Positions 1 to 47,286 of a stretch of 47,286 bases of DNA are shown piece after piece. Source of the stretch: an uncultured Eubacteriales bacterium (lineage in GTDB: Bacteria; Bacillota; Clostridia; Christensenellales; CAG-1252). The stretch covers positions 1-47,286 of the forward strand of contig CADBTQ010000006.1 of the NCBI GenBank assembly GCA_902797685.1, written 5' to 3'. The translations under genes were made by a program, and so were the position numbers. Position 1 is the stretch's first letter. Each line of letters starts with the position of its first letter. Below the pieces are notes generated by a model. The model did not search any database and was not told the DNA's origin. It saw nothing but the letters and a program-made list of their open reading frames with translations.

Positions 1-745
1 GCCCAAAGGCAGAGTGATATTCCGCCTGATGGCGGAGTGATATTCGCTCCGCGAGTTGGCTACGCTTTGCTCCGCGTGGAAGGCTCCAATATCGCCTTGT
101 AGATGGTGTAGTACACAGTACACAATCGGTTGCCCCGAGTATGCGGCGTCTCTCGAAACGCCTAAGCGATATAAATCCCGAAGGGGATTTGCGATATAAC
201 GCAGCCCCCTCGCACCGAACGAGGAGGCTGTGTTGCGATATATTCGGCAAGCCGAATGCGATATATTCCTACGGAATGTTGTGGACGGGGGGGATTGATA
301 TTGCTAACGCAAAGAGCATACATATCGCATGATACTTAGTATCACATCTCGCATATGCCTCGGCAAATGTATCGCAAAAGCACCGAAACAATGGATTGGT
401 GCCTTTACGTTAGCAAGTATTGAAAAAACAGCCGCAACCCGAGCAAGGTAAAAACCTGCGAGGATTTCACCCGCATAGAGTGCGGATTTCAACGGCTGTA
501 AAAGCCGATTTCACCCACCGCAGGTGGATCTATTCGGCTTCCACAACGTTGCCCGCATCGTCTTGGATGCGGGCAACATATCACTTGCGAGTAAGGCGAG
601 CAAATATCACTCTGCCTTTGGGCAGAATATCACACGCCTTTGGCGTATATCACTTATGAGCGTAGCACGGCAAAGCTGTTATCACTACGCGTGTGCGCTT
701 TCGCGCACGCACGCATACACACTAATTAAATATCACGTGCGAAAC
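1..745. repeat. Large intergenic hairpin array, no gene
   Basis: This gene-free stretch is a chain of short palindromes separated by short anchor words. Seen directly: TGATAT anchors in the first 60 bases; GCGATAT anchors at about 155-290 separating hairpins such as AATCCCGAAGGGGATT and TTCGGCAAGCCGAA; ATATCGC anchors around 320-375; ATTTCA anchors at about 470-515; and ATATCAC anchors from about 575 to 740 separating palindromes such as TCTGCCTTTGGGCAGA and ACGCCTTTGGCGT. The block at about 300-420 is nested inside a longer inverted repeat (GCTAACG ... CGTTAGC). Short open frames here look like by-products of the repeats, with no ribosome binding site or protein-like composition. Confidence 0.85.
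93..136 (-). repeat. 44-bp dispersed repeat, copy 1
   Basis: On the minus strand this reads GGGGCAACC, then about 35 bases ending CTACAAGGCG. It matches 18382-18425 with only two or three differences. Both copies lie inside hairpin arrays, so the unit seems to belong to the same repeat system. Confidence 0.8.
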
Positions 746-756
746 GGGCAAATCCA

Positions 757-785
757 TTGACAACCCCCGCCCTCGGGGGTACAAT
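757..785 (+). promoter_or_regulatory. Sigma-A type promoter with GC-rich inverted repeat in the spacer
   Basis: TTGACA, a 17-bp spacer and TACAAT sit just upstream of the FAD oxidoreductase operon. The spacer is filled by ACCCCCG CCCT CGGGGGT, a 7-bp inverted repeat, which could be an operator or a structural element. Confidence 0.8.
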
Positions 786-813
786 AAAAAGGTACTTACC
801 AAAGGAGGGCGAT

Positions 814-2250
814 ATGAAACGTATCATCGTAATAGGCGGCGGCGTGATCGGCTGCTCGGTGGCTCGGTACCTCTCGGGATATCTTGCGGATATCACCGTA
901 CTGGAGCGGGCAAACGACGTGGCGACCGGCACCAGTAAAGCCAACTCGGGCATCGTGCACGCAGGATTTGACGCGCACCCCGGCACCAACAAAGCCAAAT
1001 TCAACGTCTTGGGCGCAAAGATGTTCCCTCGTCTTGCCGAGGAATTGCACTTCCCCTACCGTCAAAACGGGGCTTTCGTCCTCAATTTCTCCCCCGAAGG
1101 GGACGCCAAACTGCACGAACTGCTGGAACAAGGCAAACAAAACGGGGTGGACGGGCTGTCTATCCTTACGGGCGACGAGGTACGCGCGATGGAGCCCAAC
1201 GTGTCGAGCGAAGTGGTATCGGCGCTGTACGCCTCCACCAGCGGGATCGTGGGTCCCTACGAGATGACCATCGCCCTCGCCGAAAACGCGGCTGCCAACG
1301 GGGTCAAGTTCGTGTTTGACCGGACGGTGTCCGCCATCGTCAAGGGAGCGGACGGCTTGATCGTCAAGACGAACAAAGGGGACTACCCCGCCGACGTTGT
1401 GATCAACTGCGCGGGCGTGTACGCCGACGTACTCCACAACGGAGCGTGCGAAGACAAGATGGAGATCGTCGCCCGCAAAGGGGAATATATGCTGTTGGAC
1501 AAGGCGGCAGGCGACACCTGCCGAAAGACCTTGTTCCAACTGCCGACCGCCATGGGCAAAGGGGTACTCGTCTCCCCCACCGTACACGGCAATATCATCG
1601 TGGGACCCACCGCGTTGGACACGTTGGACAAAGAGGACGTGGATACCACCGTCAAGGGGCTCAACACCGCCTGGAGCCAAGCGGCTCTGTCGGTACCCAC
1701 TTTGTCCCGTCGCCAAATCATCACCCAATTCGCGGGGTTGAGAGCGCACTCCCTCAAAGGCGACTTTGCCGTGGGCAAAACTTCGCTCGAGGGGCTGTAC
1801 GAAGCCGCGGGGATCGAGTCGCCGGGACTGACCAGCGCACCCGCTATCGGGGACTACCTCGCCCAATTGATCGCCGAGGACTACGCGCTCCCCGTCAATC
1901 CGCAATTCGACCCCATCCGTGAGGCGATCCCTTGTTTTGCCTCTCTCGACAACGACCGCCGCGCGGCTTTGATCGCCCAAGACCCCGCTTGGGGCAAGGT
2001 GGTGTGCCGCTGCGAAGTGGTGACCGAAGCCGAGATCGTGGAAGCCATCCGTCGCACTCCCGGCGCCAAAGACATGGACGGCGTCAAACGCAGAGTGCGC
2101 GCTGGCATGGGCAGATGCCAAGCGGGTTTTTGCACCCCGCGCATTATGGAGATCCTCGCACGCGAGTTGGGGATCGGGCTGGACGAAGTCACCAAAAAGG
2201 GAGGCGCGTCCTATTTGATCGTGGGCAAACCCAAGGAGGTCAACCAATGA
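814..2250 (+). CDS. GlpA-like FAD-dependent oxidoreductase with C-terminal [2Fe-2S]-type domain
   Basis: A 478-residue flavoprotein of the GlpA/LhgO family (anaerobic glycerol-3-phosphate or 2-hydroxyacid dehydrogenases). The N-terminus has the dinucleotide-binding GGGVIG motif (residues 8-13) and a following acidic ERAND segment typical of FAD binding. The last about 85 residues form a BFD-like domain with four cysteines, C398-x-C400 and C435-x4-C440, expected to bind an iron-sulfur cluster. The start is the ATG preceded by AGGAGGG; an in-frame upstream start lies inside the promoter. The stop overlaps the next start (ATGA), and the next two genes complete a common Firmicute trio (GlpA-like, second FAD oxidoreductase, DUF1667). 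By family knowledge the trio oxidises glycerol-3-phosphate in the cytoplasm. No glpK or glpF is visible, so the substrate is inferred. Confidence 0.85.
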   Translation: MKRIIVIGGGVIGCSVARYLSGYLADITVLERANDVATGTSKANSGIVHAGFDAHPGTNKAKFNVLGAKMFPRLAEELHFPYRQNGAFVLNFSPEGDAKLHELLEQGKQNGVDGLSILTGDEVRAMEPNVSSEVVSALYASTSGIVGPYEMTIALAENAAANGVKFVFDRTVSAIVKGADGLIVKTNKGDYPADVVINCAGVYADVLHNGACEDKMEIVARKGEYMLLDKAAGDTCRKTLFQLPTAMGKGVLVSPTVHGNIIVGPTALDTLDKEDVDTTVKGLNTAWSQAALSVPTLSRRQIITQFAGLRAHSLKGDFAVGKTSLEGLYEAAGIESPGLTSAPAIGDYLAQLIAEDYALPVNPQFDPIREAIPCFASLDNDRRAALIAQDPAWGKVVCRCEVVTEAEIVEAIRRTPGAKDMDGVKRRVRAGMGRCQAGFCTPRIMEILARELGIGLDEVTKKGGASYLIVGKPKEVNQ

Positions 2251-3503
2251 AAAAAGATCTGGTCATCATCGGCGGCGGCCCCGCGGGCTTGGCGGCTGCC
2301 ATCGGCGCCTACGACAAGGGCGTGAGAGATATACTGATACTCGAGAGGGAGCCGGTATTGGGCGGCATCCTCAACCAATGCATCCACAACGGGTTTGGTC
2401 TGCACACCTTTAAGGAGGAGCTGACCGGCCCCGAGTACGCCCACCGCTACGTCAAAGAGGTGTTGGCAAGAGGCATCGAATACAAACTATCCACCACCGT
2501 CATCGACGTCACCCCCGACAGACAGGTGTTCGCCGTGGGCGAAGAGGGGTTGTTGCATTTGCAAGCGGGCGCGATCATCTTGGCGTGCGGATGCAGAGAG
2601 CGTCCTCGCGGCGCCATCAACATCGCGGGCGCAAGGTGTGCGGGCGTGTTTTCGGCGGGTACCGCGCAAAAACTCGTCAACATGGAAGGCTATATGCCCG
2701 GCAAAGAGGTGGTCATCCTGGGTTCGGGCGACATCGGCTTGATCATGGCGCGCCGCATGACCTTCGAGGGCGCCAAAGTCAAAGCCGTGGTCGAGTTGAT
2801 GCCTTATAGCAGCGGACTCAACCGCAATATCGTGCAATGCCTCAACGATTTCGACATCCCCCTGCTGTTTTCGCACACGGTGGTGGAGATCAAGGGCAAA
2901 GACCGCGTGTCGAGCGTGGTGATCGCCCCCGTGGACGGCAAGTTGCAACCCATCATGGACCAAGCGCAGGAGATATCTTGCGACTGCTTGCTGTTGTCGG
3001 TGGGATTGCTTCCCGAAAACGAACTTGCCAAGCAAGCCAAAGTCACCCTCTCCCCCGTTACGGGCGGCGCCGAGGTGGACGACAGCATGATGACCGCCGT
3101 TGAGGGCGTGTTCGAGTGCGGCAACGTGTTGCACGTACACGATCTGGTGGACTTCGTTTCACAGGAATCCCTGCACGCGGGCGAATGCGCCGCCGCTTAT
3201 CTTGCGGGCAAACGTCCCACCGCCGACAAGGTGCGCGTGGGTACTTTCGGCGGGGTGCGCTACACCGTGCCCACCTTGCTCAACCGAGAGGACGACGGGG
3301 AGAGCCTGTCCTTCAAGATGCGCGTCAACAACGTGTATCGCAAAGTGCGCCTCAAAGTGATGGCGGACGGCGAGGAAGTGTTGGGCAAGAACAAACAGAT
3401 CGTCACCCCCGGCGAGATGGAGACGTTGACGCTTAGCCCCGAGCAAAGCGCCAAGTTGAGAGGAGCGAAAGAAGTATCGGTGGGATTGGAGGTAAGAGCA
3501 TGA
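2247..3503 (+). CDS. FAD/NAD(P)-dependent oxidoreductase, GlpA operon partner
   Basis: A 418-residue pyridine-nucleotide-disulfide-type flavoprotein. It starts with a Rossmann fold (GGGPAGLAAA at residues 9-18). It has a Cys pair in ILACGCRERPRG near residue 115 and a second nucleotide-binding fold, VVILGSGDIGLIMARR, near residue 155. The C-terminal ECGNVLHVHDLVDFV segment is the usual second FAD contact. The start overlaps the stop of the previous gene by four bases and is preceded by AAGGAGGT, so the two are translationally coupled. Family knowledge suggests it passes electrons from the GlpA-like subunit to an acceptor; the exact acceptor cannot be read from the sequence. Confidence 0.85.
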   Translation: MKKDLVIIGGGPAGLAAAIGAYDKGVRDILILEREPVLGGILNQCIHNGFGLHTFKEELTGPEYAHRYVKEVLARGIEYKLSTTVIDVTPDRQVFAVGEEGLLHLQAGAIILACGCRERPRGAINIAGARCAGVFSAGTAQKLVNMEGYMPGKEVVILGSGDIGLIMARRMTFEGAKVKAVVELMPYSSGLNRNIVQCLNDFDIPLLFSHTVVEIKGKDRVSSVVIAPVDGKLQPIMDQAQEISCDCLLLSVGLLPENELAKQAKVTLSPVTGGAEVDDSMMTAVEGVFECGNVLHVHDLVDFVSQESLHAGECAAAYLAGKRPTADKVRVGTFGGVRYTVPTLLNREDDGESLSFKMRVNNVYRKVRLKVMADGEEVLGKNKQIVTPGEMETLTLSPEQSAKLRGAKEVSVGLEVRA

Positions 3504-3862
3504 AACGCGAAATGATCTGCATTTGCTGCCCCATGGGCTGCCGTATGACCGTAGAAGGCGAACCGGGCGCGTACACCGTGACCGGCAACACTTGCCCCCG
3601 CGGCAAGGCGTACGCCATCGCCGAAATGACCGCACCCGAACGCATGGTGACCTCGTCGGTCGCTGTAGTCGGCGGCAATTACAAGACGGTATCCGTCAAA
3701 ACCGCTTCGCCCATCCCCAAGGGCAAGATCTTCGAGGCGCTCCGCCTACTTGACGGCGTCGTCCTCACCGCTCCCGTCAAGGAAGGGCAAACGGTGGTCG
3801 AGGACATCCTCGGCACGGGCGTGGCGTTCGTCGCGACGCGCGAGGTGTCTGTCGCTCGGTAA
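3500..3862 (+). CDS. DUF1667 domain protein (cysteine-rich, electron-transfer partner)
   Basis: A 120-residue protein with an N-terminal cysteine cluster (C7, C9, C10, C14 and C32 in NTCPRGKAYA) followed by the TAPERMVTSS segment characteristic of DUF1667. It is coupled by ATGA overlap to the upstream flavoprotein. The last five codons (VSVAR) and the stop lie inside an 11-bp perfect hairpin that belongs to the local repeat family, so the C-terminus may have been reshaped by repeat insertion. Role inferred from context: third component of the glycerol-3-phosphate dehydrogenase-like complex, probably metal binding. Confidence 0.85.
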   Translation: MKREMICICCPMGCRMTVEGEPGAYTVTGNTCPRGKAYAIAEMTAPERMVTSSVAVVGGNYKTVSVKTASPIPKGKIFEALRLLDGVVLTAPVKEGQTVVEDILGTGVAFVATREVSVAR

Positions 3863-3880
3863 GCGACAGACAATGAATTG
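3846..3880 (+). repeat. Hairpin unit overlapping a stop codon, with ATGAATTG anchor
   Basis: TGTCTGTCGCT, a 5-base loop and AGCGACAGACA form a perfect 11-bp hairpin that contains the stop codon of the DUF1667 gene in its loop region. It is followed immediately by the anchor word ATGAATTG that recurs at 4872-4935 and 21076-21150. Confidence 0.75.
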
Positions 3881-3907
3881 CACCGCTCCCACAAAACGCT
3901 ACACGAT

Positions 3908-4396
3908 ATGAAAAACGTTGTTTTGCTCAACGGTCCTTCCTCCGCGGGCAAATCCACCCTTTCCAAGGCTTTGCAAGAGCGACTTGGCGGGGCAGGCTTT
4001 GACGCGGTGGTCGTCTCCATAGACGATTACATGACGACAGACCCTACCGAAACCATTTACGAGGACGATATATACGAAATCATGCCCGCCATGTGTCGGG
4101 ATATCGAAGCGTTTGCCCGACAGGGCAAAACCGTCATCGTGGACCATGCGATCACGAGCGAGCGCGTCTACGATGCGTTCGTCGGCGCGGTCAAAGGTCA
4201 AAGGGTATTGACCGTCAAAGTGACTTGCGACCTCGCCGTGTTGGAACGCCGCGAAAGGGAGCGCGGCGACAGATGTCTCGGCTCCGCTCAGGCGTCCTTG
4301 CGCTATTTGTGGCCCAAGGAAGGATACGACCTTTGCATAGACAACGGCGACACGCCCGTGGCGGACAACGTCGAAAAGATGTGGAGCGCACTATGA
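3908..4396 (+). CDS. P-loop kinase resembling chloramphenicol phosphotransferase-like family
   Basis: A 162-residue protein with a Walker A motif GPSSAGKST at residues 9-17, followed by DDYMT and, later, VIVDHAITS and RRERERGDR segments. This matches the small P-loop phosphotransferase family that includes chloramphenicol 3-O-phosphotransferase. The ATG is chosen because the Walker A strand (MKNVVLLNG) begins there; the upstream TTG falls in a repeat anchor. The ribosome binding site is weak. It overlaps the next gene by four bases. Substrate unknown; resistance should not be inferred from fold alone. Confidence 0.75.
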   Translation: MKNVVLLNGPSSAGKSTLSKALQERLGGAGFDAVVVSIDDYMTTDPTETIYEDDIYEIMPAMCRDIEAFARQGKTVIVDHAITSERVYDAFVGAVKGQRVLTVKVTCDLAVLERRERERGDRCLGSAQASLRYLWPKEGYDLCIDNGDTPVADNVEKMWSAL

Positions 4397-4872
4397 TTCG
4401 TATCTTATTCGTTTGTCACGGCAATATCTGCCGAAGTCCTATGGCGGAGTTTGTCTTTAAGGCTCTCGCCTCCCAAAAGGGTGTCGGCGACCGCTTTGCG
4501 GTCGAGTCGGCGGCGACCACCACCGACGAGATATGGGGGGACGTGGGCAATCCCGTGTACCCGCCCGCCAAAGCCGAACTCGCCCGCCACGGCATCACCC
4601 AGGGGGTGGATCGCAAGAGGGCAAGATTGCTGACCTCGTCCGATCTTGACCGCTACGACCTGTTGGTGGGCATGGATCAGGCCAACATCCGCGAGATGAC
4701 CCGCATCGTGGGCGGGGACCCCAAAGGCAAGATCGTCAAACTCCTCGACTATGCCGATGGCGGGGACGTCGCCGATCCTTGGTACACCCGCCGCTTTGAT
4801 GTGGCGTACCGCGATATCGACCGAGGGTGTAGGGCGTTACTCGATACATTGCTTATGCAAGGTATCGAGTAA
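4393..4872 (+). CDS. Low-molecular-weight protein tyrosine phosphatase
   Basis: A 159-residue protein with the signature phosphate loop C8-HGNIC-R14-S near the N-terminus and the general-acid segment DPWYT near the C-terminus, which define LMW-PTPs. The size is normal for the family. It is translationally coupled to the P-loop kinase upstream. It probably removes phosphate from protein tyrosine or arginine residues or from small phosphate esters. The stop codon's last base is also the first base of a repeat anchor. Confidence 0.92.
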   Translation: MIRILFVCHGNICRSPMAEFVFKALASQKGVGDRFAVESAATTTDEIWGDVGNPVYPPAKAELARHGITQGVDRKRARLLTSSDLDRYDLLVGMDQANIREMTRIVGGDPKGKIVKLLDYADGGDVADPWYTRRFDVAYRDIDRGCRALLDTLLMQGIE

Positions 4873-4955
4873 TGAATTGCTCCCAAGGTCGCGTGAATTG
4901 CCTTCGGCATGAATTGACCTAACGGTCATGAATTGCACCTTGCGGTGCATTATGA
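4872..4955 (+). repeat. Hairpin array with ATGAATTG anchors
   Basis: ATGAATTG words start at 4872, 4909 and 4928, and a variant GTGAATTG at 4893. They flank small palindromes such as CCTTCGG, ACCTAACGGT and CACCTTGCGGTG. The array begins on the stop codon of the phosphatase gene and ends just before the terminator. Confidence 0.85.
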
Positions 4956-4968
4956 AAAGCATACGACC

Positions 4969-4997
4969 AAAAAGCGAGGCACACGCCTCGCTTTTTT
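4969..4997. terminator. Bidirectional intrinsic terminator between convergent genes
   Basis: GCGAGGC ACAC GCCTCGC is flanked by an A-run on the left and a T-run on the right, so it can terminate both the phosphatase operon and the SipL gene. Confidence 0.9.
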
Positions 4998-5011
4998 ACA
5001 TATCTTTTCGT

Positions 5012-6481
5012 TTACATTTCTTTGTGACGGAAGACGATCACTCGGCGGGGCTCCTCTTCCCAATCGGGATTGAGGGCTTGCAGCTTGGCGGGGCTGACTT
5101 TGACCTCGCGCGCCACGTCCCACAGGCTTTCGCCCGCTTGGGGAAAATACACGCTGATCGCGGGAGCGTCCCCCTCGTCTTGTGCCTCGACCGCTTGCGC
5201 TTGGGGAATATAGTCCACGATCACGGGCAAATAGCCGTTGACGCGGGCGACCAAGGTGACGGACACGTCCAGCATGCCCCCTTTGATGGTCGCTTCCACC
5301 CCGCACAAGGTGGCGGTGCCGTCGAGCAAACAGTCCTCGCTTACCCCCTTAGCGGGAGCGGTCACCGAAAAGGGGATCTCGACCGTGGCGGACACCATGC
5401 CCTCGCCTTCGCCCACGACGGACACGACCGCCAACCCCTCGACGGTGATTTGGTCGGTGCCCGCCACCAAGTTGGCGAGCCCCAAACGGCAAGGCAGGGC
5501 GGTGATGATGCGGCTGATATTGCCCGTCTCCTCGCCGATGGGCGTTTGAATGCCGATCTTATGGCGCAACGTGTAGTGGGAATGGGGGCGTTTGCACACC
5601 ATACGAGCGTGGTCGTACTCGAGGTCGTATCCTTCGGCAAACATCTCCTCCACCACCGTCACGCTCTCGCTTTCGTTGCGATAAGCGGACAGCGTCAGCA
5701 CCGTTTCCACGCGGATGACTCCGTTGTTTTCCTCTCCCGACACCACCACGCGAGCGGACTTGACCGCCACTTCCGCGGCGATATCCCCGTCTTGCTCGAT
5801 CTCCTCGGCAAAGGGAATGGGCAGTTGTTTGCTGCGCAACTCCCCGCCCGACAGATACACCACGTCGGCATAGAGCGTCCCCTCGACGGTCGATCCCATG
5901 GTCGCTTGTTTGATCTCGTCCACCACGGCGCGAGCGTCAAAATACAGCACACGGTCGACGGTCTCATTCGTTTCGATCTCGTCGGAAAGGTCAAAACGCA
6001 CCTCGGGCAAGGGCACGATCCGCCCCACCTCGATCTCTTTGGTCTTGCACTCGCACTCCCCGTCCACGATCCCCTCGAAAGAGGACGAGATCGTCTGCCA
6101 AACGTCCACCGACACCTGCGCCGTCAGGTCGATGATATCCCCGTTGAGGGCGGCTTTGTCGTCCGCAACGTAGGCGGTGGCGGTGGCGCGAGAGGGGTCG
6201 ATGCGCTCGTCCTCGATCAAAGCTTGCCAGTCGCAATAGTACTCCAACCCGTTGACGTGATCTTCGCCGTCCAGATAAAGGATCTTGTAATTGACTCTAC
6301 CCTCTACGCGGGCTTGCCCTTCCACCGTCTCCACTTGAGTTGCGGTCGCGTCTGCGGTCACGGTCAGCAGTTGCTTCGCACCGCCGCGCGCCGCCGTGTC
6401 GATTTGGCAGGTCGCTTCGATCGTGTCGCTCCCCACCGTATTGATACAATCGTTGTTGATTTTTTGTTTTTTGAATTCCAT
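5012..6481 (-). CDS. sipL: SipL-like spore coat morphogenesis protein (SPOCS/DUF3794 plus LysM)
   Basis: A 489-residue protein beginning MEFKKQKIN, with SPOCS (DUF3794) beta-rich repeats over the first about 420 residues and a LysM domain in the last about 45 (FPQAGESLWDVAREVKVSP ... LNPDW). This is the architecture and approximate length of Clostridioides difficile SipL, which binds SpoIVA through its LysM domain and encases the forespore coat. The start has GGGAGGATT upstream; a much longer in-frame reading upstream has no protein character and crosses the neighbouring terminator. A sigma-E-like promoter precedes it, consistent with mother-cell expression. A general DUF3794-LysM protein of other role is possible. 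Confidence 0.8.
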   Translation of the reverse strand: MEFKKQKINNDCINTVGSDTIEATCQIDTAARGGAKQLLTVTADATATQVETVEGQARVEGRVNYKILYLDGEDHVNGLEYYCDWQALIEDERIDPSRATATAYVADDKAALNGDIIDLTAQVSVDVWQTISSSFEGIVDGECECKTKEIEVGRIVPLPEVRFDLSDEIETNETVDRVLYFDARAVVDEIKQATMGSTVEGTLYADVVYLSGGELRSKQLPIPFAEEIEQDGDIAAEVAVKSARVVVSGEENNGVIRVETVLTLSAYRNESESVTVVEEMFAEGYDLEYDHARMVCKRPHSHYTLRHKIGIQTPIGEETGNISRIITALPCRLGLANLVAGTDQITVEGLAVVSVVGEGEGMVSATVEIPFSVTAPAKGVSEDCLLDGTATLCGVEATIKGGMLDVSVTLVARVNGYLPVIVDYIPQAQAVEAQDEGDAPAISVYFPQAGESLWDVAREVKVSPAKLQALNPDWEEEPRRVIVFRHKEM

Positions 6482-6507
6482 ACCAATCCTCCCAAAGTGA
6501 TCACCCA

Positions 6508-6536
6508 ATCGTATGCGGCAAGGGAGAAGATTAGAA
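6508..6536 (-). promoter_or_regulatory. Possible sigma-E (sporulation) promoter of sipL
   Basis: On the minus strand CATACGAT matches the sigma-E -10 consensus CATACAAT at seven of eight positions. A TTCTAAT -35-like word lies 14 bp upstream. No good housekeeping promoter is visible here. Confidence 0.4.
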
Positions 6537-6587
6537 CTACTTTGTGCGTATTGCCCTCGTTTGCCGAAGTTTTGGCAGCGCAAACAA

Positions 6588-6611
6588 CAAAAAACTCTCC
6601 CTAAGGAGAGT
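6588..6611 (-). terminator. Intrinsic terminator of the RNA methylase operon
   Basis: Read on the minus strand, ACTCTCC TTAG GGAGAGT is followed by a T-run, just after the stop codon of the methyltransferase gene. Confidence 0.9.
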
Positions 6612-6630
6612 CGTGATCTATATTTGCCCG

Positions 6631-8166
6631 TTAGTCCTTGCTCACTTTGAGGACGAAGAGGGCGGGCTCCAAGCCGCCTGCGGGCAAGGTGTACATACGC
6701 ACCAATTTGACTTTGTCCGACCCCACCAACCCTTTGAGCAGGGCGATCTCGGTGGTGAGCAACAACGCGAATCCCCCGCCCACTAGAGAGGGCAAGCGCT
6801 CGATAAGAGCGCGATACAGTCTCGTATTGGACTCGTGCGTGCCCACGCGGTTGCCGTATGGCATATTGGAAATAAGAAGCGAAGCGGGCGATTTGGGTTT
6901 GTATTTGAGGATATCCGATTGTATAAGTTGCGCCCTTACCCCCGCTATCCCCAAGTTGACCGCACTTTTGTCCACCGCTTCCTTGACGATATCCACCCCC
7001 ACCAAGCGGGCTTTGGGATAGACTTTGGACGCTTCCACCAACATGGTGGACGTGCCGCAAAAGCCGTCCAGCACCACTTGGGGGTCCTTGACGTAGCGGC
7101 GGGACAGCCGCGCGATGATGGCGGCGGTGGTGGGATTGATCGAAGCGGGCAACGCCTCTTTGCGATAGGCGTAGCGGTCGTCCGTAAGACCCCACAATTT
7201 GACGAAACATTTGACCTTGTCCTCGATCGAGACGATCAACTCCACTTGATAGTTGGATGGACTGTTGACCAAAGGTTGCCCCTTGAGAGCGGCGGTAACG
7301 GCGGCAAGGTAGGGTCGCTTGTCCCTGACCCCCTTGACGCTCACGCGGTAGCGCACCTCTTTTACCCCGTGCATGGCGGGAAGATCCAGCGCGGACAGCA
7401 CTTGGGCAAGCCTCTCGGGCAAATCGCTCCACGCCACCCCATAGAGGGTGGGCTCGTACAGCCACGCCTCGTAAAAACAGCGGAAGTCGTACAGTCCCTC
7501 GGGGTCTTGGGTGGACACTACCAACCCCTCGTCCACTTCCCCCACCACGGGCAACAGTTGCCCGATCTCGTCCCGCAGTACCCCGTGCAAATGGGGCGCG
7601 GTGGTAAGGAGCATGGCGTGGGGACGATCGAAGCGCACCGAGACGGGCGACGCCTTGTCGGACAAGCGGTCGAGCGCCTTATGAAAGGCGTCCTCGATCT
7701 CCGCCCAAATCTTGGGGGGCACCGCCAAAGGGTCGAGCCGCTCAAAGAGCGCCCGCGCGCTTTCTACCCTGCCTCCGCTTTTGCCGATGGCAAGGAGCAA
7801 GGACGGGATAGCGAAAAAAGTCCCCTCTTCGCGGGCGGCTTTGTCGAGCAAAGCGGCGCCCAACAGAGTGGGACACGAGCCTAACCAAATATACAGGTTT
7901 TTGCGGGTTTTGGGATCGGCGCGATACAAGTGATCCACCAAATCGGGATTGCCCTCGACCATGGCGCAAAGCACCCCGTTCCACTTGTCCTTGCGGGACA
8001 GCTGGGACAGGCAATAGGACACCGCGCGCGGGGATAGGTCGCGATACGAGCGGGCGATATAGGCGCACACGTCCTCGGTGTGGGGCTCCATCACCCCCAC
8101 CAAGGTCTGGCGAGCGTTTTCGTCCGCGCTCGCTTGGTATTGGGCAAACAGTTTTTCGACGTTCAT
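6631..8166 (-). CDS. Putative RNA methylase (UPF0020/THUMP-type class I methyltransferase)
   Basis: A 511-residue protein. The C-terminal half (from about residue 320) is a Rossmann methyltransferase with motif I VLDGFCGTSTM, an acidic VGVDI strand and a catalytic SNMPYG motif (the NPPY-type motif of N-methylating enzymes), as in the UPF0020 family that modifies guanosines in rRNA or tRNA. The N-terminal third is helical, beginning MNVEKLFAQYQ, and resembles a HEAT-like repeat region; it is longer than in simple family members. The start overlaps the stop of the M18 peptidase gene by one base (TGATG), so the two are coupled. RNA target not predictable. Confidence 0.75.
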   Translation of the reverse strand: MNVEKLFAQYQASADENARQTLVGVMEPHTEDVCAYIARSYRDLSPRAVSYCLSQLSRKDKWNGVLCAMVEGNPDLVDHLYRADPKTRKNLYIWLGSCPTLLGAALLDKAAREEGTFFAIPSLLLAIGKSGGRVESARALFERLDPLAVPPKIWAEIEDAFHKALDRLSDKASPVSVRFDRPHAMLLTTAPHLHGVLRDEIGQLLPVVGEVDEGLVVSTQDPEGLYDFRCFYEAWLYEPTLYGVAWSDLPERLAQVLSALDLPAMHGVKEVRYRVSVKGVRDKRPYLAAVTAALKGQPLVNSPSNYQVELIVSIEDKVKCFVKLWGLTDDRYAYRKEALPASINPTTAAIIARLSRRYVKDPQVVLDGFCGTSTMLVEASKVYPKARLVGVDIVKEAVDKSAVNLGIAGVRAQLIQSDILKYKPKSPASLLISNMPYGNRVGTHESNTRLYRALIERLPSLVGGGFALLLTTEIALLKGLVGSDKVKLVRMYTLPAGGLEPALFVLKVSKD

Positions 8167-9410
8167 CAGTCGACGAGGATCGCGCTGCCCTCTCGGGTCA
8201 GGCGAGCGTTAAAGCACGCTTCCACCCCTTTGACCATAGCGGCAACGTCCTTCATTCCCACCGTCTCGGCAGCCGAGTGCATCGCCAGTTGCGCCAAGCC
8301 GATATCCACCGCGTCCATGGCGAGTTGACGGCTGCTGATGAGCCCCAACGTACTGCCGCAGCGCACATCGCTACGGTTGTAGTAGTCCTGGAATCTCACG
8401 TGCGCATTAGATAGTATCTTCTTAAAGAGGGCGGACGAAACGCCGTCGGTGGCGTAATTGGTGTGGTGTTTGACGACCACGCCCCCGCCCATATACACTC
8501 TTTGGAGAGGATCGCTCTTTTCGGGATGCGCGGGATGCACCGCGTGCCCGTTGTCGATGGAGAGGAGCAACCCGTTGGCGCAACGCCTGCCCAAGTCCTT
8601 TTCTTCCCCGCCCAAGCATTCGTTGATACGGCGCAGGGTCTCTTCCAAGATCACCGAGCCCGCCCCCTGCTTGGTGCCGCTGCCGATCTCCTCGTTGTCA
8701 AAGCACGCCGCGACCGCGATCCCTTGGGGACGGGCGGCAAGCAAGCCTTGCACGCAAGCGTACACGCTGGTCAGATTGTCGATACGGGGAGACACCAACC
8801 ACTCCCCGTCCTTGCCGCTCGCAAAGGGGGCGGTGGCGGGCACCACGTACAAGTCGGCGTCCAACACCTTGTCGAGCCCCATCGCTTGGTACAAGTCGTC
8901 CGCCTCTCCCAAGAGGGGCAGCATATCCTGTTGGGGGTTGAGAGTAAGCCCCTTGTTGGCGTCGGGGTTGTGATGGATGCACAAAGAGGGAATATTGACG
9001 ACGAAGTCGCTCTCCACGATCCTGCTTTCCACCCCTTGGGGGGTCTCCACGAGCACCCGCCCCGCCACTTTGAGGGGGATATCCAACATGCTGTACAACA
9101 ACAGCCCGCCGTACACTTCCACGTTGATACGCTTGCCCTCGGGGCTGTCGATCAACTCCTTGCCCTTGACCTTGAGCGCGGGGCTGTCGGTATGGGCGCA
9201 GGCGATCTCGAAACCGCCATCTCTCCCGCCCACCGCAAACGCCACGAACGCGCTGTCGTTGAGGGTGAGATAGTAGCGGCCGCCCTCTTCAAGACTCCAA
9301 TCCGCCCCTCTCTCCAAGCGGACGAAACCGCCCTCTTGGAGCATAGCGCAAGCGTGGCGGGTCGCGTGATACGCGGTATATGATTTTTGCAAAAACTGTT
9401 GTACGTTCAT
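8166..9410 (-). CDS. M18 family aminopeptidase (zinc)
   Basis: A 414-residue cytoplasmic metallopeptidase. Family motifs are present: AHTDSP (about residues 72-77, zinc ligand), the bridging Asp in RIDNLTSVYA, the catalytic and zinc acid pair in DNEEIGSGT, and HAVHPAHPEK near residue 310. Length is normal. The chosen ATG has AAGGAGAA upstream; a longer reading crosses the -10 box. It probably removes N-terminal acidic or neutral residues from peptides. It heads a two-gene operon with the RNA methylase. Confidence 0.93.
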   Translation of the reverse strand: MNVQQFLQKSYTAYHATRHACAMLQEGGFVRLERGADWSLEEGGRYYLTLNDSAFVAFAVGGRDGGFEIACAHTDSPALKVKGKELIDSPEGKRINVEVYGGLLLYSMLDIPLKVAGRVLVETPQGVESRIVESDFVVNIPSLCIHHNPDANKGLTLNPQQDMLPLLGEADDLYQAMGLDKVLDADLYVVPATAPFASGKDGEWLVSPRIDNLTSVYACVQGLLAARPQGIAVAACFDNEEIGSGTKQGAGSVILEETLRRINECLGGEEKDLGRRCANGLLLSIDNGHAVHPAHPEKSDPLQRVYMGGGVVVKHHTNYATDGVSSALFKKILSNAHVRFQDYYNRSDVRCGSTLGLISSRQLAMDAVDIGLAQLAMHSAAETVGMKDVAAMVKGVEACFNARLTREGSAILVD

Positions 9411-9440
9411 ATTATTCTCCTTATCCTTGGGGACGTATTC

Positions 9441-9469
9441 AGTATAGCACACCCGAGAGCGGGTAGCAA
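9441..9469 (-). promoter_or_regulatory. Promoter of the aminopeptidase operon, with inverted repeat in spacer
   Basis: Minus strand: TTGCTA, 17-bp spacer, TATACT. The spacer region contains ACCCG CTCT CGGGT, a 5-bp inverted repeat that starts on the last base of the -35 hexamer. Confidence 0.65.
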
Positions 9470-9561
9470 GCGTTGCTCCTCGCGCCGTTTCACTTCGTCG
9501 TACGCCCCGAGGTGTGTTTTGTTTTTTGCGGCGGTGTCCGCACGCTCTTTTCGACGTGTTC

Positions 9562-10881
9562 TTACGTCAGCCGCAATCCCTTGGGATAGTGGTTTTTGAG
9601 CGTACAATCGACCGCCTTGAAACCGCCTAAGGGGCAACCCTCGACCGTCAGCACCCCCCAACCGTTGGGGACATCCGCTTGGATGGTCTCGCCGCGCAGG
9701 TATTTTGCCACGCGAGGGTCGTCTAAGGGTAGATCGAGGGATATCTTGCAATCCTTCCACATACACCGCCACAGGGCGTGATGAGGGACGAAACGCCCGC
9801 CTTCCACCTTGCCCAATTTGACGCCGACGTTGAGCCCTTTGGGGGGTATGGCGTCTCCTTTGGGCGGCAAAACGGCATAGCCGTTCCACCACTTGTAATC
9901 GATGGGGCGATCCAACGCGCTCTCCACGAAGGCGCGGGCGAGTTTGTCCTCTTTGGGATCGGGTTTTTGCCACGGGGACAGTTTGCGAGGCGCGCTCTCC
10001 CCTGCCACCTTGCGAAGTACCGCCACGAAGTGTCCTTCCCCGCGAGTCAAGTGGGGATAGGCTCGGCGCGCCAAGGGATAGACGGGAGAGGGGACGGTCG
10101 CTTCCATCACCCTTTGGGTGGGCTCAACGAGTTCAAAGCCGTGTTCGGTAAGCCACGCCACCGCGCCCTCGTTTTCGTCGGGAGCAAAAGTGCAGGTGCT
10201 GTACACCAAATAACCCCCCGCCTTGACCGTACCGATCGCATGGGACAGTATGTCTTTTTGACGAGCGGCGCACATGGCGACGTTGCTTAGCGACCACTCC
10301 TCTTTAGCCTGCGGATTTTTGCGGAACATACCCTCGCCCGAGCAGGGCGCGTCTACCAGCACCACGTCGAACGCTCCGCCGAACAGCCGCTCCACGCCCG
10401 AGGGATCCAGATTGGTCACTACGGTGTTGGGCGCGCCCAACCGTTCCAAATTGCCGACGAGCGTGCGACACCGCCCCAAGTCGATCTCGTTGGAGACGAG
10501 CAAGCCGTCGGGGACTAATTGGGACAGTCTCGTGCTTTTGCCGCCCGGAGCGGCGCACAGATCCAGCACGGTGGCGTCTTGGGGGATATCCAACGCGTTG
10601 GCGGGCAGCATAGCCGAGGGCTCTTGCATATAAAACGCCCCCGCGTGATGGAGCGGATGATTGCCCGTCAGCTCCCCCGTTACCCAATAGCCCGTATCCT
10701 CGTAAGGGATGGGGTCTAAGTGCACGCCGAGGAGCGCTTCCGCCCGCTCTTGGGTCAAACCGTAGCGGGGATTGAGGCGAATACCCTTGACTTCGGGCAG
10801 GTCGTAAGACGCCAAAAAGGCGGGATATTCCTCGCCCAAACTCTCCTTCATTCTCTCGCAAAACGCAATCGGCAATTCCAT
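9562..10881 (-). CDS. RsmF-like rRNA (cytosine-C5-)-methyltransferase
   Basis: A 439-residue NOP2/Sun-family enzyme. Seen: SAM motif LDLCAAPGGKSTRL near residue 105, the first catalytic Cys in DAPCSGEGMFRK near residue 175, and the second catalytic Cys in VYSTCTFAPDENE near residue 225. The last about 150 residues (WGVLTVEGCPLGGFK ... NHYPKG) match the RsmF-type C-terminal domain. It is expected to methylate C5 of a cytosine in 16S rRNA. The start is the ATG that begins the family-typical MELPIAF; an in-frame alternative six codons upstream lies next to the -10 box. Single-gene transcript with its own promoter. Confidence 0.88.
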   Translation of the reverse strand: MELPIAFCERMKESLGEEYPAFLASYDLPEVKGIRLNPRYGLTQERAEALLGVHLDPIPYEDTGYWVTGELTGNHPLHHAGAFYMQEPSAMLPANALDIPQDATVLDLCAAPGGKSTRLSQLVPDGLLVSNEIDLGRCRTLVGNLERLGAPNTVVTNLDPSGVERLFGGAFDVVLVDAPCSGEGMFRKNPQAKEEWSLSNVAMCAARQKDILSHAIGTVKAGGYLVYSTCTFAPDENEGAVAWLTEHGFELVEPTQRVMEATVPSPVYPLARRAYPHLTRGEGHFVAVLRKVAGESAPRKLSPWQKPDPKEDKLARAFVESALDRPIDYKWWNGYAVLPPKGDAIPPKGLNVGVKLGKVEGGRFVPHHALWRCMWKDCKISLDLPLDDPRVAKYLRGETIQADVPNGWGVLTVEGCPLGGFKAVDCTLKNHYPKGLRLT

Positions 10882-10887
10882 ACTTCC

Positions 10888-10916
10888 ACTATACCACAAG
10901 AAAGGACATAGCGCAA
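10888..10916 (-). promoter_or_regulatory. Promoter of the RsmF-like gene
   Basis: Minus strand: TTGCGC, 17 bp, TATAGT, placing the transcription start within a few bases of the ATG (very short leader). No inverted repeat in the spacer. Confidence 0.55.
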
Positions 10917-10956
10917 TCTAAGTCCGCAATAAAACCGTGTTTATCACACGAGTTTG

Positions 10957-11163
10957 TTATATAGAAAACAATTCGTTTGGCGTAATATCGAACAGCCTAC
11001 ACAATTTAAGTATCTGATCGTAATTGAGTTCAAAAACTCCATTCTCAAACCGCGAATACTGCTGCTGCGTCATTAACATAATCGCGGCGACCTGCCGCTG
11101 TGTCATCCCCTTGGCTCTTCTCGCCTCTTTAAGATTATTTCCTACTATTTTAGCTGTTTCCAT
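10957..11163 (-). CDS. Small XRE-type repressor
   Basis: A 68-residue protein that is essentially one Cro/CI helix-turn-helix domain: GNNLKEARRAKGMTQRQVAA ... TQQQYSRFENG. The ATG beginning METAKIVGNN is preferred because it matches the length of the second XRE gene of the window (67 residues, also starting just before GNNLK). An in-frame ATG 14 codons upstream would lie inside an operator palindrome. Two palindromes occupy the divergent intergenic region and one sits in the promoter of the Cys-rich gene. Inference: it represses itself and its divergent neighbour. Confidence 0.8.
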   Translation of the reverse strand: METAKIVGNNLKEARRAKGMTQRQVAAIMLMTQQQYSRFENGVFELNYDQILKLCRLFDITPNELFSI

Positions 11164-11173
11164 AATAAATTTT

Positions 11174-11190
11174 ATATCACTTTGTGATGT
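11174..11190. promoter_or_regulatory. Operator-like palindrome near the XRE start
   Basis: ATATCAC TTT GTGATGT, with one mismatch in its outer arm, lies directly upstream of the XRE coding region. It resembles the palindrome in the divergent promoter (shared ATCA...TGAT arms). Confidence 0.6.
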
Positions 11191-11198
11191 TTTAATGC

Positions 11199-11227
11199 TT
11201 GACATACATCATATTGTGATGTATAAT
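11199..11227 (+). promoter_or_regulatory. Strong promoter with a palindromic operator filling its spacer
   Basis: TTGACA, 17 bp, TATAAT. The palindrome TACATCATATTGTGATGTA (7-bp arms) occupies 11205-11223, essentially the whole spacer, so a bound XRE dimer would exclude RNA polymerase. Confidence 0.85.
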
Positions 11228-11256
11228 TAAAACATCAACCAAGGAGGTATATTTAT

Positions 11257-11406
11257 ATGAAGCACATTTTGCCAGAAGGGAAACTATGTTCACAAGTATG
11301 CGCTACTTGCGCTTGGTTCGGGAAGAAGGGGTCTGTCGACTGGTGTTACTACAAAGATTGGAGTACCAGCAAGAGCGGCGGCTCCGGTTGTCAAAACTAC
11401 AAATAA
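11257..11406 (+). CDS. Short cysteine-rich protein (49 residues)
   Basis: ATG follows AAGGAGGT at normal spacing and the frame is open to TAA. The product, beginning MKHILPEGKLC, has five cysteines (C11, C15, C18, C30, C45), three tryptophans and a Gly/Ser-rich end. The C15-x2-C18 ... C30 ... C45 spacing looks like a four-ligand metal knuckle seen in small phage and anaerobe Cys domains; this is only a resemblance. The gene has a near-consensus promoter with an embedded operator and its own terminator, so it is a complete transcription unit opposed to the XRE gene. Function unknown. Confidence 0.8.
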   Translation: MKHILPEGKLCSQVCATCAWFGKKGSVDWCYYKDWSTSKSGGSGCQNYK

Positions 11407-11414
11407 ACAAGAGG

Positions 11415-11437
11415 GAATGCCGCAAAACGGCATTTTT
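11415..11437 (+). terminator. Intrinsic terminator of the Cys-rich gene
   Basis: AATGCCG CAAAA CGGCATT followed by a T-run. Confidence 0.85.
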
Positions 11438-11443
11438 CTTATT

Positions 11444-11608
11444 ATGCAGATAAAAAGAAGTATTTACGCTGACATAGTAACAAAACTTGGTTCGTATTCC
11501 TATGAGGTCGGAGGTATTCTCGGCGCAACTGACGATACGATTTGCGAATTCTATTTCGATAAAGGCAAACAACCGTCAAGTGGATTGATTCAACGCGCAC
11601 TGTGTTAA
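11444..11608 (+). pseudogene. N-terminal fragment of a JAB/MPN-like protein
   Basis: The frame encodes about 54 residues. The stretch SYEVGGILGATDDTICEFYF resembles the N-terminus of prokaryotic JAB/Mov34-type metalloprotease domains (an EVGGILG strand, then FYFD). The catalytic HxH...D part that should follow is absent: the similarity stops around 11565-11580 and the frame ends soon after. No ribosome binding site precedes the ATG, which lies right after a terminator. It is best read as a broken gene remnant. The JAB assignment is by eye. Confidence 0.5.
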
Positions 11609-12099
11609 GCAATATTTGGACAAAGGGCGGCTCCGATTACTCTACAAGGGAAGGGAAAAGCAGCCCTAATATCAAAAAGGTTATCGCTGATAACAAAACG
11701 GCAAATACAATCCGTATTCCCGAAGAGTTAAGCCACCTATTGACCAAAGGTTGCATCCGGATAACCATAACTGCAACGTTTTCGGTAAAAGTAAGAACGC
11801 AGGGAAGTGCAACATCTTGGGCTAATGCGAACTTCTATGTAAACTCATACGAACTAGATACCATATCTGCACAGGCAACAGGCGGCGGGTATGCTGATGT
11901 TACAAAACAATTTAATCCTAAAGATGGCGCATGGGGGGAACAGACAACCGCTGTCTCTCATAGCTTCGTCGTGTCGTCGGAAATCATAAACGTTGGATAC
12001 AATTATTCTTATGAAACAAATGCGCTCAATAGATTTGTTGTAGGGTCCTATTTCTTCTCTTGCGAATCTATAGTTTGCACTTACTCAATAAGCAAATAA
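11563..12099 (+). pseudogene. 5'-truncated gene of unknown function, fused behind the JAB fragment
   Basis: This open frame follows a stop at 11560-11562 and has no start codon with a ribosome binding site. A protein-like sequence runs straight through the first possible start (VKWIDSTRTVLSNIWTKGG), which suggests the true N-terminus is missing. The remaining about 178 residues are Ser/Thr/Asn-rich with alternating hydrophobic strands (TITATFSVKVRTQG, SHSFVVSSEIINVGYNY), like a beta-rich phage or surface protein. AT-rich codon use differs from flanking core genes. It ends just before a terminator. Confidence 0.5.
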
Positions 12100-12118
12100 A
12101 CCTCTACTCTTTTTTCAG

Positions 12119-12152
12119 AAGCACAAGGCAATCCGCCTTGTGCTTTTTTTTG
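12119..12152 (+). terminator. Intrinsic terminator
   Basis: AGCACAAGGC AATCC GCCTTGTGCT followed by eight T residues; closes the accessory patch before the glucokinase promoter. Confidence 0.9.
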
Positions 12153-12179
12153 CAGCCCTTGCCGTGCGCGCCAACCCGC

Positions 12180-12208
12180 TTTACAAAAGCGCAAGTATGC
12201 GTTATAAT
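12180..12208 (+). promoter_or_regulatory. Promoter of the glucokinase operon
   Basis: TTTACA, 17 bp, TATAAT. The spacer holds CGCA AGTA TGCG. A second small palindrome, TGCCC AAAAG GGGCA, lies in the leader at 12217-12231. Confidence 0.75.
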
Positions 12209-12246
12209 GTGGAGTGTGCCCAAAAGGGGCAAAGCGAGGTATAACT

Positions 12247-13179
12247 ATGATTTATTTGGGCGTGGATATCGGCGGCATGAGCATCAAAGTCGGCGCGGTG
12301 GACGAAGGGGGCAAACTCCTCTCCAAATGCACGGCTATCACCCCGTTGGGCGACCCCCAAAAGGCGATCGAGTTGATCGCCGATCTCTGCCGCGAAGCGG
12401 TAGACCGAGCGGGCTACAGTTGGGCGGCGGTCGCGGGCGTGGGTGCGGGCGCACCCGGCACGGTGGACGGCGACGTGGTAACTTACGCCACCAATATCGG
12501 CTGGTACGGCGTGCCTTTTTGCAAGGAGCTCACCCGTCTTACCGGGGTCAAAACGGCGGTCGGCAACGACGCCAACTGCGCTCTCTTGGCGGAAGTCAAG
12601 TTTGGGGCGGCAAGGGGCTATCGCGACGTGGCGATGGTGACCTTGGGCACGGGCGTGGGCACCGCTTTTTTGTGCGGCGGCACCCTGCTGTTGGGCAACG
12701 GCGGCGCCGCGGGCGAGGGCGGACATATGCGGGTCAAGACCTTGGGCAACCGCTGTTCGTGCGGGCGAGAGGATTGCTGGGAACTGTACGCTTCGGCGTC
12801 GGCTCTGGAGCGCCGCACCCGCAAGATCGTCGAGACCCACCCCCAAGGCGTTATGGCAAGTATCGCCCAAAGAGAGGGCAAGACCTCGGGCAAAGTGTTT
12901 TTCGAGGCGTATAACGCGGGCGACGAGGACGCCAAGCGGGAACTTGCCGCTTTTCAACGAGACGTGGCGGACGGGTTGGTCAACATCGCCAATCTCTTCC
13001 GTCCCCAGTTGATCGTGGTGGGCGGTGGCATCGCCGCCCAACCCGCCATGATCGCCCCCTTGGAGGACTTGGTCGCCGAGCAGACTTTGGGCGGCAAAGG
13101 CAATCCGCACGTCAAAGTCGTCGCCGCCACCATGGGCAACGACGCGGGTATCGTGGGCGCAAGCGTGCAGGTGATGTGA
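12247..13179 (+). CDS. glcK: ROK family sugar kinase (glucokinase)
   Basis: A 310-residue ROK kinase: N-terminal phosphate loop GVDIGGMSIKVG, sugar-binding GNDANCALLAE near residue 105, GTGVGTAF near residue 137, and the ROK zinc-binding segment CSCGREDCWE near residue 175, followed by a second phosphate-binding GGGIA loop. Length is typical. The ATG follows GAGGT; an upstream GTG would add residues without family support. It is likely glucokinase (glucose to glucose-6-phosphate), but other hexoses cannot be excluded. First gene of a plus-strand operon; the stop overlaps the next start by one base. Confidence 0.88.
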   Translation: MIYLGVDIGGMSIKVGAVDEGGKLLSKCTAITPLGDPQKAIELIADLCREAVDRAGYSWAAVAGVGAGAPGTVDGDVVTYATNIGWYGVPFCKELTRLTGVKTAVGNDANCALLAEVKFGAARGYRDVAMVTLGTGVGTAFLCGGTLLLGNGGAAGEGGHMRVKTLGNRCSCGREDCWELYASASALERRTRKIVETHPQGVMASIAQREGKTSGKVFFEAYNAGDEDAKRELAAFQRDVADGLVNIANLFRPQLIVVGGGIAAQPAMIAPLEDLVAEQTLGGKGNPHVKVVAATMGNDAGIVGASVQVM

Positions 13180-14963
13180 TGGCAAAAAAGGATTATCAAG
13201 CGATATGGTCGTCGGTCGACCATCCCGCCCGCTACGTCGGCGGGGAATACAACTGCCCCACCATGACGGGGCGCGGCACTCGTCTTTGTTTTTGTATGCC
13301 CGATCTCTACGAGGTGGGCATGAGCAATTTGGGGCTTAGGCTACTCTACCACCGCCTCAACGACATGGCGGACGTGGAGTGCGAAAGGTGCTTTGCTCCC
13401 GCCGTGGACTGTATCGACAAACTCAAAGAAGCCAACCTGCCCCTGCCCAGTATCGAGACCAACACCCCGTTGGGCGAGTTCGATATGGTGCTGTTTTCGG
13501 TACAGTACGAAATGCTGTACAGCAATATCCTCTTGATGTTGGACATGGCTCATATCCCCTTTTGGGCAAAGGATAGAGGAGAGGACGCGCCCATCCTCGT
13601 GGCGGGCGGTCCCTGCGCGGTCAACCCCGAGCCGTTCGCCCCGTTTTTCGACATCATCGACGTGGGCGAAGGGGAAGAGATGCTCCCCGAGATCGTCAGT
13701 CTGTACCGCCGCTTCCGTTCCCGTCCCGAGGGATGGAACAAGCAAGAGTTTTTGCTTGCCGCCCAACAGATCGAGGGGGTGTACGTCCCCGCGCTCAACC
13801 GGGAGGGCGCCCGCCGCAAGGTGGTCAAGCGGTTTGTGGAAGATTTTGACGCTTGCTACTACCCCACCAAGCAGATCGTAAGCAATCTGGAGATCGTGCA
13901 CGACCGCTCGATGGTGGAGTTGTACCGCGGGTGCGCCAACGGCTGTCGCTTTTGTCAAGCGGGTTTTTACTACCGCCCCTTGCGGTATCGCTCGGTAGGC
14001 AAGATCACCGAGTTGTGCGCCAAATTGATGGACGAGACGGGGTATGACGAGATCTCCCTCGGCAGTTTGTCCACGGGCGACTACCCCTGTCTCAAAGAAT
14101 TGATCGCCAAACTGCGCCCCTTGTCCGACAAGCGGCACGTGTCGTTGGCGCTGCCCTCGCTAAGGCTCGACACCTTCGAGGGAGAGTTTTCGCAAGCCGC
14201 CAAAAAGTCCTCGCTGACCTTTGCGCCCGAGGCGGGCACCCAACGGTTGAGGGACGTCATCAACAAAAACGTCACCGACGAGGACATCGACCGTTCGTTG
14301 ACCTACGCTTTCCGCGCGGGCTACAACAGCGTCAAACTCTACTTTATGTTGGGTCTTCCCACCGAGACGGACGAAGACCTTATGGGGATCGTGGAGATCT
14401 GCAAACGCATACGCGAATTGTATCGCGCCGAGACGGGTCGCAAGGACGTGACCGTGTCGGTGTCGTGCGCGGTGTTTATTCCCAAACCTCTCACCCCCTT
14501 CCAATGGGAAGGACAGATCACCATGGACGAAATGAAACGCCGCCAACTGTTGGTCAAGGACGCGTTGCGCCCCGTCAAAGGGGTGACCTTCCACTACCAC
14601 GACGACGACGTGAGCGAATTGGAAGGCATCTTTGCCCGCGGCGACCAAGCGTTGGCGCCAGTACTGGTGCGCGCCCATGAGTTGGGCTGCCGGTTCGACG
14701 GGTGGACCGAGCATTTTCGCTACGACCTGTGGTGCCAAGCGTTGAGCGATTGCGGTATCGACAAGCGCAAGTATCTCGACCCCCAACCCTTGGATAAAGA
14801 GTTGTGTTGGGAGTTTATCGACTGCGGGGTCAGTCGCCGTTATCTACTGTCCGAGCGGGACAAGGCGTACCGAGCCGTCGCCACTACCTCTTGCAACAAA
14901 GGGTGCAAGGGATGCGGCTGTCAGTCGCTGACCAAATGCAATCGCAAGGAGGGACTGCAATGA
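13179..14963 (+). CDS. TIGR03960 family B12-binding/radical SAM protein
   Basis: A 594-residue protein with a radical-SAM cluster motif C252-x3-C256-x2-C259 in YRGCANGCRFCQAG, preceded by a B12-binding-like N-terminal domain (EVGMSNLGLRLLYHRLN, then the GGPCAVNPEP segment). The cysteine-rich C-terminal end (CNKGCKGCGCQSLTKC) is typical of the family. ATG overlaps the previous stop (TGATG). In Clostridia this gene sits beside the TIGR03936 gene and RNase E/G, as here. A role in tRNA or rRNA modification has been suspected for the family, but the substrate is not established. Confidence 0.9.
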   Translation: MAKKDYQAIWSSVDHPARYVGGEYNCPTMTGRGTRLCFCMPDLYEVGMSNLGLRLLYHRLNDMADVECERCFAPAVDCIDKLKEANLPLPSIETNTPLGEFDMVLFSVQYEMLYSNILLMLDMAHIPFWAKDRGEDAPILVAGGPCAVNPEPFAPFFDIIDVGEGEEMLPEIVSLYRRFRSRPEGWNKQEFLLAAQQIEGVYVPALNREGARRKVVKRFVEDFDACYYPTKQIVSNLEIVHDRSMVELYRGCANGCRFCQAGFYYRPLRYRSVGKITELCAKLMDETGYDEISLGSLSTGDYPCLKELIAKLRPLSDKRHVSLALPSLRLDTFEGEFSQAAKKSSLTFAPEAGTQRLRDVINKNVTDEDIDRSLTYAFRAGYNSVKLYFMLGLPTETDEDLMGIVEICKRIRELYRAETGRKDVTVSVSCAVFIPKPLTPFQWEGQITMDEMKRRQLLVKDALRPVKGVTFHYHDDDVSELEGIFARGDQALAPVLVRAHELGCRFDGWTEHFRYDLWCQALSDCGIDKRKYLDPQPLDKELCWEFIDCGVSRRYLLSERDKAYRAVATTSCNKGCKGCGCQSLTKCNRKEGLQ

Positions 14964-15631
14964 TCACCCTCAAGTATTGCAAAAAAGACGCCATGCGTTA
15001 CGTATCCCATATCGACGGTATGCGCAATCAAATGCGCGCCATGCGCCGCACGGGGTTGGACGTCAAGTTCAGCCAAGGCTTCAATCCGCACATGTTGCTC
15101 AACATGGGGGTGACTTTGCCCTTGGGTTGCGGCTCCACCGCCGAGTATATGACCATGGACTTAGACTGCGACCCCAAAGTCGCTTTGGAGTTGTACAACC
15201 TCAAATCCGCCCCCACCTTGGCGGCGTCGGCGTGTTGGCTGTCCGACCGCAGCCCCAATTTGGCGGGCAACGTGGTGGCGGCGGACTACCGTATCCGCGC
15301 CTACTGCCCCGACAAGGCGATGGTGGAAGGGATCGTCGACCTGCCCTCGTTCGTAATCGACTATCCGAGCAAAAAAGACCCCCATGGGGTCAAGGACATC
15401 GCCCCGTTGATCAACGCCATCCGCGTGGACGACGACTATATCACCGTGGGACTGGCGGCGGGCAACACCACCGTCAAACCCGACCTGTTTGCCAAAGCCC
15501 TCGTCAAAATGGGGGTCAAGGTGGATATGAACGACGTCGTGCGCATTCGCCAATACGTGCGCCAAAACGGAGTGCTGACCGACGCGGACGAGTATTTGGA
15601 CGCGTTTTGCAAGGAGTCCTACCGTGTTTGA
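14960..15631 (+). CDS. TIGR03936 family radical-SAM-associated protein (DUF2344)
   Basis: A 223-residue protein beginning MITLKYCKKDAMRYVSHID, with MRRTGLDVKFSQGFNPHM and LPLGCGSTAEYM segments that mark DUF2344. It overlaps the radical SAM gene by four bases with AAGGAGGG upstream, so it is translated from the same message. It has no cluster motif of its own and is thought to act with the upstream radical SAM protein. Its stop overlaps the start of the RNase gene. Confidence 0.88.
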   Translation: MITLKYCKKDAMRYVSHIDGMRNQMRAMRRTGLDVKFSQGFNPHMLLNMGVTLPLGCGSTAEYMTMDLDCDPKVALELYNLKSAPTLAASACWLSDRSPNLAGNVVAADYRIRAYCPDKAMVEGIVDLPSFVIDYPSKKDPHGVKDIAPLINAIRVDDDYITVGLAAGNTTVKPDLFAKALVKMGVKVDMNDVVRIRQYVRQNGVLTDADEYLDAFCKESYRV

Positions 15632-16664
15632 CCTCGTTTGGCTGACCAAAGACGGCAGATTTGCCTGTCTCAACCGCGAGGAGTGGTGGCGAGCGGGCGC
15701 GGTGGATAGCGACCGTCGGGACGTGTACCGCGCCAAAGTGGTGCGCGACGCGCCCGCATTACACGGCGCGTTCGTCAGTTTGGGCGACCGAAACGCCCTG
15801 TTGCGCTACGACAAGGGGGACAAACCCCTCAAGACGGGCGAAACCGCTCCGGTCACCATCGTCGAGCCCCCCAAAGGGGACAAATTGGCGGTCGTGGGAC
15901 TTCGCCCCACCTTGGGCGGGGAGTATTTGGCGTATATCCCCCACGGCGAGGGATTGCGCTACGCCAAAGGATATGCGGACAGTGCCAAAGAGAAATGGCG
16001 GCAGGCGTTGGAGCCCGATCTTACGACCTTGCCGGGCGGCTGGATACTGCGCTCGGCGGCATTGGGCGCCGACCCCCAAGCGATACGTGCGGAGATGCGG
16101 TCTCTTGCGGCAACGTGGCGGGAGATACTGCAAAATCCCGCCTTGGGGCGAGTATACCACGCCCCCGACGAGGGAGAGCGCTTCATCGCGAGAGACGCAA
16201 GGGAGATATGGACGGACGACGAGGACCTGTTGCAACGGCTGTCCCGCGCCTACCCCCTCACCCCCGTGCGCTACGTGGCGGGACTTACCGACCGCTACGA
16301 GCGAGAGGAGCGCGCACTCAAACCCCTGTGGGAGAGGACGGTCACCTTGGATAAGGGGGTCAAATTGACTTTCGACTACACCCAAGCCGCCACCGTGGTG
16401 GACGTGGACTCGGGCGGCTTTTCCCTCTCGGGCAACCCCCAAGCCTCGGCGCGAGAGGTCAACCGCATCGCTTGCAAATGGTTGGTGCGCTTGCTGTCTT
16501 TGCGGGAGATCACGGGGGTGATCTTGGTGGACTTTGTGTCGACCGACCTCTTGGGCAGAGAGGACTTGCTCGCTTATTTGACCGATCTGTCCATAGTGGA
16601 TAGCAAACTCCACGTGGTGGATATCACCCGTTTGGGTATCGTAGAATTGACCCGTCAAGGGTAA
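15624..16664 (+). CDS. rng: RNase E/G family endoribonuclease, short form
   Basis: A 346-residue protein with the S1-like and catalytic core of RNase E/G. The two metal-binding aspartates are D260 (VVDVDSGGF) and D303 (GVILVDFVS); their spacing of 43 equals that of D303 and D346 in E. coli RNase E. The protein ends before the position where the CPxC zinc-link would be, so the tetramer-forming zinc link and small domain are absent. GTG start with AAGGAG upstream, overlapping the previous gene. It would process rRNA and mRNA 5' ends. The usual following rplU-ysxB-rpmA genes are not here. Confidence 0.85.
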   Translation: MFDLVWLTKDGRFACLNREEWWRAGAVDSDRRDVYRAKVVRDAPALHGAFVSLGDRNALLRYDKGDKPLKTGETAPVTIVEPPKGDKLAVVGLRPTLGGEYLAYIPHGEGLRYAKGYADSAKEKWRQALEPDLTTLPGGWILRSAALGADPQAIRAEMRSLAATWREILQNPALGRVYHAPDEGERFIARDAREIWTDDEDLLQRLSRAYPLTPVRYVAGLTDRYEREERALKPLWERTVTLDKGVKLTFDYTQAATVVDVDSGGFSLSGNPQASAREVNRIACKWLVRLLSLREITGVILVDFVSTDLLGREDLLAYLTDLSIVDSKLHVVDITRLGIVELTRQG

Positions 16665-16675
16665 TAGGAGGCAAT

Positions 16676-17032
16676 ATGGATCAATGGATTTTGTACGGGT
16701 GCGAATTAGACGGCACCAACCCTCGCCCTCTTTGCGAGTTGGACGGCAAGCAAGCCTTTTTCGAGCAACTCAACGCCCACGTGTTTCGTAAAGTGGCATC
16801 AGGAAATGCCGGCAACGCGGAAAAGGTGTTGCTGACTTTGCTCAAAAACGCGATCGTAGACGGCCCAAGCGCTCGCGTTCTCATGCGCGCTTTGCGCCAC
16901 GCGGACGAAGTGGGGCTTTGCAACGATATTTACGACGCCGTGGAGTGCGCCTTAGACGAGGGCGAGACCGCCCTTTGTTGGGGAGATCTCACCCGCTTAG
17001 TCAAGCACGATTTGACCACAATGGAGATATAA
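16676..17032 (+). CDS. Hypothetical protein, 118 residues
   Basis: The ATG follows TAGGAGG and lies 11 bases after the RNase stop, so it is in the same operon. The product, beginning MDQWILYGCELDG, is mostly alpha-helical by composition (NAEKVLLTLLKNAI, VLMRALRHADEVG), has no signal peptide or membrane segment, and carries five scattered cysteines without a metal-binding pattern. I do not recognise the family. Confidence 0.8.
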   Translation: MDQWILYGCELDGTNPRPLCELDGKQAFFEQLNAHVFRKVASGNAGNAEKVLLTLLKNAIVDGPSARVLMRALRHADEVGLCNDIYDAVECALDEGETALCWGDLTRLVKHDLTTMEI

Positions 17033-17038
17033 TGCGGT

Positions 17039-18193
17039 ATGAAAAAGAGAGTTTTTAGCGTCCTGACCATCCTTGTCGTCGTCCTCGCCGTAGTCTCTTT
17101 GACAGGCTGCGACTTCGTGCAAAAAGTCGCCAAAGACTTGGGCGTGGAGGACATCATCGAAAGCCTTATCCCCGAGGGATTTCACCCCGGCGACAACAAG
17201 ACGGTGGACGTCTCGAGCGAAGTGTCGTCCGAGCCTGTCGCCTTATCGGACGGGGAATTGTCCATCCACTTTTTGGAGTTGGGCAACAAGTACACGGGGG
17301 ACTGCACCCTCATCAAGATCGGGGATACCGAGGTGCTGATCGACGCGGGCAGCCGCACCACCTCGTCCGCCACCATCGTGCCCTATATCCGCAGCTACTG
17401 CACGGACGGCAAGTTGGAGTACGTCATCGTCACTCACGCCCACCAAGACCACATCGCGGGGTTTGTGGGCAGCAAAGCCAACCCCGGCGTGTTCGACAGC
17501 TTTGAGGTGGGCACCATCATTCAGTTCGCTTTGACCAACGCCAGCAGCCAAGTTTACAAAAACTACTGCTCGGAACGGGACGAGGCGGTGGAACGCGGGG
17601 CGAAGTTGTACACCGCTTTGCAGTGCTACAACAATCTCGACGGCGCGCAACGCTCCTACACCTTGGCGGAAGGGGTGACCATGAACATCCTGTACAACTA
17701 CTATTACGAGCACACCACCGACGACGAAAACGACTATTCGGTGTGTATGCTGCTGACGCAAGGGACCAACAACTACCTGTTTACGGGCGATCTGGAAAAG
17801 AACGGGGAGCAAAAATTGGTGGAGAAGAACGACCTTCCCCACGTGCAACTCTTTAAGGGCGGTCACCACGGCTCGTACACCGCCAACACCCCCACGCTGA
17901 TGAAGGTGATCCAACCCGAGATCGTGTGCGTGTGCTGTTGCTGCGGTACGACCGAGTACACTTCCAACGACCAAAACACCTTCCCCTCGCAGGCATTTTT
18001 CGACCACGTGCTGCCCTACACCGACCAAATCTACGTCACTACCATGTGCACCGATTTCGACAAGGACGTCTACCAAAGCCTCAACGGCAATATCGTGGTG
18101 ACTTCCATGGGCACCGACCTCAAAGTGACCTGCTCCGCCTCGGTGCAATCGGTATTGGAGACCGATTGGTTTAAGGAACACCGAAAGCGGTAG
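17039..18193 (+). CDS. ComEC/Rec2-like metallo-beta-lactamase-fold lipoprotein
   Basis: A 384-residue exported lipoprotein: signal peptide with lipobox LTGC (Cys24), a Ser/Val-rich linker to about residue 70, then an MBL-fold hydrolase. Metal-binding motifs are H133-A-H135-Q-D137-H138 and the later GHHG at 275-278, as in the detached ComEC-type nuclease domains of Firmicutes. It probably hydrolyses nucleic acid or nucleotides outside the membrane; the family is poorly characterised. The ribosome binding site is weak (GGAG at long spacing), just behind the 118-residue gene. A hairpin array and terminator follow. Confidence 0.85.
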   Translation: MKKRVFSVLTILVVVLAVVSLTGCDFVQKVAKDLGVEDIIESLIPEGFHPGDNKTVDVSSEVSSEPVALSDGELSIHFLELGNKYTGDCTLIKIGDTEVLIDAGSRTTSSATIVPYIRSYCTDGKLEYVIVTHAHQDHIAGFVGSKANPGVFDSFEVGTIIQFALTNASSQVYKNYCSERDEAVERGAKLYTALQCYNNLDGAQRSYTLAEGVTMNILYNYYYEHTTDDENDYSVCMLLTQGTNNYLFTGDLEKNGEQKLVEKNDLPHVQLFKGGHHGSYTANTPTLMKVIQPEIVCVCCCCGTTEYTSNDQNTFPSQAFFDHVLPYTDQIYVTTMCTDFDKDVYQSLNGNIVVTSMGTDLKVTCSASVQSVLETDWFKEHRKR

Positions 18194-18204
18194 CGATTAA
18201 ACGA

Positions 18205-18280
18205 ATGATGTGTCGGCTCGCCGACATGATGTTTGCGCAAAGCGCAAATGATGTTATCTGCCCATGCAGATAATGATGTT
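18205..18280 (+). repeat. Hairpin array with ATGATG anchors, downstream of a plus-strand gene
   Basis: ATGATG words at 18205, 18226, 18248 and 18273 alternate with perfect palindromes: GTCGGCTCGCCGAC, TTTGCGC AAA GCGCAAA and TTATCTGC CCAT GCAGATAA. It starts 12 bases after the stop codon and leads to the terminator. Confidence 0.9.
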
Positions 18281-18309
18281 TTCTTTGCTTGGCGCAAAGA
18301 AAGTTGAGG

Positions 18310-18335
18310 AAGCCGCACCCCTTGCGGCTTTTTTG
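18310..18335 (+). terminator. Intrinsic terminator after the ATGATG array
   Basis: AAGCCGCA CCCC TTGCGGCTT followed by a T-run. Nearly the same terminator ends the plus-strand array at 27562. Confidence 0.9.
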
Positions 18336-18381
18336 ATGCTTTGGCTGCTTCAAACAGATACAAAATCGCCCCCGAAGGCTT

Positions 18382-18425
18382 GGGGCAACCTATTGTGTAC
18401 TGTGCACTACACCATCTACAAGGCG
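18382..18425 (+). repeat. 44-bp dispersed repeat, copy 2
   Basis: Matches 93-136 in reverse orientation, with two or three substitutions. A weak minus-strand terminator-like stem (GCCCC ... GGGGGC, then TTTT) overlaps its left edge. Confidence 0.8.
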
Positions 18426-18439
18426 CAAGCGGCGCCTTC

Positions 18440-18667
18440 CGATATCACCGCTTGGCGGTGCATATCATCACGATTGCAAATCGTGTATATCATCGGTTCC
18501 TCTGGACCGCATATCATCACGGCTTGCCGTGCATATCATCGCCTATGTGCGGTAGCACGCATCATGCCGCCATCACGCGGCACATCATTTGTGCATTAGG
18601 CACAACATCATGTTGCCAAAGGCAACTCATCATTTGGCAAAGCCAAACATCATCGCCCCTCGGGCGC
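18440..18667 (-). repeat. Hairpin array with ATATCA / CATCAT anchors, downstream of a minus-strand gene
   Basis: Anchors ATATCAC, ATATCATC and CATCAT (GATGATAT and ATGATG on the minus strand) alternate with palindromes such as CGCTTGGCG, ACGATTGCAAATCGT, ACGGCTTGCCGT, TGTGCATTAGGCACA, TTGCCAAAGGCAA and GCCCCTCGGGC. The last palindrome ends within five bases of the stop codon of the minus-strand gene. Confidence 0.9.
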
Positions 18668-19318
18668 TCACTCTTTCCACACCACCCAGTACCCCGCGAC
18701 GTACTCCCCGCCATCGAGCGGGCGGTCGGGGTCGCCTTGCACCCCGTAGCCGTAGCGGACGATCTCGCCGTCTCGGTACCACGCCCCCAACACGTAGGGT
18801 GGCTCCCCCTCTTCCGCAACTTGCACGAAGTACGCCTCGGGCAACGCCTCGTTGAGGGAGACGGCGGGCGGATAGCCCGCCATGCGCTCTTCCCACGACG
18901 AGGGAGCGGGTTTGGCTTGGGGCAACACTTCCACTATTTCCACGGTTTCGGGAAGCTGGGAGGGTGTGGCGGACCCATCGTCGGAAGTAGGTTTTTGCGG
19001 CTTTTGGTCGGGCGTTTCGTTCTCTTTTTTAGGCGCTTTTTCCTTTCCTTTCGCCTCGTCGATCAAGCGTTTCCACCTAAGAGGCGACGAGGTGGTGGCG
19101 CACACGATCTCTCCCTCCGTTTCCACCGCCAGATCCACTTGCCCCGACGGCAGAATCAACTTTTCTCGCCCCTTACAGGGGCGGTGGGTCAATTCGTCGC
19201 CGACTTTGCACCACAATTCCCCCTCGGCATTGCATTGCAACTCGACGATGGTTTGGGCGCCGTAAGCGGTGCGATAGTACCCTTTATTTGCGCGTAAAAT
19301 GGTCAGCGTGCTTTTCAT
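18668..19318 (-). CDS. Hypothetical protein, 216 residues
   Basis: Three regions are visible: an N-terminal beta-rich part (about 1-80, beginning MKSTLTILRANKGYY), a Pro/Glu/Lys-rich linker (about 90-145, KEKAPKKENETPDQKPQK) and a compact C-terminal part with YRDGEIVRYGYGVQGD and many aromatic residues. No signal peptide or membrane segment. The start overlaps the end of a 51-residue frame upstream, and its own ribosome binding site is poor, so translation is probably coupled. Family not recognised. Confidence 0.7.
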   Translation of the reverse strand: MKSTLTILRANKGYYRTAYGAQTIVELQCNAEGELWCKVGDELTHRPCKGREKLILPSGQVDLAVETEGEIVCATTSSPLRWKRLIDEAKGKEKAPKKENETPDQKPQKPTSDDGSATPSQLPETVEIVEVLPQAKPAPSSWEERMAGYPPAVSLNEALPEAYFVQVAEEGEPPYVLGAWYRDGEIVRYGYGVQGDPDRPLDGGEYVAGYWVVWKE

Positions 19319-19439
19319 ACTGTTTCATACGCTCGACTATCGCCAAATATGCGAGCCCCTTGAGGGGTTTCGGGGGGATCGGGGGGTCGATTTTTGTCTT
19401 ACGGGACAGCAATTTGCGAAACAATCCAAACGGTATCAT
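19284..19439 (-). CDS. Small basic protein (51 residues) overlapping the next gene
   Basis: ATG with AGAGGAG just upstream. The product begins MIPFGLFRKLLSRK, continues IDPPIPPKPLKG, and ends with a charged helix (ERMKQYEKHADHF). It overlaps the 216-residue gene by 35 bases in another frame and could drive its translation. A real peptide is plausible because the Pro-rich and helical segments are not what random sequence gives, but evidence is modest. Confidence 0.45.
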   Translation of the reverse strand: MIPFGLFRKLLSRKTKIDPPIPPKPLKGLAYLAIVERMKQYEKHADHFTRK

Positions 19440-19472
19440 AACTCCTCTTAACGAAAAATTGGTGTAAATCAA

Positions 19473-19501
19473 TTGCATTATATGAGGGAATGGTATATAA
19501 T
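19473..19501 (+). promoter_or_regulatory. Promoter of the 471-residue lipoprotein gene
   Basis: TTGCAT, 17 bp, TATAAT, about 48 bases before the ATG. No inverted repeat in the spacer. Confidence 0.65.
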
Positions 19502-19548
19502 TGTGGTCTAGGAATAGTATTCTGCGCACTATGCGTTTAGGAGTAAGT

Positions 19549-20964
19549 ATGAAAAAGAAAGTTTTTGTTATCATTGCCATGGTTTTGATGGTCTGCCTCG
19601 TGTTGGTGGGCTGTGAAAGCTACAAAAACGCCAAGTTCGACAAGGGCGACACTTCCGCCCCCGTATTGAGCAACGGCGGCAGCGTGGTCCTGCAAGGGGA
19701 TTACGTGTACTTTATCAACGGTTATTCGGACTACCTCAAGACGGCTACCGCCAACTGGTTTGGCAACGTCAAAAAGGGTGCGGTCATGCGCATCAAAGCG
19801 GGCGAAACGGACATGAGCAAAGCCGAAGTGATCGTTCCTAAGAGCGTGATGAGCGCGGCCAAACAAACGGGCTTCAGCATCTACGGCGACTACATCTACT
19901 ACGTCAGCCCCTCCGCCGAAGAGGATCGTAGCGGCAACGTCCTGACCGACAATCTGCAATTTTTGCGCACCGGGTTGGACGGCCAAAACACCGCCGTGCT
20001 GTTGGAGATCGAAAACGGCACGTCCACCGCTTACAAGTATGCACCGAACGGCTTGTACTACGTCAAGGATAGCAACTTGTACTTCAAGGCGTTTGCCAAA
20101 AAGTACAACAAGAAGAAAGACGGCACCCTCATCGCCGAGGGCGTGAGCGCCACCTTCTTCCCCGTGTCCGAGACCTATGCCGGTCAAGAGACCCTCTCCG
20201 ACGCGGTGTTCTACACCAAAGCGACCGACTCCGCTTACGACTACACCAACGAGCTGTGGGCGTACTTCGGCGGCAAGTCCATCAAGGTTATCGACAAAAA
20301 CACCTTTACCAATGACCCCGTGGGCGACTACAAAAACGCGTTCAGCGTCTCCGTCCTCACCTCTAAGAGCGAAGCGGACGGCAGCTTGACTTTGGTGTAC
20401 ACCAAGAGCTACTTTGTGGGCACCTCTTCGTCGGGCACCACCGCCGGCACCTTTGCCTACAACTTCAAATCGGCTGCCGACTTGGAGCACTTCGATAAGG
20501 CGAAGGAAGTGCAATTCTCCACCGAGTCCCTCTCCACCCCCTATGCGCTGGGCATCAACGACGGTTTGATCGCCGTGACCGGTTCGGTCATGACCCACTA
20601 CGCCAACGTGGACGGCAAGATGAACGCCCAAGCCTACAAGGATGACAACGGCAGCATCAGCGCGGGCACCGTGTTCGGCTATCAAGACGGCTACATCTAC
20701 TACCTCAACAGCGAGGTGATCTATCGCTACAAAGCCGACAATTCGGGCTATGTGGAGCAAGTGGGCTCGGACAAAGTGCACGGCTCCTTCATCGACTGCG
20801 AGTTGGTCAACGTGGCGGGCAAGTTGCATCTGTTCTTCTTCAACGAGGATCACAGCGACTACCTCTACGCCTACAACGTGACCGATACCGCCAAAGGCGA
20901 GTGGAAAGCTTTCCTCTTCGGCTCCATGACCGAAGCCGACGCCAAGAGCGAAGCGAGCAAATAA
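19549..20964 (+). CDS. Lipoprotein with beta-propeller-like repeats
   Basis: A 471-residue lipoprotein (lipobox LVGC, Cys22) translated from an ATG behind TAGGAG. After the signal peptide, short strand-turn units recur: VVLQGDYVYFINGYSDY, FSIYGDYIYYVSPS, YAPNGLYYVKDSNLYF and YQDGYIYYLNSEVIY. These resemble the DUF5050-type repeats of Clostridial surface proteins that fold as beta-propellers. It probably sits outside the cytoplasmic membrane; the ligand is unknown. It is a single-gene unit with its own promoter and a strong terminator. DUF5050 relation is by eye. Confidence 0.75.
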   Translation: MKKKVFVIIAMVLMVCLVLVGCESYKNAKFDKGDTSAPVLSNGGSVVLQGDYVYFINGYSDYLKTATANWFGNVKKGAVMRIKAGETDMSKAEVIVPKSVMSAAKQTGFSIYGDYIYYVSPSAEEDRSGNVLTDNLQFLRTGLDGQNTAVLLEIENGTSTAYKYAPNGLYYVKDSNLYFKAFAKKYNKKKDGTLIAEGVSATFFPVSETYAGQETLSDAVFYTKATDSAYDYTNELWAYFGGKSIKVIDKNTFTNDPVGDYKNAFSVSVLTSKSEADGSLTLVYTKSYFVGTSSSGTTAGTFAYNFKSAADLEHFDKAKEVQFSTESLSTPYALGINDGLIAVTGSVMTHYANVDGKMNAQAYKDDNGSISAGTVFGYQDGYIYYLNSEVIYRYKADNSGYVEQVGSDKVHGSFIDCELVNVAGKLHLFFFNEDHSDYLYAYNVTDTAKGEWKAFLFGSMTEADAKSEASK

Positions 20965-20982
20965 TCCCCTTTTACCAAAGAC

Positions 20983-21020
20983 AAAACCCCGACGGAATGA
21001 TACCGTCGGGGTTTATTTTT
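20983..21020 (+). terminator. Intrinsic terminator of the lipoprotein gene
   Basis: AAACCCCGACGG AATGATA CCGTCGGGGTTT followed by ATTTTT. Confidence 0.95.
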
Positions 21021-21038
21021 GATATAGGGATAGATCGC

Positions 21039-21175
21039 ATTCCCCTTGAGGGGAAGGCTTTTTCATGGTGCGCCGACGGCGCATGAATTGGCGCGTTGCG
21101 CCATGAATTGACCTACGGTCATGAATTGGGGCTTGCCCCATGAATTGGAGCGGGATACCCCGCTCCATTATGGTA
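21039..21175 (+). repeat. Hairpin array with ATGAATTG anchors
   Basis: After a TTCCCC TTGA GGGGAA hairpin with a T-run, ATGAATTG words recur with GTGCGCCGACGGCGC, GCGCGTTGCGC, ACCTACGGT, GGGGCTTGCCCC and GGAGCGGGATACCCCGCTCC between them. It is the same anchor as at 4872. Unlike most arrays it lies beyond the terminator of the upstream gene. Confidence 0.88.
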
Positions 21176-21186
21176 AGGGTAGAGCG

Positions 21187-21240
21187 TAGATACACTCGAC
21201 TCGCTTCGCTCCCTCGGTATGACGGCGCGGACAATAGACC
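21187..21240 (+). repeat. Dispersed repeat (TAGATACACTCG...), copy 1
   Basis: The first 41 bases are essentially identical to 25539-25579, and similarity continues through GGACAATAGACCG with a few changes. The CGGTATGAC end recurs inverted (GTCATACCG) at about 21263-21271, suggesting a foldback element. It fills the gene-free stretch up to the Phd gene. Confidence 0.85.
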
Positions 21241-21341
21241 GCAATGACGATTTCTCGCAGTTGTCATACCGACCAAGGCATTTGTGCCGCGTGGAGCGTA
21301 TCTCCTCCGCTTGCGCCAATGGAAAGATTTTGAGAGACAAA

Positions 21342-21617
21342 TCACTTCTCATATTTTGCCCTCATTCCCTGCAAGAACGCCTTGCCGTCCTTGGGGCTTG
21401 CGCCGCCGTCGATCTCGTCGAGCCCCGCGTTGATCAATGCCGCCGCTTGCATTTTGGCGTACATCTCCTCGTACAACTTAACGCTCATCATCACCGCCTC
21501 GGCATACCCGTTTTTGGTGATAACGATGGGCACCGCGCTCTCTTGGCACGTTTTCATAATATTTGAGGTGTTTTTGAGTTCGTTTACCGGCAATATTTTG
21601 GGCAATGCTTGCGTCAT
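21342..21617 (-). CDS. Phd/YefM-type antitoxin without adjacent toxin
   Basis: A 91-residue protein with the Phd/YefM fold signature: ILPVNELKNTSNIMK, then PIVITKNGYAEAVMMSVKLYE. ATG with AGGAGGACG upstream. Antitoxins of this type bind a RelE/Doc-type toxin and repress their own promoter; an 9-bp-arm inverted repeat covers the -10 box. No toxin frame is present downstream, where only repeats occur, or upstream. It may be an orphan left after toxin loss, or a solitary regulator. The C-terminal part (DEIDGGASPKDGKAFLQGMR) is where toxin contact would lie. Confidence 0.85.
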   Translation of the reverse strand: MTQALPKILPVNELKNTSNIMKTCQESAVPIVITKNGYAEAVMMSVKLYEEMYAKMQAAALINAGLDEIDGGASPKDGKAFLQGMRAKYEK

Positions 21618-21645
21618 GATACGTCCTCCTCTTGATAATATGCTT

Positions 21646-21686
21646 AATTATGGTCTAATTATACCATAATTTTATCCAATTTGCAA
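21646..21686 (-). promoter_or_regulatory. Promoter and operator of the Phd gene
   Basis: Minus strand: TTGCAA, 17 bp, TATAAT. The inverted repeat AATTATGGT ... ACCATAATT (21646-21671) overlaps the -10 hexamer, as expected for autoregulation. Confidence 0.75.
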
Positions 21687-21731
21687 GAGAGGACGCGCTA
21701 TTCTCTTTCCCAAGTTTTACCAACGGTACAA

Positions 21732-21935
21732 TTACAAGTCGTCGACCAGATCTTCCATGCCGACGTGCAGGGCTTTGAGTAGGGCGACCACGTTGGACAA
21801 GGTGGGCTCCACCTTGTCGCATTCCCATTGCGACAACTGCTGTTGCTTGACGCCCACCATCGCCGCCAGTTCGGCTTGGGTCAAACCCGCCGCGATCCGC
21901 TCCCTTTTGAGGTTGTTACCAAAGTTCTTAGCCAT
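21732..21935 (-). CDS. Small XRE-type repressor, divergent from the BspA-like gene
   Basis: A 67-residue single-domain Cro/CI regulator: GNNLKRERIAAGLTQAELAA, VKQQQLSQWECDKVEPTLSN. It is a paralogue in length and layout of the regulator at 10957. ATG with AAGG upstream; a start five codons earlier has no binding site. Two near-identical AT-rich palindromes lie in the divergent promoter region. Inference: controls itself and the surface lipoprotein. Confidence 0.88.
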   Translation of the reverse strand: MAKNFGNNLKRERIAAGLTQAELAAMVGVKQQQLSQWECDKVEPTLSNVVALLKALHVGMEDLVDDL

Positions 21936-21938
21936 ACC

Positions 21939-21967
21939 TTGACAATACAATATTTATAATGTAAAAT
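21939..21967 (+). promoter_or_regulatory. Promoter of the BspA-like gene with operator in the spacer
   Basis: TTGACA, 17 bp, TAAAAT. The palindrome TACAATA TTTA TAATGTA (21946-21963, one mismatch) occupies the spacer, the same arrangement as at 11199. Confidence 0.8.
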
Positions 21968-21974
21968 GTGGATA

Positions 21975-21992
21975 TACAATATATTTATTGTA
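21975..21992. promoter_or_regulatory. Second XRE operator
   Basis: TACAATA TATT TATTGTA is a perfect palindrome with 7-bp arms at the expected transcription start of the BspA-like gene. Its centre is 29 bases from that of the first operator. Confidence 0.8.
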
Positions 21993-22022
21993 AAGAATAG
22001 CGGTTTTTAGACGGAGGTTAAG

Positions 22023-24968
22023 ATGAAAAAGGTTTTTTTGTTCGCACTATGTTGTCTATTGGCGATAGGATTGCTGGTCGGCTGCAAGCAAGCCGCAGAC
22101 TCCGACAATACCGCGTCCACACCCGCCAAATATAATCACGACGCCAACGTCCACTGGCACACGGGCGACACCGATTACGCTCCTCATACCTGGGACGACG
22201 GCACTACCCTCTCCCCCGCGACCGACACCGCACCGGGGATCGTCCTGTACACCTGTACCGTCTGCGGCGCAGTAAAAACCGAGACCATCCTTCCGCAACC
22301 CGCCGAGCACGCCCACACGTTTGCCACCGCTTGGTCCAAAGACGAGACCTACCATTGGCACGCCGCTACCTGCGGTCACGACGAAGTGGCGGACAAAGCC
22401 CCGCACCAATGGCAACTGACCTACTCTCTGCCCGCGACCGAGACGTCTACCGGAGTAAACGTCTACACCTGTACCGAGTGCGCCGCCACCAAAACCGAAA
22501 CGCTGAGTATCATCAATCATCAGCACAACTATAGCGAATGGGTCGTACTGCAACAAGCAGATTGTCTCACGATGGGCATACGACAAAAATCTTGCTCCTG
22601 CGGCGACGTGATCACCGAGACGATAGAGCGCACCGGCCACACCCTCGTGGTAGACGAAGCGGTCGCGCCCACTTGCACGCAACAAGGCAAAACCGCAGGC
22701 GCACATTGCGGCGTATGCGGCACGGTCTTGCAAGCGCAAGAGCCTATCCCAATGCTTGCACATCAAATTGTCCCGCATCAAGGACAACCCGCCACCTGCA
22801 CGCAGGAAGGGTGGCAGGACTATGAGGAATGTGAACGTTGCGACTATACCACCTACCAAGTGCTCCCGCCGTTACAGCACGATTATACAGTCCGCACGAC
22901 CCCGCCCACTTGCACCGAGCGCGGTTACACCACCCACACCTGTACCCGCTGCCAAGATCAATACGTGGACGACTATACGGCAGCGCTTGACCATGACCTC
23001 ACCCAACATCAAGGACAACCCGCCACTTGTACGCAAGACGGATGGGTGCCTTACGAAACCTGTTCCCGTTGTAATTATACCACTTACAAAAGTCTACCAG
23101 CGCTTGACCATGACTACAATGGCATAGTGACCCCGCCCACTTGCACCAAACAGGGTTACACGACTTACACCTGTACGCGTTGCCAAGACGTCCAAATCGC
23201 GGATTATACTCCCGCACAGCACGCTTGGGGCGAGTGGGTCGTCATTACCGCGCTCACCTGTACTCAAAACGGCTCGCAATATCATATCTGCACCGTCTGT
23301 GGCGAACGCCAACAACAGACTCTCTACGCCCAAGGACACCAAGGCGAGTGGGTCGTCACGGAAGAAGCGGATTGTGCTCATGCGGGAGAGCGCGCCTTAT
23401 TATGTACCGTGTGTCACGAGACCATCACCCAATCGCTGCCTCAGTTATCACACGAATACGGAGACTGGGCGGTCACCGTCGCCCCCTCTTGTCGTCTCGG
23501 GCAACGACAACGCTCTTGCTCTAATTGCGGCGCTATCCAGTCCGAAGCCATCGCGCCCGTCATGGCTCACACTTACAACAACGATAATATATGCACCCTA
23601 TGCGGGGAGCACAAACCCTCCGACGGATTGCAATATAGAGTGTCCAACGGCAGCGCCACCGTGTCGGGATATAGCGGGAGCGACGCCTCCGTCTACATAC
23701 CCACGACATACCAAGGATACCTCGTAGTCGGCATAAGTAACAATGCGTTCAGAGAGCAAACCCAGCTGACCTCTGTCACTATCGGTAGCGGCGTGACCAG
23801 TATCGGAGAGGGCGCGTTCGCCGGCTGTAGCAACTTAGCTGAAATACGCTATACCGGCGACGTGGCAAGTTGGTGTGCGATATCCGGGTTAGGCAACTTG
23901 ATGGGTGTCAGTAGTACCAAATCCTTATATATCGATGGCACAGTGATTGCGGGAGATTTGGTCATCCCCTCGAGTTTGACAAGCATCGCGGACTGGGCGT
24001 TCTCCTTCTGTAGCGGGTTGACATCGGTCGCCATCCCCGCTAGCGTGACCAGTATCGGGGACAGGGCGTTCTACGGCTGTAGCGGGTTGACCTCTGTCAC
24101 CATCGGTAGTGGTGTGACCAGTATCGGGAGTAGTGCGTTCTGTGGATGTACGGGGTTGACATCGGTCACTATTCCCTCGAGCGTGACATGTATCGGGAGC
24201 TTCGCGTTTAGTGGCTGTAGCGGGTTGACATCGGTCGCCATCGGCAATGGCGTGAAAGATATCGGGGACAATGCGTTCGCCGGCTGTAGCGGGTTGACCT
24301 CGATCACCATACCCGATAGCGTAACAAGTATCAGGGACTATGCGTTCTGGCAATGTACGGGGTTGACATCGGTCACTATTCCCGATAGCGTGACCAGTAT
24401 TGGGAGCTATGCGTTCTTGCAATGTACTGGGTTGACGTCTGTCAGTATTCCCAACAGCGTGACCTCTATCGGCAGCAGCGCGTTCGCCGGCTGTAGCGGG
24501 TTGACATCGGTCACCATCCCCGACAGCGTGACGAGTATCGGGGACTATGCGTTCTATAACTGCAGTGGGTTGACCTCTGTCACTATCCCCGATAGTGTGA
24601 CGAGTATCGGGAACTATGCGTTCCACGTCTGTAGCGGGTTGACATCGATCACCATCCCCGACGGCGTGACAAGTATCGGAGAGGGTGCGTTCGAGTGCTG
24701 TTTCGGGTTGACCTCTATCACTATCCCCGACGGCGTGACAAGTATCGGAGAGGGCGCGTTCCACGGCTGTACGGGATTGACATCTGTCACTATTCCCGAT
24801 AGCGTGACCAGTATTGGGAGCTATGCGTTCTACGGCTGCACCGAACTAACAGAAATACACTACAGCGGCACAATGGAGCAGTGGAACTCCATCAGTAAAG
24901 GGAGTGATTGGAACTACAATACAGGCACATATACCATCTATTGCAATAACGGGAATATAAGTAAATAA
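22023..24968 (+). CDS. BspA-like leucine-rich-repeat surface lipoprotein with CxxC modules
   Basis: A 981-residue lipoprotein (lipobox LVGC, Cys21), ATG behind GGAGGTTAAG. The N-terminal half (about 30-530) is a string of twelve short modules, each with a C-x-C-x2-C or C-x2-C pair, Trp/His positions and a YTCTRCG-like turn, as in extracellular adhesins of gut bacteria. The C-terminal half (about 570-950) is a BspA-type (LRR_5) array of about thirteen 23-residue repeats with core SVTIPDSVTSIG and AFYGCSGLT. It is expected to be a cell-surface binding protein. No terminator follows, so the small P-loop gene may be co-transcribed. Confidence 0.9.
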   Translation: MKKVFLFALCCLLAIGLLVGCKQAADSDNTASTPAKYNHDANVHWHTGDTDYAPHTWDDGTTLSPATDTAPGIVLYTCTVCGAVKTETILPQPAEHAHTFATAWSKDETYHWHAATCGHDEVADKAPHQWQLTYSLPATETSTGVNVYTCTECAATKTETLSIINHQHNYSEWVVLQQADCLTMGIRQKSCSCGDVITETIERTGHTLVVDEAVAPTCTQQGKTAGAHCGVCGTVLQAQEPIPMLAHQIVPHQGQPATCTQEGWQDYEECERCDYTTYQVLPPLQHDYTVRTTPPTCTERGYTTHTCTRCQDQYVDDYTAALDHDLTQHQGQPATCTQDGWVPYETCSRCNYTTYKSLPALDHDYNGIVTPPTCTKQGYTTYTCTRCQDVQIADYTPAQHAWGEWVVITALTCTQNGSQYHICTVCGERQQQTLYAQGHQGEWVVTEEADCAHAGERALLCTVCHETITQSLPQLSHEYGDWAVTVAPSCRLGQRQRSCSNCGAIQSEAIAPVMAHTYNNDNICTLCGEHKPSDGLQYRVSNGSATVSGYSGSDASVYIPTTYQGYLVVGISNNAFREQTQLTSVTIGSGVTSIGEGAFAGCSNLAEIRYTGDVASWCAISGLGNLMGVSSTKSLYIDGTVIAGDLVIPSSLTSIADWAFSFCSGLTSVAIPASVTSIGDRAFYGCSGLTSVTIGSGVTSIGSSAFCGCTGLTSVTIPSSVTCIGSFAFSGCSGLTSVAIGNGVKDIGDNAFAGCSGLTSITIPDSVTSIRDYAFWQCTGLTSVTIPDSVTSIGSYAFLQCTGLTSVSIPNSVTSIGSSAFAGCSGLTSVTIPDSVTSIGDYAFYNCSGLTSVTIPDSVTSIGNYAFHVCSGLTSITIPDGVTSIGEGAFECCFGLTSITIPDGVTSIGEGAFHGCTGLTSVTIPDSVTSIGSYAFYGCTELTEIHYSGTMEQWNSISKGSDWNYNTGTYTIYCNNGNISK
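23955..24850 (+). repeat. Tandem 69-bp coding repeats (LRR array)
   Basis: About thirteen consecutive 69-base units encode the 23-residue LRR_5 repeat. Neighbouring units are similar enough in DNA for slippage or recombination to change copy number. Confidence 0.85.
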
Positions 24969-25006
24969 TATGGGGCGTACCCAAGAAAACAAAGGAGGGA
25001 ATAAAC

Positions 25007-25450
25007 ATGAAAATTATTGCTATTAGAGGAGTCAGCAATTCGGGGAAAACACATAGTTTTTGGGCATTTTATGACAATTATATTGTCCGCCTGCCCGAAT
25101 TCTGCATTCAAAAATCCAAAAGCGGCCATCGCAAAAAAGGTGTAGGCGGCGTATTTGGTGCAGAACGTGGCAAAGACTATAGTCTGGTTGCCACCTACTG
25201 TGGCAAGCGGATCGGCGTTATCTCTATGGGTGACAAACGTGAATTGATTGAAGAAAATTTCCGTTATGTCGGAGACTGTGACGTTGTCATCTGTGCCTCG
25301 CATTTGCGTGGCCAAACGGTAGAATATGTAAAAGCGAAAGCAGATGGCGCAATCAAATGGATCAACAAGCGAAAAGGCATGGGCGACGAACGAGCAATCG
25401 CCGACGAGATGTATTGTAAATTACAGCAAACTGTAAAAGAACTATCCTGA
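25007..25450 (+). CDS. Small P-loop protein of unknown function (147 residues)
   Basis: Begins MKIIAIRGVSNSGKTHSFW: a Walker A-like GVSNSGKT at residues 8-15. Later segments KRIGVISMGDKRELIEENF and DVVICASHLRGQT look like the remaining strands of a small nucleotide-binding fold, possibly with a Walker B-like strand in DCDVVICAS. AAAGGAGGG precedes the ATG. It is AT-rich, unlike core genes, suggesting acquisition. It resembles small phage or plasmid ATPases, without closer recognition. Confidence 0.75.
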   Translation: MKIIAIRGVSNSGKTHSFWAFYDNYIVRLPEFCIQKSKSGHRKKGVGGVFGAERGKDYSLVATYCGKRIGVISMGDKRELIEENFRYVGDCDVVICASHLRGQTVEYVKAKADGAIKWINKRKGMGDERAIADEMYCKLQQTVKELS

Positions 25451-25477
25451 ATTGTACTACGAAATCAAGAACACGCC

Positions 25478-25505
25478 AAATGCCAGTCTCTGACTGGCAT
25501 TTTTA
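25478..25505 (+). terminator. Intrinsic terminator
   Basis: AAATGCCAGTC TCT GACTGGCATTT with a T-run; ends the BspA/P-loop transcription unit. Confidence 0.92.
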
Positions 25506-25538
25506 CAGATTAACTAAGAAGGATTAGGTTGCGCCACG

Positions 25539-25593
25539 CTAGATACACTCGACTCGCTTCGCTCCCTCGGTATGACGGCGTGGGCAATAGACC
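25539..25593 (+). repeat. Dispersed repeat (TAGATACACTCG...), copy 2
   Basis: Second copy of the element at 21187, followed by a GGCAAC AA GTTGCC hairpin. Confidence 0.85.
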
Positions 25594-25630
25594 GACGACG
25601 GCAACAAGTTGCCTGCTCAAGGTGACAGTC

Positions 25631-25750
25631 GCGGGGAGAATTGGGATGAGAGCGTGGTAATACAAACGAGGGGACGAGGGTCCAATGTACTCCTTGTACA
25701 TGAGCCAAGTCCCCGAGCGGATTGCCACGATATCGCCCAATTCTCCCCGC
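25631..25750. repeat. 120-bp foldback at the 3' end of spo0A
   Basis: GCGGGGAGAATTGGG and CCCAATTCTCCCCGC form perfect 15-bp outer arms. Inside, GTGGTAAT pairs with ATTGCCAC and GGGGAC with GTCCCC. The outer arm ends two bases from the spo0A stop codon. No T-run suggests a simple terminator. Confidence 0.85.
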
Positions 25751-25752
25751 GG

Positions 25753-26517
25753 CTATGCAGCCTCGATGAGGAGTTTGTCAGCGACAAGTGCAATAAACTC
25801 CCCGTTGGTCGGCTTGTCGTTGGCGGAATACACCTTGATGCCGAAGATGTGATTGACGTTTTCGATCTTGCCCTTGTTCCAAGCCACCTCGATGGCGTGG
25901 CGAATGGCGCGCTCCACCTTGCTGGGGCTGGTGCCGAAGCGGGCGGCGACGGCGGGATAAAGACGCTTGGTGATGCTGTTGATGATATCGGGGTTTTCCA
26001 CGGTCAGTTTGACCGCTTCCCGCAGGTAGTGATACCCTTTGATATGGGCGGGGATGCCCACCGTGATAAAGATATTGCTGAGCCGCTCGTCAAGGGCGCG
26101 ATTGATCTTGACCCGCTCGGTGGCTGCCGTCATGGGGGTCTCGCCGGCGGCGGTGAGCGCGGTGTCGTACAAGCGTTCGGCAAGAGCGCGGACGTTGAGG
26201 GGTTTGGTCATAAAATAGCGCGCGCCGAGGGCGAGGGCGCGGGAGATGAACTCGTCCCCCACGGGCAGCGACATGGCGATGGTATTGACCTTGATCCCCT
26301 TTTCGCGCAGGGTGTTGAGCACGTCCAGCCCGTCGATCGAGGGCATGACCATATCCAGTACCATGGCGTCGGGGTGGGTCTGTTCGCACTCCCTAATGGC
26401 GCTTAAGCCGTCGTACACGGCGATCACTTCAAACATTTCGGTTGCCGTCAGTTCGCGCTTGATCTCGTTGCAATAATTGACGTTGTCGTCCACGACCAAT
26501 ATAATGGGTTTTCTCAT
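25753..26517 (-). CDS. spo0A: Spo0A, master regulator of sporulation
   Basis: A 254-residue response regulator. The receiver domain has acidic pair D10-D11, phospho-acceptor D55 in MVLDMVMPS and lysine in MTKPLN. The C-terminal Spo0A DNA-binding domain is diagnostic: GIPAHIKGYHYLREAV, then SKVERAIRHAIEVAWNKG and KPTNGEFIA. Length is normal. ATG follows ATAGGAGGGA. When phosphorylated through the phosphorelay or orphan kinases it binds TGTCGAA boxes and starts sporulation. Two near-matches to this box lie upstream (26619, 26629). It is not next to spoIVB as in many Firmicutes. Confidence 0.97.
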   Translation of the reverse strand: MRKPIILVVDDNVNYCNEIKRELTATEMFEVIAVYDGLSAIRECEQTHPDAMVLDMVMPSIDGLDVLNTLREKGIKVNTIAMSLPVGDEFISRALALGARYFMTKPLNVRALAERLYDTALTAAGETPMTAATERVKINRALDERLSNIFITVGIPAHIKGYHYLREAVKLTVENPDIINSITKRLYPAVAARFGTSPSKVERAIRHAIEVAWNKGKIENVNHIFGIKVYSANDKPTNGEFIALVADKLLIEAA

Positions 26518-26568
26518 AGTCCCTCCTATCATTTTTCACGATGAGTTGTCTTTCGCCAAGACTTCCTC

Positions 26569-26597
26569 ATTATACCAAAAAACCGCGTTTTCGCCCC
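26569..26597 (-). promoter_or_regulatory. Extended -10 promoter of spo0A
   Basis: Minus strand TTGGTATAAT (extended -10) with a poor -35. The spacer contains AAAAC GCG GTTTT. Upstream, TGTCGAG at 26619 and GGTCGAA at 26629 each match the 0A box (TGTCGAA) at six of seven positions, suggesting autoregulation. Confidence 0.5.
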
Positions 26598-26827
26598 TCT
26601 TAGGTGAGGGTTGTATTTTGTCGAGAGGGGTCGAAGAAGGGGCAAAAACCGCTAAGGGTGGCGAGCTGGCGAAAAGGGGGCGAAAATAAGTGCGCCGCCG
26701 CCTTCAAAACGCCCCTTGAGACGGGCGCAAACCCACCCCAAACGGGGGCGTTTGTGCGAAATGCAACGAATTGCAAAAAGTTGTCCGACATAGGCAAAAA
26801 AGTTTGCGAAAAAATGAGATAAAACAG

Positions 26828-26856
26828 TTTACAAAGATAATGATTATCCATATAAT
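26828..26856 (+). promoter_or_regulatory. Promoter with Fur-family-like box in the spacer
   Basis: TTTACA, 17 bp, TATAAT. GATAAT G ATTATC (26836-26848) is a perfect 6-1-6 palindrome in the spacer and equals the core of the Fur box (TGATAATnATTATCA). Confidence 0.75.
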
Positions 26857-26891
26857 AAGTGCAAATTGATACCAAAGGAGGGGTACACGCT

Positions 26892-27425
26892 ATGCCCAAA
26901 TACAAAAAGTGCCCTCGTTGCGAGTTGAATTACATTTTGGAGACCGAAGACTACTGTCCGGTGTGCAAGGACGAACTCAAAGGTATCGTCACCAACGACT
27001 TGGAACTCGAGGAAGAATATACCAAGATATGCCCCCGTTGCGGCGTGAATTTGGTGTCGGATGACGCCGAATATTGCGAGACTTGCCGCGCCGAGATGGC
27101 GGAGATCGCCTCTATCCACGACGCGGAAGACGCGGTATGGGGTCGCGGAGACGGCGACACCGTATCGCTGGACGAATTGGGCGAGAGCGAGATGGACGAG
27201 GATATCGCCGCCGAGATCGAGGACGCGGACGAAGACAACGAGCCCTTGGTGCTGGACGAAGCCATGCTTGCCGAGCTGCAAAGCGAGCGCGAAGCGGACG
27301 AGGCGGAAGAGGAAGCCGACCTTGCCGCCGACACCAAAGACGTTGATGACGACGACTTGGACTTCAACTATGACTCGGACGATTACGACGAGGAAGAAGA
27401 GGACGAAGAAGAGGAAGACCTGTAG
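26892..27425 (+). CDS. Double zinc-ribbon protein with acidic tail
   Basis: A 177-residue protein. Two zinc ribbons occupy the N-terminus: C7/C10 with C22/C25, and C47/C50 with C62/C65. From about residue 75 it is strongly acidic, ending in near-continuous Asp/Glu (DDYDEEEEDEEEEDL). The ATG beginning MPKYKKCPRC has AAAGGAGGGG upstream. The Fur-like operator suggests control by metal or oxidative state. It could buffer zinc or bind a basic partner or RNA polymerase; nothing specific is recognisable. Confidence 0.85.
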   Translation: MPKYKKCPRCELNYILETEDYCPVCKDELKGIVTNDLELEEEYTKICPRCGVNLVSDDAEYCETCRAEMAEIASIHDAEDAVWGRGDGDTVSLDELGESEMDEDIAAEIEDADEDNEPLVLDEAMLAELQSEREADEAEEEADLAADTKDVDDDDLDFNYDSDDYDEEEEDEEEEDL

Positions 27426-27555
27426 CGAAAGCACCGTGCTACGCTTCACAGTGATATACGGCTTTGCCGTGTGATATTCTGCCCAAAGGCAGAGTGATAT
27501 TGATTCACTACGCTCATAAGTGATATGTTGCCCGCATCCTTCGATGCGGGCAACG
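27426..27555 (+). repeat. Hairpin array with GTGATAT anchors, plus orientation
   Basis: GTGATAT words separate ACGGCTTTGCCGT, TCTGCCCAAAGGCAGA, TTGATTCACTACGCTCATAA and a longer GTTGCCCGCATC ... GATGCGGGCAAC hairpin. The first stem begins on the stop codon of the zinc-ribbon gene (GTAGC ... GCTAC). TCTGCC...GGCAGA with GTGATAT flanks also occurs in the array at 1-745. Confidence 0.9.
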
Positions 27556-27561
27556 TTATGG

Positions 27562-27586
27562 AAGCCGCACGACGTGCGGCTTTTTT
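27562..27586 (+). terminator. Intrinsic terminator (plus)
   Basis: AAGCCGCAC GAC GTGCGGCTT followed by T-run; close copy of the terminator at 18310. Confidence 0.92.
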
Positions 27587-27602
27587 GACGTTTTTTCTCA
27601 AA

Positions 27603-27626
27603 TAAAAAGCCCCGAGACCTCGGGGC
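27603..27626 (-). terminator. Intrinsic terminator of radC (minus)
   Basis: Minus strand GCCCCGAG GT CTCGGGGC followed by a T-run, 17 bases from the plus-strand terminator. Confidence 0.88.
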
Positions 27627-27627
27627 A

Positions 27628-27775
27628 TCCGATATCACGGCTTGCCGTGCCTATCACCGCCCATGTGCGATAGCACGCATCATGCCGTATTCAGACGGCG
27701 CATCATTTGTGCCAAAGGCACAACATCATTTGCGCTTTGCGCAAACATCATGTTGCCATCGGCAACACATACTCC
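27628..27775 (-). repeat. Hairpin array with ATATCAC / CATCAT anchors, minus orientation
   Basis: Palindromes CGGCTTGCCG, CGCCCATGTGCG, CCGTATTCAGACGG, TGTGCCAAAGGCACA, TTTGCGCTTTGCGCAAA and TTGCCATCGGCAA are separated by ATATCAC and CATCAT. Several words and their order match the array at 18440-18667. Confidence 0.9.
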
Positions 27776-27792
27776 GCCCCGCGGCGACGCGA

Positions 27793-28557
27793 TCAAAACC
27801 GTTTGATCAGCCAATCCAACTCCTCTTCCTCGGCGGCGGTGTCCTCGCCCATATCCACGCTGACGCGCCTTTCGGCGGGCGGGTCGGGACGGCGAGCCGA
27901 ACTCGCCGAGAGGATAGAGCGCGCCGACTGTTGGGTCACGACCAAGCAATCGAGTAGCACTATACCCACCGTGGAGAGCGCCGATTTGAGTTGACCGCAA
28001 AAGTGCAGATCGTCCGCCGAGGGTCTGTCGTCCTGCGAGGGGTGGTTGTGCCCCACGACCACGTTGACGGCGTGGGATACCAACACCTCTTTGACGACCC
28101 GCCGTGCGTCCAACGCCACGGTGGACTCTTGGTCGGTGGTCAGCCACACGGTTTTGAGCAAATTGCCCTTGACGTCCAAGCACAGCGCCACCAGTTGTTC
28201 GGTGGGCTCTCTGCCGATGAGTTCGCACAGATAGTCGCGCCAAGCCACGGGAGAGGTAAGACGGGTGCGGCGGGCTTTGTCCGCCTTGTACATAGAGGCA
28301 AACGAGGGCAGTTGAGACAAAAAGAGCGCCGCGTTGTAGGTCATGCCCGCCACTTGGGACAGTTCCTTGACGTCGGCGTCGCAGACGCCCGCCAAATTGC
28401 CAAACGTCTTGAGCAATCGGTGGGCGATATCGTTGGTGTTTCGTCTGGGGACAAACGCAAACAAAAAGTATTCAAGCACCTCGTGTTCGGCAAGGCTTTT
28501 GAGCCCGCCTTGCTCGATCTTCAAGCGCAATCTGTCGCGATGTCCGTCGTGTTCCAC
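27793..28557 (-). CDS. radC: RadC family JAB-domain protein
   Basis: A 254-residue RadC protein: N-terminal helix-hairpin-helix part (HRDRLRLKIEQGG ... FGNLAGVCDADVKELSQVAGM), then the JAB/MPN metalloprotease-like domain with GHNHPSQDDRPSADD carrying the zinc-binding HxH and Asp. GTG start with GGGGAGGA upstream; the family-typical MEHDGHRDRL begins there. Despite the name, a DNA-repair role is unproven in the family. The last about 40 residues form an acidic extension (DMGEDTAAEEEELDWL), unlike short RadCs. Confidence 0.92.
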   Translation of the reverse strand: MEHDGHRDRLRLKIEQGGLKSLAEHEVLEYFLFAFVPRRNTNDIAHRLLKTFGNLAGVCDADVKELSQVAGMTYNAALFLSQLPSFASMYKADKARRTRLTSPVAWRDYLCELIGREPTEQLVALCLDVKGNLLKTVWLTTDQESTVALDARRVVKEVLVSHAVNVVVGHNHPSQDDRPSADDLHFCGQLKSALSTVGIVLLDCLVVTQQSARSILSASSARRPDPPAERRVSVDMGEDTAAEEEELDWLIKRF

Positions 28558-28560
28558 CCT

Positions 28561-29616
28561 TTAGTCCTCCCCGTATCCGAAGTCGGTGTAGAGGCTGTCG
28601 TCCTCTCGCGCGGGTTTTTGACGGGGATGATGGGTCGCATATTCCGCCCGTATGTCGCTATCGTGCAAGGGGGCGCCGCCGTCCGAGTCTACCCCGCCCT
28701 GCACGGCAAAGATCACGTTGGACTCCTCGCGCTCGGCGTCATCCTCGTCCTCTTGGATCGACGGCATAGGCGGCACAAAGCGCGCGATCGTGCGGTCAAA
28801 CGGCTCGGAAGAAGGCGCGGGAGAATCGTGCTCGGCGATAGGCTCCCATCTATGCTCCTTTTTTGGCGTCGGCTCCCCGTCCAAGGCGTTCGGCGCGGGG
28901 GCTTGGGGCTCCTCGGGGGCTTGTCCCAGTATTTTGTCAAACAAAGGCTCGATCGCCTTGGGCTCGGCTTGGGCTTCTTCCTCTCGGGCGGGCAGGGACC
29001 CGTCGCGAGGGCTTTCCGCGTAAGATACGGAGGCTTGCCTGCGCTCTTGTCTCACCTCGTCGGGAGTCACCGTGCGACGGGACGTGCGGTCGGGCGCGGG
29101 GGCTTCCTCCACCGCGATCTTACTGCGCAATACCACGTCTTGCGCTTGGGCGACCAAAGCGTCGGTGTCGGTGGTCTGTTTGGGCGCGTCCGGCTCCTCG
29201 ACGGGCTCGCTCGACTTGCGCAAAGTCACGATCAGGCAGTACACCGCCATCCCGATACCCATCGCCAAGCACAGCACCTCAAAGACCAACAGCGCCACGC
29301 CCATGCCCACGTATTGACGGCCGTTCATGATGGGAGTGCGCGCCAAGTCCACCGCGATATAGCTCACGATATACAGCACCACGATCCCCGCCGTGATCCA
29401 CAAAAGGGGACGGGATTTGCGGCGAATATAGGGGGTGGTCAATCCTGCGATCAACGCTTGCGCGATGAGAGCGAAAATGGACGCGGCAAGTCCCAACGCG
29501 ACCAAAGAGTGGCGGGCTAACGCCACCAATCCCAGCCCCGCCGCGATCGCCACCAAACAGGCGATGGCGTTGAGGCAAAATCCTACCGTTTGCTTATCTG
29601 GTTTCAGTTTGCTCAT
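28561..29616 (-). CDS. Membrane protein with four TM helices and a charged cytoplasmic tail
   Basis: A 351-residue protein. Four hydrophobic segments lie in the first about 135 residues (AIACLVAIAAGLGLVALA; the next two; ALLVFEVLCLAMGIGMAVY). The rest (about 140-351) is a low-complexity Glu/Pro/Ala-rich tail with EERQASVSYAE-like charged stretches and no domain I recognise. ATG follows GAGGAACT and overlaps the hydrolase gene by 23 bases, placing it in the TetR-hydrolase-membrane protein-radC run. Confidence 0.75.
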   Translation of the reverse strand: MSKLKPDKQTVGFCLNAIACLVAIAAGLGLVALARHSLVALGLAASIFALIAQALIAGLTTPYIRRKSRPLLWITAGIVVLYIVSYIAVDLARTPIMNGRQYVGMGVALLVFEVLCLAMGIGMAVYCLIVTLRKSSEPVEEPDAPKQTTDTDALVAQAQDVVLRSKIAVEEAPAPDRTSRRTVTPDEVRQERRQASVSYAESPRDGSLPAREEEAQAEPKAIEPLFDKILGQAPEEPQAPAPNALDGEPTPKKEHRWEPIAEHDSPAPSSEPFDRTIARFVPPMPSIQEDEDDAEREESNVIFAVQGGVDSDGGAPLHDSDIRAEYATHHPRQKPAREDDSLYTDFGYGED

Positions 29617-30874
29617 AGTTCCTCAAATAAAGATTGGCGTACGCTTTGGCGCGTTCCGCCATCCAGCGCATGGTTTCGGTCGACGTCCCCGCAGAGACGT
29701 GGGTGTGATCCTGCCATAGCTTGGCGGTATGCACCACTCCGCATTCTTGCAGCTTGGCGAGATAGGTATCGTACACGCTGACGGGCACCAACGTATCGCT
29801 GGGCGCCTCGAAGCTCAACGGATCGCGGGTGTAAAAGTCCTCGTCGTACACGTTGTCGGTGCCGTCCCACCCCGCATAACAAAGGATGGACGGAACGGAA
29901 TCCGAGGTGATGTAGTCCACGGGTTGCCATTGGGGGATCGCCGCCATCAAGCCGGCGTACCCTTCCTCGGTCGTCACGTCCAACGGCTCTTCCGACCCCA
30001 CCGCATAAGCCAAGGTGTTTGCCACCGCGGGCAACAGCGCCGAATAGATCACCGAATCGATCAATTTGTCCAGCACTTTGAGATAGCCGGGGTCGATCAG
30101 GCTGACGGGACCCACCAACGAGAGCAAAAAGCCCGCTTTGAGAGGTGCGTCGTTGTACTTGTAGGCGTACAAACTCGCCAAATGTCCGCCCGCCGAATAA
30201 CCGCAAAGCCCCACCTTGGTGGCGTTGAGCCCCCACTCGGGCAGGTAGGTGGCGGATAGTGCGGTAAGACAGGTGCGCACGTCGTCCATCATGTCCGAGA
30301 TGCACACGGGAGTCTCGGGGTCAACCAACTGGGACAGCAGATCCCCTTGCTCGTCGCGAGATATGCCCTTATACGTATTGGGCAACTGATTGAGCCCGCA
30401 AAGAAGGGCGTACTCCATGGAAATCACCACAAATCCGGCGCGGGCGAAATAAGCCATCAACTCTCTATCATTGTGGCGATTGCCGAAAAACCAACCGCCC
30501 CCGTGCAGATACACCAATACGGGGGTATCGGGGTCGAGCTGAGACAACGGAGCGGGAGAATAGGCGTCAAAATAACGATAACTTTTGCTTTCGTCGTAAC
30601 AAAGGTCTCGATACCCGTACACCACGCCGTCCGTCTCCCCGTCCTCGGTGCGGCAAAGATAATAGTACGAAGCGGCGGGGTCTGCTTTGTCTTCTTCTAT
30701 CATGTATACGAGGTCGAACTCGTAGTCCGCTAAAGACACCCTCGCCACCTCTTCATCCGCCGCTTGTTGGGCGGTGGGAGCGGAAGGAGCGGCGGGCGCC
30801 GCCTCACGGCAACCGACCAAAGCGAAACACCCCATCAAAAGGGCTATGATAAGTAGACACGCCAGTTTTTTCAT
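29594..30874 (-). CDS. Alpha/beta-hydrolase lipoprotein (esterase-like)
   Basis: A 426-residue exported lipoprotein (signal peptide, lipobox LVGC, Cys22). The hydrolase domain has the oxyanion-hole motif HGGGWFFGNRH near residue 125 and the nucleophile elbow GYSAGGHLAS near residue 225, as in hormone-sensitive-lipase/BD-FAE-type carboxylesterases. A C-terminal DHTHVSAGTSTE supplies the catalytic His. The start overlaps the stop of the TetR gene (ATGA), so the regulator probably controls it. It likely cleaves acyl or acetyl esters outside the membrane. Confidence 0.85.
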   Translation of the reverse strand: MKKLACLLIIALLMGCFALVGCREAAPAAPSAPTAQQAADEEVARVSLADYEFDLVYMIEEDKADPAASYYYLCRTEDGETDGVVYGYRDLCYDESKSYRYFDAYSPAPLSQLDPDTPVLVYLHGGGWFFGNRHNDRELMAYFARAGFVVISMEYALLCGLNQLPNTYKGISRDEQGDLLSQLVDPETPVCISDMMDDVRTCLTALSATYLPEWGLNATKVGLCGYSAGGHLASLYAYKYNDAPLKAGFLLSLVGPVSLIDPGYLKVLDKLIDSVIYSALLPAVANTLAYAVGSEEPLDVTTEEGYAGLMAAIPQWQPVDYITSDSVPSILCYAGWDGTDNVYDEDFYTRDPLSFEAPSDTLVPVSVYDTYLAKLQECGVVHTAKLWQDHTHVSAGTSTETMRWMAERAKAYANLYLRNYEQTETR

Positions 30875-31467
30875 ACGCCGAACAAATTGTGGAGCAAGCC
30901 CACCACGATGTCGCGCATGACGTCGTAATCGATGTACGCGTGGTGATCGAAGACCCGCTCGTGCGCATACGATTGCACGGACACCATCGCCCAGTGCACC
31001 TTTTCGTTGAGGTGGGCAAGGCGCACCCCCGCCTCTTCGAGCTTGGCGGTCATGCGACGGGTGACTTCCTCCTCGAGCGCCATAAACTTGGACTCCACGT
31101 CCTTGTGTTGGGTCAAAGAGTGCAACGCCTCGTGAATGGCGGCGTTGTCGGCGTGGATCTTGACCGCCTCGTCCAGCACGGCGGGGATCAAAGACGCCAT
31201 ATCTTTAGACAGGTCGAAGCTGTCCAACAGGTCGAAAATGGGCTGATAGGCGTGGGCGATATAGATATCCAACACGTCGATCAAAATATCCTTTTTGTCG
31301 TGGAAATAGCCGTACACGATGCCCGTGGACACCCCCGCCGCCTTGGCGATCTCGGCGGTGTTGGTATTGTAATACCCCTTTTGGGCAAACATCTCGTACC
31401 CGGCTTGCACGATCTTGTTCTTTTTTTCGATAGCGCGCTTTTGTTGCGGCTCCCGCGTGACGGCCAT
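30871..31467 (-). CDS. TetR family regulator
   Basis: A 198-residue protein with an N-terminal TetR helix-turn-helix (IVQAGYEMFAQKGYYNTNT, then AGVSTGIVYGYFHDKKDIL) and an all-helical ligand domain. ATG follows GGGAGGGG. First gene of the minus-strand operon with the esterase lipoprotein and the membrane protein, suggesting it responds to a substrate or product of that system. Confidence 0.93.
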   Translation of the reverse strand: MAVTREPQQKRAIEKKNKIVQAGYEMFAQKGYYNTNTAEIAKAAGVSTGIVYGYFHDKKDILIDVLDIYIAHAYQPIFDLLDSFDLSKDMASLIPAVLDEAVKIHADNAAIHEALHSLTQHKDVESKFMALEEEVTRRMTAKLEEAGVRLAHLNEKVHWAMVSVQSYAHERVFDHHAYIDYDVMRDIVVGLLHNLFGV

Positions 31468-31497
31468 ACGCCCCTCCCGATACTTGATATATCTATT

Positions 31498-31526
31498 ATT
31501 ATATAGTAAACAAAATCAAATTGCAA
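31498..31526 (-). promoter_or_regulatory. Promoter of the TetR operon
   Basis: Minus strand: TTGCAA, 17 bp, TATAAT. Confidence 0.65.
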
Positions 31527-31666
31527 CGGCTAACGGGCAATTAAGGACATTTTGCGCAAAAAGCGGCTTCCGTCCGACCGACGTTCTCTCTATCTGATAT
31601 TTTGCGCCAATGCGGCAAAAAAATGAAATAGAAACTGGAAAATAAAACCAATAGTTGTATTTGCTC

Positions 31667-31695
31667 TTGACAAATACGCCTTGCGGGCGTATAAT
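31667..31695 (+). promoter_or_regulatory. Consensus promoter with inverted repeat in the spacer
   Basis: TTGACA, 17 bp, TATAAT. TACGCC TTGCG GGCGTA spans the spacer and touches the -10 box. Confidence 0.82.
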
Positions 31696-31738
31696 ACAGA
31701 CGATATAACAATTTTTTGTTGTAATTGGAGGCGAGACG

Positions 31739-32017
31739 ATGGAAGAACAAACTTCGGGATATATCGAAATACCCATCGAGGTCATCGCCAAGTTTGGCGA
31801 AAACGGGGATTTGAGACCGCTCAAGATGATGTACAACGACGAGATCTACGTCATCGAGAGGGTCTTATCTTGGCGTCGAGAGCGCTCCCGCGCGTACGCT
31901 CTGCCCGCCAACGTCTACTCATGCGTGATCTGCGGGCAAAAGCGGGACTTGCTGTTTTACGATCAAGAAGGGCGGTGGTGCATCAAAAAGTACGTGCCCT
32001 ACCAAGCGATCGACTAG
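31739..32017 (+). CDS. Conserved clostridial small protein (92 residues)
   Basis: ATG behind TTGGAGGCG. The product has an IEVIAKFGENGDLRPLKMMY strand-turn, then VIERVLSWRRERS and a C-terminal YSCVICGQKRDLLFYDQEGRW segment. This pattern (a request for a basic RRAxS stretch followed by a beta-hairpin and W) is familiar from uncharacterised small Clostridia proteins. No membrane segment. Strong promoter with a possible operator; single-gene unit followed by a hairpin array. Confidence 0.75.
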   Translation: MEEQTSGYIEIPIEVIAKFGENGDLRPLKMMYNDEIYVIERVLSWRRERSRAYALPANVYSCVICGQKRDLLFYDQEGRWCIKKYVPYQAID

Positions 32018-32128
32018 TGGCGGGACGCCCAAGGGGCGACGAGATAGGCTTTGCCTATGATATACCGCACTGCGGTATGATATATTCGAGCGGGGCTCGA
32101 ATAGGATATATCCCGTTGGGATATTATG
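32018..32128 (+). repeat. Hairpin array with GATATA anchors, plus orientation
   Basis: CGCCCAAGGGGCG, AGGCTTTGCCT, CCGCACTGCGG, TTCGAGCGGGGCTCGAA and TCCCGTTGGGA alternate with GATATA/TGATATA words, starting a few bases after the stop codon. Confidence 0.9.
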
Positions 32129-32130
32129 GT

Positions 32131-32183
32131 AAAAAAAGATGGTCGGGTACGATTAAACAGATCAGTACACCGACCATCTTTTA
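32131..32183. terminator. Bidirectional terminator at the centre of a mirror-image array
   Basis: AAAAGATGGTCGG and CCGACCATCTTTT are perfect 13-bp arms with an inner GTAC...GTAC pair. The A-run and T-run suit both directions. Confidence 0.92.
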
Positions 32184-32292
32184 ATTATCCGCAATACGAC
32201 CACAGGTCGTATATCATTGACCGAAGGTCCTTATCCTATCCCATAGGGATATATCATAGCCAACGGCTATCTCATTTTTTGGTAGCCTTGGG
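32184..32292 (-). repeat. Hairpin array with TATATCA anchors, minus orientation
   Basis: ACGACCACAGGTCGT, TGACCGAAGGTC, ATCCTATCCCATAGGGAT, GCCAACGGC and TAGCCTTGGGCTA are separated by TATATCA-like words. The last palindrome touches the stop codon of the TM2 gene. This is the mirror image of the block on the other side of the terminator. Confidence 0.9.
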
Positions 32293-32703
32293 CTAAATCA
32301 AAATATTGCCGTCATCGTCGGCTTTGCGAGTCAAAGCCAAAATGCCTTTGATCAAGCCCACCAGCGAGGGGATGCCCGTCCAGCAGAACAGGATACACAG
32401 TATCCCCAAGCCCACTTTGCCGGCGTAAAACTCGTGGATACCGAACGTGCCCAACAGGATCGCGAACAACACGTACGCCAACTGGTTGACCTTTTGTCCG
32501 TTGACGGGTCCGTCCACCGTGGCGAACGGATTGCCCGAGGTCCTGCGCCTGGTGACGACCACTTGTCCGTCCCCCTCGAAAATATCCACTTCGTCCCCCA
32601 ATTTGGGCTCGAAATTGAGTTGATTGCGGTCGAATACCCGCAATCCGCCGTCGTCCAACCCGACGCTTACCGACAAATCGTCTATTTTGATGATCTTAGC
32701 CAT
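32293..32703 (-). CDS. TM2 domain membrane protein
   Basis: A 136-residue protein. Residues 1-65 form a soluble beta-rich part (LSVSVGLDDGGLRVFDRNQL). The TM2 domain follows: AYVLFAILLGTFGIHEFYAG, KVGLGILCILFCWTGIPSLVG, with the conserved G-x-HxFYxG turn. ATG behind GAGGTGAC. It lies 66 bases after the flotillin gene in the same direction, probably one operon. Membrane role unknown. Confidence 0.88.
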   Translation of the reverse strand: MAKIIKIDDLSVSVGLDDGGLRVFDRNQLNFEPKLGDEVDIFEGDGQVVVTRRRTSGNPFATVDGPVNGQKVNQLAYVLFAILLGTFGIHEFYAGKVGLGILCILFCWTGIPSLVGLIKGILALTRKADDDGNILI

Positions 32704-32769
32704 AATGTCACCTCTCTTACCCCGACGGGGATAGCCTGCAAGTCGCCTGTAGGGACTCGTTATTGCGCG

Positions 32770-34218
32770 TCAGTCTTCCTTTTTGTCCGACGCGATCTTG
32801 CCCCCGACCATGCCGGCAAGCAGCGCGCCCAGATCGATACCCGTACTCTCTTTGACCCCGTCCATCACTTGGCTGGCGCTGTTCATCACGTCCTTGACCA
32901 CTTTGGTGGAGTTGCCGTCGCCGTACATAACGATCTTGTCCGTTTGCGCCAAGGGCAACGCAGCGTTTTTGACCACTTCGGGCAGAGTGTTGAGGTACAT
33001 CTCGATGACGGACGCTTCGCCCATCTTCTTTTGCGCCTCGGCTTTCTTTTCGATGGCTTCGGCTTCCGCCAAACCTTTGGCGCGAATACCTTCCGCTTCC
33101 TGCTCCATGGCGTAACGCAGCGCCTCGGCTTCGGCACGACGAGCGGCGGCGCGTTGTTCGGCTTCGTAACGTTGCGCTTCCGCTTCCTTTTGACGGCGGA
33201 TCAGATCCGCTTCCGCCTCTTTGGCGATGCGGTAATTGTTGGCGTCCGCCTGTTTGCGCACTTCGGCGTCCAATTCTTTTTCGCGCAATGCGATCGCCTT
33301 TTCCGCCAATTCGGATTCTTTGCTCTTGCGGGCGATGTCCGCGTCGGCTTTGGTGATCTCGATGGTCTTGCGTTGATTTTCCTGTTGGATGGCGTACGCC
33401 GCGTCCGCCTCGGCGCGTTTGGTATCCGCCTTGACTTTCATATCCGCCTGTTGTACAGCCAGCGCGGCGTTTTGCTCAGCGATCTTCTTTTCGGTCTCCA
33501 CCTTGACCGCATTGGCTTCTTCTTGCGCGTGAGCGGTGGCGATGGCGATGTCCCTTTGGGCGTTTGCCTTGGCGATCTGGGCGTTTTTGCGGATCTGCTC
33601 CACGTTGTCGATACCCATGTTTTCGATCGTGCCGGCGTTGTCTTTGAAGTTTTGGATATTGAAGTTGACCACCTCGATCCCCAATTTTTCCATGTCGGGC
33701 ACCACGTTTTCGGTGATCTTTTTGGCGACGCCTTGACGATCTTGCACCATCTCCTTCAAGCCGACCGAGCCCACGATCTCACGCATATTGCCCTCGAGCA
33801 CTTGGGTGACGAGGCTGATGAGTTCGCCTTGGCTCATGCCCAACAACGCCTCGCTGGCTTTGGAGATCAACTCGGGATCGGACGAGATCTTGATGTTGGC
33901 GACGCCGTCCACGTTGACGTTGATAAACTCGTTGGTGGGGACGGCTTCGGACGTCTTGACGTCCACTTGCATCACCCTAAGCGACAATTTGTCCACCCTC
34001 TCGAAGAAAGGAATGCGAAAGCCCGCCTTACCGATCAAGACCCTGCGGCTCTTTTTGCGAGGGCCCGAAATGATATAAGCGGTATCCGGGGGTGCTTTGA
34101 GGTAACCGCAACCGAAAAAGATAGCCAATCCCGCCACCAAAATGACGCCGATCACGATAAGGGCGATCGCCCAACCTTCCAAAGCGGCGCTTGCCGCCGA
34201 TAAAATAACGTTCAACAT
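32770..34218 (-). CDS. Flotillin-like SPFH protein
   Basis: A 482-residue flotillin family protein (YuaG/FloT type). An N-terminal membrane anchor (WAIALIVIGVILVAGLAIFF) precedes the SPFH/band-7 domain (about 50-220), then a long Ala/Glu-rich coiled coil (about 230-420; EIEVVNFNIQNF precedes many KAEAEADLIRR-like units) and a conserved C-terminal AQTDKIVMYGDG. ATG with AAGGAGGCA upstream. Flotillins scaffold membrane microdomains. The usual NfeD partner is not adjacent; TM2 is its neighbour here. A TATAAT lies 31 bases upstream (34249-34254). Confidence 0.93.
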   Translation of the reverse strand: MLNVILSAASAALEGWAIALIVIGVILVAGLAIFFGCGYLKAPPDTAYIISGPRKKSRRVLIGKAGFRIPFFERVDKLSLRVMQVDVKTSEAVPTNEFINVNVDGVANIKISSDPELISKASEALLGMSQGELISLVTQVLEGNMREIVGSVGLKEMVQDRQGVAKKITENVVPDMEKLGIEVVNFNIQNFKDNAGTIENMGIDNVEQIRKNAQIAKANAQRDIAIATAHAQEEANAVKVETEKKIAEQNAALAVQQADMKVKADTKRAEADAAYAIQQENQRKTIEITKADADIARKSKESELAEKAIALREKELDAEVRKQADANNYRIAKEAEADLIRRQKEAEAQRYEAEQRAAARRAEAEALRYAMEQEAEGIRAKGLAEAEAIEKKAEAQKKMGEASVIEMYLNTLPEVVKNAALPLAQTDKIVMYGDGNSTKVVKDVMNSASQVMDGVKESTGIDLGALLAGMVGGKIASDKKED

Positions 34219-34280
34219 TGTCTTGCCTCCTTTGTCCTTTGTATTATCATTATATACGACTACGCCTGCCAAACACAATA

Positions 34281-34333
34281 GCGTTTTCCCGCAAGGTTTG
34301 CAGGATTTTTGCTATCCGCTAAAGAGCGCCTAT
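34281..34333. repeat. Cassette-flanking repeat, copy A
   Basis: GCGTTTTCCC, a GCAAGGTTTGC hairpin, ATTTTTGCTATCCGCT and AAAGAGCGCCTAT. It is nearly identical to 37384-37437, and its hairpin half recurs at 38096. It ends the minus-strand paired-paralogue cluster. Confidence 0.85.
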
Positions 34334-34401
34334 CCATTAGCTATAACACTTATCGTCTCAAGCACAAGGATCCGACCCGCCGATATACACGGCACCTCTA
34401 C

Positions 34402-35052
34402 TTAGTCTGTGTTGCTGTTGTTGCGCTTGTCTTTATTCTTTTTGGTAGATTTCTTGCTTCGCATTTTCCTAAACGGTTGATCGGGAACGATAAACATCCC
34501 TGCTTTTGTTGCGTCCACGATGTTTAGTACAGCGTCTAAGTCGCTTACGCAATTGGGACACCGCGCGAACAACTCCCGTATCAATTTTTTGCGCTGTCTT
34601 TTGGTGTACCACCATAAAAAAATGCGCTCAACTTTACCTTCTTCATCGACCAAATTGAGATAGGGCTTGCTCATGATAGAAAAGGCTGAAAAAGACTTAA
34701 TTGACTTTCCGCGCGAATTCGTCGTTTCACAGCTATAAGATAACTCTTTTACGGTGTTATAAGGCACCGAGATTTTATATTGTATCTTCATATTCTTGTT
34801 CAGCCAATCATCAGGAACGTCGATCGTGTCATGGTTAAGAAATATGTAGAGGTGCTCCATAACAAGAACTTGCTTCATCATCATAATCAACCAAATAAGG
34901 GCTAAGACAAGCACCACAACATCAATGGCTCGCCAGCGCGCTAACACGATGGTATCGATACATAAATAAACAGACGCATAGCCCATTGCAAAGAAAAGTA
35001 AGGACAAAAGATGAAGACCTATGTTGTGAGGAAAAAACAGTCTGCGTTTCAT
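34402..35052 (-). CDS. Membrane protein TM-a of the paired-paralogue cluster
   Basis: A 216-residue protein with two N-terminal membrane helices (LHLLSLLFFAMGYASVYLCI and VVVLVLALIWLIMMMKQVL) and a cytoplasmic domain of about 130 residues rich in beta strands. The ending is basic and low in complexity (KKSTKKNKDKRNNSNTD). It shares a K-K-L...CPN stretch with TM-d (37434) and a general layout with TM-b and TM-c. The start follows the stop of the small PPYSDEY protein by one base. AT-rich codons. Function unknown. Confidence 0.8.
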   Translation of the reverse strand: MKRRLFFPHNIGLHLLSLLFFAMGYASVYLCIDTIVLARWRAIDVVVLVLALIWLIMMMKQVLVMEHLYIFLNHDTIDVPDDWLNKNMKIQYKISVPYNTVKELSYSCETTNSRGKSIKSFSAFSIMSKPYLNLVDEEGKVERIFLWWYTKRQRKKLIRELFARCPNCVSDLDAVLNIVDATKAGMFIVPDQPFRKMRSKKSTKKNKDKRNNSNTD

Positions 35053-35053
35053 T

Positions 35054-35267
35054 TTAATCTCCCATGGATTTCAATAAGTCGTCTAACATAGGAAAAGCCT
35101 GTTCCATTCCGTTGACGAAAGTGCCAATTGAAGCCGCATACGCATTATACGTCAACATTTTTTCAAATGTTGTGAATTTAGGCGAGGAGCCCCCCCCCAA
35201 CAACCCCTGCCACTTGGGCAAGGTATTCGTCGCTGTATGGGGGTATGGTATAAGTGCGTGTGTTCAT
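35054..35267 (-). pseudogene. Small PPYSDEY protein, copy a, frameshifted at a G9 tract
   Basis: On the minus strand the frame starts MNTRTYTIPPYSDEYLAQVA and runs into nine consecutive G residues, after which it stops within four codons. Removing one G gives an uninterrupted frame of 70 residues ending LDDLLKSMGD, one base before TM-a. The start is identical in its first 15 residues to copy c (37339). So the gene is either switched off by homopolymer slippage, decayed, or the G count is a sequencing error. No strong ribosome binding site is seen. Confidence 0.75.
35190..35198. repeat. Nine-base C/G homopolymer within a coding region
   Basis: A run of nine C on the plus strand; eight would restore the reading frame of the small protein. 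Confidence 0.9.
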
Positions 35268-35340
35268 AATGATATACAAGATGGGGACTAATGGGCTATA
35301 TGCAACCCCTTTCTATGGTTGATACCAATAGATTAAGCAA

Positions 35341-36102
35341 TTATAGGCTACTATTATAGCAATAAAAACTATCACAAATCTCCGAGATGAGACTATCGCA
35401 GATTTGTCCTTTCGCCATTAATTCAGCCGCGGTGTCACATCGACAAAGCAAAGCCCATTGTTCTCCCTCGACCCGATACAATTCGCACCCCTCGTCGAAA
35501 GACACAGCATATCGCATGCCCTCATATTGGAAGGTAAAGGGTACTTCCAATTTGAGTAGCGAGAGAAACGGGTGGCTCTCGTTGGGGATATAGTCATTGC
35601 CTCTTTGGACCACGCAACACGATGTCTCCAACAAATAGTCATACATACCGGGGCTATTATCAGCATCTATTCTCTCAAAGTATAGAAGCCGGGTACTGCT
35701 GTAGACGTACGTGCCAAGATGGCCGTTTTTGATGAGAACAATATCATCGACCCTTGCCTTGCGGTGCAACCAACGATATATGTCCAGCCGTCCTGTCTTG
35801 ACGTTGACGCACACACGACGATAGGCAACGATCCAGGCAATCAGTTGGCACAACAACCCAAAGCACAAGATGGGTATATCACGCAACAGCAGGACGCCTT
35901 TTTGGCGGAGTTGGAAGATCAATGGAATAACTAACAACCAAAAGAGCACCCAAAACACGACGGCGATTAAGATGTGCATATGCGATTCCAGCAGATCGGG
36001 GTTCGCGCGCGCGTTGGCACGGCGAACAATCTCTTTGACGATATACACTAGATTAAGAGGTGCGATTGATAGGAGCACCAACAACAACACATTGACAATC
36101 AT
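35341..36102 (-). CDS. Membrane protein TM-b of the paired-paralogue cluster
   Basis: A 253-residue protein with an N-terminal hydrophobic stretch (MIVNVLLLVLLSIAPLNLVY), two further membrane helices (HILIAVVFWVLFWLLVIPLIF; ILCFGLLCQLIAWIVAY) and a beta-rich cytoplasmic domain. The stretch RRVCVNVKTGRLDIYRWLHR, then VDDIVLIKNG, is clearly related to TM-c. It starts six bases after the stop of small protein b. Function unknown. Confidence 0.8.
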   Translation of the reverse strand: MIVNVLLLVLLSIAPLNLVYIVKEIVRRANARANPDLLESHMHILIAVVFWVLFWLLVIPLIFQLRQKGVLLLRDIPILCFGLLCQLIAWIVAYRRVCVNVKTGRLDIYRWLHRKARVDDIVLIKNGHLGTYVYSSTRLLYFERIDADNSPGMYDYLLETSCCVVQRGNDYIPNESHPFLSLLKLEVPFTFQYEGMRYAVSFDEGCELYRVEGEQWALLCRCDTAAELMAKGQICDSLISEICDSFYCYNSSL

Positions 36103-36108
36103 AGGAAT

Positions 36109-36468
36109 CTACCATTTCAGATAAGCAGTTGTTATATTAGAAGCAAATAACGTTGATTGCCCTAAAAACAAACCTTTCGTTAACAAATCAATAATATGGG
36201 CATATGTCATCTCATTCCATGCAGAAGCAAGTCGTTGAGATGAAAATCTTAATGCCCCTAGTGCCGCACCATTGTGCTTATAGGCACCCGCCGCAATTTT
36301 CGACAGTACATCTTCATAACTATGGCAAGCAGCAGTAAAAGCGTCAGTTGGATGTAGTGTTGCCCATTTGTTCAGTGCTTTTGCATTTCTCGCCCCACCA
36401 CCAACCCTTGCCGCTTGAGCAAGGTACTCGTCGCTGTATGGGGGTTGGTTCATCTCTTTACTCTCCAT
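36109..36468 (-). CDS. Small PPYSDEY protein, copy b (intact)
   Basis: A 119-residue soluble, mostly helical protein. N-terminal PPYSDEYLAQAARVGGGARN is shared with copies a and c. The middle (TDAFTAACHSYEDVLSK) is variable, and the end (IIDLLTKGLFLGQSTLF) aligns with the end of copy c. It overlaps the TM-c gene by 11 bases and is followed at six bases by TM-b. It has no signal peptide. The size and helical composition allow a WXG100-like secreted partner or a regulator, but no family is recognised. Confidence 0.82.
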   Translation of the reverse strand: MESKEMNQPPYSDEYLAQAARVGGGARNAKALNKWATLHPTDAFTAACHSYEDVLSKIAAGAYKHNGAALGALRFSSQRLASAWNEMTYAHIIDLLTKGLFLGQSTLFASNITTAYLKW

Positions 36469-36979
36469 TACCTATTATTTTACATTTAGCGTTTCGTGCA
36501 ATATAAAAAATGAAATCCGTGGGAAACGAGTGAATCCGTTCATCCAAATAGAACAGCAACGTATGTTTTCTGTATACTCTGATGTTGAACCCGATCTTGA
36601 TTAATGTTATTTGTTTTACGTTAATCTTGTAGTACCAAAGCCACCTTATTTTTAGTTCGCCGGTCGTTATGTCGATACGGATATACCGATGAAGCATAAT
36701 CAAACTGACGATAAAAAAACACATGACAACAATGCTGATCCAAACGTACGTCATACTTACACGTGATTCTTGCGGTGTCTTAAAGTGCCACACGGTAGAC
36801 ACGGTATAACATATCGCGCCAAATCCACCCAAAGCAAGCGGAACGCCAAGAGAAAGCTCTGCCCGCATAATAGTGGGGTCTTTCTTATCCTTGTGGCGGC
36901 AAATTGACTCCATAGTCATGAAGATGATCGTCAACAGAAACAAAACAGAATTTACACTTGCGAAAAGGATATCTCTCAT
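36458..36979 (-). CDS. Membrane protein TM-c of the paired-paralogue cluster
   Basis: A 173-residue protein. Start chosen two bases after the stop of copy c, matching the spacing in the other pairs; a start nine codons earlier would overlap that gene. Three or four hydrophobic segments (SVLFLLTIIFMTM; LGVPLALGGFGAICYTV; WISIVVMCFFIVSLIML) precede a cytoplasmic part in which IRIDITTGELKIRWLWYYK aligns with TM-b. AT-rich. Function unknown. Confidence 0.78.
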   Translation of the reverse strand: MRDILFASVNSVLFLLTIIFMTMESICRHKDKKDPTIMRAELSLGVPLALGGFGAICYTVSTVWHFKTPQESRVSMTYVWISIVVMCFFIVSLIMLHRYIRIDITTGELKIRWLWYYKINVKQITLIKIGFNIRVYRKHTLLFYLDERIHSFPTDFIFYIARNAKCKIIGNGE

Positions 36980-36980
36980 A

Positions 36981-37339
36981 TTAGTATTGCAAATAGCTAA
37001 GACCAAAAGTCAAAGAAAATGCGGTAGCGTTACCCGATAACAAACTCTTAACCAACAAATCTATCAGGTTGATGTGTTGCATTTTTTGTAATTCGACAAG
37101 CAATTTCATATGTGCTGCGTGAACTCTATTTTCTGCAAGTGCAACATTTGCATCCAACCTCTTGCCGCGCCATGCACAGCAATATCTTCTCTCCGAAAAG
37201 CGCGTATGAAACCTTCTGTTGGATGTTTGAGACAACGAGCTTCTATTGCTTTTGCATTTCTCGCCCCAGCACCAATCCTTGCCGCTTGGGCAAAGTATTC
37301 GTCGCTGTATGGGGGTATGGTATAAGTGCGTGTGTTCAT
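36981..37339 (-). pseudogene. Small PPYSDEY protein, copy c, with a one-base deletion
   Basis: Begins MNTRTYTIPPYSDEYFAQAA with AGGATAG upstream and reads correctly to about residue 61. Around 37155 the frame shifts: the original frame ends at 37106, while the rest of the homology (DANVALAENRVHAAHMK ... NLIDLLVKSLLSGNATAFSL) continues in another frame to 36981. Total length is 359 bases against 360 in intact copy b, so a single deleted base explains it. Either a decayed gene or a sequence error. Confidence 0.75.
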
Positions 37340-37437
37340 ACTATCCTACTCTATTGTACCCAATCGGTCGTGCGCCGTCAATGGCGTTTCCCTGCAAGAA
37401 TTGCGGGATTTTTGCTATCCGCCTAAAGAGCGCCTAT
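37340..37437. repeat. Cassette module, copy B (leader/promoter plus hairpin)
   Basis: The left 44 bases (leader, promoter) are nearly identical to 38052-38095 and the right 54 bases to 34281-34333. Confidence 0.88.
37353..37381 (-). promoter_or_regulatory. Promoter of the paired-paralogue operon
   Basis: Minus strand: TTGACG, 17 bp, TACAAT, then AGGATAGT before the ATG of copy c. Confidence 0.7.
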
Positions 37438-38051
37438 TGATCGTCTCGCTTGTTGGGATATTTTCGATCGTACTTGAGCAAGGGATCCGCCACGACCTCA
37501 GAAACGTACGGCTCCAAAAACTCCCTGTATCGCTTGGGCATAGGGCGATTTTTGCGCACGCACGCCACCACCTTGGCGTTGGGGCAACACTCGATCAGTC
37601 GCAAAAACAGTTTTTTGCGGAAAGTACAACACAATGCTACGCCGCGTTTGTTGTGACTAATGGCGATAATCGGTAATATATCCGGGCATGCTACGGCATA
37701 TTCCATCTTGCTGTATTCGATATTATTAAAGCTATAAGGATGCACCCGAAAACACACCCGGATTAAAGTGATTTTTTCACTGGGATAACGTAAACTTTTG
37801 CTAAAACCCGTTCTTTTCCAAACCAATTCTTTCGGCGTGACGGACATAGTGCATAAGAAACCAACGGACAGGGAAAGGATAGGAACGAAAGCAATCACCG
37901 CAGAGACAAAGCCGCTAAACAAAAAGTGATACCGCATAAACTCACGCGTTATTCCCATATACAGTATGTAGCCCAGCGTTATCGCCACAGTTATAATGCT
38001 TCTTAACAAACCATCGGGTCGGGTAAAAAAACTCTTTCTTTGTCTACTCAT
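37434..38051 (-). CDS. Membrane protein TM-d, unpaired member of the cluster
   Basis: A 205-residue protein with two or three hydrophobic segments (SIITVAITLGYILYMGI; LFSGFVSAVIAFVPILSLSVG) and a cytoplasmic domain containing ELVWKRTGFSKSLRYPSEKI, reminiscent of TM-b and TM-c, and RKKLFLRLIECCPN, shared with TM-a. AGGATAGT precedes the ATG, with the same leader as copy c, but no small PPYSDEY gene precedes it. Function unknown. Confidence 0.8.
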   Translation of the reverse strand: MSRQRKSFFTRPDGLLRSIITVAITLGYILYMGITREFMRYHFLFSGFVSAVIAFVPILSLSVGFLCTMSVTPKELVWKRTGFSKSLRYPSEKITLIRVCFRVHPYSFNNIEYSKMEYAVACPDILPIIAISHNKRGVALCCTFRKKLFLRLIECCPNAKVVACVRKNRPMPKRYREFLEPYVSEVVADPLLKYDRKYPNKRDDQ

Positions 38052-38138
38052 ACTATCCTATTCTATTGTACCCAATGGGACGTGCGCCGTCAATGGCGTA
38101 ATTCCGCAAGGTTTGCAGGATTTTCGTCCTATGCTATT
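38052..38138. repeat. Cassette module, copy C
   Basis: Leader/promoter half matches 37340-37383; hairpin half (CCGCAAGGTTTGCAGG) matches 34281. The final bases overlap the end of proC. Confidence 0.85.
38065..38093 (-). promoter_or_regulatory. Promoter of TM-d
   Basis: Minus strand: TTGACG, 17 bp, TACAAT; duplicate of the promoter at 37353. Confidence 0.7.
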
Positions 38139-38916
38139 CAAGCATATTGCGGTTTTTGCGGTCGGTGGCAAAAGCCGCTTTGCGCACCATGTCGTACAAG
38201 CCCCCTTGCAACAGTTGCTCGACCCCCTCGATGGTGGAGCCGCCTGGAGAACAGACCGCTTTGCCCAACTCCAAGGGGCTTTGTTGGCTCGCCAAACACA
38301 AAGCGATCGTCCCTTGACACATACCGAGGACGTACTCTTTGGCGGCGGCGGGGTCCAGTCCCAACGCCACCCCCGCTTGGATCAACGCGTCCACGAAGTA
38401 GTCGAGATAAGCGGGAGCCGAGCCGGTCAGCACGGACGCCGAGTCCAACTCGTCTTCTTTGACGATCGCCAGCTTGCCCGTGGGGACGTATAGGGCGGCA
38501 AACTCCGCTCGCTTCGCTTCGCTTACCCCCTCGCCGTAGACAGCCAACGTCAATCCCTGCCCCACCGCCACGGGGGTGTTGGGCAGGATGCGGATAAGGG
38601 GTTTGGCGGGCAAATACCCTTGCAATTTTGCTATCGGCAGCCCCGCCACCATGGAGACGATCACGCCGGGGCAGGTCGCCCACGCGGGGTCTTGCAACAG
38701 CCCCTCCACGTCCTTGGGTTTGACCCCCACGAAAACGTAATCGCAATCGACCGCCTCGCCAAGGGTGGCGACTTTGGCGCACGCTCCGAGACGCCCGCAT
38801 AAAGCTTGCGCCTTTGCTTCCGTTCGGTTGTGCAAAAGCAATTCGTGTCCCGAGTTGTGAAGGGCTAACGCAATGCTTCCGCCCATGTGTCCCGTCCCGA
38901 CAAATCCGATTTTCAT
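38134..38916 (-). CDS. proC: Pyrroline-5-carboxylate reductase
   Basis: A 260-residue enzyme for the last step of proline synthesis (NAD(P)H reduction of pyrroline-5-carboxylate). N-terminal GFVGTGHMGGS dinucleotide fold, VFVGVKPKDV, RILPNTPVAVGQG, and the C-terminal signature TGSAPAYLDYFVDAL ... CSPGGSTIEGVEQL are all present. ATG follows GGAGAAAA. Standalone; proA and proB are not in the window. Confidence 0.96.
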   Translation of the reverse strand: MKIGFVGTGHMGGSIALALHNSGHELLLHNRTEAKAQALCGRLGACAKVATLGEAVDCDYVFVGVKPKDVEGLLQDPAWATCPGVIVSMVAGLPIAKLQGYLPAKPLIRILPNTPVAVGQGLTLAVYGEGVSEAKRAEFAALYVPTGKLAIVKEDELDSASVLTGSAPAYLDYFVDALIQAGVALGLDPAAAKEYVLGMCQGTIALCLASQQSPLELGKAVCSPGGSTIEGVEQLLQGGLYDMVRKAAFATDRKNRNMLE

Positions 38917-39065
38917 ATTTTTTCTCCGCTTTTTCTCTATTGTACTACATACGCGCGCCCAAGCGCAAGAGCCAAACGCAACTACGCGTTGCGTGACAAG
39001 GGTTTTGCCAATGTGATAAGATAGTAGCGTAAGGGATATTGCCGGCGCCCTACGGAGGAAAACAA

Positions 39066-39308
39066 ATGATAGATTGCGTTAAAATGGGTAAACGGATCGC
39101 CAAATTGCGCCGCGAAGCGGGGCTCACCCAAGACCAGATGGCGGACAAACTATTCGTCACCCGCCAACTCGTTTCCAAATGGGAACAGGGGCTTGGCGTG
39201 CCCACGGTGGAAATGCTGCTCAATTTGTGCGAACTACTGCACACGTCCTTCGAATACGTTTTAGGACTGGACGACGCGCCCGACAAAGGGCAAAAGGAGG
39301 AATTATGA
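39066..39308 (+). CDS. XRE-type regulator paired with an acidic protein
   Basis: An 80-residue protein: Cro/CI helix-turn-helix (IAKLRREAGLTQDQMADKLF, TRQLVSKWEQGLGVP) plus a short charged tail. ATG with ACGGAGGA upstream. The stop overlaps the next start (ATGA). Such XRE proteins in Clostridia often act with a co-encoded sensor, so a two-gene switch is inferred. A weak promoter (GTGACA, 18 bp, TAAGAT) lies at 38993-39022. Confidence 0.9.
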   Translation: MIDCVKMGKRIAKLRREAGLTQDQMADKLFVTRQLVSKWEQGLGVPTVEMLLNLCELLHTSFEYVLGLDDAPDKGQKEEL

Positions 39309-39940
39309 TACTCAAAAAGGTGGAAATAGACGGCAAAACGGTGTACGAACCGATCGACGCGGAGACGGCGCTCAAGACCGACCGCGACCTACTTGTCTTT
39401 ACCGACGAGGACGAGGAAGAGAAGTTTGACGAGAGACTGGAAGAATTGGAGCACGCCGACGAAGACGAAGACGACTTCGACGACGAGCAAGACGAGCAAG
39501 ATGAGGACGACGCCTTTGGCGACTTCATCCGCTTTGGCAAAAACGGACGGCGCTTTGGCGACGGCGGCAACAAAAGCGGCAAGCGATCTACGATCGTCGC
39601 GGCATTGCCCTTTATGTCCGACGAAGATCTGTCCCAACTGGTAGACGATATGATCGCCGACCCGCAAGCGTACAAGGACAAAGGGCTCTCCCCCGTGGTC
39701 GTCGCGCCCTTTTTGAACAAGGAAGACTGCGACAGGCTGTTTTTGCAAGGGGGCGCCCAAGGGGGGCAACTGGTGGGCATGGCGCCCTTTGTCAGCGCCG
39801 ACTGCCTCGACCGCTTTGTGGACGAGTACGTGGAGGGAAAGCACCCCGACGCACCCATCGACTGGCTGTATCCTTTTTTGCCCGCGCATTCCTTGCGCAA
39901 GGTATTCAAACACGAACTCGACAAACGCCAACGCCAATAG
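39305..39940 (+). CDS. Acidic protein with APF-type helical repeats
   Basis: A 211-residue protein coupled to the XRE gene (AAAGGAGGA before ATG). A strongly acidic stretch (about 35-75, DEDEEEKFDERLEELE) precedes four short repeats: LPFMSDEDLSQLVDDMI, VAPFLNKEDCDRLFLQ, MAPFVSADCLDRFVDEYV and YPFLPAHSLRKVF. These share the pattern (A/L/Y)PF-x4-D/E-x-L-x-x-L/F-V. It has no membrane segment. Related repeats occur in Clostridial proteins next to XRE genes; function unknown. Confidence 0.75.
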   Translation: MILKKVEIDGKTVYEPIDAETALKTDRDLLVFTDEDEEEKFDERLEELEHADEDEDDFDDEQDEQDEDDAFGDFIRFGKNGRRFGDGGNKSGKRSTIVAALPFMSDEDLSQLVDDMIADPQAYKDKGLSPVVVAPFLNKEDCDRLFLQGGAQGGQLVGMAPFVSADCLDRFVDEYVEGKHPDAPIDWLYPFLPAHSLRKVFKHELDKRQRQ

Positions 39941-39985
39941 CAATACACCAATGATTTCCCATTCGCTACGACTTGGCGCAAACCA

Positions 39986-40020
39986 AAAGGCGTCTCCTTA
40001 TCCAAGGGACGCCTTTTTTC
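39986..40020. terminator. Bidirectional intrinsic terminator
   Basis: AAAGGCGTCTCCTT ATCC AAGGGACGCCTTT flanked by A-run and T-run, between convergent genes. Confidence 0.92.
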
Positions 40021-40049
40021 GTCTCGTCGGCGCAAACCGACTTTTCGCA

Positions 40050-40190
40050 CCGCCTTTTTGGGCGGCATATCGCACCGCATAGCGGTATCTCGCAAAGTTT
40101 CACCTTACCCCGCATACCCCTTTGGGGCATATATCGCATTGCATAGCAATATATCGCACCGCGCAGCGGTATATCGCGCCGCAGGCGGTT
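40050..40190 (-). repeat. Hairpin array with ATATCGC anchors, minus orientation
   Basis: GCCTTTTTGGGC, ACCGCATAGCGGT, CCCCTTTGGGG, ATTGCATAGCAAT, ACCGCGCAGCGGT and GCCGCAGGC alternate with ATATCGC words (GCGATAT on the minus strand, as at 155-290). The last hairpin lies within three bases of the stop codon of the giant lipoprotein. Confidence 0.9.
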
Positions 40191-43100
40191 TTACTCGTCA
40201 AGCGGCAGTATCGTCAATTCAAAGCTCGCGTCCGTTTGATAATTGGCGTCCAAACTGACCAATTTGACCGTGTAACTACCCACAGCGGTCGGTTCCTCAT
40301 CCAAGAGGGTTTCCCCGTCGTAATAGGTCAATTCCACGTCCACGCCCGAGGCGGTCGTCGCGACCAAATCCAAGGGATAGCCCGACCACAGCCTCTCCAA
40401 GCCGCCCCACACGTTGAGCACGCGATTGCCCTCGGTCACGGTGATATCCGCCGCTTGGACGACCGCTTTGGCGACCTCGAAGTCGATGGTCACCGCTCCG
40501 CCGTATTGGGGGTTGGAGACGGTGATCGTCAAGGTGTAGTCCCCCGCGATCAATTCGTCCTCAGCCGCAAGAGTCTCTCCGCCGCGGGACAACACGGTCA
40601 GGATCTCGTCCTGCTCGAATACCACGGTGCTTTGGGGCTTGACGGGATATTCGGCAAGGAAGGCGGTCACGTCGTACCCCTTGACGTAGGTGCGCCCGAA
40701 ATCCACCGCCAACTTGCCCAAGTTGAACATATCGTGATCGAGCGCGATCTTGCGGTCCGCGCCGGTAGACACCGCTTGCAAGGTCGCCAAATGCGCGCCG
40801 AACAAGCTGTTGCGGTTGACCAAGGTGAGGTACATCACGTCGTCCTCTCCTCTCGTCCAACCAAACGCCAACCCTTCCGCCAAATCGCGGCTTGCCACGA
40901 TGGTGCGGCTGGTACCGCCCGAAGCGCCCACGGTCATGGTCAACTTATTTAGCCTTAGGGTCAACTGTTCCCAAGCGGCGGCGCGCAAAGCCTCTTGCCC
41001 GTCGTCCGCGGGAGCGAACGACGCAAACGGAGTCGCACGATTTGCGTCGTACAGCACCCCGTCGGGGAGATACGCTTTGATGGTCTCGTCGTCGGTCGTG
41101 ATCGACAAGATGACCGAGCCTTCCGCGTACACGTTGTAGCCGCTAAGCGTTTGATAGCCGCCCGCGTCGTTGCCCACCGCCACCGAGACGTTTTGTCCGA
41201 GCACCCCGCCGTCGAACGAGGCGACGTAGTCGGTCACGTCGTAGCGGAGCAACATACGGTATTTGAGATCGTCTCCGGCAAACTTGACGAGCACGTTGCG
41301 CAAAGCGTACGTCCTACCCTCGATCACTTGCACGTTTTGTCCGTAAGGCGTGGTCGAATAGACGTCCACGGTCAGCACGCCGCGCAAGGGTGCACCGTCT
41401 AAGCCGTACACCGACTCGATGGTGCGAGCAAGCACGTTGACGGTCACGGGGACGCGCACGTCGATACCGATAGCGGTATGCAGCAGCGCGTACACGGTGT
41501 AGGTGCCGCCGCGGTAGGGCACTAAGCCCTCGATCCCTTTGAGGTCCCAACCGTCGATCGCCACGTTGACGCTGTCCTGCCCTTTGAGGGTAAAGATCAT
41601 GCGTTGGGGATAGCTATTGGCGGACAGAGGATCGGCGACGTAAGGATCCACCGTAATGGAAGTGCCGTCCACCTTCATGCTCTCCAAACTCTGCCCCGAA
41701 TGGGACAGCGAGGAGTTGGCGTAAGGCACGGCGGTCAAGCGGATCTCGGTCATGGTGGACGCCGCGATCACCAAGGGGATCACGCATTCCACGTCGTGGA
41801 CTTTGGCGATGAGGTTGACGCTGCCCGCCACCTCTTGCACGCCTTTGCCGCCTTCCACCTGCTCGCGGAAGTATTGCAGCACGACGGACAAGTCTTGCCA
41901 CGACGTGATGGCAAACCAACCGCTGTCCACGTCGCTGCCGCCCGCGTACTCGAAGTACAAGTCGCCCAAGCAGCCCGCCTCGAAGTCGTCGCGGTCGCAC
42001 AAGAGGTCGTGAATGGTCTTGAGGTCGGTGGGATCGTTGCGAACGAACGCCCCCTCAAGATAGTCGAACAAGGAAATGGACAAGGTCGTGGTGCCCACCA
42101 CTCTTGCGTCTCCGTTCACCACTTGGGTGACGATGGTGCGATCGTAGCGTTGACGACCTTGGTGCAACGTCTCGTCGTAGGGGATATAGTCGTTGTTGTA
42201 CCACACGTATTGTCCCTCGAGCGACTCGGTATAGGTGTACTCGACCGAGGTGTACACGGCGGTAGGACGAGCGGAAGCGATCCACAGACCCACCGCTTCG
42301 GGCAGGGCTTGCCCGTCGGGCAAAGTCAACGACAGGGTGTTGCGGAAGCCTTGTTCCACCGTGACTTCGTCCAACTGCTCGATGGGCCACACCACCTTGA
42401 CGACGGTGCTCGTGCCGTCTAAGAAGGTCACGCGCACTTGGTCGGGATAGCACTCCAAGCAATGGAAATTGACCTTGTTGGGGTCGAGGATCAAACGCTT
42501 GATATCCTGATCGGCGGCGGACACCTTGCGGTAAGCCACCTCGTAGATCTCCTCCGAGAGGTTGAAGCGGCGCAACCCTTGATGATCGGGATTTTGCGCG
42601 TCGTAAGGTACGTAACGGTTGCCCTCGACGACGTAAGCGCCCTCATCGCTCGCGAGATAGAGGGGCGCCTCGAGCACCACGTCCCCTTGCAGGGGCTCGA
42701 ATTGCCACGACGCCACCACTTTTTGGTCAAATTGCATATTGACGGTCACCGTCAGCCCAAAGAAGGACGCGGTATCCGTAAAGGTGCGGGTATCGTACCA
42801 CAACGCCTTGTCGTCCCACCCTTGGGGGGCGAAAGTCACTTCCTTTTGGGCGTACCCCGTGGCGGTCGTCAACCGAACGGCGGCGGGATAGTCGTAAGAG
42901 TAAGCGCTAAGATGTTCCAAACTAAACTCGTACTCGTCCTGTCGGTCGAGGTCCACGTAAGTGGGCAACGTGCCCAATACCGTGCCTCGTTTGCCGACGA
43001 GCGACAGCGAGGTGGCGTCAAGGGGCGCTACCGAATAGCGCAAGCCTTCCACTTGTTGCAAGCCGCCCACTTCGTTGCCGAACGTGATGCCGAAGGTGCC

Positions 43101-46100
43101 GTCCTTGCCCACCAACACGTTGATATCGCTTGCGGGCAAGTTCCAACTGATGGCGGTCAAATGCACAGTCTCCTGTCCGAAAGTGGCGCTGACGCTGTGC
43201 GCCAACGAGGTGGTCACACCCACTTTGTCCAACACCAACGGTTGCACCGCAAACAGTCCGTTTTGGTAGGTCACGCCGTCCAAGATGCCGCCAAAGGTCA
43301 TGTTGTTGAGATCGAATACCCTCGGCTCCACCGCCACGTTGACGGCAAAGTAGCTCTCCACGCCCAAACTGTCTACCACCGCCACGTCGATCGTGTAGGT
43401 GCCCGAGAGGGAATAGAGCGCTTCGTCCAACAGCCTCACCGCGTCGGCGTTGCGGACCGCCGAGCCGTTTTGACGGAGATTGTTGTTGCGGACCGAGTCG
43501 ATCTTCCACAACACCGTGTTGACGGTCGCGGTATTGCCGTCTTCCAAGCGGAACAAGGGCAATTTGCTCGAGTAGGTCGCCTCGTCGAAGGGATCGCTCT
43601 CGATGCGGTAGGCGGCGATGGTCATATATAGGTCGGATTGCTCCACGCCCGCCACCTTGGCGCCGTCCAAAGCGATGACGTACCCCTCTCCCAACTTGAG
43701 ATCGGTGCCGAAGAAAGTGGAAATATAGGGGGACACCGTCACGCGATCTTGCGGCGCGTCAAACTCCACGGACGACAAGGGCGTGTTGCCGCAATACCAC
43801 ACGACTTTGCGGTCGGAGTAGGTCTTGTCGCCCACGCGAATGGACGCTTTGTCGAAGTGTTGCAGCACGGTGTAGGGATCCACGGGGGCGTTGTAGCGGG
43901 CGAAAGTAAAGGTCTTGCCGTCCAAGTATTGAGCGTAAGTGGTCTCGAACAGACTGTCCCCGTACACCGCCATATTGTCGCCGGAGGGCATATCGCAATC
44001 GGTGTTGAGTACCATTCGCACGCTCTGTCCCAGTACCTTGGTGACGGCGGTTACCGCCACTTTGCCGCCCGAAGTGATGGCGGATAGGTTGTCGAACGTC
44101 CAGCCGTCCACCGCAAAGCGCACCGCTTGCGCCCCGTCCAAGGAAGGCATGGACAAGGTGACCGACGTAGGCAGGTCGTATTCGTCCAACAGCGTGATGT
44201 CGCGGCTACCCAGCCCGGTGCCGTCCAAAGTCAGGTCGAAGTCGGCGACGTTGGAGCGGGCGATCGTGCAGTCAATATAGCCTTGACCGAAGGACAACCG
44301 CACGTTGGGATCGGTGCTGAGATTGAGACGCAAACTTTCCAAGCCCAGGTCGTCGTCCAACGAGGCGGGCAGTTCGGGCAGGATCTTGCCCAAATGCGAA
44401 AGCAAACGGTCGACGCCCGCTTGGCTCCAAGTAAGGCTCAACCCGTGCGCCGTGTTGACGAGGGTGCAATCGTCCAATTCCGACACCGGAGCGTTGCCGT
44501 TGATGGCGTTGAGGAGCAAGGTAAAGCGATTGGCGATCGCCAAAGAGTGGGTGGACGCATGGGTCACCCCGCCCACCGCGGGATACAACACGTAGAAGTT
44601 GCCCGCGTCCTCGGTGGTGTAATAGATACTGCCGATGGGCGCGCCGGTAAGGTCGGCAAAGTCCACTTTGAGGGCGGTCATCGCCCCGCCCGCCGTCCAA
44701 CGAGCGGACGCCACGTAACGGGTGATCTCGCGAGAGCCTAAGTCGATCTTGTCCCCGCCCGACAAACTCTCCACCAACGCTTCCACCAATTTGGTGTTGC
44801 CGGATAGGTTGGTGGACGACTTGATCGTACCTTCCAACACGAAGGTGGCGGGGGTATCGAACGCCGCTCTCGCCTCGGCAGCCCAAGCGGGACGGCTCAC
44901 CTCGACGGGTGCGCCCACTTTGGGGTTGGAAGCAAAGAGGGTGGCGTGCGAGCCCCACACGCTGAAGTCGGCGCTTAGGGAATTGAACTTGTTGTTGGCG
45001 GTGGAAAGGGAAATATCCACCCCGTCCACTTGCAAAAGAGGCGACGCCAACACGCCCGTGGTGCCCGCGACCTTGCGCCACAGTAGATCGAAGCCGTGTC
45101 CGTCCAACTCGAGGTCGATACGGTCGGCAGAGCGCTTGCGGTCGCTCGCCAAGTCCACGATCAATTCAAACCAATCGGCGGGCGAGAGGTCGGGATCGAT
45201 CGCGTCAAAGCCCAAGGCTTGCAGCTTGCCGCTCAACGAGCTTGCGGGCAGTTTCCACGCCCCAAAGCCAAAGGCGGTCAAGTCGAGGTAGACGTCCGCC
45301 CCCTCGATATAGGCGTGGAAGTCCCTGCCCTCTACGGTCAGGGTCAAAAGAGCGGTCAAAGCGCCGTTTTGATAATTGCTCTTGAGGGTATAATCGTACA
45401 CGTACCGCTGCTTGGTGGTGCGGGACACGAGGTCCAAGCCGCCCACTCTTTGGGTCATGGATTCGCTGCCGATCACGTCCAAAGTCAGGGTGCCCGTAAG
45501 ATCGAGATTGGCGGGATGGAAGGTGCCGAACGAGGTGCGCCCGTCGGCTAAGGGCACTTCGCACGAAGCGCGGTTGAGGTCGGTGACCACGGTGGATACC
45601 CAACGGGTCATCTCCACCGAGGACAGTTCGCCCTCTTGGTCGTTGGTATGGAGAGCGGCCTTATGGAAGATCTCTTCCCCGCCCTTCTTTTCGGTCGTAA
45701 AGGAAATGGAAGTGTTGAGCGCGCTCTTTTGCCGAATGGACTCCACGCTCCAGCCGAGCAATCCCGCCAACTCGGTCCTCGTGATATCGAGATCCACCGC
45801 TTGGCAGATATCGCCGAGCATGGCGAAAGCGGCTTCGTAATCGAAGGCAAAGGTGTAGGTGTTGAAGTTGCCGTCCGAAGTCAGGGTGCAGTCGGCAAAC
45901 ACGCGGTTGCCGATAGAGGGCAACAGTTCGGCTACCGAGTGGATAGCGCCCGTCGTGTACGAGCCGTACAATACTTTGGCGATAGCGCCCAAAGACACCT
46001 CGTCTATGGCGGCGCGATTGATCAAAGGGGGATAGTTGAGGTACAAGGTGCCGTCCGCATAGTACGCTTCCAGCGATTTGGTCCCCACTACGTCTTGGGA

Positions 46101-46409
46101 CACGGTGAAAGCGAGACGGCTGTTGCGGTCGTCCGCCACGTTGGCGGGACTGATATCCACCATAGCGGCAAAGTTGACCAAAGTGGCGTAGTCGTCCTTT
46201 TGACGATGGGTGACGTCAAAGGCAAAATACAACTCGTCCACGCCCTCGATGGCGCAGGCGTTCTTCATCGCCCGATACACGTTGTCGGTCGCTTGGGTGA
46301 CGTCGTACGAGTTGCTGCCCCCGCTCTCTTGGGGCGTTTTGGGTTGACAGCCCACCAAAGCGATGGCAAGGATAAGAATGAGTCCGAGCAGCCACAAATA
46401 GCGTTTCAT
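40191..46409 (-). CDS. Giant surface lipoprotein (2072 residues)
   Basis: Starts MKRYLWLLGLILILAIALVG with lipobox cysteine 21, ATG behind AAGGAGGACTT; the longer in-frame reading upstream lacks protein character and crosses the promoter. After the signal peptide, an N-terminal part of about 600 residues resembles repeated LppX-like halves (ALLTLTVEGRDFHAYIEG). Many beta-sandwich-like modules follow, with V-x-V-x-W and Y-P-x-x-V-x-V patterns (YPDQVRVTFLDGTSTV). The C-terminal about 90 residues look like an MBG/Ig-like module (GSYTVKLVSLDANYQT). Probably a long stalk on the cell surface; no catalytic motif. Single-gene unit. Confidence 0.85.
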   Translation of the reverse strand: MKRYLWLLGLILILAIALVGCQPKTPQESGGSNSYDVTQATDNVYRAMKNACAIEGVDELYFAFDVTHRQKDDYATLVNFAAMVDISPANVADDRNSRLAFTVSQDVVGTKSLEAYYADGTLYLNYPPLINRAAIDEVSLGAIAKVLYGSYTTGAIHSVAELLPSIGNRVFADCTLTSDGNFNTYTFAFDYEAAFAMLGDICQAVDLDITRTELAGLLGWSVESIRQKSALNTSISFTTEKKGGEEIFHKAALHTNDQEGELSSVEMTRWVSTVVTDLNRASCEVPLADGRTSFGTFHPANLDLTGTLTLDVIGSESMTQRVGGLDLVSRTTKQRYVYDYTLKSNYQNGALTALLTLTVEGRDFHAYIEGADVYLDLTAFGFGAWKLPASSLSGKLQALGFDAIDPDLSPADWFELIVDLASDRKRSADRIDLELDGHGFDLLWRKVAGTTGVLASPLLQVDGVDISLSTANNKFNSLSADFSVWGSHATLFASNPKVGAPVEVSRPAWAAEARAAFDTPATFVLEGTIKSSTNLSGNTKLVEALVESLSGGDKIDLGSREITRYVASARWTAGGAMTALKVDFADLTGAPIGSIYYTTEDAGNFYVLYPAVGGVTHASTHSLAIANRFTLLLNAINGNAPVSELDDCTLVNTAHGLSLTWSQAGVDRLLSHLGKILPELPASLDDDLGLESLRLNLSTDPNVRLSFGQGYIDCTIARSNVADFDLTLDGTGLGSRDITLLDEYDLPTSVTLSMPSLDGAQAVRFAVDGWTFDNLSAITSGGKVAVTAVTKVLGQSVRMVLNTDCDMPSGDNMAVYGDSLFETTYAQYLDGKTFTFARYNAPVDPYTVLQHFDKASIRVGDKTYSDRKVVWYCGNTPLSSVEFDAPQDRVTVSPYISTFFGTDLKLGEGYVIALDGAKVAGVEQSDLYMTIAAYRIESDPFDEATYSSKLPLFRLEDGNTATVNTVLWKIDSVRNNNLRQNGSAVRNADAVRLLDEALYSLSGTYTIDVAVVDSLGVESYFAVNVAVEPRVFDLNNMTFGGILDGVTYQNGLFAVQPLVLDKVGVTTSLAHSVSATFGQETVHLTAISWNLPASDINVLVGKDGTFGITFGNEVGGLQQVEGLRYSVAPLDATSLSLVGKRGTVLGTLPTYVDLDRQDEYEFSLEHLSAYSYDYPAAVRLTTATGYAQKEVTFAPQGWDDKALWYDTRTFTDTASFFGLTVTVNMQFDQKVVASWQFEPLQGDVVLEAPLYLASDEGAYVVEGNRYVPYDAQNPDHQGLRRFNLSEEIYEVAYRKVSAADQDIKRLILDPNKVNFHCLECYPDQVRVTFLDGTSTVVKVVWPIEQLDEVTVEQGFRNTLSLTLPDGQALPEAVGLWIASARPTAVYTSVEYTYTESLEGQYVWYNNDYIPYDETLHQGRQRYDRTIVTQVVNGDARVVGTTTLSISLFDYLEGAFVRNDPTDLKTIHDLLCDRDDFEAGCLGDLYFEYAGGSDVDSGWFAITSWQDLSVVLQYFREQVEGGKGVQEVAGSVNLIAKVHDVECVIPLVIAASTMTEIRLTAVPYANSSLSHSGQSLESMKVDGTSITVDPYVADPLSANSYPQRMIFTLKGQDSVNVAIDGWDLKGIEGLVPYRGGTYTVYALLHTAIGIDVRVPVTVNVLARTIESVYGLDGAPLRGVLTVDVYSTTPYGQNVQVIEGRTYALRNVLVKFAGDDLKYRMLLRYDVTDYVASFDGGVLGQNVSVAVGNDAGGYQTLSGYNVYAEGSVILSITTDDETIKAYLPDGVLYDANRATPFASFAPADDGQEALRAAAWEQLTLRLNKLTMTVGASGGTSRTIVASRDLAEGLAFGWTRGEDDVMYLTLVNRNSLFGAHLATLQAVSTGADRKIALDHDMFNLGKLAVDFGRTYVKGYDVTAFLAEYPVKPQSTVVFEQDEILTVLSRGGETLAAEDELIAGDYTLTITVSNPQYGGAVTIDFEVAKAVVQAADITVTEGNRVLNVWGGLERLWSGYPLDLVATTASGVDVELTYYDGETLLDEEPTAVGSYTVKLVSLDANYQTDASFELTILPLDE

Positions 46410-46478
46410 AAGTCCTCCTTTGCACGCATACCAAACCCTTGATACGCGCGTGCGGTAACGTAGCATACCACATATACT

Positions 46479-46507
46479 ATGGTACAATATGCGGGCGTTT
46501 TTGTCAA
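46479..46507 (-). promoter_or_regulatory. Promoter of the giant lipoprotein gene
   Basis: Minus strand: TTGACA, 17 bp, TACCAT. TTGTC TATT GACAA overlaps the -35 hexamer. Confidence 0.6.
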
Positions 46508-46516
46508 TAGACAATA

Positions 46517-46542
46517 TTTCCCACCAAAGATTTGGTGGGAAA
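46517..46542. repeat. Perfect 12-bp inverted repeat
   Basis: TTTCCCACCAAA GA TTTGGTGGGAAA upstream of the lipoprotein promoter. No T-run, so an operator is more likely than a terminator. The rest of 46543-46755 shows nothing recognisable. Confidence 0.8.
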
Positions 46543-46755
46543 GTCGCCCTATTGCAAGGCGCGTCGGCAAAACCCGCAAGAGGACGGCGCGAAACGCCTC
46601 GCCGCGTAGCCCGATCGCGAAAGTGCCCGACAAAGAGGGACAAAAGCAGGTATAAACGCAGCCGAGAGGGCGTACAATAGGGAAGAACGCACGAATTATC
46701 GTGGCGGATCACGCATATTTTCGTTGATATTTTTGGCAAAACCCGTTATTTTCGG

Positions 46756-46784
46756 TTGACAAAACATTTTGCAAAGTGTACACT
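46756..46784 (+). promoter_or_regulatory. Promoter of the tRNA operon
   Basis: TTGACA, 17 bp, TACACT, 15 bases before tRNA-fMet. Confidence 0.8.
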
Positions 46785-46799
46785 ATTAAAGCATTACGA

Positions 46800-46875
<76 letters not shown>

Positions 46876-46881
46876 ATTTGT

Positions 46882-46958
46882 GGCGGCGTAGCTTAGTTGG
46901 TTAGAGCGGCCGGTTCATACCCGGCAGGTCATAAGTTCGAATCTCATCGCCGCTACCA
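46882..46958 (+). tRNA. tRNA-Met (CAT), elongator
   Basis: Full cloverleaf: acceptor GGCGGCG/CGCCGCT, anticodon loop TTCATAC, encoded CCA. The acceptor and anticodon arms match Firmicute elongator Met tRNAs rather than the lysidine-modified Ile species. Confidence 0.9.
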
Positions 46959-47037
46959 AGCCAAAACACCGCAAGGCGACTTGCGTTACGAGGCGTTAGC
47001 CCCCATCCTTGTCTGGGTTTGACAAGGGCAATTATAC

Positions 47038-47112
47038 GGCCCCATGGTCAAGTGGTTAAGACACCGCCCTTTCACGGCGGCCACCCGGGTTCGAATCCCG
47101 GTGGGGTCACCA
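47038..47112 (+). tRNA. tRNA-Glu (TTC)
   Basis: Acceptor GGCCCCA/TGGGGTC, anticodon loop with TTC in CCGCCCTTTCACGGCGG, T-arm CCGGGTTCGAATCCCGG, encoded CCA. Confidence 0.95.
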
Positions 47113-47115
47113 ACA

Positions 47116-47144
47116 AAGCACTTGCATTCGCAGGTGCTTTTTTG
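47116..47144 (+). terminator. Intrinsic terminator of the tRNA operon
   Basis: AAGCACTTGC ATTC GCAGGTGCTT with T-run. The remaining bases to the window end show small palindromes (TTGCCTCCGGCAA, GGCGACTTCGTCGCC) but no gene. Confidence 0.85.
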
Positions 47145-47286
47145 TATTCCCCACCCCTTGCCTCCGGCAATGGCGACTTCGTCGCCGGGATTCTCACCCT
47201 GCGCTAGACGGCGGGCACACCTCTACCTTGGTTTTATCCCTCTCCCTATCCCCCGCCTATTCCGGTCGCGCTCCCTTCGGTCGTCC

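Follow-up and report, generated by a model that had tools for sequence, protein, structure and literature searches.

The window, that is, the whole stretch of 47,286 nucleotides analysed here, comes from an uncultured bacterium of gut type and carries arrays of short hairpins in the gaps between its genes (Table 1). At the locus reported first, the block reads TAG-CGAAAGCACCGTGCTACGCTTCACA-GTGATAT-[ACGGCTTTGCCGT]-GTGATAT-[TCTGCCCAAAGGCAGA]-GTGATAT-... into a terminator-like hairpin, and it is faced from the other strand by the arm of a RadC-domain gene, the outermost hairpin of which, GATCAAACGGTTTTGATC, includes the stop codon of that gene. Within an arm the anchor is constant and the palindromes are variable, and the anchor words are related to one another (GTGATAT, ATGATAT, GCGATAT, GTGAAAT, GTGATGT, ATGATGT, ATGAATT and GTTATAT). 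The initial annotation had described such blocks after several stop codons, and those after 4872, 18193, 27425 and 32017 (plus strand) and after 18668, 27793, 32293 and 40191 (minus strand) are indeed arrays; the one placed after 3862 is a single hairpin embracing the stop codon (TGTCGCTCGGTAAGCGACA) together with one anchor. Two arrays had been overlooked, the ATGAATTG array at 21053-21167 and, at 1-712, a compound in which three anchor families are nested.

Table 1. Hairpin arrays of the window, with scores of matches to the Gut-1 model (Rfam RF01706; curated cut-off 50 bits)
Position	Strand	Feature	Remarks
1..712	.	Compound element: GTGATAT arm (+), GCGATAT arms, GTGAAAT arm (as ATTTCAC, -), outer GTGATAT arm (-)	Direct reading and alignment with four other copies; cut by contig start; Gut-1 at 12-97 (+), 27.6 bits, 459-536 (-), 44.2 bits, and 573-655 (-), 39.8 bits
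4873..4950	+	ATGAATTG array directly 3' of stop at 4872	Terminator-like hairpin follows, about 4970-4998
18194..18330	+	ATGATG(T) array, four variable hairpins, then terminator-like hairpin	After stop at 18193
18361..18667	-	Facing arms with ATGATAT and ATGATG words, for gene ending 18668	Contains dispersed core 18361-18426, 11 copies in genome
21053..21167	+	ATGAATTG array, five hairpins	Beyond a terminator-like hairpin
27426..27590	+	GTGATAT array (first-reported locus), then terminator-like hairpin	Stop at 27423-27425; Gut-1 at 27423-27505, 40.8 bits, E=1e-4, under cut-off
27605..27792	-	Facing arm with ATGATG and ATGATAT-like words, for RadC-domain gene ending 27793	
32018..32124	+	ATGATAT array after stop at 32017	Gut-1 at 32015-32088, 31.3 bits; terminator-like inverted repeat between this arm and the next
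32190..32292	-	Facing ATGATAT array for gene ending 32293	Gut-1 at 32206-32277, 32.1 bits
40030..40190	-	GCGATAT array for large gene ending 40191	Gut-1 at 40126-40197, 30.8 bits

A gene with a chloramphenicol phosphotransferase-like domain (PF07931), at 3878-4396, adjoins a ATGAATTG hairpin. Elsewhere in the window, a near-identical stretch (GGGCAAGGTATTCGTCGCTGTATGGGGGTATGGTATAAGTGCGTGTGTTCAT and a variant of it) stands before small minus-strand genes at 35170-35270 and 37285-37345.

The reality of the grammar is clear from the controls. If a chain is defined as at least three perfect hairpins (stem of at least 5, loop of 3-8, gap of 2-14), the window contains 14 chains with 53 units, versus 0-2 chains with 0-7 units in 20 dinucleotide shuffles, and chance chains that lack a common anchor make up a few of the 14. 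A 447 kb sample of this genome yielded 51 anchored arms with at least three units, against a mean of 0 in shuffles. Genome-wide, TGATAT-N10-24-TGATAT occurs 146 times (78 forward and 68 reverse) against 2 (1 + 1) for the reversed-pattern control, and it is also enriched in many relatives. The shuffles and the reversed-pattern controls rule out chance or low complexity as the source of the arrays.

The family is not wholly new, because Rfam already contains it. At the default Rfam threshold nothing in the window matches, and at a permissive threshold the arrays match RF01706 (Gut-1 RNA), whose consensus, CAaUGAAAU[stem]GUGAAAU[stem]GUGAAAu[stem]UGAAAUuG, leaves the stems unconserved and follows the grammar of our arrays; three hairpins with variable stems and UGAAAU-like linkers are found in the model alignment, and covariation in a related element. 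The place C61:36984-37064 scores 60.4 bits, further places over the curated cut-off lie at C52, C21, C7, C27 and C77, and this genome has 47 matches at E<=0.001. The window copies score under the cut-off (the best, 44.2 bits) and are not members by it; they are tied to the copies over the cut-off by the model and by homology. Among 61 genomes, 21 have a match, 13 of them with one over the cut-off, and none of 14 named control genomes has a match over it. Matches were also obtained in Oscillospiraceae, in Ruminococcus, on other MAG contigs, in G414 (from another class of the phylum) and on IMG/VR contigs, eight of them over the cut-off.

In the list of Weinberg et al. (2010; PMC2864571), Gut-1 comes from human gut only and is probably noncoding RNA without a cis-regulatory role. 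Its Rfam record has listed it since 2010 as a candidate noncoding RNA, typed "Gene; sRNA" and of unknown function, and our literature search found the accession RF01706 named in no other paper. What the arrays share with Gut-1 is hairpins with unconserved stems alternating with constant GUGAAAU words, with several copies of this genome over the cut-off. What is new is that Gut-1 forms part of something longer, namely dispersed elements that belong to several anchor families: Rfam describes three units as a single small RNA gene from human gut, whereas the elements found here are longer and two-armed, use several anchor words, are scattered behind genes and occur in ruminant-gut contigs too. 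The Rfam type and the listing by Weinberg et al. would make of each array a trans-acting small RNA gene. We consider this very improbable: one genome has 47 matches, mostly flush with gene ends and in facing pairs, the runs exceed the length of the model, and units are exchanged between copies. The placement of the arrays in particular argues against a separate RNA gene.

Elements measure about 150-300 bp, compounds up to about 700 bp, and many are two-armed, one arm being followed, often after a terminator-like core, by a second on the opposite strand that in most cases uses the same word. The compound with three word families recurs in related form at C7, C9, C41 and C71. Since the contig starts of both the window and C9 lie inside this repeated compound, assembly breaks fall in arrays, and the number of arrays is likely to be underestimated. 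Another element, of about 205 bp, whose left arms have the word ATATCAT and whose right arms have ATGATAT, matches 10 times in this genome, up to 13 times in genomes of a sister genus (g3), all sampled genomes of which have it, and 7 times in a genome from another family of the order (G031). Its homologous copies adjoin unrelated genes, and more generally the genes that flank arrays are functionally unrelated to one another. One hairpin, CAAGGGACAAGCCCTTG, is identical across two genera. The core GGAAGSCGAATAGA, common to L328 and in part to L265 and L220, was considered as a conserved core or general hallmark and was ruled out, since the longer exact pattern occurs in none of 398 genomes of the phylum and in one viral contig. 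We also note two near-identical ATGATAT two-armed elements in tandem at L342 3173-3600 (genome G016), with one stem difference on a single side, and a CATTCTGAGC...GAGTCGAAGAATCTCGCG stretch just past the array at L047 (about 3185-3245), which resembles another dispersed repeat.

Comparison of copies shows how they differ. Among five copies of the compound, a whole hairpin between anchors is replaced by another (TTTTGCCAAGGCAAAA for TCTGCCCAAAGGCAGA), the window copy has cleanly lost CCATGCTCTGCATGG together with its anchor, and in the L043 copy one arm is substituted by an arm of another word family. Across 12 copies of the element of about 205 bp, the anchors hardly vary and the stems turn over on both sides: 95.2% of the cells are paired, and 46 cells are double changes, versus 15.5±2.8 after shuffling; none of 500 shuffles reached as high, a result that is not a probability, because cells count sequences and not events and the rows are related. 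In the same element, the long-range pairing of the core with the right end is 93% paired, but its covariation is weak, a level reached in 16-17 of 500 shuffles. One might suppose that left anchors pair with right ones and that this alone keeps them constant; the assumption is not needed, since single-arm arrays also keep constant anchors.

On balance, we think it probable that the arrays are mosaic, mobile hairpin elements of the 3' ends of transcription units, similar to REP/BIME, of which Gut-1 would be a three-unit piece. Such an element consists of one or two hairpin arms built on a constant anchor of 6-8 nt, and facing arms are often separated by a terminator-like core. Its copies are scattered over the genome and the family, and they persist mainly in gaps after genes and above all in convergent ones. 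The unit swaps suggest exchange or strand switching at the anchors, by which whole hairpins would be swapped, added or dropped; with an identical word on either side of each unit, such events would leave the anchors constant and the palindromes variable. Within a hairpin, both sides of the stem also change, one base pair at a time, and the Watson-Crick symmetry stays near-perfect, as would suit a hairpin kept as DNA, through a cruciform, a single-stranded hairpin or palindrome-correcting replication.

The initial annotation had also suggested a hairpin-forming element that spreads by adding units. Dispersal and the gain and loss of whole units agree with this, and movement is what the sequence comparison suggests. 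The comparison of orthologous intergenic regions that it proposed was run around radC and a permease gene, where the relatives are too distant or paralogous, and neither an empty site nor an insertion was observed directly. As for a transposase, no Y1 enzyme (PF01797) was matched in this genome, of 98% completeness; 5 of 20 relatives have one.

The elements are not placed at random with respect to genes. In the 447 kb sample, which was partly picked around arrays and is the basis of all the placement statistics, 14 of 24 array loci lie between convergent genes, compared with 11 of 104 other gaps (p=2e-6), and arms of at least three units are sense rather than antisense relative to the upstream gene by 31 to 10 (p=0.0015). 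This supports a placement of the arrays at gene ends, mostly in the direction of the gene. The narrower claim that most start 0-25 bases after the stop codon is right as to their closeness to stops and their mostly sense orientation; the actual starts of sense arms range mostly from -26 to +60 nt, and antisense arms exist. In L010, L039, L047 and L050 the first anchor supplies, with its TGA, the stop codon that was called. The arrays would presumably be present in the 3' ends of mRNAs.

The preference for convergent gaps and for the sense direction also fits the main rival of a mobile origin, with which it could coexist: a functional 3'-end RNA, in which strings of hairpins would protect mRNA ends, aid termination or make ribosomes stall on reaching the stop codon. 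Terminator-like hairpins follow several arrays, as such a role might lead one to expect, and REPs of E. coli at most 15 nt from stop codons are known to stall ribosomes (PMC12306157). We nevertheless think this explanation rather unlikely. Some arms are antisense, some arrays lie beyond a terminator-like hairpin (at 21069 in the window, L012 16962 and L017 8197, in a terminator scan that covered short loops only and left many loci without a clear call), and the number and sequence of the units vary widely between copies. The pairing itself is a further objection to a structure kept specifically as RNA; 3'-end RNA structures were one of the two readings offered in the initial annotation. Of 917 stem pairs read on the anchor strand, 877 are Watson-Crick, 6 G-U, 11 A-C and 23 other, while in tRNAs of the same genome G-U pairs amount to 12.5% (42/337; p=4e-19). 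Terminator-like hairpins have 12 G-U and 9 A-C pairs; since terminators act as RNA and yet show little excess of G-U, this strand test is a weak one. With G-U pairs nearly absent and not in excess over A-C, the pairing looks as if it were maintained at the level of DNA, and not specifically of RNA.

Stems that are symmetric between strands would also suit DNA sites for an anchor-binding protein, the hairpins serving to space or expose the word, for example in chromosome folding or in the release of supercoils. Positive supercoils meet in convergent gaps, where the arrays concentrate, and the same words occur in distant lineages with unrelated stems. Against this, one genome uses several different words, the elements look parasitic and nested, and no such protein was identified; we hold this explanation to be quite improbable.

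The hairpins nearest the stop codon deserve separate mention. Of 37 genes with arrays, 16 have a hairpin with a stem of at least 6 that starts between -20 and +10 relative to the stop codon, versus 28 of 312 others; once five ordinary anchored units are removed, 11 of the 37 remain (p=0.0009 against the 28 of 312). These outermost hairpins are specific to their locus and often contain the stop codon or the last codons (GCGCAATAAGGCTTGCGC, TGCAGTAACGAGAACGTTACTGCA, TGATTTTTGTTCCGTCGGAACAAAAATCA). Since such a locus-specific hairpin stands between the stop codon and the first anchor and abuts the latter, one may imagine that palindromes are self-made, the array growing by backward copying of the adjacent host DNA, with each new hairpin joined to a new anchor. 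This seems to us unlikely; if true, repeats would here arise by a new mechanism.

Apart from Gut-1, our literature search on such arrays returned only relatives of the REP type. The arrays are, like REP/BIME, clustered short extragenic palindromes in high copy number, with a conserved tag next to a possibly variable stem and often near gene ends. REP families retain their stem sequence and a tag, either GTAG or CGTC; their stems often contain G-T pairs, and GTAG REPs are associated with RAYT transposases (PMC3733652). Here, by contrast, a RYGAWDT-like tag is combined with stems that vary between units, G-U pairs are rare and the genome has no Y1 transposase match. Membership of the REP/RAYT system is ruled out by the lack of a terminal GTAG/CGTC tag (the anchors being TGATAT, CGATAT, TGAAAT, TGAATT and TGATGT) and of PF01797. 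Inverted repeats of E. coli likewise concentrate just past stop codons and gene ends, most long ones being single intrinsic terminators (PMC6060812), whereas ours are anchored strings of hairpins without T runs; array units precede anchors, and terminator-like hairpins adjoin some arrays. The alternation of a constant word with a variable segment recalls CRISPR, but the resemblance ends there, the variable parts being palindromes, the word having 6-8 nt, and the arrays being small, at gene ends and in the tens. LIMP palindromes of Lobosphaera mitochondria are intergenic and repeated, show complementary stem changes and have been discussed as DNA cruciforms or RNA processing sites (PMC4524435); they belong to an organelle and combine a constant loop with a repeated stem unit, the reverse of the constant linker and variable stem seen here.

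The status of Gut-1 as an RNA in Rfam was supported by two-sided changes in its stems. The present genome suggests that these double changes are those of a dispersed element, one in which hairpins are exchanged and kept palindromic as DNA, so that covariation alone may mislead RNA discovery. It also ties Gut-1 to the 3' ends of genes in gut Clostridia.

Farther afield, a two-anchor scan of the genome collection gave mostly chance matches and few real arrays, and the GTGATAT-array pattern is absent from nearly all of 398 sampled genomes; G414 has GTGATAT arrays of identical grammar (L210, L213, L216). In other lineages, Gut-1-like arrays follow 5S rRNA or tRNA genes (L122 182-509, L176 1326-1727 and L216 1-262), so that the association may be with the 3' ends of transcripts generally and not with stop codons. 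The array and 5S rRNA gene of L122 lie on a contig binned as Akkermansia, possibly through misbinning or transfer.
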